Assembly (NCBI GenBank): GCA_024641545.1
Contig: JAHECW010000009.1
Coordinates: forward strand, 1-43,808
Source: Acidobacteriota bacterium
Lineage (GTDB): Bacteria; Acidobacteriota; Thermoanaerobaculia; Thermoanaerobaculales; Sulfomarinibacteraceae
Direction of reading: 5' to 3'
DNA length: 43,808 bases
In this document: piece after piece, positions 1-43,808 of the stretch
Layout of the letters: every line of letters starts with the position of its first letter
Position numbering within the stretch: position 1 is the stretch's first letter
The notes under the pieces: generated by a model
The model's input: only the letters and a program-made list of their open reading frames with translations
Told to the model about the DNA's origin: nothing
Database searches by the model: none
Translations under genes and position numbers: made by a program

Positions 1-12
1 GCCGGGGGAACA

Positions 13-41
13 TTGACACACACCCAGCCATTTGCTACAAA
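13..41 (+). promoter_or_regulatory. Promoter of tRNA-Ala
   Basis: A perfect -35 hexamer TTGACA (13-18) is followed after 17 nt by TACAAA (36-41), a 4/6 match to the -10 consensus. Transcription would begin near 48, a few bases before the mature tRNA 5' end at 55. Hexamers and spacing are read directly; activity is inferred. Confidence 0.7.
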
Positions 42-54
42 TACGCTCCCTCGT

Positions 55-130
55 GGGGCCGTAGCTCAGTTGGGAGAGCGCCTGAATGGCATTCAGGAGG
101 TCGACGGTTCGATCCCGTTCGGCTCCACCA
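55..130 (+). tRNA. tRNA-Ala, anticodon GGC
   Basis: This is a complete 76-nt cloverleaf. The acceptor stem pairs GGGGCCG with CGGCTCC with one G-U wobble. The D arm has the usual GCTC/GAGC stem, and the anticodon stem CCTGA/TCAGG encloses the loop ATGGCAT, giving anticodon GGC (alanine, reading GCC and GCU). The T arm carries TTCGATC. The CCA end is encoded in the DNA. It is flanked by its own promoter and a hairpin-T terminator, so it looks monocistronic. Confidence 0.97.
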
Positions 131-143
131 AAAACTCGAACGC

Positions 144-167
144 GCCGTCCTCTGGGCGGCTTTTTTA
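144..167 (+). terminator. Rho-independent terminator after tRNA-Ala
   Basis: GCCGTCC and GGGCGGC form a 7-bp stem with one G-U pair around a TCT loop. The stem is followed by six T residues. It lies 14 nt after the CCA end. Confidence 0.85.
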
Positions 168-231
168 TTTCGGGCGTCGCCTTCTCGGGATCTCCGTGCG
201 GTTGCAGGCCGGGCCATCCCGGCCCCGCCGC

Positions 232-1020
232 TCACACCAGCAGCTCACCCCGCAGGATGGTGACCGCTGATCCGGCCAGCACGACCCGATCGCCGCACAG
301 GGTCACGCTCACAAGCCCTCCCCGCGCCGACGCCTGGTAACCGACCATGGTCGTCCTGCCGAGTCGCTCGGCCCAGAACGGGCACAGACAGCAGTGCGCC
401 GAACCGGTGACGGGATCCTCGTCGACGCCCACCGCCGGAGCGAAGAAGCGCGAGACGAAGTCGACCTCGGCGGCCGGGGCCGTGACGATGACTCCCCGTG
501 CGTCGATCCGGCGCAGGCGGGCGAAGTCGGGGGTCAGCGCGCGCACCGCCGCCTCGTCATCGACGAGGACAAGGACGTCGCGTGCGGCGCGGGCGACCAG
601 GATCGGCTCGACCCCGAGGGCCTCGGCCAGACCGTCCGGCGGCGGGACCACCTCGGCGGACCGCACCGGGAAGTCGAGCTCGATCCGGTCGTTTCGGCGC
701 GTCGCCGAGAGCACGCCGGAGTGGAGCGTGTCGAACTCGATCGTCCGGGCCGGATCGACCATCCCCTCCGACCACAGCACGTGGGCGGCGGCGAGCGTCG
801 CGTGGCCGCACAACCGCACCTCGCACGCGGGCGTGAACCAGCGCAGCAGCAACCTGCCCCGCCGCCGCACCACGAACGCCGTCTCCGACAGGTTCATCTC
901 GAGGGCGACGTGCTGCATCCACTCCTCGGGACGGGGCTCGGTCAGCGGACAGACCGCCGCCGGGTTGCCTCGGAACGGCTCGTCGGCAAAGGCGTCAACC
1001 TGCCAGATCGGTGTCGTCAT
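232..1020 (-). CDS. PhzF-family isomerase/epimerase-like protein
   Basis: A 262-residue protein of the PhzF family, a diaminopimelate-epimerase-like fold named after the phenazine enzyme. Most members are isomerases or hydrolases of unknown substrate, and no phenazine genes are nearby, so no phenazine role is implied. Visible family marks are the N-terminal DAFADEPFRGNPAAV segment, the catalytic glutamate in NLSETAF (about E46), the FTPACEVRLCGHAT segment and the C-terminal DEDPVTGSAHC signature. Length is normal for the family. The ATG at 1018-1020 is chosen because GGGAG precedes it closely. The start lies inside the upstream HAD gene (26-nt overlap), so the two are probably co-transcribed. 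The cytoplasmic location is inferred from the absence of a signal peptide. Confidence 0.9.
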   Translation of the reverse strand: MTTPIWQVDAFADEPFRGNPAAVCPLTEPRPEEWMQHVALEMNLSETAFVVRRRGRLLLRWFTPACEVRLCGHATLAAAHVLWSEGMVDPARTIEFDTLHSGVLSATRRNDRIELDFPVRSAEVVPPPDGLAEALGVEPILVARAARDVLVLVDDEAAVRALTPDFARLRRIDARGVIVTAPAAEVDFVSRFFAPAVGVDEDPVTGSAHCCLCPFWAERLGRTTMVGYQASARGGLVSVTLCGDRVVLAGSAVTILRGELLV

Positions 1021-1642
1021 CTTCGGTACTCCCTTTCCCGGTTCCGTACGACGAGGCTGAGACCGCATTCGTGACGAGCTCGGCGAAACGAACAAGGTCG
1101 GTGACCATCGGCGCCGGGAGCGGAGACTCGTGACGCCGCCCCAATCGGTTGAACCAGACGGTCTGCACACCGAAATTTCTCGGCGCAAGCACGTCGTGCT
1201 CCAGCGAATCCCCCACCATCGCGATGCGATCCAGAGGCGCCCCCAGGCGCTCGCGCACGGTGCACCAGAACTCCCGCCGGCTCTTTCGGTACCCGATCTC
1301 GTTGCAACAGAACACCTGCGAGATGTACCGCTGCAGGTCAACCCGTTCCAGAGCACGCTCGATCATGGCGCGGTCGGACGCCGAGGCATTGGTGGCGACG
1401 CAGATCGGGACCGTCCCGTGCAGTGTCGCCAGGCATTCGGCCGCACCCGGAATCGCGGCCACTTCGGGCCACAGTGTCATGGGGACGTCTTCCGGCCCGT
1501 CGTCCCGCATGAGGGTTCCGCCCCAGTCGAAGCACACGGCAGCGATGGGCGCGCGGAGAACCGGACCGGCCCGGTCGCTGCGGCCGCCGCCAGCGAACGG
1601 TCGCGATTCCCGATCTCCGTCGATACCTGATGGGTTTGGCAT
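995..1642 (-). CDS. HAD-superfamily hydrolase
   Basis: A 215-residue cytosolic HAD-like hydrolase. Motif I reads FDWGGTL with the nucleophile at about D39, motif II is VATNAS, motif III has the lysine in YRKSRR, and motif IV is VGDSLEHD. These appear in the right order and spacing for subfamily I with a small helical cap. The second motif-I aspartate usual in phosphatases (DxD) is glycine here, a variant common in uncharacterised HADs, so simple phosphatase activity should not be assumed. The start at 1642 leaves about 30 extra residues before motif I, and an AGGAG lies only 1 nt from the ATG, so the start is uncertain. The gene overlaps the PhzF-like gene by 26 nt, which suggests a two-gene operon. 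Substrate unknown. Confidence 0.85.
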   Translation of the reverse strand: MPNPSGIDGDRESRPFAGGGRSDRAGPVLRAPIAAVCFDWGGTLMRDDGPEDVPMTLWPEVAAIPGAAECLATLHGTVPICVATNASASDRAMIERALERVDLQRYISQVFCCNEIGYRKSRREFWCTVRERLGAPLDRIAMVGDSLEHDVLAPRNFGVQTVWFNRLGRRHESPLPAPMVTDLVRFAELVTNAVSASSYGTGKGSTEDDDTDLAG

Positions 1643-1863
1643 TCTCCTGAAATCCCTTGTCGTCCAACCTCAGGCTCGGGCCGCGGCGGTCGTCACGGAG
1701 CGGCGGGCGGCCTGGAAAGAGGGTACGTGGCGGGCTCCAGGATGTTTTCGTTGATCCCATCGCAACCGCGCGCTTGCGGCGCCGCGAGCACGGCTCGAGG
1801 AGACGGCCGACATCGCCGGGTCTTCCGCAACCGGTGTCCGAGGGTCGAGTGGCTGGCGGACGG

Positions 1864-2085
1864 TCAGCGAACCGCCCCGGTCGGCGGCCGCCCGACAAAC
1901 CGGGGGCAGGTCATCACCGGCTGGAGGAAAAGCGCATGCGCCTCGCACAAACCCTGATCGCCGCGGGTGTCGCCCCAGGCCGAGCTGAGGATCGTCAGCC
2001 CGGTCAGCCGCCGTTCGAGCTCGCGGGGGTCATCGACGAAGTGCGCACAGGCCGCGCAGCATTCGGTGGGACGCGCGCCCGTCAC
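1864..2085 (-). CDS. Small Cys/His-rich protein coupled to the YeiH-like exporter
   Basis: A 73-residue protein read from a GTG at 2085-2083. That codon overlaps the TGA of the upstream transporter gene as GTGA, the typical arrangement for translational coupling; no earlier in-frame start avoids deep overlap. It has a compact pattern ECCAAC near residues 8-13, LCEAH near 46-50 and TCPRF near 59-63, that is C-x2-C, C-x2-H and a final C, as in small zinc- or Fe-S-binding proteins. A conserved-looking GLTxLSSAWG segment lies between the halves. There is no signal peptide or membrane span. I recognise the layout from hypothetical small proteins but know no function. Its coupling to the exporter suggests an accessory, metal or redox role; this is inference. 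Confidence 0.65.
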   Translation of the reverse strand: MTGARPTECCAACAHFVDDPRELERRLTGLTILSSAWGDTRGDQGLCEAHALFLQPVMTCPRFVGRPPTGAVR

Positions 2086-3707
2086 CGCAGTGCCGACCAG
2101 AAGGAATCGAAGACCTGGGTCGAGAGGAACCAGCCCAACGGGACGTTGACGACGACCCCGATGGTGAAGGCCCAGAACGGCTTGAGACCGAAGGTCAGGA
2201 GATCGGCGAATCGGGTCGACAGCCCGATGCAGAGAAAGCACAGCACGAACGCCCATGAACGGAGCTTCTTGATCGGCGTGATGACCTCGGGATCGAGCTC
2301 GCTTTCGAACCAGCTCGAGGAACGATGGAGCTGTTTGAGCGCCCAGCGCTGCTCGGCGTCGGCGTTGCGGCTCAAGAGGTCGAGCTGGTCGAGGGACATC
2401 TCGCCGAGAAAGACGATCTCTCCGTCGGCAGGGTCAAATGAAAACCGTTCGCCGAGTTCAGGCGGAACGGTGTAGTCGGTGAAGTCGGCGCTGTATTTGT
2501 AGGTCTGCGCATCGGATTTGAACGTGCCGTCGACCGGGGCTCTGCCGACATAGTCCACCGGCGGCGCGGCGGCGATCAGGCTCATGAGCACGGACGCGGC
2601 GAAGAAGCCGAGCACGAACTTCGGGAACCTCTGCCACACGACGCCGATTCCGACCCGGCCCGTCGGCCCGTCGGCGTCGGATTTCTTCTCCCAATAGACC
2701 ACCGACACGATGGAGAGGATGAAGGCCCAGATGCCGATCCAGATGTCGCGGCCGATGACCTTCATCAGGGTGAAGGCGTTGATGGCGGCGTCACCGTAGG
2801 TCGTCGCGATCTCGGCAACCACGGCGAAGCCCGCGGCGTCGGCGTACTCCGAGGTGCCGACCCAGGCGCCCGCCTCGCCGGGCGAGATCTGCCACCACTC
2901 GGTGGCCGCTGCACCCAGGGGTGGAATCATGATCTTGGTCAGGAACGCGAGGGTGAAGATCATCACGATGGCCCAGACCGAGACGACGGCGATCCCGATG
3001 GCGATGTGGTCCTTTTCCGCCCTGACCGCCCCGCCGATGGCGATCGACCCGGAGACGCCGCAGACCGCGCCCCCGGTGCCGAGCACCGCGCCGAACCGCG
3101 GGTCGAGACCGAAGATCCTGGTCGCCGCGAGGAAAATGGTCAGCCAGGTGGTCACCGACACGATGGTGGCCTGGAGAAAGGCCACCGGACCGGCGGTTGC
3201 GATGAGGGTCATCGGCAGGGTGGCGCCGAGCAGGACGATGCCGGTCTTGATGTAGTACTCGGTGCGGAGCGCGGCCTTGAGCCAGTCGGGCATGGTCCTG
3301 AGATTGCCGATGATCATGCCGATGACCAGGGCGAGCAGCGGGGCGCCGAGGTCGAGCCGTTTCATCGCCGACCAACCGGCGAGGTAGAACACCGCCAGTG
3401 CGCCGAGGAAGAGGACCACGAAACCGATCATGAACTGCTTGATCTCGCGACCCATGATCTTCATGCTGACGGTGAAGGCGACGAAGAAGAAGAGAAAGAC
3501 GGCGCCGAAGGCCGGCGCCTTCTTGACGAAATCCGCGCTCAACTCGGCAAAGGTCGACCACGAACCGGGAGTCACCGCGAGGTGCTTGAGGGTTCCACCC
3601 GCCCAGAACGCGGCCAGGCAGGAAAAAATGACGAGCAGACCGAGCCAGATCGCCCAGGTGTCTTCAGTCGAAAAGAGGGTGCGGCGGCCGGCGCGGTCTT
3701 CAGCCAT
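2082..3707 (-). CDS. YeiH/UPF0324-type putative sulfur-anion exporter, extended loop
   Basis: A 541-residue multi-spanning membrane protein of the YeiH (UPF0324) family, often annotated as putative sulfate exporters. At least ten hydrophobic segments are visible. The conserved core includes LGxPLLALVIGMIIGN-like sequence near 120-135, a YYIKTGIVLLG segment near 151-161 and the glycine-rich GTGGAVCGVSGSIAIGGAV near 210-228. E. coli YeiH is about 350 residues; this one has a longer N-terminus with two extra spans and a polar loop of about 100 residues (roughly 380-480) before the last two spans. A strong GGGAGGAG lies 4 nt before the ATG. Its stop overlaps the small Cys/His gene's start (GTGA). 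The transported ion is not known from sequence. Confidence 0.85.
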   Translation of the reverse strand: MAEDRAGRRTLFSTEDTWAIWLGLLVIFSCLAAFWAGGTLKHLAVTPGSWSTFAELSADFVKKAPAFGAVFLFFFVAFTVSMKIMGREIKQFMIGFVVLFLGALAVFYLAGWSAMKRLDLGAPLLALVIGMIIGNLRTMPDWLKAALRTEYYIKTGIVLLGATLPMTLIATAGPVAFLQATIVSVTTWLTIFLAATRIFGLDPRFGAVLGTGGAVCGVSGSIAIGGAVRAEKDHIAIGIAVVSVWAIVMIFTLAFLTKIMIPPLGAAATEWWQISPGEAGAWVGTSEYADAAGFAVVAEIATTYGDAAINAFTLMKVIGRDIWIGIWAFILSIVSVVYWEKKSDADGPTGRVGIGVVWQRFPKFVLGFFAASVLMSLIAAAPPVDYVGRAPVDGTFKSDAQTYKYSADFTDYTVPPELGERFSFDPADGEIVFLGEMSLDQLDLLSRNADAEQRWALKQLHRSSSWFESELDPEVITPIKKLRSWAFVLCFLCIGLSTRFADLLTFGLKPFWAFTIGVVVNVPLGWFLSTQVFDSFWSALR

Positions 3708-3734
3708 GATCTCCTCCCAGGAAGGACGAATATC

Positions 3735-3764
3735 AGGTTAGGTCCGCACCGTTGAGATCGTCAA
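3735..3764 (-). promoter_or_regulatory. Possible promoter of the exporter gene
   Basis: On the minus strand TTGACG (3764-3759) is followed after 18 nt by TAACCT (3740-3735), giving a leader of roughly 20 nt that holds the strong ribosome-binding site. The hexamers are 5/6 and 3/6 matches. If real, the exporter and the small Cys/His gene could be made without the upstream gntR transcript. Confidence 0.35.
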
Positions 3765-3851
3765 GGTCGACGGGATTCGCCCGGCGCACACGGTGGGTTC
3801 TTGCCACGGGGCGGCCGGCGTCGCGCGGTCCCCGGACGCAGCTGACCGGCG

Positions 3852-5120
3852 TCAGTTCCCCTGGAGCGTCCCCAAGAGCAGCGCCGAGGCCGCCCGCACG
3901 CCGACTCTGAGCGCCTCTTCATCGGGCTGGAAGGTCGGGGTATGGACATAGCTCGTCCAGCCCTGCTCGGTATTGCCGACGCCGAGCATGAAGAAGAAGC
4001 TCGGCGCGATCCGGGCGTACTCTGCAAAGTCCTCCGCAGCCATGATGGGTGCGGCCTCGTGGATCGCCTCGTCGCCGAATTCCGCGCGCAGGATGGCGAC
4101 CGCCGCCGCGGTCAGGTCGGGGTCGTTGACCAGGACCGGGGTGAAGCGCTGGTAGTCGACCTCGCAGCTCGCCCGGTGGGCGCCACAGACCCCGCTGACG
4201 ATCCGGGAAATGGCGGCCTCGATCTGGTCGCGCGTCGCCGGGTCGAGGGTCCTGACCGTGCCGGTGAGCTCGGCCGAGCCGGCGATGATGTTGAACCGGT
4301 TGCCGGCGGCGAAGGTCCCCACCGAAACGACGGCCGGGTTGCGGGCGTCGACCTCGCGGGAGATGATGCCCTGCAGCCCATCGACGATCTGCGACCCGAC
4401 CCAGACGGCGTCGATGCCGTCCTGGGGGGCCGAGCCGTGGGTCATGCGGCCGGTCACCCTGATGGCGAATCGATCGGCCGAGGCCATGACACCGCCGCTG
4501 CCCCAGCCGATGGTCCCGACCTCGTGGTTCGGCATGACGTGCGAACCGAAGATCGCCACCGGGACGGGATCGGCGAAGACCCCCTCTTCCAGCACCAGGG
4601 TCGCTCCACCGTCTTCGCCGGGGGGCGCGCCTTCCTCGGCCGGTTGGAAGAGGAAGATCACGGTCCCGGGGACCTCGTCCTTCATCCCCATGAGGACCTC
4701 GGCGGCGCCGAGGCCGACGGTGATGTGGACGTCGTGGCCGCAGGCGTGCATGACGCCCGGGTTCTCGGATTTCCAGGGCACATCCACCGCCTCGTCGATG
4801 GGCAGCGCGTCGATATCGGAGCGCCACGCCACCGCCGGACCCGGTTTCCCGCCTTTGAGGATGGCGACCACTCCGTGGCCGGCGACGTCGGTCCGGGGTT
4901 CGTAGCCGATTGCGCGCAGGCGGCGCGCGATCTCCGCTCCCGTCGCTTGTTCTCGATTCGAGAGCTCGGGATGGACGTGAAACCAGCGCCGACATTCCAC
5001 CAACGACGGAAAGAGCTCATCCGTCGCGGCGTTGATCTCGTCCACGGCCGCGCGATCGAGTGCGAGTCCCGTGCAGGGTACGAGAAGAACCGACAGACAC
5101 AGAGTGAGAAGACATCTCAT
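3852..5120 (-). CDS. Exported M20-family amidohydrolase
   Basis: A 422-residue M20D-type metallo-amidohydrolase, the family of hippurate hydrolase and N-acyl-amino-acid or auxin-conjugate hydrolases. The metal-binding HACGHD is near residues 125-130 and FQPAEEG near 159-164. The lid-domain GRMTHGSAP, the MAAEDFA segment and the terminal VHTPTF segment are all present in order. It starts with a hydrophobic leader (MRCLLTLCLSVLLVP...) that resembles a Sec signal peptide with a cleavage site after about GLA, so the enzyme probably acts in the periplasm, which is unusual for this family. Start at 5120 keeps the leader. It lies 65 nt after the class-V PLP gene on the same strand. The likely reaction is release of an amino acid or acid from an N-acyl compound; the substrate is unknown. 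Confidence 0.88.
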   Translation of the reverse strand: MRCLLTLCLSVLLVPCTGLALDRAAVDEINAATDELFPSLVECRRWFHVHPELSNREQATGAEIARRLRAIGYEPRTDVAGHGVVAILKGGKPGPAVAWRSDIDALPIDEAVDVPWKSENPGVMHACGHDVHITVGLGAAEVLMGMKDEVPGTVIFLFQPAEEGAPPGEDGGATLVLEEGVFADPVPVAIFGSHVMPNHEVGTIGWGSGGVMASADRFAIRVTGRMTHGSAPQDGIDAVWVGSQIVDGLQGIISREVDARNPAVVSVGTFAAGNRFNIIAGSAELTGTVRTLDPATRDQIEAAISRIVSGVCGAHRASCEVDYQRFTPVLVNDPDLTAAAVAILRAEFGDEAIHEAAPIMAAEDFAEYARIAPSFFFMLGVGNTEQGWTSYVHTPTFQPDEEALRVGVRAASALLLGTLQGN

Positions 5121-5185
5121 GGGAACCCCCGGGAGCTTTGATAGCACGCCTCGATGTCGAACGCCAGGGCAGGAGGCGGTCAGGC

Positions 5186-6379
5186 TCAGGCCATGACCGC
5201 CGTCTTCTTCTCGGCCCTCGTCCTGGCATAGCCGGCAATGTCCGCCACCGCGGCGATGGCCCGATCGACATCCGATTCGGTGGTGAAGGCGCCGACGGAA
5301 AAGCGCACGGTTCCGTCGATTTCGGCGGTGCCGATACCCTCGTGGACCTGAGGCGCGCAGTGGAGCCCGGTGCGGGTGATGATGTCGTGTTCGACATCGA
5401 GGAGTTGGCCGGTCTGATCGGCCGGCAGCCCATCGATGTTGAAGACAAAGACCGGCAGGTGATTTCGCGCCATGTCGGCGCAGTAGAGGGTGACGTTGTC
5501 GATCTCCCGCAGCGCCTGGTAGAGACGCGTGGCGTGGACCATTTCTTCGGCGAAGAGCGCCGAGACGCCGCCCCTGGAAGCGATCCAGCGCTGGCCGGCG
5601 AGAAGTCCGGCAATCCCCATGGTGTTGAGGGTCCCGAACTCGAAGCGCCAGGGGTAGTCGCGCGGCTGGGTCTTGAGCGCGCTCTTCACGCCGGTGCCGC
5701 CGGACCGGCACGGCATGAGGTCGACGTGTTCGGCCATGTACATGCCGCCGGTTCCGGTCGGCCCGAAGAGCGACTTGTGACCGGTGAAGCACAGCACATC
5801 GATCTTCATCTCGGCGACGTCGATGTCGATCAGCCCGGCGGTCTGCGCGGCGTCCACCGCGAAGAGGACGCCGTGACGGCGACAGATCTCGCCGACCGCG
5901 GCGACCGGCTGAATCGTGCCGATGACGTTCGAACCGTGGTTCATGACGACGAGTTTGGTGTTGGGCCGGATCTTCGCCTCGATCGCGGCCGGATCGATGA
6001 ATCCATATTCGTCGAAGGTGACGAAATCGACCTCGACACCGTGGGCCATGTGCTGGTACATGGGGCGCAGCACCGAGTTGTGTTCGAGACAGGTGGTGAT
6101 GGCGTGATCCCCCGGCGCGAGCACGCTGCCGATGAGGAGATTGAGCGCATCGGTGACGTTGAGCGAGAAGACCAACCGATTCCGATCGGTTCCGCCGAAG
6201 AAATCGGTCAACGCCTGGCGGGCCTCGAGGAGGGTGTCCTCGGCTTCCAGCGCGAGATCAAAGCCCGTCCGACCGGGATTGACCCCTCGGGTGGAATAGA
6301 AGTCACACATAAAGCGGATGACCTCGGGAGGTTTGGGAAAGGTGGTCGCTGCGTTGTCCAGGTAGACGAAATCGCTCAT
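5186..6379 (-). CDS. Class-V PLP enzyme, cysteine desulfurase-like (EF2568 type)
   Basis: A 397-residue fold-type I PLP enzyme of aminotransferase class V. Visible features are the short N-terminus YLDNAATTFPKP, the cofactor-binding aspartate in AVDAAQTAG (about D176), the Schiff-base lysine in FTGHKSLFGPTG (about K202) and a C-terminal RTGLHCAPQVHEGIGT loop with a candidate catalytic cysteine at about C341. This layout matches the subfamily typified by Enterococcus EF2568, related to cysteine desulfurases and selenocysteine lyases but functionally undefined, rather than IscS or SufS. The start at 6379 has GAGGTG at good spacing and lies 1 nt after the gntR stop, so it is in that operon. Desulfuration of a cysteine-like substrate is the best guess. 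Confidence 0.87.
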   Translation of the reverse strand: MSDFVYLDNAATTFPKPPEVIRFMCDFYSTRGVNPGRTGFDLALEAEDTLLEARQALTDFFGGTDRNRLVFSLNVTDALNLLIGSVLAPGDHAITTCLEHNSVLRPMYQHMAHGVEVDFVTFDEYGFIDPAAIEAKIRPNTKLVVMNHGSNVIGTIQPVAAVGEICRRHGVLFAVDAAQTAGLIDIDVAEMKIDVLCFTGHKSLFGPTGTGGMYMAEHVDLMPCRSGGTGVKSALKTQPRDYPWRFEFGTLNTMGIAGLLAGQRWIASRGGVSALFAEEMVHATRLYQALREIDNVTLYCADMARNHLPVFVFNIDGLPADQTGQLLDVEHDIITRTGLHCAPQVHEGIGTAEIDGTVRFSVGAFTTESDVDRAIAAVADIAGYARTRAEKKTAVMA

Positions 6380-6380
6380 C

Positions 6381-7082
6381 TCACACCTCGGTGATTGGAA
6401 TCTCGATGTTGTCGGCGGCGGCAAGCGCCCGCCGAATGCGCTCGTATGAAGACGTGATCTGCTCCTCGGCGCAGGTCGCAGCGGCGCCGGCGTCCCGAGA
6501 CCTCATGTGGCGGACGAGCAGTTCGTGCTCGCCGCGCATCTCGGCGCCGAAATCGCCGAGATCGAGACCGAGAAAGAAATACCGCTGCATCGAGACGAGG
6601 AGATTGTGAAGCACGGCAAAGAGCCGGTCGTTGCGTGACAGCGCGGCCACTTCGAGGTGGAAACCGAGGTTCTTGTCGAGGAACTCGACATAGGAGACCC
6701 AGTCCGAGTAGGTGTACTCGATGGCCGCGAGTTCACCGAGGCGGGCGAGTTCCCCGTCGGTCGCACGGGTGACCGCCAACGCCACGGCCCGCGTCTCGAT
6801 GGCGGTCCTCAGTTCGAAGCTGTCCGAGATCTCCTTGGGTGAGATCGGGCTCACAAAGTAACCCTTGTAAGGGATGGCGGTGAGCAGCCCCTCCTGCTGA
6901 AGCCGGCGGCACGCCTCGCGCACCGGCACCCTGCTGGTTCCGTAGGTGTCGGCCAGGGTCTGTTCACCGAGGGCTGCGCCCGGTCGATGCCTCAAGGTGA
7001 TGATGTCGCGCTTGAGGGCCAGGTAGACTCCCTCGGCGGCAGTTCGGCGCGGCGGGGCGGAAGCGGGGCGCGGATCGATCAT
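6381..7082 (-). CDS. GntR-family regulator with FCD ligand domain
   Basis: A 233-residue transcription factor. Residues about 15-75 are a GntR winged helix-turn-helix (EQTLADTYGTSRVPVREACRRL). The rest is the all-helical FCD domain, including the metal-ligand-type histidine segment DKNLGFHLEVAAL and the later EHELLVRHM. FCD regulators usually bind small carboxylates or amino acids and repress the adjacent operon. Its gene is first in the cluster and 1 nt before the PLP gene. Two GTATACAA sites lie immediately upstream within its promoter, so autoregulation is likely. There is no Shine-Dalgarno and the -10 hexamer ends 6 nt before the ATG, so the mRNA is probably leaderless. Ligand unknown. 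Confidence 0.9.
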   Translation of the reverse strand: MIDPRPASAPPRRTAAEGVYLALKRDIITLRHRPGAALGEQTLADTYGTSRVPVREACRRLQQEGLLTAIPYKGYFVSPISPKEISDSFELRTAIETRAVALAVTRATDGELARLGELAAIEYTYSDWVSYVEFLDKNLGFHLEVAALSRNDRLFAVLHNLLVSMQRYFFLGLDLGDFGAEMRGEHELLVRHMRSRDAGAAATCAEEQITSSYERIRRALAAADNIEIPITEV

Positions 7083-7088
7083 TGCAAA

Positions 7089-7116
7089 ATTGTATACAAT
7101 TCGTATACAACGTCAA
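7089..7116 (-). promoter_or_regulatory. gntR promoter with duplicated GTATAC operator
   Basis: On the minus strand TTGACG (7116-7111), a 16-nt spacer and TACAAT (7094-7089) form a strong promoter whose predicted start is the A of the gntR ATG. TTGTATACAA (7090-7099), a perfect 10-bp palindrome, and TCGTATACAA (7101-7110) occupy the spacer and -10 region, centred 11 bp or one helical turn apart. This is where a GntR repressor dimer pair would block RNA polymerase. GTATAC-centred palindromes are typical of FCD regulators. Confidence 0.7.
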
Positions 7117-7419
7117 CCCTCATCATTCAGCTTCCCGGGAACGGATTTCCCGACTCCCGGTCGCCTGCCGCGGCTCGCGGATCTTGCAGATGGGGCCGGA
7201 TCGTCGTAAGCTGTCAATCGGGCGCAACCTTGTGCGCGGCCGAAACCTATCGGGAAGGTCGCCGGCGCCCGGATCAACGCTCGACGATGACGGCGCTTCT
7301 TTGGGCGAGGCTCGGCTCGCGAGCGTGACTGGTCACAGCATGGGTGAACCCTGTGGCTCGGACCTCGGCTCAGGATTGTTGGAGCCGTCGCCGATTCCCC
7401 CCCGTAGACGAGGGAAGGT
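7117..7419. other. Intergenic region and rho leader
   Basis: About 300 bp between the divergent gntR and rho genes hold no convincing gene. A weak candidate rho promoter is TTGCAG (7184-7189), 17 nt, TAAGCT (7207-7212), which would give a leader of about 200 nt. Rho genes often have long leaders for autoregulation, but I see no diagnostic structure. A small inverted repeat, GTGAC and GTCAC separated by 2 nt, is at 7325-7336. Confidence 0.3.
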
Positions 7420-8619
7420 ATGACTGAGAACAACGAAGAACAACAGAACTCACAGAACCGAAAACCACGACGACGACGCCGGCGTCCCCGCCGACGCGGA
7501 GGCGCCACGGGTGCCGTGCTGCCGGTCCACGGCTATCTCCTGGTTCGGGAAAAGGGCAGCCCGGTTCTTGTCAGTTCCGCGAACAATTTCGTGGCCGTGA
7601 AGAACGACCCCCTGGTCCCGGCGGAGCTGATCAACACACTGCATCTCGAAAGTGGGCTGCGGATCGAAGCCAAGGCGCGCGGCAACGACCGGCCCAGGGT
7701 CTTTGAGATCGATACCATCGAAGGCATGCCGCCCGAGGAGTATCGGGCCAAGGCCATCCCGTTCCAGGAGCTGATCAGCATCGATCCCCTCGAACGATTC
7801 AAGCTCGAGACCGATCCGGATCTCGTCGAACCGAGAGTGACCGAGCTCATCGCGCCCCTCGGCATGGGACAGCGCTGTCTCATCGTCTCGCCACCTAAGG
7901 CCGGGAAGACAACGCTGCTGCAGCAAATGGCCCACGCCATCGCCGCCAACCATCCGACCACCACGATTTTCGTTCTCCTGGTCGATGAACGTCCGGAGGA
8001 GGTCACCGACTGGAAACGAAGCATCGCCCGCGGCGAAGTCTTTGCTTCATCATCGGATCAGAGCCTCGAATCCCATATCCAGATCTCGGAGATGGTCTTC
8101 GAACGCGCCCGCCGGCTCGTGGAAATGGGCGAAGACGTCGTCGTCTTCATGGACTCGCTCACCCGCATGTCCCGCGCCTACAACAACTCCCAGAAGGGCT
8201 CGGGCAGAATCATGTCCGGCGGCATCGACGCCCGCACCATGGAGAAGCCGCGACGGTTTTTCGGTTCCGCACGAAACATCGAGGGCGGCGGCAGCCTGAC
8301 CGTGGTCGCCACCTGCCTCATCGACACCGGTTCGCGGATGGATGAGGTGATCTTTCAGGAGTTCAAGGGCACCGGCAACATGGAGATCGTGCTCGATCGC
8401 AGGCTCTTCGAAAAGCGGATCTTCCCGACGATCAACATTCCGCAGTCGGGAACCCGAAAAGAGGAGAAGCTCTACTCGAACGAGCAGGTCGAAAAGCTCT
8501 ACCTCATGCGTCGCGCCCTGTCGTCGTTGTCACCCGAGGCGGCGATGGAGCTGCTGCTGCAGAAGGTTCGCGAGTTCTCCTCCAACGATCTCTTTCTCCA
8601 GTCACTGCAGCTCAAATAG
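7420..8619 (+). CDS. rho: Transcription termination factor Rho
   Basis: A 399-residue hexameric RNA translocase that ends transcription. The motor domain is canonical: P-loop SPPKAGKTT (about 157-165), [11 protein letters not shown] (about 187-197), Walker [10 protein letters not shown], the secondary-site loop [13 protein letters not shown] (about 259-271), [11 protein letters not shown] and the [21 protein letters not shown] segment. The N-terminus is unusual. The helical Rho_N domain is missing and replaced by an acidic/Gln start and an arginine-rich tail (about 15-27). The OB-fold that follows (about 33-100) lacks the usual aromatic DGxGFL RNP1 motif. The ATG follows GGGAAGG closely. It is probably monocistronic; mqnE downstream has its own promoter. 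Confidence 0.95.
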
Positions 8620-8646
8620 ACGCCTCGAAGACGCGATCATAAAAGC

Positions 8647-8675
8647 TTGTTTCGAGAACCTGTCTCATTGATAAT
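8647..8675 (+). promoter_or_regulatory. Promoter of mqnE
   Basis: TTGTTT (8647-8652), a 17-nt spacer and GATAAT (8670-8675) form a plausible sigma-70 promoter. The predicted first base is at 8682, exactly a GTG in frame with mqnE, so the message has at most a 6-nt leader before the ATG at 8688. Confidence 0.5.
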
Positions 8676-8687
8676 GGACGAGTGTCC

Positions 8688-9842
8688 ATGACCACGACTG
8701 CCGATCTCCGGCTCATCGACCGTTCGTTGGCGCCGATCGCCGACAAGGTGCTGGCCGGCGTCCGCCTCGACCGTGCTGACGGGATCGCCATCGCCACCAC
8801 CAACGATCTCCTCGCGGTCGGGCGCCTCGCCAACATCGTCCGCGAGCGGCTCCACGGCGACCGCACCTACTACAACGTCAACCGCCACCTCAACCCGACC
8901 AACGTCTGTGTTGCCTCGTGCAGGCTCTGCGCTTTCTATGTGCCGTGGCGCGACCGCGGGGAAGGCTGGACCTACACCGTGGAACAAGCGGTCGAGATGG
9001 CCGCCCGCGATGTCGACGAGTCGGTGTCGGAGCTCCACATCGTCGGCGGTCTCCATCCGAAGCTCCGGGTGGACTACTACGAGGCGCTCTTCCGGGCGCT
9101 CAAAGAGCGATTCCCCTGGGTTCACCTCAAGGCCCTCACCATGATCGAGCTCGACTTCATCGCCACCGCGTCGCGAATCGACCTCGGTGACCTGATCGCA
9201 CGCCTCAAGCGGGCGGGTCTCGACTCATGCCCCGGGGGCGGCGCCGAGATTTTCGCGGACCACGTGCGGCGTCAGATCTGCGACCACAAGACCGATGGCC
9301 GCCGTTGGCTCGAAATCGCCCGCGAGGTCCACCGGGCCGGCATCCGGTCCAACTGCACCATGCTCTACGGCCACGTCGAAACCGCCGAGGACCGCGTCGA
9401 TCATCTTCTCGCCCTGCGCGACCTGCAGGATGAAACGGGCGGGTTTCAGTGCATGATCCCGCTTGCCTTTCACCCCGAAAACACCGAGCTCGATCATCTT
9501 CCCCCCACCGGTGGCAGGCTTGACGTCCAGACCATCGCCACCACTCGCCTCATCCTCGACAACGTTCCCCACCTCAAGGCCTACTGGATCATGCTCGGCG
9601 AGAAGATCGCCCAGGTCGCGCTTCATTTCGGCGCCAACGACCTCGACGGAACCGTGGTCGACGAGCGGATCACCTCCGCCGCCGGCGGCACCGCAGGAAC
9701 CGGGCTCGATCGCCGGCGCCTCGAGTACTTGATTCGCGAAGCGGGGCGGACCCCGGTCCTGCGCGACACCCTCTACCGGCCGCTCGACCCCTCGTTCGCG
9801 GTGTCGGTATCGCCCGTAGCTGCCGGTTCCTCGACCTCCTGA
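8688..9842 (+). CDS. mqnE: Aminofutalosine synthase MqnE
   Basis: A 384-residue radical SAM enzyme that joins the chorismate-derived enolpyruvyl benzoate to the SAM adenosyl radical to make aminofutalosine, the first committed product of the futalosine menaquinone route. The 4Fe-4S cysteines are in NPTNVCVASCRLCAF (about 69-83). The family segments HIVGGLHPKL, CPGGGAEIF and TMLYGHVE, the DLQDETGGF stretch and IPLAFHPENT follow in order. The family stretch usually reading KAFTAVEI is KALTMIEL here. ATG 8688 is used; the in-frame GTG at 8682 coincides with the predicted transcription start and may be the true leaderless start. No other mqn gene is in the window. The last 70 bp overlap cvpA on the other strand. 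Confidence 0.9.
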   Translation: MTTTADLRLIDRSLAPIADKVLAGVRLDRADGIAIATTNDLLAVGRLANIVRERLHGDRTYYNVNRHLNPTNVCVASCRLCAFYVPWRDRGEGWTYTVEQAVEMAARDVDESVSELHIVGGLHPKLRVDYYEALFRALKERFPWVHLKALTMIELDFIATASRIDLGDLIARLKRAGLDSCPGGGAEIFADHVRRQICDHKTDGRRWLEIAREVHRAGIRSNCTMLYGHVETAEDRVDHLLALRDLQDETGGFQCMIPLAFHPENTELDHLPPTGGRLDVQTIATTRLILDNVPHLKAYWIMLGEKIAQVALHFGANDLDGTVVDERITSAAGGTAGTGLDRRRLEYLIREAGRTPVLRDTLYRPLDPSFAVSVSPVAAGSSTS

Positions 9843-10315
9843 GGCGCGGTCTCCGCGGGATTGAGCGCCCGCCCCATCGCCATCACCGCCCGGACCCGAG
9901 CGAGAAGAGCCGAGCGCTCCTCCATCGCGGCCAACTCGGGCGAGAGTCGAACCGCGGTCATGAGGAGCAACGCCAGAACCGCGGCGGCAACCGCGCCGGC
10001 CAGAGCCGCACCGAGCACCCGATTGACGCAACCCAGCTTGAGAGCCTCGAGGGTCTTCTCCATTCCCCACCCGGCGAGGAGGCACAGCATCGTGACGACG
10101 ACCAGCGGCAGCAGGTACGCCATGATGAGGGTGAACCACTCGCTGTTGACGAGCCCGGTCAGGGAGACGGCGAGGTCGGGGCCGATGACCACCGACAACC
10201 AGATCCCCAGGGCAAGGCCCCCGAGACCGAAGACGATGCGGATCGCCCCCTTGAAGAACCCGCCCAGGGTGATGCCGGCCCATACGACGACCAGCACGAG
10301 GTCGAGGATGGTCAT
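9773..10315 (-). CDS. cvpA: CvpA-family membrane protein
   Basis: A 180-residue inner-membrane protein of the CvpA family. The N-terminus MTILDLVLVVVWAGITLGGFFKGAIR is the typical first span and glycine-rich turn; three more spans follow to about residue 125 and the tail is polar. CvpA proteins are linked to envelope homeostasis and colicin V production, with no defined biochemical activity. The ATG at 10315 overlaps the CBS gene's stop as ATGA, so the two are translationally coupled. The last about 23 codons lie antisense to the end of mqnE, and the tail is low-complexity (Glu/Ala/Thr), as expected of a C-terminus extended into a neighbour. Confidence 0.85.
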   Translation of the reverse strand: MTILDLVLVVVWAGITLGGFFKGAIRIVFGLGGLALGIWLSVVIGPDLAVSLTGLVNSEWFTLIMAYLLPLVVVTMLCLLAGWGMEKTLEALKLGCVNRVLGAALAGAVAAAVLALLLMTAVRLSPELAAMEERSALLARVRAVMAMGRALNPAETAPQEVEEPAATGDTDTANEGSSGR

Positions 10316-10734
10316 GGCAGCAGGCGGACCGTCAAACGCAGGAAGTCGGCCTCGGTGACGATCCCGAGCAGGGTTCCGCTGTCGTCGACGACTGGGAGGC
10401 AGCCCCACTTGTTGTCGAGGAGGGTGCGGGCGGCGTTGGCCACAGTCTCGTCCGGACCTACGGTGACGACATCGCGGTGCATGGCCTCGACCACGGGAAC
10501 GGTGACGAAGATCCGACGCTGCTCGGCCGGTTCGACCTCGGCGAAGATCGAGAACGAGGCCGCCAGAAGATCCCGGTGGGTGACCAGGCCGACGAGCTTG
10601 CGATCCCGGAGCACCGGGAGATGCCGGATGCGGCCGCGGTCCATGCATCGTTTGGCGTCAGCGAGGGTCTCGTCCTCGATCAGGGTGACCACATCGGTTG
10701 ACATGATGTCTCGCACGCGCATCTGTGCGGGCAT
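10312..10734 (-). CDS. Two-CBS-domain protein
   Basis: A 140-residue protein consisting of a tandem CBS (Bateman) pair. Repeat 1 is VRDIMSTDVVTLIEDETL through GRIRHLPVLRD and LVGLVTHRDLL; repeat 2 is VVEAMHRDVVTVGPDETV through KWGCLPVVDDSG and LLGIVTEADFL. Such stand-alone pairs bind adenine nucleotides and act as energy sensors on partner proteins. The ATG at 10734 is preferred because GGAGGT lies 5-6 nt before it; the ATG at 10746 and GTG at 10749 have no ribosome-binding site. Its stop overlaps the cvpA start, so CvpA is a possible partner. That link is inference. Confidence 0.88.
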   Translation of the reverse strand: MPAQMRVRDIMSTDVVTLIEDETLADAKRCMDRGRIRHLPVLRDRKLVGLVTHRDLLAASFSIFAEVEPAEQRRIFVTVPVVEAMHRDVVTVGPDETVANAARTLLDNKWGCLPVVDDSGTLLGIVTEADFLRLTVRLLP

Positions 10735-10788
10735 GAGGACCTCCATCACGAGTGTAGCGTAGAGGTGCCGGATCCTCGATTCGGGATG

Positions 10789-10803
10789 CCGCGGAAACCG
10801 CGG
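10789..10803. other. Perfect short hairpin CCGCGG-AAA-CCGCGG
   Basis: A 6-bp all-GC stem with an AAA loop lies between fabG and the CBS gene. There is no T tract, so it is not a classical terminator. It may stabilise an mRNA end or be a Rho-associated structure. Confidence 0.35.
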
Positions 10804-10849
10804 CCCACCGGTCCCCGATCACTGATAACGCCCATTTCATCGCCGGTCG

Positions 10850-10880
10850 CAACCGCCACGACATAAAACCGTCGCGGTTG
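10850..10880 (-). terminator. Possible hairpin downstream of fabG
   Basis: CAACCGC (10850-10856) pairs with GCGGTTG (10874-10880), with further GAC/GTC pairing towards the loop. It starts 16 nt after the fabG stop on the minus strand. No run of T follows, so an intrinsic terminator is uncertain. Confidence 0.35.
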
Positions 10881-10895
10881 TGGGCGCCGGGTCCG

Positions 10896-11633
10896 TCAGA
10901 TGTAGAGACCGCCGGAGACGTTGATCACCACGCCGGTGATGTACGAGGCCTTCGGACCGGCGAGGAAGGTGACGGCGTCGGCGACATCGCCGGGCGTACC
11001 GAGACGCGGGATGGCGACGGTCTTCATCAGAGCGGCGCGCTGGTCGTCGGTGAGCGCATCGGTCATCGCCGTCTGGATGTAGCCCGGCGCCACCGCATTG
11101 ACGGTGACGTTGCGCGGTCCGAGCTCGCGCGCGAGGGACTTGGTGAATCCGATCAGCCCCGCCTTCGACGCCGAGTAGTTGGTCTGACCGGCATTGCCCA
11201 TGAGCCCGACCACCGAGGCGATGTTGACGATACGGCCGCTCTTCTGCCGCATCATGATCTTGGCCGTCGGTTGCGTCACCTTGAAGGCGCCGTCGAGGTT
11301 GATCCGCAGGACGAGGTCCCAATCTTCGGGCTTCATCCGCACCAGGAGCTGGTCGCGGGTGATCCCGGCGTTGTTGACCAGAATGTCGAGACGGCCGTGA
11401 TCCGAGTGGATGGCCCTGATCGCGTCGGCCGCAGCCGTCGCATCGGTGACATCCATCGGCCGCCCCTCGGCGAATCCGCCGGCGGCTTTGATCTCGGCGA
11501 CGATCTCGGTCGTGTCGAGGACATCGGCGCAGACCACATGCGCGCCGCCGGCCGCCATCTTGCGGGCGATCTCCGCGCCGATGCCCCGCGCACCACCGGT
11601 GATCACCGCGACCTGACCGTCAAAATCAGCCAT
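10896..11633 (-). CDS. fabG: 3-oxoacyl-ACP reductase FabG
   Basis: A 245-residue short-chain dehydrogenase that reduces 3-oxoacyl-ACP with NADPH in fatty-acid elongation. The cofactor motif is TGGARGIG (about 12-19), with NNAG near 87-90. The catalytic serine is S140 in NIAS, with Y153 and K157 in YSASK. The SGGLYI end matches the usual FabG C-terminus. GGAGG lies 5 nt before the ATG at 11633. It belongs with fabD/fabH/plsX upstream but is separated from fabD by a 372-bp repeat-bearing gap, so it may have its own promoter. The acpP gene that often follows fabG is absent here. Confidence 0.95.
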   Translation of the reverse strand: MADFDGQVAVITGGARGIGAEIARKMAAGGAHVVCADVLDTTEIVAEIKAAGGFAEGRPMDVTDATAAADAIRAIHSDHGRLDILVNNAGITRDQLLVRMKPEDWDLVLRINLDGAFKVTQPTAKIMMRQKSGRIVNIASVVGLMGNAGQTNYSASKAGLIGFTKSLARELGPRNVTVNAVAPGYIQTAMTDALTDDQRAALMKTVAIPRLGTPGDVADAVTFLAGPKASYITGVVINVSGGLYI

Positions 11634-12005
11634 TGCATCCTCCACTTTCATTGATACGCGCGCCATTAAACCACATCGACACCGAGACTCGGAGCCATCC
11701 GTGCGTCGCAAGCGCAAAGACGCGAAGGCGCAAAGGATTTCACGAAGGGCATCGCGATTTCAAGCCAGCGCCGCGCCCAGCCGAGAAATCCAACTACCGC
11801 GACGAAATCCACTCCGACAGACCATCCCCTTGAAGCTGGAGAGAGCCCTGAATTCGGTATCGCCAACTCAACTCAACGATGTCTCTGCGCTTCTTTGATA
11901 ACCCTGCAATGTCTTGGTGACCGCTTTGCGGCTTCGCGCCTTCGTGCTTGCGACGGTGCGATGTTGCGACGGCTCGGGGTGCCCAATGTGCCTCTGTGGT
12001 GGATT
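11634..12005. repeat. Inverted-repeat element with octamer units between fabD and fabG
   Basis: This 372-bp gap contains no gene. At the left, 11712-11735 holds three tandem octamers, GCGCAAAG, ACGCGAAG and GCGCAAAG. At the right, 11923-11947, the opposite strand reads GCACGAAG, GCGCGAAG and CCGCAAAG. Each block is capped by CGTCGCAAGC (11704-11713, and inverted at 11946-11955). Similarity continues outward to an ACCACA motif near 11668 and, inverted, near 12000. The arms enclose about 185 bp of ordinary-looking sequence with no coding signal. The whole looks like a degenerate inverted-repeat intergenic element; mobility is not shown. Confidence 0.65.
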
Positions 12006-12947
12006 TCAGCCGACGAGGTGTTCGATGACCTTCTCGATGGTCTCGACGGTTCCCGCCGGATAGCACGTGGCCGCACGGTCGATGCGTTTGACCAGGCCGC
12101 AGAGGACGTTGCCGGCACCGATCTCGACAAAGGTGTCGAATCCATCGCTGCGCAGCCGCTCGATGGTCTGCGTCCAGAGGACCGGGGAGTCGACCTGTTT
12201 GATGAGACCGTCACAGACCGCCTCGGGCATCGTCACCGGCGATGCGTCGATGTTGCGGTAGACCGGAAAGCCGAGCACGGAGAACTCGAGACCGCGCAGG
12301 GTGGGCGCCAATCCCGCGCGCGCCGGCGCCATCAGCGGCGAGTGGAAAGGAGCGGACACCGGCAACGGCAGCGCCCGTCGAGCACCGCGCGCCTTCAGCA
12401 CATCGATGGCCCGAGCCACCGCAGCCGCACCGCCGGCGATGACCACCTGACCGGGAGAGTTGAAGTTCGCCGGAACAACCGCCTCTCCGGTCTCGGTGGT
12501 GATCTCGTCGCACACCGCCCGGACCACCTCGTCGTCGAGACCGAGGATGGCCGCCATGGCGCCCCTGCCCACCGGGACCGCCTGTTGCATGAGGCGACCG
12601 CGCTCGCGAACGGTTCGGGCGGCACTCACCGCGCCCAGGCCGCCCGCGGCCACTACCGCCGAGTACTCGCCGAGGCTGTGGCCGGCCGCGGCCTCAGCGC
12701 GGAACCCGTGCTCGACGAGCACCTTCCACGCCGCCACCGAATGGGTCAACAGCGCCGGTTGGGTGTTTGTGGTCAGGCGGAGTTCTTCCTCCGGCCCGTT
12801 CCAACAGAGCTCCGAAAGGTCGTACTCGAGACCGTTGTCGATGTCGGTGAAGACGGTTGCCGCGGTCGGCCATCGATCTGCGAGATCGTGTCCCATTCCC
12901 ACGCTCTGGCTGCCCTGTCCCGGAAAGAGTGCTGCAATGCGCGCCAT
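12006..12947 (-). CDS. fabD: Malonyl-CoA:ACP transacylase FabD
   Basis: A 313-residue enzyme that loads malonyl groups onto acyl carrier protein. It has the oxyanion-hole FPGQGSQ at residues 8-14, the nucleophile S91 in GHSLGEYSA, the catalytic histidine in SAPFHSPLM near residue 200 and the VEIGAGNVL segment towards the end. The length is typical. The ATG at 12947 is selected over a GTG 3 nt upstream because AAGGAG sits 5 nt before it. It is third in the minus-strand run plsX, fabH, fabD, 32 nt after fabH. Confidence 0.95.
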   Translation of the reverse strand: MARIAALFPGQGSQSVGMGHDLADRWPTAATVFTDIDNGLEYDLSELCWNGPEEELRLTTNTQPALLTHSVAAWKVLVEHGFRAEAAAGHSLGEYSAVVAAGGLGAVSAARTVRERGRLMQQAVPVGRGAMAAILGLDDEVVRAVCDEITTETGEAVVPANFNSPGQVVIAGGAAAVARAIDVLKARGARRALPLPVSAPFHSPLMAPARAGLAPTLRGLEFSVLGFPVYRNIDASPVTMPEAVCDGLIKQVDSPVLWTQTIERLRSDGFDTFVEIGAGNVLCGLVKRIDRAATCYPAGTVETIEKVIEHLVG

Positions 12948-12979
12948 CACGACTCCTTTGATGCGCTCCGCAATCCGAT

Positions 12980-13978
12980 CTACATGCGGATCAGCGACGA
13001 GGCCCAGGTGAGGCCTCCGCCAAAGGCCGAGGTCAGCAGCAGGCTGCCCGGTTTGAGCCGACCTTCGTTGCGGGCATCGACCATGGCGAGGGGGATCGAG
13101 GCTGCCGATGTGTTCCCCACGCGCTCGACATTTGTGAAGACCTGTTCTTCCGACAACCCGAGGCGATTGCCCACCGCCTGGATGATCCGCATATTGGCCT
13201 GGTGAGGAATGAAAAGGTCGATGTCCTCGACGCCGATCCCGGCCGCGTCTATGACTTCACGGCTGATCTCGGTCAAGGATCGAACGGCCACCTTGAAGGT
13301 CTCGTTGCCCCGCATTTTGATATAGGGAAGCCGCTTGTCGATGGATTCGATGCTGTGGGGGGGAAACCGGCTGCCGCCGCCCGGCATGGAGATGATGTCC
13401 GCGTAGTTCCCGTCGGTTCGCCATCTGACATGCAGGATGCCCTCGCCGGGCGTGCCGGGTTTGAGCACGACAGCACCCGCACCATCGCCGAAAAGGACGC
13501 AGGTCGATCGATCCGTCCAGTCAACGTACCGGGTCAGGCATTCGGCACCGACCACGAGAATCGTCTCGGCCTCGCCGGTGGCGATGAACTGCCGGGCGAC
13601 ATTGAGGGAATAGGTGAAGCCCGAGCACGCGGCCGAAAGATCGAAGCAGGCCGCGTTGACCAGGCCCAGCATCGGCTGAACGATGGCCGCGGTGGCGGGG
13701 ATCGGTTGTTCGACCGTCGCCGTAGCGAGGATCAGCAGATCGACGTCTTCGGGCTCGACACCGGCATCCGTCAGAGCGGCTCGGCCGGCCCGGACAACGA
13801 GATCGACGAGCGCCTCATCCTCGGCGACGACCCGCCGCTCCCTGATTCCGGTCCGCGTCCTGATCCACTCGTCGCTGGTTTCCACCATCGCTTCGAGCTC
13901 GCGGTTGGTGAGGATCCGCTCGGGGAGGTATGAACCGAGGCCGACGATTTTCGCCGTCTTCGCGAAGTGATCGTGCAT
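12980..13978 (-). CDS. fabH: 3-oxoacyl-ACP synthase III FabH
   Basis: A 332-residue KAS III that condenses acetyl-CoA (or branched acyl-CoA) with malonyl-ACP to start fatty-acid synthesis. The catalytic triad is visible as C118 in DLSAACSGF, H259 in IPHQAN and N289 in GNTSAAS. The N-terminal GLGSYLPERILTN and SDEWIRTRTGI segments are family-typical. The start at 13978 lies 1 nt after the plsX stop, so translation is probably coupled. Starter specificity cannot be read from sequence. Confidence 0.96.
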   Translation of the reverse strand: MHDHFAKTAKIVGLGSYLPERILTNRELEAMVETSDEWIRTRTGIRERRVVAEDEALVDLVVRAGRAALTDAGVEPEDVDLLILATATVEQPIPATAAIVQPMLGLVNAACFDLSAACSGFTYSLNVARQFIATGEAETILVVGAECLTRYVDWTDRSTCVLFGDGAGAVVLKPGTPGEGILHVRWRTDGNYADIISMPGGGSRFPPHSIESIDKRLPYIKMRGNETFKVAVRSLTEISREVIDAAGIGVEDIDLFIPHQANMRIIQAVGNRLGLSEEQVFTNVERVGNTSAASIPLAMVDARNEGRLKPGSLLLTSAFGGGLTWASSLIRM

Positions 13979-13979
13979 C

Positions 13980-15011
13980 TCAGCCGTCCTCGCTCTGGCA
14001 TGGTTTGGACAGGACCTCGATGATCTTTTCGCCGATCTGCTGGATCACGCCGCTCGAGGCGTAGGAATCGGCAAACCGGATGGCGTTACGAATGGCCTTC
14101 GCCGTCGATCGGCCATGGCCGATGAGGCAGGCGCCGTTGACGCCGAGCAACGGTGCGCCGCCATGCTCGGCGTAGTCGACCTTGCGTTTGACATTGCGGA
14201 AGGCGCCCTTTGCCAGCACCAGGCCGGCGCCGTAGAGCGGCGATTGACGGGCCTCCTCCTTGAGCATCCCGACGACCATCTCGCCGAGCCCCTCGGCCAC
14301 CTTGAGGACGACGTTGCCGGTGAATCCGTCGCAGACCACCACATCGACCGCTCCGGTAAAAACGTCGCGGCCTTCCACGTTGCCGATGAAGTTGATCCCG
14401 GCCTCTTTGAGGACCAGGTAGTGGCGACGGATCCGCGGACCGCCCTTGGTTTCTTCCTCTCCCACCGACAGCAGCCCGACCCGGGGGTTCTCGACGCCAA
14501 GCACCGCCGATGCGTAGTAGGCCCCCATGACCGCGAACTGAACCAACTGGTGGGGTTTGACGTCGACATTGGCGCCGACGTCGAGAACCAGGGTGTGACC
14601 ATCGACCTTCGGCAGGATGGCTGCGAGCGCGGGCCGCTCCACGCCGCCGATCATTCCGAGGGCCGACTTCGCCGCGACCCACGCGGCGCCGGTATTCCCT
14701 GCCGTGACCATGGCCGATGCATGACCGCTGCGAACCAGCTCGGCGCAGACCGAAAGCGACGAGTTTCGTTTCCCTCGAAGGACCGTCAGCGGGGGATCCT
14801 GCATCCCGACGACATCGACGGCATCCACCAGCTCGAGTCCGTCGGGTATTGCCCGAAAGCGCCCGAGTTCTCGTCGCAGACGTTTGATGGGGCCGACCAG
14901 GCTGACCGCCAGACCGTAATCCGCCACTGCGTCCAACGCCCCCTGGATGCGGATCTGGGGCGTGCCGTCTCCACCCATGGCATCGAGAGCGATGGCTCGG
15001 GTGGACATCAT
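13980..15011 (-). CDS. plsX: Phosphate acyltransferase PlsX
   Basis: A 343-residue peripheral-membrane enzyme that converts acyl-ACP to acyl-phosphate, the donor for PlsY in phosphatidic-acid synthesis. The N-terminal ALDAMGGDGTP, SAMVTAGNTGA, LDVGANVD and CDGFTGNVVLK segments are the conserved family blocks. There are two adjacent ATGs at 15011 and 15008 with only weak ribosome-binding sequence; the first is used. It sits in the widespread yceD-rpmF-plsX-fabH-fabD order. Confidence 0.95.
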   Translation of the reverse strand: MMSTRAIALDAMGGDGTPQIRIQGALDAVADYGLAVSLVGPIKRLRRELGRFRAIPDGLELVDAVDVVGMQDPPLTVLRGKRNSSLSVCAELVRSGHASAMVTAGNTGAAWVAAKSALGMIGGVERPALAAILPKVDGHTLVLDVGANVDVKPHQLVQFAVMGAYYASAVLGVENPRVGLLSVGEEETKGGPRIRRHYLVLKEAGINFIGNVEGRDVFTGAVDVVVCDGFTGNVVLKVAEGLGEMVVGMLKEEARQSPLYGAGLVLAKGAFRNVKRKVDYAEHGGAPLLGVNGACLIGHGRSTAKAIRNAIRFADSYASSGVIQQIGEKIIEVLSKPCQSEDG

Positions 15012-15049
15012 TCACCCGTGCGACGGCGCGTCGGTCCTTCCACTATCCG

Positions 15050-15235
15050 TCAATCGAGGTCTTCAACCTCGATGACCTCACGACCCTTGTAACTTCCGCA
15101 GTGCGGACAAACCTGGTGCGGCGGCTTGGGTTCGAAGCACGAGGTGCAGAGACTCCAGCCCGGAGGCACCAGCCCATGGTGAGAGCGCCGCTTGTCGCGA
15201 CGCGTTCTCGAGATACGATGCTTTGGATTCGCCAT
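15050..15235 (-). CDS. rpmF: 50S ribosomal protein L32
   Basis: A 61-residue ribosomal protein. It opens MANPKHRISRTRRDKRRSHH and carries a zinc ribbon with two C-x2-C pairs, CTSC (about 30-33) and CPHC (about 43-46). This is therefore the zinc-binding form of L32. GGAGAG precedes the ATG at good spacing. It is flanked by yceD and plsX as in many bacteria. Confidence 0.96.
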   Translation of the reverse strand: MANPKHRISRTRRDKRRSHHGLVPPGWSLCTSCFEPKPPHQVCPHCGSYKGREVIEVEDLD

Positions 15236-15263
15236 CAGAACTCTCCGTTTCGTTTCAATCGAT

Positions 15264-15794
15264 TCAGTCGACCGGGTCGTGACCCGCCAGGTCCTTCAGC
15301 GCCGCCCATCTCGGATCGGCTTCGGGCTGGCATCGGCAGGCGCCTTCTTGGTTGCGGTTGGCGCCGCACTGTGGACACAACCCGGCACATTCTTCGGAAC
15401 AGACCACTCGGATCGGCATCTCGAGCAGCACCTGCTCGATCGCCAACTCTTCAAGATCCAGCAGCGGCTCGGTGAGAAAGACGACATCGAGATCGGCCTC
15501 GTCGAGGGCGAGCTCGGGGTCGACCGGCGCCGCGTCGGTCAGAGCGACTTCCAGATCGAAGCCCGACTCCATCCGCCACTCAACCGGCTCGAGGCATCGA
15601 CCGCAGCTGAGGTGCCCGCTGGCGCTGGTCCTGCCATCGACGAGATAGTGGTCACCGGCCGGGCGCACCTTCCCCTCCAACCGGACCTCCATCGGTCCGA
15701 TGACCCGAGTCGGGTCGAGCCGCTCATCGTCGAAACTCATGGTCTCGGCAAAGCTGATCAGCTCGGTTTCGATCTTGGAAAGGTCGACCTTCAC
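15264..15794 (-). CDS. yceD: YceD/DUF177 family protein
   Basis: A 176-residue protein of the YceD family, implicated in large-subunit rRNA processing or accumulation and almost always encoded before rpmF. The marks are the central SCGRCLEPVEW segment and the C-terminal cysteine cluster CSEECAGLCPQCGANRN plus ACRC. The start is taken as GTG 15794-15792 because GAGAGG lies 5 nt upstream and a promoter -10 element lies just beyond. Longer readings would begin upstream of the predicted transcription start. It is the first gene of the lipid/ribosome operon. Confidence 0.9.
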   Translation of the reverse strand: MKVDLSKIETELISFAETMSFDDERLDPTRVIGPMEVRLEGKVRPAGDHYLVDGRTSASGHLSCGRCLEPVEWRMESGFDLEVALTDAAPVDPELALDEADLDVVFLTEPLLDLEELAIEQVLLEMPIRVVCSEECAGLCPQCGANRNQEGACRCQPEADPRWAALKDLAGHDPVD

Positions 15795-15820
15795 ACACAC
15801 CTCTCCCCACAAGGTGCGGA

Positions 15821-15829
15821 AGTATAACA
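15821..15829 (-). promoter_or_regulatory. Extended -10 promoter of the yceD-rpmF-plsX-fab operon
   Basis: On the minus strand TGTTATACT combines the extended -10 TGn with TATACT, a 5/6 hexamer. The predicted start is about 20 nt before the yceD GTG, leaving room for its ribosome-binding site. No good -35 hexamer is visible, as is usual for extended -10 promoters. Confidence 0.6.
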
Positions 15830-15895
15830 TCCGGACCGGTGACTGGCTAGCCACCCGCTCCAGTTCGAGAATCACCACCTCCGATGGGCAATCGA

Positions 15896-16753
15896 TCAGG
15901 TCAGCCCGGCTGCGGTTTCCCGATCAGCCACGGTGGTGGCGACGGCGACGATGCCCATGCCCAGCGCGATTATGGAGCACAGGCTCCACAGGACGGCGCC
16001 GACAAAGGGCAGGAAACGGACGACCACCATGGCGAAGACGCCGACAAAGACCTCCACGGTCAGGGGCAGCGGCCGATGAAGCCACCGACTCAACATCCGC
16101 TCGCCGAGGTAGCCGCCGACCACGGTCAAGCCAAGCGCCCGGAAGGCGAAGAAGACCACCGTCAACCCTGCCGCCAACGGCACCCCCATCGACGGCCCGA
16201 AGCCGAGCACCGCGACCACGGCGGCAAAGAAGGTGACGCCCGCGGCGACACCGAGCACCACGACTCTGAATCCGAGCCGCGGCAGAATCCAAACCCCATA
16301 GCGAAGTCGGGTGGACAACCCGAAGGCGAGAGCGGTGGTCACCAGCAACCAGCCACCCGAGGTGACCAGCCGAACCGCCAGGTTGACCTGCAGCGGCGCC
16401 CGCCCTCCGGGCTGCAGGGCGACGTTGGACAACGAGGAGAACGCCAGGGTTCGACCCTGAACGAATGCCCCCGGCGCAACCTCGACATCACCGAAAATCG
16501 CCACGACGTGGCGGCCGACTCGAGCGTTCGGGTCGAGGCGTAGATCGCCATTGACGACGACGACATCACCGCCAACGTCGGCCATCGGCCCGAGATGAAC
16601 GTCCGCCTCCAATGCGACGACATCACCATCGACCTTCTCGTTGACCACGATGTCGTTGAAGACCGTTGTTCGCGGAGGCGCGGCCTGGGTCAACGTGCCC
16701 GCCGCGATTGCGAGCACGAAAGCGAAGGTCGGGATTATCCGATGTCGCGCCAT
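15896..16753 (-). CDS. Bactofilin-like beta-repeat plus membrane domain protein
   Basis: A 285-residue envelope protein of unknown function. A signal peptide (MARHRIIPTFAFVLAIAAG...) precedes a region (about 30-110) of short beta-helix-type repeats: DGDVVALEADVHLG, GGDVVVVNGDLRLD, GRHVVAIFGDVEVAPGA, as in bactofilin/polymer-forming proteins. Four or five membrane spans fill the rest (about 125-275). The start overlaps the anti-sigma gene by 19 nt, so it is the third gene of a sigma/anti-sigma operon. An envelope-stress or surface-assembly role is plausible from this context only. Confidence 0.7.
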   Translation of the reverse strand: MARHRIIPTFAFVLAIAAGTLTQAAPPRTTVFNDIVVNEKVDGDVVALEADVHLGPMADVGGDVVVVNGDLRLDPNARVGRHVVAIFGDVEVAPGAFVQGRTLAFSSLSNVALQPGGRAPLQVNLAVRLVTSGGWLLVTTALAFGLSTRLRYGVWILPRLGFRVVVLGVAAGVTFFAAVVAVLGFGPSMGVPLAAGLTVVFFAFRALGLTVVGGYLGERMLSRWLHRPLPLTVEVFVGVFAMVVVRFLPFVGAVLWSLCSIIALGMGIVAVATTVADRETAAGLT

Positions 16754-17274
16754 GGCGAGACCTGCCGCCAACGGCGGGCCGCGATCGCAATCACTCCAAT
16801 CCCCGCAAGGCTGACCAGGATCGCGGCCGCGAGGACCCCCGGGCTGAGCAGCGCTGTCGTCGCCCCCGCGGCGGTGGTGAACACCGCATTCCAGTCTGCC
16901 ATCGAAGCGGCGAGAGAAACCCAGCCCTGCGACGACCACACCGGCAACAGGGCAAGCAGGCTCCCGCCGGGCAGCCCGCCAAGCATCACCGCGCCGAGCA
17001 ACGCAACCAGCAGCGAAGCCGCAACCGGGAGGAGGGCCAGAACCCGGCGCCGACGTCGCGCAGTCTTCATCGCGGAACGGACGCGGCCTTCGACAGTCGG
17101 ATCGGCCGGCGGAAGAACTCTGGCGAAGATCAAACCGAGCGCACTCTCGCCAGCTGCGACCTCGCAGCACTGCGGGCAAAGCTCGACGTGCCGGCGTTCC
17201 TCATCGGAAAGCCTCTCAGTCTCACCGAGGTGTTCGGTGAGAAGCTCTTGAATTGCCTCACAGGTGGTAGCCAC
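16735..17274 (-). CDS. Membrane anti-sigma factor with zinc-finger domain
   Basis: A 179-residue protein with an N-terminal zf-HC2/ZAS-type anti-sigma domain: C5, then H29-x3-C33-x2-C36 in HVELCPQC. Two or three hydrophobic segments (about 78-115 and 145-168) place it in the membrane. Such proteins hold their cognate ECF sigma factor inactive until an envelope or redox signal. It is encoded 29 nt after the sigma gene and overlaps the downstream beta-repeat membrane gene. Proteolytic versus redox release cannot be decided from sequence. Confidence 0.85.
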   Translation of the reverse strand: MATTCEAIQELLTEHLGETERLSDEERRHVELCPQCCEVAAGESALGLIFARVLPPADPTVEGRVRSAMKTARRRRRVLALLPVAASLLVALLGAVMLGGLPGGSLLALLPVWSSQGWVSLAASMADWNAVFTTAAGATTALLSPGVLAAAILVSLAGIGVIAIAARRWRQVSPWRDIG

Positions 17275-17303
17275 CGTGGCCTCCTCTCATGGCACCGCCG
17301 GCC

Positions 17304-17876
17304 TCATAGGAAGGCCGCCAGTGCTTTGCGTAATACGGTGTGGGCACGAAAAAGTTTGTTTTTGACCGTTCCCAACGGCATCTGCTTGAACTCGGCGATC
17401 TCCTGATAGCTCAGGCAACCGAAGTGGCGCAGCAGGACGAGTTCTCGGTACTCCGCAGTGAGCTCTTCGATCGCCCCTTTGAGCGAGCCCGCCAGCTCGG
17501 TGTTTTCGAAGTGCCCGAGGGGGTCCTTGGTGGTGTCCTCCACGACGAGTTCCACCTCGTCGCCCTCGCGGTCGGTGCGGTGCAACGCCACAGTCTTGAG
17601 CCGCCGCCGGCGCAGGTGATCGATCCCGAGGTTGTGTCCGATGCGAAAGAGCCAGGTTGAAAAGCGGTACTTCGGGTCGAAACGTTCGAGCGCGGACCAG
17701 GCTCGGATGAACGCCTCCTGGCTGAGCTCCCGGGCGAGTTCGACATCTCCGACAAGCTGCGAGAGGAACGCGGTCAAGCGCCGTTGATAGCGGCGGACGA
17801 GGGTTGTGAAGGCGTCCTCGTCCCCATCAAGGGCGAAACGCACCAGTTGCTCATCGGAGGCTTTTTCAAAGCTCAC
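17304..17876 (-). CDS. ECF-family RNA polymerase sigma factor
   Basis: A 190-residue sigma-70 family factor with only the sigma-2 and sigma-4 regions. Sigma-2 includes LVRRYQRRLTAFLSQLVGD, the ELSQEAFIRAW helix and FSTWLFRIGHNLGIDHLRRRR; sigma-4 includes YRELVLLRHFGCLSYQEIAEF and the recognition helix MPLGTVKNKLFRA. It resembles RpoE-like ECFs paired with zinc anti-sigma factors. The start is uncertain: GTG 17876 is preferred because a TATCAT hexamer lies 9 nt before it; a TTG at 17894 would start upstream of that element. Its regulon is unknown but probably includes its own operon. Confidence 0.9.
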   Translation of the reverse strand: MSFEKASDEQLVRFALDGDEDAFTTLVRRYQRRLTAFLSQLVGDVELARELSQEAFIRAWSALERFDPKYRFSTWLFRIGHNLGIDHLRRRRLKTVALHRTDREGDEVELVVEDTTKDPLGHFENTELAGSLKGAIEELTAEYRELVLLRHFGCLSYQEIAEFKQMPLGTVKNKLFRAHTVLRKALAAFL

Positions 17877-18165
17877 AGCCTCGTCATGATACAAGGTTTC
17901 GACAGCGTCGGATCCCGATGAGAACTGCGGACCCGGCAGGTTGCCCGCAGCGCGGCTCGGGTGAACCCGTGGTCCGTACCGCGTTTCGCTTCGAGGACGG
18001 CGCGGCGCTGCGGCCAGGAGGGTCTTCGCCGCCCGGGGCGGGGAGGCGTACTATGCGGTGAGTTGAGCGCCCCGAGCCGAGAAAACGCCTTCGGGTGCAG
18101 CGCATCGCCGGTCGCGGTCGAACAGCCGGCGAGGAGGTCGGTTAGACTCTTCGCGGAGGTGGATC
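17877..18165. other. Divergent intergenic region
   Basis: About 290 bp between the sigma gene and the VWA gene hold no gene that I can support. A TATCAT hexamer for the sigma gene is at the left end on the minus strand. A TAGACT hexamer near 18143-18148 is a weak -10 candidate for the VWA gene. Confidence 0.3.
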
Positions 18166-19914
18166 GTGCAAAGACTCTGGATCACGACGGTCGTGCTTGT
18201 GTGTCTCGCTTCGCCGGCTGCGTTCGCCCAGGACGAGGAAGTGGACGAGCAGGCGCCGCCGGTGGCAGCAGCGGCGGCGAGTCCGGACGCCGTCGGTGGT
18301 CTTCCCTTTGTCGGGCAGATCGACGTGACGGTGGTCAACGTCAACGTTTATGTCACCAACAAGCAGGGCCTCGCCGTGACCGATCTCAAGGCCGACGATT
18401 TCGTCCTGACCCATGACGGAACGGCCAGGCCGATCACGAACTTCGGTCTCTTCACCGATGAGATCTACCGCAGCTACTACCAGGGCCAGGAAGCCCCGAC
18501 CGGGCAGCCGACGCCGACCCCGATTCCCGGTGCTGAAAATCTCTCCAAAGAGAGTTTCCGCCCGGTCTATGTCGTGCTCTATTTCGACAACCAAAACTCG
18601 CGCGCGCTCGATCGCAATCGGCTGATTACCCAGATGCGGACATTCGTCCGAGAGAATCTCCAGCCACCCGTGCAGATGATGGTCATCTCGTACAACAAGT
18701 CCTACGAAGTGCTGCAACCGTTTACCGACAACGATCGAGAGATCTACGACGCCCTCCGCGAAATCAAGATGTCCACCGGTGGCCGAACCGAGCTCGACAA
18801 CACCCGGAAGGATATCCTCCGGCAGTTCTCCGAGTCCCAGCGGAATTCTCAGAACAATGTCAGCGCCATGAGCCGGTCACACGGCATGGTGATCGGGTTT
18901 GCCGAAGAAGAGGCCAACTCGCTGCAGTTCACCCTCGGCGCGCTCAGGGACACCCTGACCATGCTCTCGGGCCTTCCGGGCAAGAAGGTGGTGATCTACG
19001 TCTCCAACGGCCTGCCCATGATCGCCGGGCTCGACCTGTTCTACGCCTTCGCCAACACCTACCAGGAGTCGTCGGCCATCACCGAATCGGCCCGCTACAA
19101 CATGAACCGTCATTTCACCTCACTCGTCTCCAACGCCAACGCCCAGGACATCAGCTTCTACACCTTCGGCGTCGGCGGGCTCGAGAACCCGACCATCGCG
19201 TCGGCCGAGCTCGGCACCAACCAGGACACCATGTCGGCGAGTCTGGGGATGCAGAACTATCTCGACTCGCTTCGGTTCATGGCCGACAGTACCGGGGGAG
19301 CCGCGATCATCAACACCAACGATTTCACCGCGGGACTCCAGCGCGTGGGCCAGGACTTCTTCACCTATTACTCCCTCGGTTATGACCTCAACCAGAGCGG
19401 TCTCGACAAGGTCCATCGAATCTCGGTCGAGCTCCCCAACTACCCCGACTATCGAGTCCGTTACCGACAGCGTTTTGTCGAGAAAAGCCTCGAAAGCAGG
19501 GTTCAGGACAAAGTTGTCACCGGTCTCATGTTCCCCCTCGACGACAACCCCATGGAGATCATGGTGGAGATCGGCACCCAGGGCCCGGCCGGCGAAACCC
19601 GCTGGATGGTGCCGTTCAAGCTGTCGTTCCCGTTGCGCAAGGTAGCGCTCCTGCCATCCGGCGATGACTACGTCGGCAACGTGACCATCTTCCTCGCCGC
19701 GCGAAACAGCGACGGCGACCGTTCCGATGTTGTCCGCCAGAACCACGAAATCAGGGTCAAGACGGCCGACTACGACGATGCGCAACTCAAACGCTACACC
19801 ATCACCGCCAACCTCTTGATGGAAGAGGGAAGCCACAGCGTGGCGGTCGGCATCCTCGACCCCGTGACCCGCAACGCGTCGTTCTCGACGACCAGGGTGA
19901 CGGTGCGGGAGTGA
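18166..19914 (+). CDS. Secreted VWFA-related domain protein
   Basis: A 582-residue exported protein of the VWFA-related type that is abundant in Acidobacteriota. A signal peptide ends after about PAAFA (residue 21). Next come an Ig-like N-terminal domain (VNVYVTNKQGLAVTDLKADDFVLTHDG), a Pro/Thr-rich linker, and a von Willebrand A domain from about 133 to 410 with PVYVVLYFDNQNS and a GGRTELDNT segment. The MIDAS motif usually reading DxSxS is D141-N-Q-N-S145, so metal binding may be altered. A beta-rich C-terminal domain follows. The GTG start has GGAGGT 6 nt upstream. Role unknown; adhesion or surface scaffolding is the usual guess. Confidence 0.85.
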   Translation: MQRLWITTVVLVCLASPAAFAQDEEVDEQAPPVAAAAASPDAVGGLPFVGQIDVTVVNVNVYVTNKQGLAVTDLKADDFVLTHDGTARPITNFGLFTDEIYRSYYQGQEAPTGQPTPTPIPGAENLSKESFRPVYVVLYFDNQNSRALDRNRLITQMRTFVRENLQPPVQMMVISYNKSYEVLQPFTDNDREIYDALREIKMSTGGRTELDNTRKDILRQFSESQRNSQNNVSAMSRSHGMVIGFAEEEANSLQFTLGALRDTLTMLSGLPGKKVVIYVSNGLPMIAGLDLFYAFANTYQESSAITESARYNMNRHFTSLVSNANAQDISFYTFGVGGLENPTIASAELGTNQDTMSASLGMQNYLDSLRFMADSTGGAAIINTNDFTAGLQRVGQDFFTYYSLGYDLNQSGLDKVHRISVELPNYPDYRVRYRQRFVEKSLESRVQDKVVTGLMFPLDDNPMEIMVEIGTQGPAGETRWMVPFKLSFPLRKVALLPSGDDYVGNVTIFLAARNSDGDRSDVVRQNHEIRVKTADYDDAQLKRYTITANLLMEEGSHSVAVGILDPVTRNASFSTTRVTVRE

Positions 19915-20009
19915 GGCTCGAGGCCGCAAGGGAAGCGCGTTCCCTGAACCGGTCCATTTGCTCGAACGTCGCCTGAGAACCTCGCGACCGCCCGCGAAGG
20001 AACCGCCGG

Positions 20010-20513
20010 CTACTCGAGTTCGACGAGGAGGCCTCCGGCGTCGATGATCTGACCGGGCTCGACATGAACCGCAATGACCTTGCCCGCCTGCTTTGCGGTC
20101 AGCTCATTCTCCATTTTCATGGCCTCGAGCACCACCAGCGGTTGCCCGGCTTGCACCACGTCGCCGACGCTCACATGAACCTCGACGACCTTGCCGGGGA
20201 TCGGCGCGTCAAGCCGGCTCGGGCCGACCGCCGCGGCCGCGGCGCTGGCTTCGATGGCCTCGACCGGTGTCAGGACCTCGAGTTCGAAGTCGCGTTCACC
20301 GACCGCAAGCCGCCACTCACGACCCGTTCCCCGTTGATAGCTCACCGAGAAGCTCTGACCGCCGTCGACGTAGCGCAGCGACGCCATGGCGCCGTCGAGC
20401 CGAATCAGGTCGACGCGGCGACGTTCGGATCCCATGACAACCTCGAATCCATCGGGTACCCGCTCGACCACGACCTCGCGTGTCGCGTCACCCTGCCTGA
20501 CGACCCACTTCAT
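20010..20513 (-). CDS. Biotin carboxyl carrier protein
   Basis: A 167-residue biotinyl-domain protein. The C-terminal domain (about 100-167) holds APIPGKVVEVHV and the biotinylation site EAMKMEN with K133. The N-terminal about 85 residues form a beta-rich domain like that next to the biotinyl domain in acyl-CoA carboxylase alpha chains, so this is a split alpha chain. GGGAGGT precedes the ATG. Its start overlaps the biotin carboxylase stop as ATGA, which would keep the two subunits in balance. With the carboxyltransferase at 22131-23678 it makes one acyl-CoA carboxylase. Confidence 0.92.
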   Translation of the reverse strand: MKWVVRQGDATREVVVERVPDGFEVVMGSERRRVDLIRLDGAMASLRYVDGGQSFSVSYQRGTGREWRLAVGERDFELEVLTPVEAIEASAAAAAVGPSRLDAPIPGKVVEVHVSVGDVVQAGQPLVVLEAMKMENELTAKQAGKVIAVHVEPGQIIDAGGLLVELE

Positions 20514-22027
20514 CGCGGATACCTCCCGTGCTGAGTTCTGACCCCTTCCTGCCACCAGTGGCTTCCGTCGCCGTCGCCGAACGGATCGCCCACGACGGTG
20601 CCGGCCTGAAGCGTCGCAAGACACACCGCTGCCACCACCGCCGCCTCCTCGGCTTCCGGATCCTGCCGACCGTGGACCTCCGCCAGTCTCTCGGAGGCGA
20701 GGAGTTCGTCGAGGAAGCCGGTGTGAAAATCGGCCTCGACAAACTCATCCATCTCGACCAGAGCCCGGAACAAGGTCAAGGTCGTCGCGATCCCACGTAC
20801 CTGATATTCCTGAAGCGCCCGCCGCAATCGAGCCACCGCAGCCGGGCGATCGGAGGCATGGACGACCAGCTTGGCGACCATGGGATCGTAGTCCAGGGGG
20901 ACGACGCTGCCCTGGAAAACCCCCGAATCGACCCTGACGCCGGGTCCGCCGGGCCGCACCAGCAGGGCGATCAACCCGGGCGAGGGAGCGAAGTTCCTGA
21001 GCGGATCCTCAGCGTAGATCCGACACTCGATGGCGTGGCCGCGGGGCAGGAGATCTTCCTGGCGCCACGACAGCTCCCGTCCGAGCGAGAGATTGATCAT
21101 CTCGCGAACCAGATCGACTCCGTAGACCTCCTCGGTCACCGGGTGCTCGACCTGGAGCCGGGTGTTCATCTCGAGGAAGTAGAACTCGCCGCTTCGATCG
21201 ACAAGGAACTCCACCGTGCCCACCGATTGGTAGCCGGAACCGCGGACGATGGCCAGCGCCGCCTCACCGAGGCGTTGCCTGAGATCGGCGTCGACCACCG
21301 GCGACGGGCATTCCTCCACCACCTTCTGGTGGCGCCGCTGGATCGAGCACTCGCGCTCGCCGAGGTAGACCGCGTTGCCGTGGCGGTCGGCGGCCACCTG
21401 AACCTCGATGTGGCGGGCCCGCACCACCAGCCGTTCGACATAGACCCGATCATCACCGAAGTAGGCTCCCCCCTCGGAGCGGGCGCGCTCGAAGGCGGCC
21501 GCGAGTTCCGAACGATCGTGAACCTCGCGCATGCCTTTGCCGCCACCACCGGCCACCGCCTTGAGGAGCACCGGCAGCCCGTGTTGATCGACGAAGGCCT
21601 CGAGTTGGGCAAGATCCGCGAGCGGTTCGACCATGCCCGGGACCAGAGGAACACCGGTGTTGATGGCGAGCTTTCGGCTCTCGGTCTTGGAACCCATGAG
21701 CCTGATGGCGGCGGGGGGAGGCCCGACCCACGTCATCCCGGCGGCCTCGACCCGTTCGGCGAACTCCGCATTTTCGGCGAGAAAACCATAGCCCGGATGG
21801 ACCAGGTCGGCGCCGCCCGCAGCAGCAGCCGCCAGCAACCGGTCGATGTTGAGATAGCTTGCTGAAGCCGCGGCCGGTCCGATGGGAAACGCCTGATCGG
21901 CCATCAAGACATGGGGCGATTGCCGATCGACCTCGGAGTACACCGCGACGGTCTCGATGCCCATCTCTCGACAGCCGCGGATGATTCGAACGGCGATCTC
22001 GCCGCGATTCGCCACCAATAACTTCAT
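20510..22027 (-). CDS. accC: Biotin carboxylase subunit of acyl-CoA carboxylase
   Basis: A 505-residue ATP-grasp enzyme that carboxylates protein-bound biotin. It begins MKLLVANRGEIAVRIIR. The glycine-rich ATP loop KAVAGGGGKGMR is near 150-161, ERECSIQRRHQKVVEE and MNTRLQVEHPVTE carry metal- and substrate-binding residues, and ECRIYAEDP is present. The last 60 residues beyond the usual biotin carboxylase end are Ala/Glu-rich and may link to the carrier. The ATG at 22027 has GGGGGAG 4 nt upstream. It lies about 100 bp after the carboxyltransferase gene, with a heptamer-repeat gap between. Confidence 0.94.
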   Translation of the reverse strand: MKLLVANRGEIAVRIIRGCREMGIETVAVYSEVDRQSPHVLMADQAFPIGPAAASASYLNIDRLLAAAAAGGADLVHPGYGFLAENAEFAERVEAAGMTWVGPPPAAIRLMGSKTESRKLAINTGVPLVPGMVEPLADLAQLEAFVDQHGLPVLLKAVAGGGGKGMREVHDRSELAAAFERARSEGGAYFGDDRVYVERLVVRARHIEVQVAADRHGNAVYLGERECSIQRRHQKVVEECPSPVVDADLRQRLGEAALAIVRGSGYQSVGTVEFLVDRSGEFYFLEMNTRLQVEHPVTEEVYGVDLVREMINLSLGRELSWRQEDLLPRGHAIECRIYAEDPLRNFAPSPGLIALLVRPGGPGVRVDSGVFQGSVVPLDYDPMVAKLVVHASDRPAAVARLRRALQEYQVRGIATTLTLFRALVEMDEFVEADFHTGFLDELLASERLAEVHGRQDPEAEEAAVVAAVCLATLQAGTVVGDPFGDGDGSHWWQEGVRTQHGRYPR

Positions 22028-22097
22028 GCCGCTCCCCCGACCCACGTGTTCAGCTGTCAACCTCGACGCCGATTGACCTGTGGGTTTCTGGTCCGAA

Positions 22098-22132
22098 ATT
22101 CATGATTCAAAATTCATAATCGAGAATTGTCT
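22098..22132. repeat. Heptamer repeat tract between pccB and accC
   Basis: Five consecutive 7-mers read ATTCATG, ATTCAAA, ATTCATA, ATCGAGA and ATTGTCT. The first three are near-identical and the last two degenerate. The tract is strikingly AT-rich against its surroundings, and its last unit reaches the pccB stop codon. Confidence 0.6.
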
Positions 22133-23678
22133 AAAGTGGAATGTTGCCGTGTTTTTTTGTCGGCATCGTGTCACGCTTGGTGCCGAGCATGGCGAAGGCC
22201 GCGGCCAGCTTGCGACGCAACATCCGCGGCAGGACCACCTCGTCGATATAGCCCTTCTCGGCGGCGACAAAGGGGTTGGCGAACTTCTCCTGATACTCGG
22301 CCACGAGTTCGGCCCTCTTCGCCTCGGCGTCGGCGGCAGCCTGGATCTCGTGACGGTAGAGAATATTGACCGCGCCCTGCGGCCCCATGACCGCGATCTC
22401 GGCGGTGGGAAATGCGAGATTCACATCCGTTCGGATGTGCTTCGAACCCATCACGCAATAGGCACCGCCATAGGCCTTGCGGGTGATCACGGTGACCTTC
22501 GGCACCGTCGCCTCGGCCAGAGCATAGAGGAGCTTGGCGCCGTGACGAATGATCCCACCCCACTCCTGAGCGGTGCCGGGCAAGAACCCCGGCACATCCT
22601 CGACAATCCACAGCGGGATGTTGAAAGCGTCGCAGAACCGCACAAACCGGGCGCCCTTGACGGATGCGTTGATGTCGAGCACACCGGCAAGGTGGGCGGG
22701 TTGGTTCGCGATCACGCCGATCGACCGGCCGCCGATGCGTATGAACCCGACGACCAGGTTCTTGGCGAAGTGCTCGTGGACCTGGAAGAACTCACCGCGA
22801 TCTGCGGCCCAGCAGATCAGCTTGGTGATGTCGTAGGGTTTGTTCGGGTCCGAGGGAACAAAGGCGTCGAGTTCGGGAATTTCACGATCGACGGGGTCGG
22901 AGCTCTCGACCACCGGAGGTTGTTCGGCGTTGTTCGAGGGAACAAAAGACAGCAGCTTGCGGATCGACGCGAGGCACTCGGTGTCCGATCGTGACGCGAA
23001 GTGGGCGACGCCGGAGACCGAGTTGTGGGTCATGGCGCCGCCGAGCTTCTCCATGGTGACTTCCTCGTGCGTCACGGTCTTGATGACCTCGGGCCCGGTG
23101 ACGAACATATAGGCCGTTTCTTCGACCATGAAGACAAAATCGGTGATGGCGGGCGAGTACACCGCGCCGCCCGCGCAGGGCCCCATGATGGCCGAGATCT
23201 GCGGCACCACCCCGGAGGCGATGGTGTTGCGGAGAAAAATGTCGGCGTAGCCGGCGAGCGAACCCACCCCTTCCTGGATCCGCGCCCCGCCCGAGTCGTT
23301 GAGCCCGACGACCGGGGCGCCGACCTTGAGGGCGAGATCCATGATCTTGCAGATCTTGGCGGCGTTGGACTCGGACAACGATCCACCGAAGACGGTGAAA
23401 TCCTGAGCGAAGACGAAGACCGTGCGTCCATCGACCCTGCCGTGACCCGTCACCACGCCGTCACCGGCGATCTTTTTTGAACCCATCCCGAAATCGGTGC
23501 AGCTGTGCTCGACCAGCCCGTCGGTTTCTTCGAAGCTCCCCTCGTCGAGAAACTGCTCGACGCGTTCGCGGGCGGTGAGCTTGCCCTGCCCGTGCTGGCG
23601 GTCGATCTTGTCCTGGCCGCCGCCGAGCCTCCCTTCGGCCAGACGCTTCTCGACCCGCCCGATCACGTCGTTCCCCAT
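22131..23678 (-). CDS. pccB: Acyl-CoA carboxylase carboxyltransferase (PccB-like)
   Basis: A 515-residue carboxyltransferase that moves CO2 from biotin to an acyl-CoA, most like propionyl-CoA carboxylase beta or methylmalonyl-CoA decarboxylase alpha chains. It has two crotonase-like halves: the N-terminal one with [20 protein letters not shown] and [13 protein letters not shown], the C-terminal one with [25 protein letters not shown]-type sequence (about 380-405) and [21 protein letters not shown] lies 5 nt before the ATG at 23678. Substrate (propionyl versus acetyl) is not settled by sequence alone. It forms the enzyme with the two downstream genes. Confidence 0.93.
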
Positions 23679-23831
23679 GCATCCTCCTTCAGCATCCGGC
23701 ACAGAGGTCGCCGCTGGACGCACGAGCATTCTACCCCGCGTCTCGACCGTTCGCGCGCAGCGAATCCGCCGGTCCTGCGACCTTCTCCGGGCCCCGGTTC
23801 CATTCCGGCGGGTCGGCGCTACCATACGGCT

Positions 23832-25124
23832 GTGCAACCACCATCCCCGAACAGCCCGCCCTTCGACCCTCGCTGGCTCGATGAGCTCGCCGAAGGCTGC
23901 CGCGGGCTTCGCGGAGCCCACCCGCGTTTCGAAGACCTCTACCTCGAGCGCCGGCTGGAAATCAGAGTCGCAGCCGGGTCGGAGGTGGCGTCGTGTCGGA
24001 TTGAAGGAAGCGCAGCTCGCTGGCGCTTCCCCTCGCGTTGGGCGGTCCATGCCGCCGCCGGCGTTTCGTCGATCGCGGTGGCGGCGCTGGTCTCACGCTA
24101 TGCCGATCGCCTCCGGGTCCCGCCGGGTCCGCCGCCGCCGGTGATCGATCTCGACCCCCCGCAGGGATGGGCCGACTGGGCGCGCGAGATGGCCGGACGA
24201 ATGGCGGGCCGCGACGCGGTTGTCCGCTATCTCGCACGACGCGCCGTGGTCGTGCGCCGTGACGGCTGGCGACAGGTCACGAGTCCCGCCCTGGTGCGAC
24301 TCGAGACCAGCGCAAGGGAACGCACCGCGCTGCTCGCGGTCTGGGGGCAGCCCCGGCTCGGCGGGTGGATCCGGGCACTTGTCGAACCCCGCCCGACGCG
24401 GACCTGGAGCCCGTCGCCGGGGATGCGGTGCCCGGTGATCTTCGCCGACGGGACCGCCGGCGCCCTCCTGCACGAGCTCGTAGGACACCTGGTGGAGGGC
24501 GATCTCGTCGCGAGCGGCCGCACCCCACTGGCCGGGCTCGGAGGCGCCAATCTCACCGAGGCCGCAATCGACCTGATCGATGATCCCGGCCGCAGCGACC
24601 TCCCCGGGGCCTTTGACTGCGACGACGAAGGCGTTCCTGCCAAACCCGTGACCCTGTTGCGCCGGGGTCAGCTCTGCGGTCTCCTGTGCGATCGCGAGAC
24701 CGCCGAGATCTGTGACGTCCCGGCCGGACGGGGACGCCGAGCCGACTGGAGGCACCCGCCGGTGCCGCGTCTGTCGAACCTCGTTGTCCCGGCCGGCGAT
24801 GTGCCGCCGCGGTCGATTGAGGCCGATCTCAGACACGGCCTCGTCATCACCCGGTTTTCGGGGGCCACCGTCGATCCCATTTCGAGCCGCACGGTGCTTC
24901 GGGTGGAGCGGGGATTCGAGATCAAAAACGGCCGGCGGCGGCGCCCGCTGGCCCCGTTCGAACTCACCGGCGGGGTCACCGAAATCCTCGCCGCCATCGA
25001 TCCCGCGGTCGGGAACGACCCCACCCCGGACTGGCGGCTGGGATGGTGTGTCAAGGATGGCCTCCCCATGCCCACCGGGTCGGAGGCTCCGACCCTGATG
25101 GTCCGCCGCCTCGAGGTTCTGTGA
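23832..25124 (+). CDS. tldD: TldD-like metalloprotease
   Basis: A 430-residue peptidase U62 (TldD/PmbA) family member with the zinc motif [11 protein letters not shown] at about 215-225 (HExxxH). The C-terminal WCVKDG (about C408) corresponds to the third ligand, the cysteine of E. coli TldD. Catalysis is therefore expected here and not in the partner. TldD/TldE dimers degrade unfolded peptides and mature some peptide natural products or antitoxins. The sequence is divergent (canonical HEAVGH reads HELVGH) and shorter than the usual about 480 residues. The GTG start lacks a Shine-Dalgarno, but TACCAT ends 6 nt before it, suggesting a leaderless mRNA. The stop overlaps the next start (TGATG). 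Confidence 0.82.
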
Positions 25125-26482
25125 TGACCGCCCGCATGCAACCGGAGGAGCTGTCGGGTCGGCTGTCGCAGGCCACCGAGGTCTGCCGCAGCTTCCTGGG
25201 GTCAGGAGACGCACGGCGCTGGGAGGTCTTCGCCAAGAGCTCGCTGACTCGGGAGACCGAAGTCGTCGATGGTCGGTTGCGGCGGACGGTGCAGGTTGAG
25301 GAGAGCGGGATCGGCGTTCGAGTCTGGGACGGAAGCCGCGCCGGTTTCGCCGCCGCTTCGGGTCTCGACGCCTCGTCGGCGAGATCCGCCGTCTCGGCGG
25401 CACGAGCCGGCGCCGCACCGGGCCCGGATCCCATGCCTCCCGAACGACTGCTCGGCACGACGGCGGTCGACCCCGGCCCGAAGATGCCGCCCAGAGGTTG
25501 GGCGCAACACGTGACGACGGAGCTCGGTCTGGCCCTCTCTTCTCTGTCGGGAGGGGTCCTCCGCCTCGGTCGCGCCATCGCCCAGGAGGGCCGCTACGGC
25601 TGGCGATTGTGCACCGCCGAGGACTGGTCGGTGGAACACCAGCGAACGGTCGCCTCGATGTTGGTCGAAGTGCTGGTGGGGGATCGTCCCGGAACCTGGC
25701 GGGAGTGGATCCATGTCGCGGACCCGGAATCGTTCGCTGCAGAAGCCACCGCCGCGAGAATCGGCAACCGCGCCCTGCTCACCCGGCACGGGATCGCGAC
25801 CGACCGCGGTCTGCATGATCTGCTCCTCCACCCGGAAGTCAGCGCACAGCTTCTCGCAGCGATCTCGCCCCTCTTCCTCGCGACGCCGGATGATCAGGAT
25901 CCGCTCCCCGGGCTCCTCGGCCCCAACGGACTTCTCTCCGCCTACGCACTGACCCTGGTCGATGATCGCTCGGATCCGGCGGCGCCGGTGGTCGGTCCGT
26001 GCGACGGCGAAGGTCTCCCGGCTCGCCGGACTCTCCTGCTCGAGGAAGGCGCCCCACGCCATCGTGTCGCGAGCTTCGCCGACGCCCGCCGATTCGACGA
26101 AACCCCGCGCGGCGGCGCGGTTCGTCTGTCCTACCGGGACCGGCCTTCGACGGGTCTGGCCAACCTCCGGGTGCTCACCGACAACGGCATGGCGGCCGGG
26201 CAGCTGCTCACGGCGAGCGACCGGGCCCTCTATCTCCTCCGCACCCTGGCGCCGGTGACCTGCGATCTCAGCGACGGAACCTACAGCCTCATCGCCTCGG
26301 GGGTTTGGATCGAGCACCAACGGGTGCGGGGGTGGCATCCGGTTGTCGAACTGTCGGGGGACCTGGGCGCGCTGCTGCGACGCATCGACGCGGTCGGCAC
26401 CGATCTGAGCTGGTTCCAGACACCGGGCGGCTTCGTCGGAGCGCCGTCGCTCCTCATCCGCCGCCAGCCGGTGGTCGGGTGA
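25124..26482 (+). CDS. pmbA: TldE/PmbA-like protein
   Basis: A 452-residue partner of the preceding TldD-like protease. It has the U62-family fold marks: ETEVVDGRLRRTVQVEESGIGVRVWDGSRAG-type N-terminal sequence (about 43-75), DGEGLPARRTLLLEEG near 300 and the C-terminal ASGVWIEHQRVRGWHPVVELSGDLGALL-type end (about 388-416). It lacks HExxxH, as TldE subunits do, so it is probably the non-catalytic half of the dimer. Its ATG shares a base with the tldD stop. No precursor-peptide gene is visible beside the pair. It is divergent enough that some residues cannot be aligned by eye. Confidence 0.8.
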   Translation: MTARMQPEELSGRLSQATEVCRSFLGSGDARRWEVFAKSSLTRETEVVDGRLRRTVQVEESGIGVRVWDGSRAGFAAASGLDASSARSAVSAARAGAAPGPDPMPPERLLGTTAVDPGPKMPPRGWAQHVTTELGLALSSLSGGVLRLGRAIAQEGRYGWRLCTAEDWSVEHQRTVASMLVEVLVGDRPGTWREWIHVADPESFAAEATAARIGNRALLTRHGIATDRGLHDLLLHPEVSAQLLAAISPLFLATPDDQDPLPGLLGPNGLLSAYALTLVDDRSDPAAPVVGPCDGEGLPARRTLLLEEGAPRHRVASFADARRFDETPRGGAVRLSYRDRPSTGLANLRVLTDNGMAAGQLLTASDRALYLLRTLAPVTCDLSDGTYSLIASGVWIEHQRVRGWHPVVELSGDLGALLRRIDAVGTDLSWFQTPGGFVGAPSLLIRRQPVVG

Positions 26483-26494
26483 AACCGTCCGGGA

Positions 26495-26524
26495 GTTGAC
26501 AGTCGACAGCTGACAGCCGACAGT
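26495..26524. repeat. Tandem heptamer GYYGACA repeat
   Basis: Four perfect tandem 7-mers, GTTGACA, GTCGACA, GCTGACA and GCCGACA, are followed by GT. The two variable pyrimidines run through all four combinations. It lies between pmbA and ychF, 12 nt after the pmbA stop. Confidence 0.75.
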
Positions 26525-26548
26525 GAGGTCCGGCGAACGGAGGCAACA

Positions 26549-27625
26549 ATGGAAGTCGGCATCATGGGTTTGGCGGCGAGCGGCAAGACCTCGCTCTTTG
26601 GCCTCCTCACCGGGCAGGTTCAGGAAACCGCGGGCGGGCGGCGCGATGTCAGTCAGGTCGGGATCGCCAAGGTGCCCGACCCGCGCCTCGATGCGCTGGC
26701 CGCGATCTTCGAGCCGAAGAAGTTCACCCCGGCGACGATCCGGTTCGCCGATGTCCCCGGCATCCCCGACGAGCACCGCGGCGACACCAGCTTCAACCTT
26801 CCCGAGCTCCGCACCGCCGACGCCCTCATGGTCGTCCTGCGCAGCTTCGCCTCCGACGCCGTCGCTCACCCAAAGGGATCGGTCGATCCCCTGCGCGACC
26901 TCGAACACATCGAGGATGAGTTCATCCTCCAGGACCAGATGGTGGTCGAGCGCCGGCTCGAGAGACTGCGCAAGGACATCCAGAAGCGGCGCGATCCGGA
27001 GCTCGAGCGCGAACGCGATCTCCTCGAACGCTGCCTCGAGATCCTCGAATCCGCGACACCGTTGCGCAACGAGACCTTCGACGCCAACCAGATGAAGAAG
27101 CTCCGGGGCTTCACATTCCTGTCGCTCAAACCCGTGCTGGTCGTGGTCAACGTCGGCGAGGACGAGGTCGCATCGGATCCGTTCAGGGATCCCGGCTGGG
27201 AAAAATGGACCTCCCGGCCCGGTCTCGCCTTCACCCGGGTCTGCGCCACCCTGGAGTCCGAACTTGCCGAGCTCGACGGCGATGACGCTCAGGTCTTCAT
27301 GGAGGATCTCGGACTCGAGGACCGGGCGCTGGACAGGATCATCGGTGAGTCCTACCGCCTGCTCGGCCTGATCTCGTTCTTCACCGTCGGCGAGGACGAG
27401 TGCCGCGCCTGGTCGATCCTCGACGGTACCGAGGCCCTCGAAGCCGCCGGCGAGATCCACTCCGACATCCAGCGCGGCTTTATCCGGGCCGAGGTGGTGC
27501 CGGGCAACGAGCTGCTCGAGGTCGGATCACTCGCGGGATGCCGACAGCGCGGAACCCTCCGCCTGGAAGGCAAGACCTACAAGATCGTCGACGGCGAGGT
27601 CGTCCACTTCCGATTCAACGTTTAG
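26549..27625 (+). CDS. ychF: Obg-family GTPase/ATPase YchF
   Basis: A 358-residue TRAFAC P-loop NTPase of the YchF/OLA1 family, which prefers ATP and binds ribosomes and the proteasome-like machinery in stress. It has P-loop GLAASGKTS (about 7-15), switch G3 FADVPGIPDE and a coiled-coil insertion (about 115-180). The G4 position reads NVGEDE in place of NKxD, as expected for ATP preference. The C-terminal TGS domain runs from RAWSILDGTEALEAAG through YKIVDGEVVHFRFNV. GGAGG lies 5 nt before the ATG. The exact ribosomal role is unsettled. Confidence 0.92.
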   Translation: MEVGIMGLAASGKTSLFGLLTGQVQETAGGRRDVSQVGIAKVPDPRLDALAAIFEPKKFTPATIRFADVPGIPDEHRGDTSFNLPELRTADALMVVLRSFASDAVAHPKGSVDPLRDLEHIEDEFILQDQMVVERRLERLRKDIQKRRDPELERERDLLERCLEILESATPLRNETFDANQMKKLRGFTFLSLKPVLVVVNVGEDEVASDPFRDPGWEKWTSRPGLAFTRVCATLESELAELDGDDAQVFMEDLGLEDRALDRIIGESYRLLGLISFFTVGEDECRAWSILDGTEALEAAGEIHSDIQRGFIRAEVVPGNELLEVGSLAGCRQRGTLRLEGKTYKIVDGEVVHFRFNV

Positions 27626-27657
27626 CCGGCCCGCTCTCCCCACCGGGTGCGTAACGA

Positions 27658-27673
27658 GGGCGCCGAGGCGCCC
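27658..27673. terminator. Hairpin between convergent ychF and TPR gene
   Basis: GGGCGC and GCGCCC form a 6-bp stem with a CGAG loop in the 58-bp gap between the two convergent stops. No T run follows on either strand, so intrinsic termination is doubtful. Confidence 0.35.
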
Positions 27674-27683
27674 GGCCCCGGGG

Positions 27684-28682
27684 TCAGATGAGGGCGCTGA
27701 CGATCTCGTAAAGCCCGGGCCACAACGGACGGAGACGGGCGTCGGGCGAGGTGTCGCCGATCCGCGGCGCGGTGGTCCCGCCGGGGGACCGAGCCGTCCC
27801 GCCGCTGACCGTCTCGGGAATACCGTACGGGGTGCTGTCGGCATCGACGGGGTCTGCGGATGATCCGCCGCCGCCCGCGCCATCGGCAGCCGCACCCGTG
27901 GCGGCTGCTCCCGTCTTCGGGGACCGGGTCGGGTTGCGTGTCGTCGCGGCCCTCGAACCGGCGCCGGACGCGGCAGCGCCCGGTTGGACCGGGGTTGGAG
28001 AGGGTTCCCGAACCGCCGCCTCGGGCACGGGCGTCGAGACCAGGGTCGGCGCCGGCGCGAACCCGCGCTGGACCTTCTTGACGGTCGCCGGTTCGAGGAA
28101 GGGCATGGGCATGGTGTTCTCGAACCGCTTGGCATCAAAATGTCGGACCTGAGCGCCGAGCTGGAGCCTGGATGACAGGATCTCGGGGTTGATGTTCGGA
28201 TCCGCGAGCTCCGGTGCGTGTTTGAAGGCCATCTCGTAGTGCTCCATGGCCGACTTGCCGTCGCCGTTCTGCTCCTCGAGCAACCCGAGATAGAAGTTCG
28301 CCCAGGCATGGCCGCTCTGGAGCTTGAGACACTTCTTGTAGGCCGATCGCGCTCCGTCACGGTCGCCGCCGTGGTGTTTGACCAGGCCGATCCTGAACCA
28401 CGCCTCCGAGAGTTCCGGGTTCAGCTCCAGAGCCTGTTTGAAGTAAGCCGCCGCATCGGTGGGCCACCCCCGGTAGAAGAGCATGGTGCCGAGATCGACC
28501 AGCTCCTCGGGACTGAGATCACCCACTTCTGCGCGCTGCCAATACTGCCGGATGGTCTCGTCCCCGGGGTCGTCGATGACCAGCCACTTGACGAAGATCG
28601 GGTCATTTGCGGCGACCTCGAACACCAGGAGAAGGACTGCAAGTCCGGTCGCCAGGATCTTGGCCGTGGTTGCGAGTTTCAT
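27684..28682 (-). CDS. Exported or anchored TPR protein
   Basis: A 332-residue protein with an N-terminal hydrophobic segment (MKLATTAKILATGLAVLLLVFEVAA). Three to four tetratricopeptide repeats span about 55-160, including LVDLGTMLFYRGWPTDAAAYFKQALELNP-type sequence, AWFRIGLVKHHGGDRDGARSAYKKCL and WANFYLGLLEEQNGDGKSAMEHYEMA. A long Pro/Ala/Gly/Thr-rich low-complexity tail follows. This suggests an envelope scaffold for protein contacts. The ATG overlaps the upstream coiled-coil gene's stop as ATGA. No specific function is recognised. Confidence 0.75.
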   Translation of the reverse strand: MKLATTAKILATGLAVLLLVFEVAANDPIFVKWLVIDDPGDETIRQYWQRAEVGDLSPEELVDLGTMLFYRGWPTDAAAYFKQALELNPELSEAWFRIGLVKHHGGDRDGARSAYKKCLKLQSGHAWANFYLGLLEEQNGDGKSAMEHYEMAFKHAPELADPNINPEILSSRLQLGAQVRHFDAKRFENTMPMPFLEPATVKKVQRGFAPAPTLVSTPVPEAAVREPSPTPVQPGAAASGAGSRAATTRNPTRSPKTGAAATGAAADGAGGGGSSADPVDADSTPYGIPETVSGGTARSPGGTTAPRIGDTSPDARLRPLWPGLYEIVSALI

Positions 28683-29242
28683 GTTCCGGACTCCCGTTTG
28701 CGCACCTTTCGTGCGGCGAGCTTCACCTTACCATCCTCCACCCGCACCTCGAACTGGACCTCACGGCCGAGCTCCTTCTGGAGCCCTTCCCGCCGGCGCT
28801 CGAGCTGCTGGTCAAAGTCGGAGCGATCGATCCGAACATCGAAACCGAGCTGACGCTTGGCCGAGACGTACCGGTCGTACAACGACCCCTGCTCGGAGGA
28901 GTCTACGGATGTCACCGTCGGACCGTTTGCGGTTTCGACATCAGGGTAGGTCCTGGGCTGGGAGGACGCGTCGCCCCGCTGGAAGCGACCCTCTTCGCGA
29001 TCCCGGAGCATTCGTTCCCAGTTCTGCGAGTAGGTCATGAAGCGATGTTGGAGCTGTTCGACACGGAACTGGTCGGCACGACGGTTGAAGGTCTGCTCCG
29101 CGAGGGTCCGGAGCCTCTGGGCAAGACGCCCCCGTTCCACCTCAGGAGGCACCCGGAGCCCGCCCGAAAAAAACCGCTCCCAGTTCCTCACCTGTTCACG
29201 CAGATCGCGCTCGAGCATCTGGATCTTCCGTTCGAGATCCAT
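28679..29242 (-). CDS. Coiled-coil protein with charged C-terminal domain
   Basis: A 187-residue cytosolic protein of unknown function. The N-terminal half is helical and probably coiled coil (MDLERKIQMLERDLREQVRNW), with Arg/Gln-rich helices to about 85, then a Ser/Thr-rich linker. The compact C-terminal domain (LYDRYVSAKRQLG, FDQQLERRREGLQKEL, EVQFEVRVEDGKVKLAA) reminds me of the C-terminal domain of myxobacterial MXAN_5187-type proteins; this is recall, not a search. ATG 29242 is preferred to GTG 29251 because GGAAGGTG then has workable spacing. It is coupled to the TPR gene by a 4-nt overlap. Confidence 0.65.
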   Translation of the reverse strand: MDLERKIQMLERDLREQVRNWERFFSGGLRVPPEVERGRLAQRLRTLAEQTFNRRADQFRVEQLQHRFMTYSQNWERMLRDREEGRFQRGDASSQPRTYPDVETANGPTVTSVDSSEQGSLYDRYVSAKRQLGFDVRIDRSDFDQQLERRREGLQKELGREVQFEVRVEDGKVKLAARKVRKRESGT

Positions 29243-29266
29243 CGTCACCACCTTCCCGACTCTCGG

Positions 29267-29295
29267 ATGACCTTCGCGTCGCCGCGGGATACAAT
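29267..29295 (+). promoter_or_regulatory. Promoter of selA
   Basis: ATGACC (29267-29272), a 17-nt spacer and TACAAT (29290-29295) match sigma-70 hexamers at 4/6 and 5/6. The predicted start is about 3 nt before the selA ATG. It overlaps the divergent start of the coiled-coil gene by only about 25-50 bp, so the two transcription starts are close. Confidence 0.55.
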
Positions 29296-29304
29296 GACCC
29301 CCTG

Positions 29305-30690
29305 ATGTCTCAGTATCGCACCATCCCGGCCATCCATCGTCTCCTCGAACTCCCTTCGCTCGGCGAAGCCGTCGATCGTTTCGGTCGCCCTCCGGTCATC
29401 AGAGCGTGTCGGTCGGCGGTCGATCGACTCCGCCGCCACATCGCCGAGGGCGCCATCGAGGTTCATGACATCGCCACCGCGACCGAGATCCTCGAGCCGG
29501 ACATTCTCTCCGATCTCCAACGAGCGACCCGACCGGCTTACCGTGAGGTCATCAACGCCACCGGGGTTCTGATTCACACCAATCTCGGACGCTCCCCGCT
29601 GCCGACCGACCGGCTCTCTCGCCTCGAATCATACCTCGCGCTCGAGTTCGACCTGGCGTCCGGCCGGCGCGGGCAGCGCCTCGCGCCGCTTCGCGCCCGC
29701 ATCGCGGCGGTCTGCGGCGCCGAGGCGGCGGTGATGGTCAACAACAACGCCGCCGCGCTGCTTCTCATCCTGAGCACCCACGCCGTCGGCCGCGAGGTCA
29801 TCGTCTCGCGCGGCCAACTCATCGAGATCGGAGGCTCGTTCCGGCTTCCCGATGTGATGGCGGCTTCGGGTTGCCGGCTGGTCGAGGTCGGGTGCACCAA
29901 CCGGACCCATCTCGCTGACTTCGAGGCCGCCATCGGCGACGACACCGCTGCCATCCTCGTCGCCCACCAGTCGAACTTCCGCATCGTCGGCTTCACCACC
30001 GAACCCGCGACCGCGGACCTTGCCGAGTTGGCTCACCGCCACGATCTTCCGTTCATCGTCGATCAGGGTTCCGGCTGCCTGCACGACCTCCGTCGTTGGG
30101 GTCTGCCGGCCGAGCCGACGGTGGGCGAACTGCTCGCCGACGGCGCCGATCTGGTCTGCTTCTCGGGCGACAAGCTCCTCGGAGGCCCCCAGGCCGGGAT
30201 CATCGTCGGCCGCGGTGAGTGGGTCGAACCCCTCGGCCGTCACCCGCTCTACCGGGCGTTGCGACCCGACAAGACCGCGCTTACCCTCATGGACCAGGTG
30301 CTCGCAGCCCATCACGCCGATCGCCTCGAGGAGATCCCGCTCTACGCCATGATGTCGGCTTCGATCGACACCCTCACCCGAAGAGCCCGTCGAATCGGCG
30401 GCCGGCTTCGCAAGCGGGGGGTACCCGCCCGCGGCTGCCCGATGCGAGCCGCCCTCGGCGGCGGCACCACCCCCGAGGAGACCATGCCGAGCTACGGCCT
30501 GGCCGTCACTGGCGGACAGGCGCTCCACGATCGGCTTCGCGAGGGCGACCCGCCGGTGATCGGCCGTCTCGTCGATGACGAGGTCCTGCTCGACCTGAGG
30601 AGCGTGCGGCCGTCTGAGGATCCGGTGCTGGAGCGGTCGCTGGCGGCGGCCTACAGCGGGCTCAAGATCCGCCAGGACGACGGCATATAG
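29305..30690 (+). CDS. selA: L-seryl-tRNA(Sec) selenium transferase
   Basis: A 461-residue PLP enzyme that converts seryl-tRNA(Sec) to selenocysteinyl-tRNA(Sec) using selenophosphate, normally as a homodecamer. Marks are the N-terminal RTIPAIHRLLELP tRNA-binding helix region, INATGVLIHTNLGRSPL (about 83-99), MVNNNAAALLLIL, the IVDQGSGCLHD cofactor site and the Schiff-base lysine K290 in FSGDKLLGGPQAG. Its presence implies selenoprotein synthesis, though selB, selC and selD are not in this window. No Shine-Dalgarno is seen; the message is nearly leaderless. Its last 40 bp overlap the prepilin peptidase gene on the other strand. Confidence 0.95.
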   Translation: MSQYRTIPAIHRLLELPSLGEAVDRFGRPPVIRACRSAVDRLRRHIAEGAIEVHDIATATEILEPDILSDLQRATRPAYREVINATGVLIHTNLGRSPLPTDRLSRLESYLALEFDLASGRRGQRLAPLRARIAAVCGAEAAVMVNNNAAALLLILSTHAVGREVIVSRGQLIEIGGSFRLPDVMAASGCRLVEVGCTNRTHLADFEAAIGDDTAAILVAHQSNFRIVGFTTEPATADLAELAHRHDLPFIVDQGSGCLHDLRRWGLPAEPTVGELLADGADLVCFSGDKLLGGPQAGIIVGRGEWVEPLGRHPLYRALRPDKTALTLMDQVLAAHHADRLEEIPLYAMMSASIDTLTRRARRIGGRLRKRGVPARGCPMRAALGGGTTPEETMPSYGLAVTGGQALHDRLREGDPPVIGRLVDDEVLLDLRSVRPSEDPVLERSLAAAYSGLKIRQDDGI

Positions 30691-31424
30691 AGCCACAGGA
30701 TCACGGCGACGGCGAGGAAGGTGCCGAAGGGCAGCGCCGTCTTGCCCGAACCGCGGCCGATGGCGATGAGAAAACCGCCCACCAGCGCGCCGAGGACCGC
30801 CGCGACCACGAGCACCAAGAGGCAGCCCTGGAGCCCCACCACCGCACCGATCGCCGCCAGGTATTTGACATCACCCCAGCCCATGCCTTCGATGCCGCGC
30901 AGCCAGCGATAGAGGAGGATGACGGAGGTCGGCAGCAGTGCGCCGACGAGGGCGCCGGCCACCGAATCGACGAAGGTCGTGAAGCCGCCGAACCAGGAAA
31001 AGACCAGACCGAAGAGGATCGCGGGAATCGTCATGACGTCGGGCAGGATCTGGTGCTCGAGATCGATCAGCGCGAGCGCCAGGGAGAGCCAGGCGAAGAC
31101 CATCACCTCGATGGTCACCGCCTGCCAGCCATAGAGGCCCACGGCAAAGGCGGCGAGGGCCGCGGCCGACGCCTCGACCAAGGGGTAGCGGACGGCGATG
31201 GCGCCACGGCAGGAGCGGCATCGTCCGCGAAGAATCAACCACGACAGCATGGGCACGTTGTCGTACCACGCGATGGGAGTCGCACACGAAGGACACGCCG
31301 ACCGTGGTTTGACGATGGACATCCGCCTCGGCACGCGGTAGATCACCACGTTGAGAAAGCTGCCCACCACCGCCCCGAGGACGAAGGCTTCCGCGATCAG
31401 CAGGTCTTGGATCCAACCATCCAT
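30651..31424 (-). CDS. pilD: Type 4 prepilin peptidase
   Basis: A 257-residue inner-membrane aspartic protease of the A24 (PilD/PulO/ComC) family that cleaves and N-methylates type IV pilins and type II secretion pseudopilins. The N-terminal span is followed by SFLNVVIYRVP. The zinc-binding cytoplasmic loop has CPSC (44-47) and CRSC (69-72). The catalytic aspartates are in ALIDLEHQILPD (about D121) and WGDVKYLA. GGAGGAG lies 8 nt before the ATG. Its start overlaps the upstream glycosyltransferase by 28 nt. No pilin gene is adjacent, and the C-terminal codons are antisense to selA. Confidence 0.93.
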   Translation of the reverse strand: MDGWIQDLLIAEAFVLGAVVGSFLNVVIYRVPRRMSIVKPRSACPSCATPIAWYDNVPMLSWLILRGRCRSCRGAIAVRYPLVEASAAALAAFAVGLYGWQAVTIEVMVFAWLSLALALIDLEHQILPDVMTIPAILFGLVFSWFGGFTTFVDSVAGALVGALLPTSVILLYRWLRGIEGMGWGDVKYLAAIGAVVGLQGCLLVLVVAAVLGALVGGFLIAIGRGSGKTALPFGTFLAVAVILWLYMPSSWRILSPL

Positions 31425-32551
31425 CGGTAGAGCTCCTCCAATTGTCGCACCATGCGGTCGCGATCGAAGTCGTCGAGACCGTCGGCGGCCGCGGCGGCCA
31501 TGGCTCGACGACGATCGTCGTCGTCGAGAAGCGCGAGCACCGCCGCCGCCAGCCCCGCCGGATCCCCCGGCGCCACCAGCTCGCCGTTGACCCCGGGGCG
31601 GATGACCTCGGGCGTCCCATCGACCGCGGTCGCCACCACCGGCACTCCGGCCGCCAACGACTCGACCACCGAGCACGGCAGTCCTTCGTGGCGCGATGAC
31701 AGCACCGACACCCAAGTCGCCGCAAGCAGCCCGGGGACATCATCCCACCAACCGCAGAAGACCACGCGGTCGGCGATTCCGAGCTCTTCCGATCGGGTCC
31801 GGGCCGCACCGCGAAGCGGACCGTCACCGACCATGACGAACCGAACCTCCGGCATCCTCTGAGCGATCCGGGCCGCCGCCTCGATGAAGTCGAGGGGGGC
31901 CTTCTGAGGTTTGAAGTTGCCGATCTGGGTCACGACGGGAACGCCGTCGGGGATGCCAAGCCGGCAGCGCGTTTGGCGGCCGTCGCCTCCCGCCCGAAAG
32001 CGTTCGAGATCGATGCCGGCGCGGATCACCGAGACCCGGTCGGTCTTCCAGAGTCCGAGCTCGACGCCGCGGTCGCGGTTGACCCTCGACACCGCGACGA
32101 AGTGATCGGTCCAGCGCGCCGCCATCTTCTCCACGCGAAAGAACGCGGCGCGTTTGACCGGCGACTGGAGCGGGGTGAATCCGAAGCCGTGGACCGTGTG
32201 GATCACGACCGGAACCCGCTCCAGATGGGCCGCGAACCGGCCCAGGACCCCCGCCTTGGACGAGTGGGTGTGGACCACCTGTGGTCGGAAACGACGGATG
32301 GCGCCGCGCAGACCCGCCAGCGCCCGGAGGTCCCTGGCCGGAGCGACCGGGCGCACGAGTTCTTCGATCTCGAACCGGGCGACGTCGCCGAAACCCCGCG
32401 CCTCGTCATCGAGCACATCGCCCGGCCCCCAGGCCAGGCCGGCTGCAAAAGACTCCCGATCGAGGTGCGAGGCGGTGTGCAGAACGACTCTCTGCGCCCC
32501 CCCGAGCTCGAGGCGGGTGATGACCGTCAGCACCCGCAGGCGCCGGCTCAA
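31397..32551 (-). CDS. GT4-family glycosyltransferase
   Basis: A 384-residue GT-B fold enzyme that adds a sugar from a nucleotide donor on the cytoplasmic face. The N-terminal acceptor domain has ITRLELGGAQRVVLH and HTHSSKAGVLGRFAA. The donor domain has IRAGIDLERF, QIGNFKPQKAPLDFIEAA and the E-x7-E signature HEGLPCSVVESLAAG. The start is taken as TTG 32551-32549: it overlaps the previous stop as TTGA and has AAGGAGG 4 nt upstream, and translation from there begins exactly at the expected first strand RRLRVLTVI. Sugar and linkage are unknown. It belongs to the polysaccharide gene run. Confidence 0.88.
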   Translation of the reverse strand: MSRRLRVLTVITRLELGGAQRVVLHTASHLDRESFAAGLAWGPGDVLDDEARGFGDVARFEIEELVRPVAPARDLRALAGLRGAIRRFRPQVVHTHSSKAGVLGRFAAHLERVPVVIHTVHGFGFTPLQSPVKRAAFFRVEKMAARWTDHFVAVSRVNRDRGVELGLWKTDRVSVIRAGIDLERFRAGGDGRQTRCRLGIPDGVPVVTQIGNFKPQKAPLDFIEAAARIAQRMPEVRFVMVGDGPLRGAARTRSEELGIADRVVFCGWWDDVPGLLAATWVSVLSSRHEGLPCSVVESLAAGVPVVATAVDGTPEVIRPGVNGELVAPGDPAGLAAAVLALLDDDDRRRAMAAAAADGLDDFDRDRMVRQLEELYRWMVGSKTC

Positions 32552-33843
32552 TCCGCCTCCTTGACGACGCGGCGCGCCGCCGCCATGCCGTCGAGGACGG
32601 CGTCCTCCATGGCCGAGTACTTCCACTCGGCCCAGCGGCCGGAGAGCCGGATGTCGTGCGATCCGAGCCACCGGCGAAGCACCGACACCGCCTGCCGCCG
32701 CTCGTGGTCGAAAACCACGTACGCCGGATCGACCATGGTCAGGCGACGAACCTCCACCGCCGCGGGATCGACCAGTCCCGCTCCGGCAAGCGCCTCCTCG
32801 GCCTCGGCGGCCGCGGCTTCGACATTACCCGTTCCGGGATCGAAACTGATCTCCACCGACACCGTGTGACACCCCTCGGGGGCGAGACGCCCGTGGTTGG
32901 ACGGGAAGCCGACCCGGTAGTACGGCACCCCGGGGTCGGGGAAGTAGCGCCAGTGCTCGGCGACCGGAGCCGGACCGCGGACCCCGAGGGCGATGTTGAG
33001 CACCCGAACCCAACGCAGCGCTTTGCGGGCTTCGGCCACCTCTGCCGGGAGCTCGTCGAGCACCATGTCGAGCAGGCCCGGCAGGCCGATGGTGGCGATC
33101 ACGGTTTCATAAGCGAGACGCTCGCCGCCCGCGAGCTCGAGCCAGCGCGCCGCGAGATTGAGCCGCACCACCTCGGCCCCGGTCCGCAGCCCGGGGACCC
33201 GCTCCGCAACCCGGTCGGGCAGCAACCGGATCCCACCCGTCGCGGGGTAGCGAAAGACCGCGTTGTAACCCACCGCCTCATCGTGCAGCCCGAGAGCCCC
33301 GTTGACGACCTCCTCGAGATCCGGTTTGGGAACATAGCGGCCGACCCAGTCGAGCCCGAGCTCCTCGGGTTCGGCGCGGTAGAGCTTGCGGTTGTAGGGA
33401 AAGAAGAAGTGCTCCGCGAAACCGGCGCCGAACCGTTCGAGCACCCAGTCGCGGAAGTTCTCGGGTTCGCGGCCGCGCTCCGTCGCCCAGGCACGGATAA
33501 AGCCGAGGAGGCAGTCGCGCCGGTCCGCGGCCGCGAGGCCGTGAGTGTGGATCTGGATCGGGTACGGCGTCGCGTGGTTGCCGACCACGATGGCGGCGCT
33601 CCGCCGCCACACCCGAAGTCGGTCCCAGATCCCGAGCTCGCCGAGGTAGGCCTCGGTCTCGGGGCGGGCGACGTGGAGGAGGTGGCCGGTGTGGTCGAAG
33701 ATGAAGCCATCGACCTCGATGCTGCGACAGACCCCGCCCGGTTCCGACTCCCGCTCGAGCACCGGCGCGGTGATGCCGGCCGCCGCCAGCCGCTCGGCGG
33801 CCACCAGACCGGTCAAACCGCCGCCGATGATCAGCGTGTTCAC
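32548..33843 (-). CDS. FAD-dependent oxidoreductase, UGM/amine-oxidase-like
   Basis: A 431-residue flavoprotein. It opens with the dinucleotide-binding motif LIIGGGLTGLVAAERLAA and an acidic strand end at VLERESEPGG, followed by FIFDHTGHLLH, which resembles the FxxHxG-type segment of UDP-galactopyranose mutases. The C-terminal LSGRWAEWKYSAMEDAVLDG is the closing FAD motif of the superfamily. Such proteins in sugar loci are mutase-like or act on lipid-linked sugars; the reaction is not determined. The GTG start overlaps the transferase gene upstream (GTGA) and has GGAGG 4 nt before it. Cytoplasmic or membrane-associated. Confidence 0.8.
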   Translation of the reverse strand: MNTLIIGGGLTGLVAAERLAAAGITAPVLERESEPGGVCRSIEVDGFIFDHTGHLLHVARPETEAYLGELGIWDRLRVWRRSAAIVVGNHATPYPIQIHTHGLAAADRRDCLLGFIRAWATERGREPENFRDWVLERFGAGFAEHFFFPYNRKLYRAEPEELGLDWVGRYVPKPDLEEVVNGALGLHDEAVGYNAVFRYPATGGIRLLPDRVAERVPGLRTGAEVVRLNLAARWLELAGGERLAYETVIATIGLPGLLDMVLDELPAEVAEARKALRWVRVLNIALGVRGPAPVAEHWRYFPDPGVPYYRVGFPSNHGRLAPEGCHTVSVEISFDPGTGNVEAAAAEAEEALAGAGLVDPAAVEVRRLTMVDPAYVVFDHERRQAVSVLRRWLGSHDIRLSGRWAEWKYSAMEDAVLDGMAAARRVVKEAD

Positions 33844-34844
33844 TTCGCCTCCATATCCACCCGTCCGAGCCAGACGAGGACGGCGAGGACGATCACCGCC
33901 AACACCGCGGTGATGATCGCGGTCGTCAGCGGGTCGAGAAAGAGGATCACCAATCCGACCCCGCCGAGAACCACCGCCGCGCCATAACAGACGACGACCG
34001 TGCGGACCGTCGATCCGCCGAGGCGGCGGCGCAGCCGCAGCGGGATGTGATCCGGGCTGCCGTGGTAGATCTTCCGACCCGCCCGGAGCCGCAGAAACAT
34101 CACGTAAAAGGTGTCGATCACCGGCAGGGCGAGGAAATAAAGCGGCGCCAGAAAGCCGAGATCGTTGTGCGCGGTGTAGTCCATCACCATGGCCAGGGCG
34201 CCGAGGGTGAAACCGATGAAGAGGCTGCCGCAGTCGCCGAGGTAGATCACCGCGGGGTGGAAGTTGAACCGGAGAAAACCGAGGAGCGCACCGATGAGCG
34301 CCACCGTGAAAGCCGCCACGACCATCCGGCCGTTGAGCAGCGCCACCACCAACAGATAGGTCCCCGCGATGACCCCGAAACCGCTCGCCAGGCCATCCAT
34401 GATGTCGCTCAGATTGAAGGCGTTGGACATGCCGACCAACCAGAATACGGTGAGCGCCACCCGGGCCCACCACGGAATGAAGATGATCTGCAGCATGACC
34501 CCGGCCTTGAGCAGGACAAAGACCGCCACCGCCTGGCCGATGACCTTGGGTTTGGGGGTCAACGCACCGAAGTCGTCGATGAGGCCGACCATGGTGACGA
34601 TGGTCGAGGCGAGGAGCAGGGCGAGGAGCTCCTCGTCGAACTCGAAGGTCATGCCGATGGAGAGCAGGAAGGCGACAAAGACCGCCAACCCACCGAGATA
34701 GGCCACCGGCTGCTGGTGGGTCTTGAGGTGGCCGTCCGGACGGTCGACAACGCCGAATCGAAGCGCCGCCTCGCGAGCCATGGGTGTTCCGACCAGCGCC
34801 AGGAGATAGGCGAGAAAGAACCCGAGCATCAGTTGGATCACCAT
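33840..34844 (-). CDS. Polyprenyl-phosphate sugar-1-phosphate transferase (WecA/MraY family)
   Basis: A 334-residue integral membrane enzyme that starts glycan synthesis by moving a sugar-1-phosphate (probably GlcNAc or another HexNAc) onto undecaprenyl phosphate. About ten spans are visible. Conserved cytoplasmic loops are HQQPVAYLGG (about 43-52), LIDDFGAL with D90-D91, NAFNLSDIMDGLASG (about 141-155), YLGDCGSLFIGF and KIYHGSPDHIPLRL. The loops are close to WecA/TagO. The ATG at 34844 overlaps the upstream GT2 gene by 7 nt. It is the likely first enzyme of the adjacent polysaccharide pathway. Confidence 0.92.
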   Translation of the reverse strand: MVIQLMLGFFLAYLLALVGTPMAREAALRFGVVDRPDGHLKTHQQPVAYLGGLAVFVAFLLSIGMTFEFDEELLALLLASTIVTMVGLIDDFGALTPKPKVIGQAVAVFVLLKAGVMLQIIFIPWWARVALTVFWLVGMSNAFNLSDIMDGLASGFGVIAGTYLLVVALLNGRMVVAAFTVALIGALLGFLRFNFHPAVIYLGDCGSLFIGFTLGALAMVMDYTAHNDLGFLAPLYFLALPVIDTFYVMFLRLRAGRKIYHGSPDHIPLRLRRRLGGSTVRTVVVCYGAAVVLGGVGLVILFLDPLTTAIITAVLAVIVLAVLVWLGRVDMEAK

Positions 34845-35794
34845 GGCAATTCCGCAAGCCTCCGTCGCGGGCGGCCGCTTCGCGACCGCCATTCGCGCAC
34901 CACCAACGGCCATCGCCGAGCGATGGCGGCGACGAGCTTCGGCCGCCGGACGACCCCGAGCGTCGTCAGCGCCGAATCCCAGCCCAAGAGTAGGGGGAGT
35001 CGCAGCATGAGATCAAGCGGGTGGAGGTGTCTGGCAAGCGTCATCCAGCGATTGGTGATGACGCAGGCCTCGAGCTCCACCGGCCGCCGCCAACGCAAGG
35101 GGCCGCGACCGTCGGTGGCGCCGGCGCCGCGGCCGTGGACCGCCACGGCCGCGGGAAGGCTCGAGATCCGCCCGCCGGCGTTGACCAGACGCCAGCCGAG
35201 TTCGAGATCCTCCCAGAAGCAGAAGTACCGCTCGGCCCATGGGCCCTGTCGCCCGGCAACAGCCATCAACGCCTCGCGGCGGAAGACCGCGAGCGCGCCG
35301 CAGGCGGCGAGCACCGGTCGCGGCTCGAGCAACTCGGGACCGAGCGTCCGCCCATATCCGCGGTCGCGCACCTCGAGGGTGACGGGGTGGAGCACCTGGC
35401 CGACGCTGTCCACCGTGACGCCGTCCCCCCGCATGAGCCGGGGCGCGACCGCGGCGAGACCGGGATCGGCGGCGAGGGCCTCGGCGGCGAGTCGCAGACA
35501 GTCGGGGGCCACCGAGACATCGGGGTTGACGAAGGCGACGATGCCGCACTCGCGGGCGATGGCGGCAAACCCGCGGTTGCAACCGCCGGCGAATCCGGTG
35601 TTGCTGTCGAGGGCCAGAAGATCGACCCGGTCGTCGCCGCGGGATGCGACCACCTCACGGCTTGCGTCGGTGGAGGCGTTGTCGACGACGACGACCCGGG
35701 CCACGCCTTCAGCGGCCGCCAACGCCGCGAGACACGAGGGAAGATCGGTCGCGGAGTTGTAGCTCACGACCACGACGCCGACGGCGTCCGTCAT
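34838..35794 (-). CDS. GT2 glycosyltransferase, rhamnosyltransferase-like
   Basis: A 318-residue GT-A enzyme. The nucleotide-binding start VVVVSYNSATDLPSCLAAL, VVVDNASTDASREV, NTGFAGGCNRG and the metal-binding NPDV segment resemble rhamnosyl- and galactofuranosyltransferases of the WbbL type. FCFWEDLELGWRL is the acceptor/catalytic-base segment. The ATG at 35794 is used; a TTG at 35815 would add seven residues. No strong ribosome-binding site is seen for either. It is the first gene of the minus-strand run ending at pilD and lies beside the palindromic element. Sugar unknown. Confidence 0.87.
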   Translation of the reverse strand: MTDAVGVVVVSYNSATDLPSCLAALAAAEGVARVVVVDNASTDASREVVASRGDDRVDLLALDSNTGFAGGCNRGFAAIARECGIVAFVNPDVSVAPDCLRLAAEALAADPGLAAVAPRLMRGDGVTVDSVGQVLHPVTLEVRDRGYGRTLGPELLEPRPVLAACGALAVFRREALMAVAGRQGPWAERYFCFWEDLELGWRLVNAGGRISSLPAAVAVHGRGAGATDGRGPLRWRRPVELEACVITNRWMTLARHLHPLDLMLRLPLLLGWDSALTTLGVVRRPKLVAAIARRWPLVVREWRSRSGRPRRRLAELPW

Positions 35795-35880
35795 CGCCTC
35801 GTCCGACTCAACCAAAGACCGCTCATCGCCCGGCGGGCCGTGGATCGTAGTGTGGACATGCCTCGGGCATCAGAGAGATT

Positions 35881-36040
35881 CCTAAGATGAGCGGTTCTGC
35901 CGGATGAGATGTGCCGAGACCTTGATGCTCTGGTACTTGCGAAAAGCGCAGGCATACCCGTTGGAAGTCCGAGCATTTTCGCAACTATCCAGAGCCCAAG
36001 AGCTTGGTGCAGATCGCCGGTGAGAATCGCCCATCTTAGG
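35881..36040. repeat. 160-bp near-palindromic (MITE-like) element
   Basis: The ends are CCTAAGATG and CATCTTAGG, and the first 23 bp match the inverted last 24 bp at about 20 positions. Inside, GCTCTGG (35927-35933) pairs with CCAGAGC (35989-35995) and TTGCGAAAA (35937-35945) with TTTTCGCAA (35976-35984), leaving a loop of about 30 nt. Weaker symmetry (GAGA/TCTC, CGGG/CCCG) continues to about 35862 and 36060. There is no ORF inside. It lies between divergent genes and could be a non-autonomous mobile element, a structured RNA or a regulatory site. Confidence 0.75.
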
Positions 36041-36081
36041 AAATTATCTCAGAATCCCGCGGACCCTGCCACAATAGGGCC

Positions 36082-37800
36082 GTGAGCTCCCAGGCGGCAT
36101 CTTTCCGGATCTTCATCGGCGCCCGCCCGTGGTTGCAGGCTGTCCTCCTGACCGCCCTTGCAGCCGCCGTTCTGTCGCCGAGCCTCGGGGCCGGATTCGT
36201 CTGGGACGATCTCCAGCAGATCGTCGGCTCGCCGACCATTTCCGACCCGACGGCGCCGGCGCGCTACTTCTCCCTCAACGTCGTCGAGTCCTACGGCTCC
36301 GAAGGCCGCGGCGCCGACGGCGTCGACACCTACCGGCCGCTCTTCTTCATCACCCTGTGGCTGGTCCACCTGATCAACGGCCCCGACCCCTTCTGGTTTC
36401 ACCTCGCGGTGCTCGCGGCCCACCTCGGCGTCTGCCTGCTGTTGTGGACGGCGGCGCGCCGGTGGATCGGTTCGAATCTCGCGGCGGCGGCCGTCTTCGC
36501 CGCCTTTGCGGTCCACCCGGTCACCGCCGAGGCCACCCTCTGGGCGTCGGCGGTCTCCGAACCGCTGGCGGCCGCCGGTCTGCTCGGCTCGGCGCTGATC
36601 CTCGAGAGCTGGTGCGGCCGCGACCGCAGCAGCCCGGTTGCCGCCGCCACCGCGGGCCTGGTGATGCTCCTCGGGTTGCTCGCCAAAGAGGCCGTCCTCA
36701 CCGCCCTGCCGGTGGTCTCGATCTTTCTCTGGCGGGTTCGCGGGGTCCGCGTGCGGGCCCTGCTCGGTCCGTGGATCGCCGTTGCGGTCTTTCTCGCCCT
36801 GCGGGTCAACGCCCTCGACGGCCTGCAGGCGACCGGCAGCGGCGCCGGCCAGCGCCTCGAGGCGATCAGAAACCTGCCGGTGCTCGTTCTCGACGCCATC
36901 CGCGCCATGTTCACCCTGTTGCCGGTGGGAATCCGCCACCTCTACTGGGACTACCGCCAGCTGCCGTGGGCGGCGAGCGCCGCAGCGGCCGCCGCCGTGC
37001 TCGTCCTGGCGGTGCTGGCATGGCGGGTCCGGCAACGGCTGCCGCTGACCCCCACCGCCCTCGGCGTGACCCTGTGCATGATGGTCCCGGTGGCCCTCGT
37101 TTCGACGGTGCCGGGGTGGGGCGGCTTCGGCCGGTACCTCTATCTGCCGTGGGGATTCACCGCCCTTGCCGCCGCCGGCATCGGCCGTCACCTGCGTGAC
37201 CGGCTCGAGCATCGCGCTGCGAATCTCAGCTGGGCGGTTCCGGCGGTGGTCGTGGTCTTCCTCTCCGTCGAGCTGCTCGGCCTGCAGCACGCGCTCGAGG
37301 TCTACCACTCGCAGGAGAGCCTGGCCCGCGCCTCCATCGAGCTCGCGCCGCACGCCCCCGACGGTTGGGAGTGGCTCGGCAACCACTACGTCGAGAACGG
37401 GGATCTGGCCGACGCCGCCAGGTGCTACGCCGAAGCGGTGGCAGCGGCGCCCGAGCTCTTCCGCCCGCGTCACAACCTCGCCGCCGCCCTGCTCTATCTC
37501 GGCCGGCCCGGCGAGGCCCTCGAGCACGAGCGCATCGCCGAGTCGGCGCACGGCGAGACCACCGAAGGCGCCGTCGTCGCGGTCTCGGCGCTGATCGAGC
37601 TCGGCCGCTGGGACGAGGCCGCCGACCGGCTGCTCAGGAGCCTCGACCGGGATCCGCAGAGCGGGCAGTTGCAGAAGCTCCAGCGCCGCCTGCTCGCCGA
37701 GCATCCCGACCCCGATCACTATCGCGGCTGGCTCGAATCCCGGCTCGCGGCGGCGCCCGACCGGCCGGCCGCCGCGGTCATCCGCCCGCTGCTTCCTTGA
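36082..37800 (+). CDS. TMTC-like membrane protein with TPR domain
   Basis: A 572-residue protein with about ten membrane spans followed by TPRs. The early luminal/periplasmic loop GAGFVWDDLQQIVGSP carries the acidic pair typical of GT-C glycosyltransferases of the TMTC/PMT kind. The C-terminal part (about 425-530) has tetratricopeptide-like repeats such as WEWLGNHYVENGDLADAARCYAEAVAAAP. A role in transferring lipid-linked sugar to a protein is possible but unproven. The GTG start has no Shine-Dalgarno; CACAAT ends 6 nt before it, hinting at a leaderless message. Its last 23 bp overlap the next gene on the opposite strand. Confidence 0.75.
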   Translation: MSSQAASFRIFIGARPWLQAVLLTALAAAVLSPSLGAGFVWDDLQQIVGSPTISDPTAPARYFSLNVVESYGSEGRGADGVDTYRPLFFITLWLVHLINGPDPFWFHLAVLAAHLGVCLLLWTAARRWIGSNLAAAAVFAAFAVHPVTAEATLWASAVSEPLAAAGLLGSALILESWCGRDRSSPVAAATAGLVMLLGLLAKEAVLTALPVVSIFLWRVRGVRVRALLGPWIAVAVFLALRVNALDGLQATGSGAGQRLEAIRNLPVLVLDAIRAMFTLLPVGIRHLYWDYRQLPWAASAAAAAAVLVLAVLAWRVRQRLPLTPTALGVTLCMMVPVALVSTVPGWGGFGRYLYLPWGFTALAAAGIGRHLRDRLEHRAANLSWAVPAVVVVFLSVELLGLQHALEVYHSQESLARASIELAPHAPDGWEWLGNHYVENGDLADAARCYAEAVAAAPELFRPRHNLAAALLYLGRPGEALEHERIAESAHGETTEGAVVAVSALIELGRWDEAADRLLRSLDRDPQSGQLQKLQRRLLAEHPDPDHYRGWLESRLAAAPDRPAAAVIRPLLP

Positions 37801-38947
37801 GGATCCGCTCCATCGCGTCGACGTGGGAGGCCAGCGAAAACTCGGCCCGCGCTCGGGCGGCCGCCGCGGCGCCCAATCGGCGCCGCAGCTCGGGGTCCCC
37901 GGCGAGCCGCACCATCCGCTCCGCCAGCGCCTCGACCTCTCCCGGTTCGACCATGAAACCGGTCCCGCCGTCGGCGACCATCTCGGGTACGCCGCCGGTT
38001 CGATAGGCCGCAACCGGCCGACCGGCGGCCATCGCCTCCATCACCACCCGCGGCAGCGAGTCCGGCCAGATGCTGGTGAAGGCCACGATGTCGACGGCGG
38101 CGAGGAGCCGGAAGACATTCTCCACCGGCGGGATCAGGTGGATGTGACCGGCGGCGGCCGATGCCGTCACTCGTGCGCGGACCGCGTCGATCTCGGTGGC
38201 GGGCCCGTAGCAGGGCAGGACGAAATGGAGTTCGGGCGCGCTCTTGACCGCGGATTCGCCGGCTCTCACCAGGTCGCCGGCGCCCTTGTGCACCGCCATG
38301 CCGCCGAGGAAACCGACGAGGACGCCAGTCGCGGGCAGGCCCATCTCGTCTCGCATGGCGAGGCCGTCGAAACCGTCGGCGGGAATCCCGACCCCGTTGT
38401 GGATCACCGAAACCCCTTCCGCCAGGCCTTCATCGCGGATCCAACCCGCCACCGCCTCGCTCACCGCCACGATTCGGGTCGCATCGCGTCTGAGGCGTCG
38501 GGCAAACCAACGCCGCCTCGGTCCCGACGGCAGGATCTCGCGCACGTGCCAGACCACCGGCAGCCCGAGGGCCCGGGCCGCCGCCGCCCCCTTGAGCTGG
38601 GGCAGGCAGTTGACGTAGACGACGTCGGGCCAGTACCGGTCGAGCCAGACCATCATCCGGCGGTATCCCGGGTCGGGCAGTCGATAGCGCAGGTAGCGCA
38701 GAATCTGGATCGCCGCCGGCTGCGGCCCCCACTGGACCAGCCAACAGCTGCGGCTCCGGATGGTCGCCACCTCGACACCCGAAGCCGCGAGCCCCGGTCC
38801 GAGACACCACTGCCCGGGAGAAACCACTCCGACCTCGTGGCCGCGGCCGGTCAACGCCTCGGTCAGCGCGGCAAGGCTCTTTTCCGCACCGCTGGGCGCG
38901 TCAGGTGACGCAAGATGAGAGATGGCGGCGATTTTCAAAGTGCGCAT
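37778..38947 (-). CDS. GT4-family glycosyltransferase
   Basis: A 389-residue GT-B enzyme. The N-terminal acceptor half has ISHLASPDAPSGAEKSLAAL and VVYVNCLPQLKGAAAA; the donor half has VIHNGVGIP, VGFLGGMAVHKGAGDLVRA and PDSLPRVVMEAMAAGRPVAAY. In the E-x7-E signature the first glutamate is not in the usual place (DSLPRVVME), a tolerated variation. The ATG at 38947 lies 13 nt inside the preceding glycosyltransferase gene, so the two are co-expressed. Donor and acceptor unknown. Confidence 0.88.
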   Translation of the reverse strand: MRTLKIAAISHLASPDAPSGAEKSLAALTEALTGRGHEVGVVSPGQWCLGPGLAASGVEVATIRSRSCWLVQWGPQPAAIQILRYLRYRLPDPGYRRMMVWLDRYWPDVVYVNCLPQLKGAAAARALGLPVVWHVREILPSGPRRRWFARRLRRDATRIVAVSEAVAGWIRDEGLAEGVSVIHNGVGIPADGFDGLAMRDEMGLPATGVLVGFLGGMAVHKGAGDLVRAGESAVKSAPELHFVLPCYGPATEIDAVRARVTASAAAGHIHLIPPVENVFRLLAAVDIVAFTSIWPDSLPRVVMEAMAAGRPVAAYRTGGVPEMVADGGTGFMVEPGEVEALAERMVRLAGDPELRRRLGAAAAARARAEFSLASHVDAMERILKEAAGG

Positions 38948-40053
38948 CCGGTTCTCGATTGTGACGATCGCCGGCGATCCTCGAGAACCCGGTCCAGTGC
39001 TGTGATCATTCGCCGCGAGACGATGGGAAGAGAGTATTCCTCTTCGACGGTGCGACGCCCAGCCGCGGCGATTCGACGGGCGACCTCGCCCTGACTCAGC
39101 AACTCGTCGATGCAGATCAGCCAATCGGTGGCACTCTTTGCCAAAAAACCATTCTCACCGTGTCGAATCACTTCCTTGTTCATTCCAACCGGGGATCCCA
39201 CCGACGGGATCCCGAGGGCCATGTACTGAATCAGCTTGAAGGCGCACTTCGCTCGATTCCACAAAGTGTCTGGAAGCGGCATGATACCGACCCTCATCCC
39301 CTCGAAACACGAGACTTCGTTTTCCAATCGCCACTCTCTAAACTCGACCGGAACCCCGTCGAGGCGAGGGGGACGATCAGCCACCACGACCAACCGAAAC
39401 CCCGGATGCTTCTCTGCCAGCCATCGGAGGGGCTCCGCCAGGGCTTCGAGGTAGGGCATGCTTCCCGAGTGACCAACCCATCCGACAGTCGAGTCCTCGG
39501 TGCGCCCGATTGCATTCGGATGAAATCGCTCACAATCAATGGCGGTGGGCAAGATCATGGTGCGCTGGTGACCCACGTTGGTCGCCAACTCGCGGTTGCC
39601 GCATAGCACCAGATCAGCGATGGCCGCGGTGGCGTCAAAATTCCGGCGGTACCGTCTCATCATCTTGTGGGTCTGCTGCTCGGTCGGTGATGGCAAATAC
39701 ACGGCGTCGTCCACGTCGAAAACGATGGGAAGCCCTCGAGCTCGCAGCGTCTTGGCGGCCACCGGCGGATAGCACCGGCGTTGGATCAAAAGGAGATCGG
39801 CCCCCGGCGTCGCTGCCAGATCCCTGAGTTCGTCAAAAACGCGCAGAGGCAATCTGAGCAACCGGCTCGCCGGTCGGCGTGCCTGACGAGAAACCTCGGT
39901 CTCAAACCCCGCCTCGCGCAACGATTCGAGGTGGGCGAGAATTCGGTAACGGGTGCTGGCTACGGTTTCGTCGCCCACCGCAAAGACATGCAACCGACCC
40001 CGAGCGGTCCTCGAGCCGACGCCCGCCGGGGTTGAGGTCGGCCGCCGGACCAT
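38935..40053 (-). CDS. GT4-like glycosyltransferase, divergent
   Basis: A 372-residue GT-B type protein. The N-terminal half contains FAVGDETVASTRYRILAHLESL and VFDVDDAVYLPSP. The donor half has TVGWVGHSGSMPYLEAL and the KCAFKLIQYMALGIPSVGSPVG segment in place of a clear E-x7-E motif; this variant is typical of a group of polysaccharide-locus transferases. The ATG shares one base with the stop of fcl (TGATG). It is part of the fcl-GT-GT run on the minus strand. Base composition is visibly less GC-rich than in genes to the left. Sugar unknown; fucose is a candidate only because of fcl. Confidence 0.82.
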   Translation of the reverse strand: MVRRPTSTPAGVGSRTARGRLHVFAVGDETVASTRYRILAHLESLREAGFETEVSRQARRPASRLLRLPLRVFDELRDLAATPGADLLLIQRRCYPPVAAKTLRARGLPIVFDVDDAVYLPSPTEQQTHKMMRRYRRNFDATAAIADLVLCGNRELATNVGHQRTMILPTAIDCERFHPNAIGRTEDSTVGWVGHSGSMPYLEALAEPLRWLAEKHPGFRLVVVADRPPRLDGVPVEFREWRLENEVSCFEGMRVGIMPLPDTLWNRAKCAFKLIQYMALGIPSVGSPVGMNKEVIRHGENGFLAKSATDWLICIDELLSQGEVARRIAAAGRRTVEEEYSLPIVSRRMITALDRVLEDRRRSSQSRTGCAL

Positions 40054-40994
40054 CAGCTCACGCCATGGTCAATGTACCACCGGTAAGTGGACTCGACGCC
40101 GTCGGCAAGTTCGATCCGATGCCGCCACCCCAGATCGTGAATACGACCGACGTCGAGGAGCTTGCGCGGCATCCCATCGGGCATTGACGTGTCGAACCTC
40201 AGCGTTGCATCCGGGTGGACGATGGTGGCCACCAACTCGGCAAGTTCTCGGATGGTCAGATCGAAGCCCGTACCCACGTTGATGTGCGTGTCGTTTTTAT
40301 AGTTCTCCATCAGGAACACGCACGCGTCCGCGAGATCGTCCACGTGGAGAAACTCACGCCTCGGGGAACCGGTTCCCCACAAAACAACCTCCTGGCGACC
40401 CCCCTCCTTGGCCTCGTGAAAACGACGGATTAGCGCCGGCAGCACATGGGAGGTCTCGACGTCGAAGTTGTCGTTGGGGCCATAGAGATTGGTCGGCATG
40501 GCCGAGATGAAGTCGGACCCGTACTGGCGGCGGTAGGCCTGGCAGAGCTTGATGCCTGCAATCTTGGCCACCGCATACGACTCGTTGGTTGGCTCCAGCG
40601 GACCCGACAGCAGGTACTCCTCACGCATAGGTTGGGGACACTCTCGCGGGTAGATGCACGACGATCCGAGATAGAGCAGGCGCTTGGCACCATAGAGGTG
40701 TGCGGCGTGGACCACCGTCGCGTGAATCATCAGATTGTCGTAGATGAACTCGGCCGGCCGGGTCGAGTTGGCGAGGATTCCGCCCACCGTCCCGGCGACC
40801 AGAAAGACGAACTCCGGCCGATTGGCCTTGAACCAGTAGTTCACCGCCGCCTGATCGCGCAGATCGAGCTGGTCGCGGGTCGCGGTGAGGATTGAATCGA
40901 AACCGTCAACCTCGAGCCTGCGCAATATTGCCGAACCGACGAGACCGGTGTGGCCTGTGATGAAAACCCGGGAGTTCAAATCCATTTGCTTCAT
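40053..40994 (-). CDS. fcl: GDP-L-fucose synthase
   Basis: A 313-residue extended SDR that epimerises and reduces GDP-4-keto-6-deoxymannose to GDP-L-fucose with NADPH. The cofactor motif is GHTGLVG (14-20), the catalytic serine is in LGSSCIYP (about 110-117), and Y140 and K144 are in YAVAKIAG. PTNLYGPNDNF and VDDLADACVFLM are family-specific. The partner GDP-mannose dehydratase gene (gmd) is not in the window and may be beyond the right edge. ATG 40994 is used; an internal ATG at 40985 is possible. It is followed without a gap by a glycosyltransferase. Confidence 0.93.
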   Translation of the reverse strand: MKQMDLNSRVFITGHTGLVGSAILRRLEVDGFDSILTATRDQLDLRDQAAVNYWFKANRPEFVFLVAGTVGGILANSTRPAEFIYDNLMIHATVVHAAHLYGAKRLLYLGSSCIYPRECPQPMREEYLLSGPLEPTNESYAVAKIAGIKLCQAYRRQYGSDFISAMPTNLYGPNDNFDVETSHVLPALIRRFHEAKEGGRQEVVLWGTGSPRREFLHVDDLADACVFLMENYKNDTHINVGTGFDLTIRELAELVATIVHPDATLRFDTSMPDGMPRKLLDVGRIHDLGWRHRIELADGVESTYRWYIDHGVS

Positions 40995-41101
40995 GCTCCC
41001 CAGTATTGTGACACGCCACCGCGAACTTGATCTAAGCTAAGAGTTCTGCGAGTCTCCGATCAACAGTCGCGATGGCTGATAGCTGAAGAGACGGTGATCC
41101 A

Positions 41102-41962
41102 ATGTGTGAGGTCTCGATCATCATTCCGAACTGGAACGGCGGCGAGGTCCTTTCTCGGTGTCTCGACTCCATCCTCGAACACACCCAAGGGGTGGACTTC
41201 GAACTCATCCTTATCGACAACGGATCGTCGGACTCAAGCCGAGACACCGTCGAGTCCTTTGCGGCGCGAGATCCCAGGGTGACAGCCATCTTTAATGACG
41301 AGAATCTCTTCTTCGCGAGGGCCTGCAACCAGGGCTATGAGTGCAGCCGGGGGCGCTACCTGCTGGTGGCCAACAACGACATCCTTCTTGTGGACGACGC
41401 CGTCACCAATCTGGTTCGCTACGCCTCGGTTCATCCCGAGGTCGGTGTGGTAACACCGCTCTTTGTCGATCGGGACGGCCGGCCTCAGGAGTTTGTTCGA
41501 CGCCTGCCAACCGTCCTTCACATTTTCGCCCACTACCATCGGCTCGGCCGGGCGCTGGATCGCTTCATCCTCGGCCGCCGCGTCCAGAACCACTACTTCT
41601 ACCGCGATCGCGACTTCACTGATGTCGAAGAGATCGAGCAGGCGGGTGCGTCCTTCAGCCTCTTCCGACGCGATCTGATTGGGAACCTCGGTACCTTTTT
41701 CGACGAAGAGTACCCGCTCCTGTTCAATGACGTTGATCTGGCCCGCCGAATCAAGGCTGCTGGCGGCATCAGCGTGGTTGTACCTGAAATACGCGCCGTT
41801 CATCTCGGCGGACTCTCGTCACAGAAAATGGATCCGAAGATCTACCAGCGGTTCCGGTTCGACGCCATCTTCTCGTACTTCAGAAAGAACCACCCGATGC
41901 AGTACCCGGTTCTTTGCTGTGCGTGGCCTCTCCGATGGTGGTCAACCCGGGATCGGCGATGA
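41102..41962 (+). CDS. GT2 glycosyltransferase
   Basis: A 286-residue GT-A enzyme with SIIIPNWNGGEVLSRCLDS, LIDNGSSDSSRDTV and the metal-binding ANNDILL segment. The family's acceptor-side FFDEEYPLLFNDVDLARRIKAAGG stretch covers about 205-228. It resembles WbbL-type rhamnosyl/fucosyl transferases. It is a lone plus-strand gene: divergent from fcl across about 107 bp and ending 7 nt from the stop of the convergent next gene. No clear ribosome-binding site is seen. Sugar unknown. Confidence 0.86.
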   Translation: MCEVSIIIPNWNGGEVLSRCLDSILEHTQGVDFELILIDNGSSDSSRDTVESFAARDPRVTAIFNDENLFFARACNQGYECSRGRYLLVANNDILLVDDAVTNLVRYASVHPEVGVVTPLFVDRDGRPQEFVRRLPTVLHIFAHYHRLGRALDRFILGRRVQNHYFYRDRDFTDVEEIEQAGASFSLFRRDLIGNLGTFFDEEYPLLFNDVDLARRIKAAGGISVVVPEIRAVHLGGLSSQKMDPKIYQRFRFDAIFSYFRKNHPMQYPVLCCAWPLRWWSTRDRR

Positions 41963-41969
41963 CCGCACC

Positions 41970-42818
41970 TCAAGAGCGGATTCGCGACCCGGGGGGGAGA
42001 CGCATCACACGTCGGAGAAGCACACGGAAGGGCTCCTTGAGCCGATAGATCGGCTTCTCCCAGATCCGGTACCTCAAATAGTCAAACCAGAACGGCGCAA
42101 GCCATCTACCAGCGTTAGACCGGTAGACCCTCGGTTCTTCTCTGAGAAACTCCCGCTCTTGGCTTCCTGACTTTGAAGCATCATGAATTCTGAACCAGGC
42201 CATGACTTCGGGAATGAACTCAGCTCTGCCACCATCGGCGACCCGGAGAAAAAAGTCATAGTCAAAGAGATAGTGGAGACGCTCTGACAGCGGTCCATAG
42301 GTTTCGACCGCACGGCGGCTGTACCAACTACCCGGCTGAGAAACAAAATTCCGATGCTTCCGAAGCTGTGTCAAATCTGCACGAACATAGGGGTTCTGAA
42401 TCGTCAGGGGCCGTTCTTCGGCATCGACCACCAGGCAGAAACCCCAGACGAAATCAAGTTGGGGATCGGCCGAAAAACGACTCGCAGCCAACTCGACTGA
42501 TCGCGGTGTCAGCAGATCGTCGCTGTTGATCCATCCCATCACCTCGCCGGTGGCCATGCGAAATCCCTTGTTGATGGCCGCGGCCTGCCCTGAGTCGGGC
42601 TCCGATATCCAACGCAGTGGGATCCTCTCGGCCCACTCTTCGATGAGTTCGAGACTGCCGTCGGTGGACCCGCCATCGATGACGATCACTTCGATGCGAG
42701 GGTAGGATTGCGCTTCGAGGCTCGCAAAGGTCCGGCGGAGGAACCGGGCGCCGTTGAAGTTCGGCACGACCACGCTCACACAGAGACGGTGGGGGTGGGC
42801 TAGGGAATTCGAAGTCAC
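41970..42818 (-). CDS. GT2 glycosyltransferase, WcaA-like
   Basis: A 282-residue GT-A enzyme: VSVVVPNFNGARFLRRTFASL, VIDGGSTDGSLELI, GQAAAINKGFRMATGEVMGWINSDD with the DxD-equivalent NSDD, and FDYDFFLRVADGG. It is like inverting transferases of colanic-acid type loci. The GTG start at 42818 has no Shine-Dalgarno, but a perfect TATAAT ends 9 nt before it, so the leader is only about 3 nt. It is probably monocistronic. Sugar unknown. Confidence 0.86.
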   Translation of the reverse strand: MTSNSLAHPHRLCVSVVVPNFNGARFLRRTFASLEAQSYPRIEVIVIDGGSTDGSLELIEEWAERIPLRWISEPDSGQAAAINKGFRMATGEVMGWINSDDLLTPRSVELAASRFSADPQLDFVWGFCLVVDAEERPLTIQNPYVRADLTQLRKHRNFVSQPGSWYSRRAVETYGPLSERLHYLFDYDFFLRVADGGRAEFIPEVMAWFRIHDASKSGSQEREFLREEPRVYRSNAGRWLAPFWFDYLRYRIWEKPIYRLKEPFRVLLRRVMRLPPGSRIRS

Positions 42819-42827
42819 GGTAGAGAG

Positions 42828-42833
42828 ATTATA
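42828..42833 (-). promoter_or_regulatory. -10 hexamer TATAAT of the GT2 gene at 41970-42818
   Basis: A perfect TATAAT is read on the minus strand in an otherwise GC-rich gap. It is placed so that transcription would begin about 3 nt before the GTG. The -35 region is poor. Confidence 0.5.
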
Positions 42834-42898
42834 CGGCCTGAGCTGACAACCGCGAAAATCAGACCCACCACAAGGGGACGACTCAATACCGTCTTGGT

Positions 42899-43808
42899 TC
42901 AGACTTTCTCATAGGTGAGACGGGTTTGCTCTGTGGTCCGCTGCCACGAAAACCTCTGATTCCTCTCGTATCCCCGATCGGCCATTTCACCGCGCAGGTC
43001 TCGGTCTTCGAGCAGGGTGCGGATCGCGTTGCTGATCGAGGTTGGATCTTTGGGTTGAAAAAAGACGACAGCATCCCCCCCGATCTCGCGGAAAACCGCA
43101 GTATCACTCGCGACAACAGGACAGCAACAGGAAAATGCTTCGAGCAGCGGCATTCCGAAGCCTTCGTAGAGCGATGGAAAAACGAGCATCTCGGCTTTTC
43201 GATAGAGCTCTCCGAGTTGCTCATCGTCGGCTTGAACATGGATGAGTCGATCCCGGACCCCGAGGGCATCAAAGTAATCAAGTTCATCGGTTGAAAAGGT
43301 CGGACCGGTGCAGATGACAACGAGCTTCCTATCTTCTTTCAACACGTCGGTGATCGCCCGTAGGAAGAACTTGAAGTTCTTGTAGAAACGCCTGTTCCCG
43401 GTGAAAAGTACGTATCTCTCCGGGGTTGGAATCGTTCGAGCCGGGTGAAGCGAATGAGCACCGAGGGAACTCGCGAGGTGTATCACATCGATTTTCTCTT
43501 CCTCGATTCCCAAGAAACGGATCAAGTCCTCTTTCGTCGTGTTCGAAATGGCGATCACTCTGGCTGCCCGTTCACAGAGGCGTTTCTTGTGAACGCTCGT
43601 CCGGTCACTCGTGAAGAAGTACTCGGGAAATACCTCATGGATCATGTCAAAGACCGTAACCACAAAAGGCCTGTTCCCAATCGACTCGAGAAAATACGGG
43701 TCATAGTAGGTCGGATGAAAGACGTCGAAATCGCCTCGACCGATCTGCTCAAGCGAGTTGGCTCGATTGACCCGCCCTGGATCGAGCACGACACCAAGAT
43801 CTTGGAGA
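42899..43808 (-). CDS. GT4-family glycosyltransferase, 5' end cut by window edge
   Basis: At least 302 residues of a GT-B enzyme whose start is beyond the right edge; the frame stays open to the last base. It shows the acceptor domain DVFHPTYYDPYF and VFDMIHEVFPEYF, the linker VIAISNTTKEDLIRFLGI, and the donor domain with YVLFTGNRRFYKNFKFFLRA-like sequence and E-x7-E in YEGFGMPLLEAFSCCCPVV. It looks like mannosyl-type transferases of O-antigen loci. The region is noticeably less GC-rich than the left of the window. Sugar unknown. Confidence 0.88.
   Translation of the reverse strand, partial: LQDLGVVLDPGRVNRANSLEQIGRGDFDVFHPTYYDPYFLESIGNRPFVVTVFDMIHEVFPEYFFTSDRTSVHKKRLCERAARVIAISNTTKEDLIRFLGIEEEKIDVIHLASSLGAHSLHPARTIPTPERYVLFTGNRRFYKNFKFFLRAITDVLKEDRKLVVICTGPTFSTDELDYFDALGVRDRLIHVQADDEQLGELYRKAEMLVFPSLYEGFGMPLLEAFSCCCPVVASDTAVFREIGGDAVVFFQPKDPTSISNAIRTLLEDRDLRGEMADRGYERNQRFSWQRTTEQTRLTYEKV

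Follow-up and report, generated by a model that had tools for sequence, protein, structure and literature searches.

What kind of entity is the 160-nt imperfect palindrome at positions 35881-36040 of the window (the whole stretch of 43,808 nucleotides that was analysed, from an Acidobacteriota genome), and is its capacity to fold an accident of composition or a property that has been kept? A sequence-only reading had considered a MITE, a substrate of a REP-type transposase, a structured RNA and a dual regulatory site for the two adjacent genes, and had held that the palindrome would be due to chance if the genome contained no further copy, relatives no conserved pairing and orthologous regions no empty site. 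Its description of the locus is accurate: the left end at 35881 reads CCTAAGATG and the complement CATCTTAGG runs up to 36040, with about 20 of the first 23-24 positions matching if one 1-base shift is allowed, and the two inner blocks that it had pointed out, GCTCTGG/CCAGAGC and TTGCGAAAA/TTTTCGCAA, are seen inverted at symmetric positions of the element. RNA folding of both strands, a check that had been advised, agrees with the single long hairpin that was expected, inasmuch as the 160 nt of the + strand are predicted to fold at -86.2 kcal/mol (z -9.7), or at -101.9 kcal/mol with flanks (z -10.5, none of 200 shuffles being equal), and the complement strand is weaker at -73.9 kcal/mol (z -6.6). 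The interior holds just short chance ORFs, of at most 50 aa when wholly within the element, in keeping with the earlier statement that no ORF is inside. The element lies between a family-2 glycosyltransferase gene (- strand) and a TPR-domain gene (+ strand); near the window's left edge there is a tRNA gene (55-127, + strand). Rfam returned no family at the gathering threshold and, at a relaxed threshold, two chance-level overlaps that both fall outside the element, and an intrinsic terminator (a GC-rich stem followed by a T run) was not found at the element, whose downstream sequence is AAATTATC. The features of the locus, in window coordinates, are as follows.

35876-35880, no strand: left target-site duplication, AGATT, identical to the right copy at 4 of 5 positions; empty site in genome G001.
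35881-36040, + strand: mobile hairpin element with ends CC...GG, + being the strand with the conserved fold.
35881-35917, + strand: left outer arm, comprising the terminal inverted repeat CCTAAGATGAGCG and the conserved GGATGAGATG; alignment columns 1-37.
35898-35899, + strand: UG of a conserved tandem 5'-UG-3'/3'-GU-5' wobble, partner 36021-36022; from the copy alignment.
35908-35909, + strand: GA of a conserved tandem GA/GA mismatch, partner 36012-36013; 68 of 84 copies.
35912-35913 with 36008-36009, + strand: second tandem 5'-UG-3'/3'-GU-5' wobble; from the copy alignment.
35932-35990, + strand: apical core, common to other mobile hairpins of the phylum; match to covariance model R2.
36004-36040, + strand: right outer arm, pairing with the left outer arm; columns 128-164, 94.4% of cells paired over 84 copies.
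36012-36013, + strand: GA partner of 35908-35909; from the alignment of 84 copies.
36041-36045, no strand: right target-site duplication, AAATT; from flank comparison and the empty site.

The search of the genome and its relatives that the sequence-only reading had recommended did find further copies: DNA searches recovered about 15 in the element's own genome (5.38 Mb, 310 contigs), 69-90% identical and some in the opposite orientation, and DNA similarity across 60 related genomes placed the repeat in 14 of 20 from the same family (Acidobacteriota, class Thermoanaerobaculia) versus 0 of 40 others. These 14 family genomes yielded 104 distinct copies, all of them between genes and none inside a gene predicted by a crude gene caller. 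Among named genomes, a pattern scan returned mainly Acidobacteriota MAGs labelled Thermoanaerobaculales, Ca. Sulfomarinibacter and Holophagae. Carriage by phages or plasmids was rejected, as plasmid and phage records held no matching copy by DNA similarity, and in viral contigs the element pattern was not found and the three matches to the core pattern came without a long hairpin.

The manner in which the copies were dispersed is revealed by their flanks. In 22 of the 104 copies the adjoining 5 bp are perfectly duplicated, where reshuffled partners would lead one to expect 0.86, and the mean identity is 0.61 against 0.35 expected (z 14.3); this signal was first seen in a smaller set of 53 copies, and among flank lengths from 2 to 10 no length other than 5 bp behaves so. 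The insertion target reads C|TNNNA|G, and the duplication of the window copy is AGATT/AAATT. The orthologous region of G001, a genome of the same genus, lacks the element and presents an exact empty site, GGCATCAGAGAAATTATCTCA as against GGCATCAGAGAGATT-160 nt-AAATTATCTCA at the window locus, in the comparison of orthologous regions proposed earlier; a second empty site was found where a G018 copy is missing from its G000 counterpart. The element was inserted as a unit, the 5-bp staggered target became the duplication, and the annotated boundaries 35881-36040 coincide exactly with the transposed unit. Dispersed copies, a 5-bp target duplication and an exact empty site therefore identify a transposed, non-autonomous MITE-type element without coding sequence of its own, which upholds the MITE among the earlier proposals. 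Apart from a partner IS sharing these ends, for which our searches found no candidate, the structural definition of a MITE fits: 160 nt (the limit being about 600 bp) with no transposase gene and only chance ORFs, terminal inverted repeats CCTAAGATGAGCG that are paired in 84 copies, target-site duplication and empty sites, and many copies scattered for the most part between genes. The notion of a chance palindrome in one genome breaks down on all three points named at the outset (other copies, conserved pairing, empty site) and, with a folding z of about -10 and 104 copies with the duplication, its probability is negligible.

The copies vary in size and setting. Four loci carry short forms of 44-77 nt with both ends kept (L103 101-177, L104 101-144, L105 101-153 and L106 101-174), in which the hairpin interior is lost as palindrome deletions would give, and enlarged relatives of 203-299 nt in G008, G013 and G018 (L096-L102, L110 and L177-L183) bear extra branched hairpins, GGAACCGACGCC... 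modules in at most two copies, in the upper stem. Copies also occur in pairs on the same strand, about 600 bp apart in L068/L047 and about 200 bp apart in L072 (3393-3758). In two species of one genus, an orthologous insertion occupies the same site in opposite orientations (L011 1496-1645 in G000, L053 1501-1659 in G001), which is either an inversion by arm recombination or template switching, or an independent insertion. Two reading frames of the element ends CCTAAGATGAG contain a stop codon, TAA and TGA (e.g. window 35883-35885 and 35888-35890), and many copies adjoin the 3' ends of genes whose stop codon is seemingly supplied by the element end.

We have aligned 84 full-length copies, oriented by sequence and with a mean pairwise identity of 0.76. 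In the 60-pair hairpin 92.3% of cells are paired, compared with 85.1% after shuffling and about 43% or less in controls with slid partners; 41 of the 60 pairs changed on both sides in some copy, against 25 in shuffles, bearing in mind that the copies are related and these events not independent; and the covariation score is 0.296 versus 0.169 for shuffles and at most 0.087 for slid partners, again from counts on 84 related copies that are not independent. G.T (G.U) cells outnumber A.C cells by 703 to 96, a bias present in 84 of 84 copies, and therefore it would be one strand that folds; the hairpin strand is likewise the stabler one in 84 of 84 copies. At seven pairs a wobble is the prevailing form, the two tandem 5'-UG-3'/3'-GU-5' motifs at alignment columns 18-19/145-146 and 32-33/132-133 among them; a tandem GA/GA mismatch is kept at columns 28-29/136-137 in 68 of 84 copies and a bulged A at 99%, and at columns 60-61/104-105 the combination GC/GC (46 copies) is swapped as a unit for GA/GA (24 copies). 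Strand-specific cytosine deamination was rejected as the source of G.U because the wobble excess arises from A>G and C>T alike: at pairs that are usually Watson-Crick, A>G contributes 136 wobbles and C>T 113, against 56 + 38 A.C cells. The compensating G-U differences that the sequence-only reading had noticed in the arms hold over the 84 copies, and its suggestion of a structured RNA is borne out as regards conserved strand-specific pairing, the alignment displaying the covarying, strand-specific structure looked for in a functional RNA. Judged from these compensating changes, G.U wobbles and tandem G.A mismatches, the pairing of one particular strand is conserved.

The fold extends beyond the family. 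A covariance model built on the full-length element (R1) also matches other families of the class Thermoanaerobaculia. Their hairpins are long, at about 120-220 nt, and have arms and ends of their own; the part in common is the apical core, in which a loop caps the 8-bp stem GGC....GUY and a G-N-A / G-A internal loop lies at its base. With a second covariance model of the 59-nt apical core alone (R2) and a threshold of E 1e-4 or better, matches were obtained in 61 of 396 Acidobacteriota genomes, often with many near-identical copies per genome. One of these genomes, G150, holds eleven nearly identical hairpins of about 177-181 nt with ends GGACCC...GGGTCC (L285-L289, L309-L314), whose flanks resemble a 3-bp T-N-A duplication (7 of 11 identical, from few copies); this is a recently active family and well suited to finding the transposase. 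Hairpins ending TAGCCCGG or TAACCCGG have apparent TA duplications at CTAG, on the strength of few copies, and the CCTAAA-ended form with the 5-bp duplication recurs outside the family, in G398 (L298, L299), an Acidobacteriota genome of low G+C, where one copy has TCAAA on either side. By the model matches, the hairpin tip is common to mobile hairpins with other arms and ends across the phylum, and the lengths of their duplications apparently differ, being 3 and 2 bp. The core strand is the stabler of the two in 52 of 54 hairpins from these other families and in 25 of 25 genomes, with orientation set by a strand-favouring model; the model's picking of strands could explain part of this bias, though the arms differ from family to family.

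A transposase that might move the element was sought among several types. An IS1380-type mover, suggested by the CC ends and the 5-bp duplication, was rejected, as such genes are confined to G003, G005 and G013, where they do not have matching ends, and in the own genome they are absent at the threshold used. An IS4/IS5-type DDE_Tnp_1 mover fared no better, with none in the own genome and none elsewhere with the ends or a fitting paired 5-bp duplication. No CCTAAG end pairs at IS distance appear among the matches listed, and in G150 the close end matches all lie within hairpins, bar one single non-hairpin end. Searches by end pattern, transposase family and covariance model, conducted on fragmented MAGs, found no partner IS with the same ends. 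Y1 transposases occur in many of these genomes; a RAYT/TIRYT link is nevertheless not supported, for no hairpin lies near any of the 20 Y1-transposase loci examined, and the hairpin-rich genomes G008, G010, G018, G019, G183 and G239 have no Y1 transposase match. A cargo gene travelling with the element was discarded as well, there being no recurrent neighbour (the largest cluster comprises 4 of about 130 loci examined).

We place considerable confidence in the view that this is a non-autonomous MITE-type element, mobilised in trans, with a probably transcribed strand that would be under selection to fold. A transposase encoded elsewhere would cut at the CC/GG ends, and it would be of the DDE type because the duplication is short and fixed; the + strand would be transcribed into an RNA that folds as a long hairpin; and the apical core would serve as a protein-binding site on the folded strand, on which the spread of the element or its tolerance by the host may depend, an assignment favoured because the core persists when ends and arms change. 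The conserved folded form is, on this model, probably RNA rather than single-stranded DNA. Several points weigh against the account: the searches found no autonomous element or transposase with matching ends, strands in the other families were assigned by a model that itself favours one of them (their arms differ, however), the copies are related, so that covariation counts are not independent, template switching can also make compensating changes, and an equal strand bias could come from single-stranded DNA.

If template switching within a quasi-palindrome copied arm onto arm, pairing would be a by-product of replication and the element a plain palindromic MITE; the process is documented as creating and maintaining hairpins (PMC8794818) and as able to invert the spacer (PMC8604942), and the opposite orientations of L011 and L053 at the same site are as spacer inversion predicts. 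Such a process would, however, erase mismatches, yet the bulged A, the tandem GA and the seven wobble pairs persist; it should not prefer G.U over A.C, in conflict with the counts given above, and it leaves unexplained why hairpins whose arms are unrelated have one and the same apical core. We hold it to be quite improbable. The folded strand might instead be a single-stranded DNA intermediate for a structure-specific transposase (e.g. HUH/Y1 or REP-type), which would account for the favouring of one strand in both G.U bias and stability, but the element has a fixed target duplication, and we know of no Y1/HUH transposition that makes one. The Y1-type transposases of many of these genomes would suit this reading, as would the RAYT-like genes with long inverted repeats of Acidobacteria (PMC3733652); the six hairpin-rich genomes without a Y1 match and the 20 Y1 loci without a hairpin speak against it, and the abundant conserved wobble pairs suit RNA better than DNA, which makes a DNA intermediate decidedly unlikely.

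The element might also be a domesticated host regulator, kept for the benefit of neighbouring genes through processing, stability or attenuation in transcripts. Similar roles are known for Correia and ERIC (PMC10969869), and of the copies that lie between co-directional genes, 35 have the hairpin strand antisense and 13 have it sense (p 0.002), a count from crude gene calls. Insertions are patchy, however, and relatives have empty sites: G001 belongs to the same genus and lacks the element, which is therefore not needed there. Nor does any neighbour gene family recur or any terminator-like site appear. The antisense preference, from those same crude calls, would be in keeping with stable hairpins being selected against in operon mRNA. 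As a general explanation host regulation is unlikely; for single copies, a regulatory role is possible on this analysis, and the genes beside the window copy speak neither for nor against the dual regulatory site proposed earlier.

A transposed element with a conserved fold has partial counterparts in known systems. ERIC/IRU (a 127-bp enterobacterial intergenic repeat) and RU-2 are likewise dispersed intergenic imperfect palindromes of similar size without a gene of their own, mobile and forming a hairpin in RNA, a likeness drawn by description and with the RNA of our element presumed. The duplication of ERIC is reported as TA; the present element differs from ERIC in its phylum, its 5-bp duplication and a core common to elements with different ends. 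We know of no sequence relation to the Correia elements (NEMIS) of Neisseria, from which the element is set apart, again by description, in that it pairs over the whole 160 nt and its inner loops are conserved across families. ERIC/IRU and RU-2 are regarded as MITEs (PMC10969869, PMC2759123), as are the Correia elements, whose inverted repeats form transcript hairpins that RNase III cuts and which are reported to invert (PMC10969869). REP/REPIN sequences with their RAYTs, and the TIRtrons of TIRYT transposases described in Acidobacteria (PMC3733652), resemble the element as palindromic dispersed bacterial DNA. REPs are, in contrast, hairpins of 20-40 bp with a GTAG tag and a link to Y1 transposases, and the earlier suggestion of a REP-type (RAYT) substrate is not supported for a 160-nt hairpin that ends in CCTAAG, duplicates its target and has no Y1 gene linked to it. 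IS-derived MITEs of families with 5-bp duplications (e.g. IS1380, Tn3) share the short inverted ends and the duplication length, but no IS was found with this element's ends. With no Rfam family and nothing in the open-licence papers searched, the element seems not to have been described before.

Bacterial MITEs are usually viewed as deletion remnants of insertion sequences and are defined by their ends. Here, ends and arms vary between families, and it is the hairpin core and its non-Watson-Crick loops, on one strand only, that are kept. As a tentative proposal, which we would not put at even odds, the phylum may harbour a superfamily of mobile hairpins whose conserved unit is a folded RNA, its core CG-NA-GGC...GUY-GA-G borne by a long stem that contains tandem G.A and tandem UG/GU motifs, and whose members have varied ends and duplications (5, 3 and 2 bp); the core would be bound by a protein that drives or permits mobility, and selection would act on an RNA inside a DNA transposon. 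If the conserved strand is indeed RNA, a DNA mobile element would depend on RNA structure for its spread or its tolerance, a dependence that is directly testable. In Acidobacteriota, where the element occurs commonly, it could serve as a marker of recent insertions and have effects on operons.
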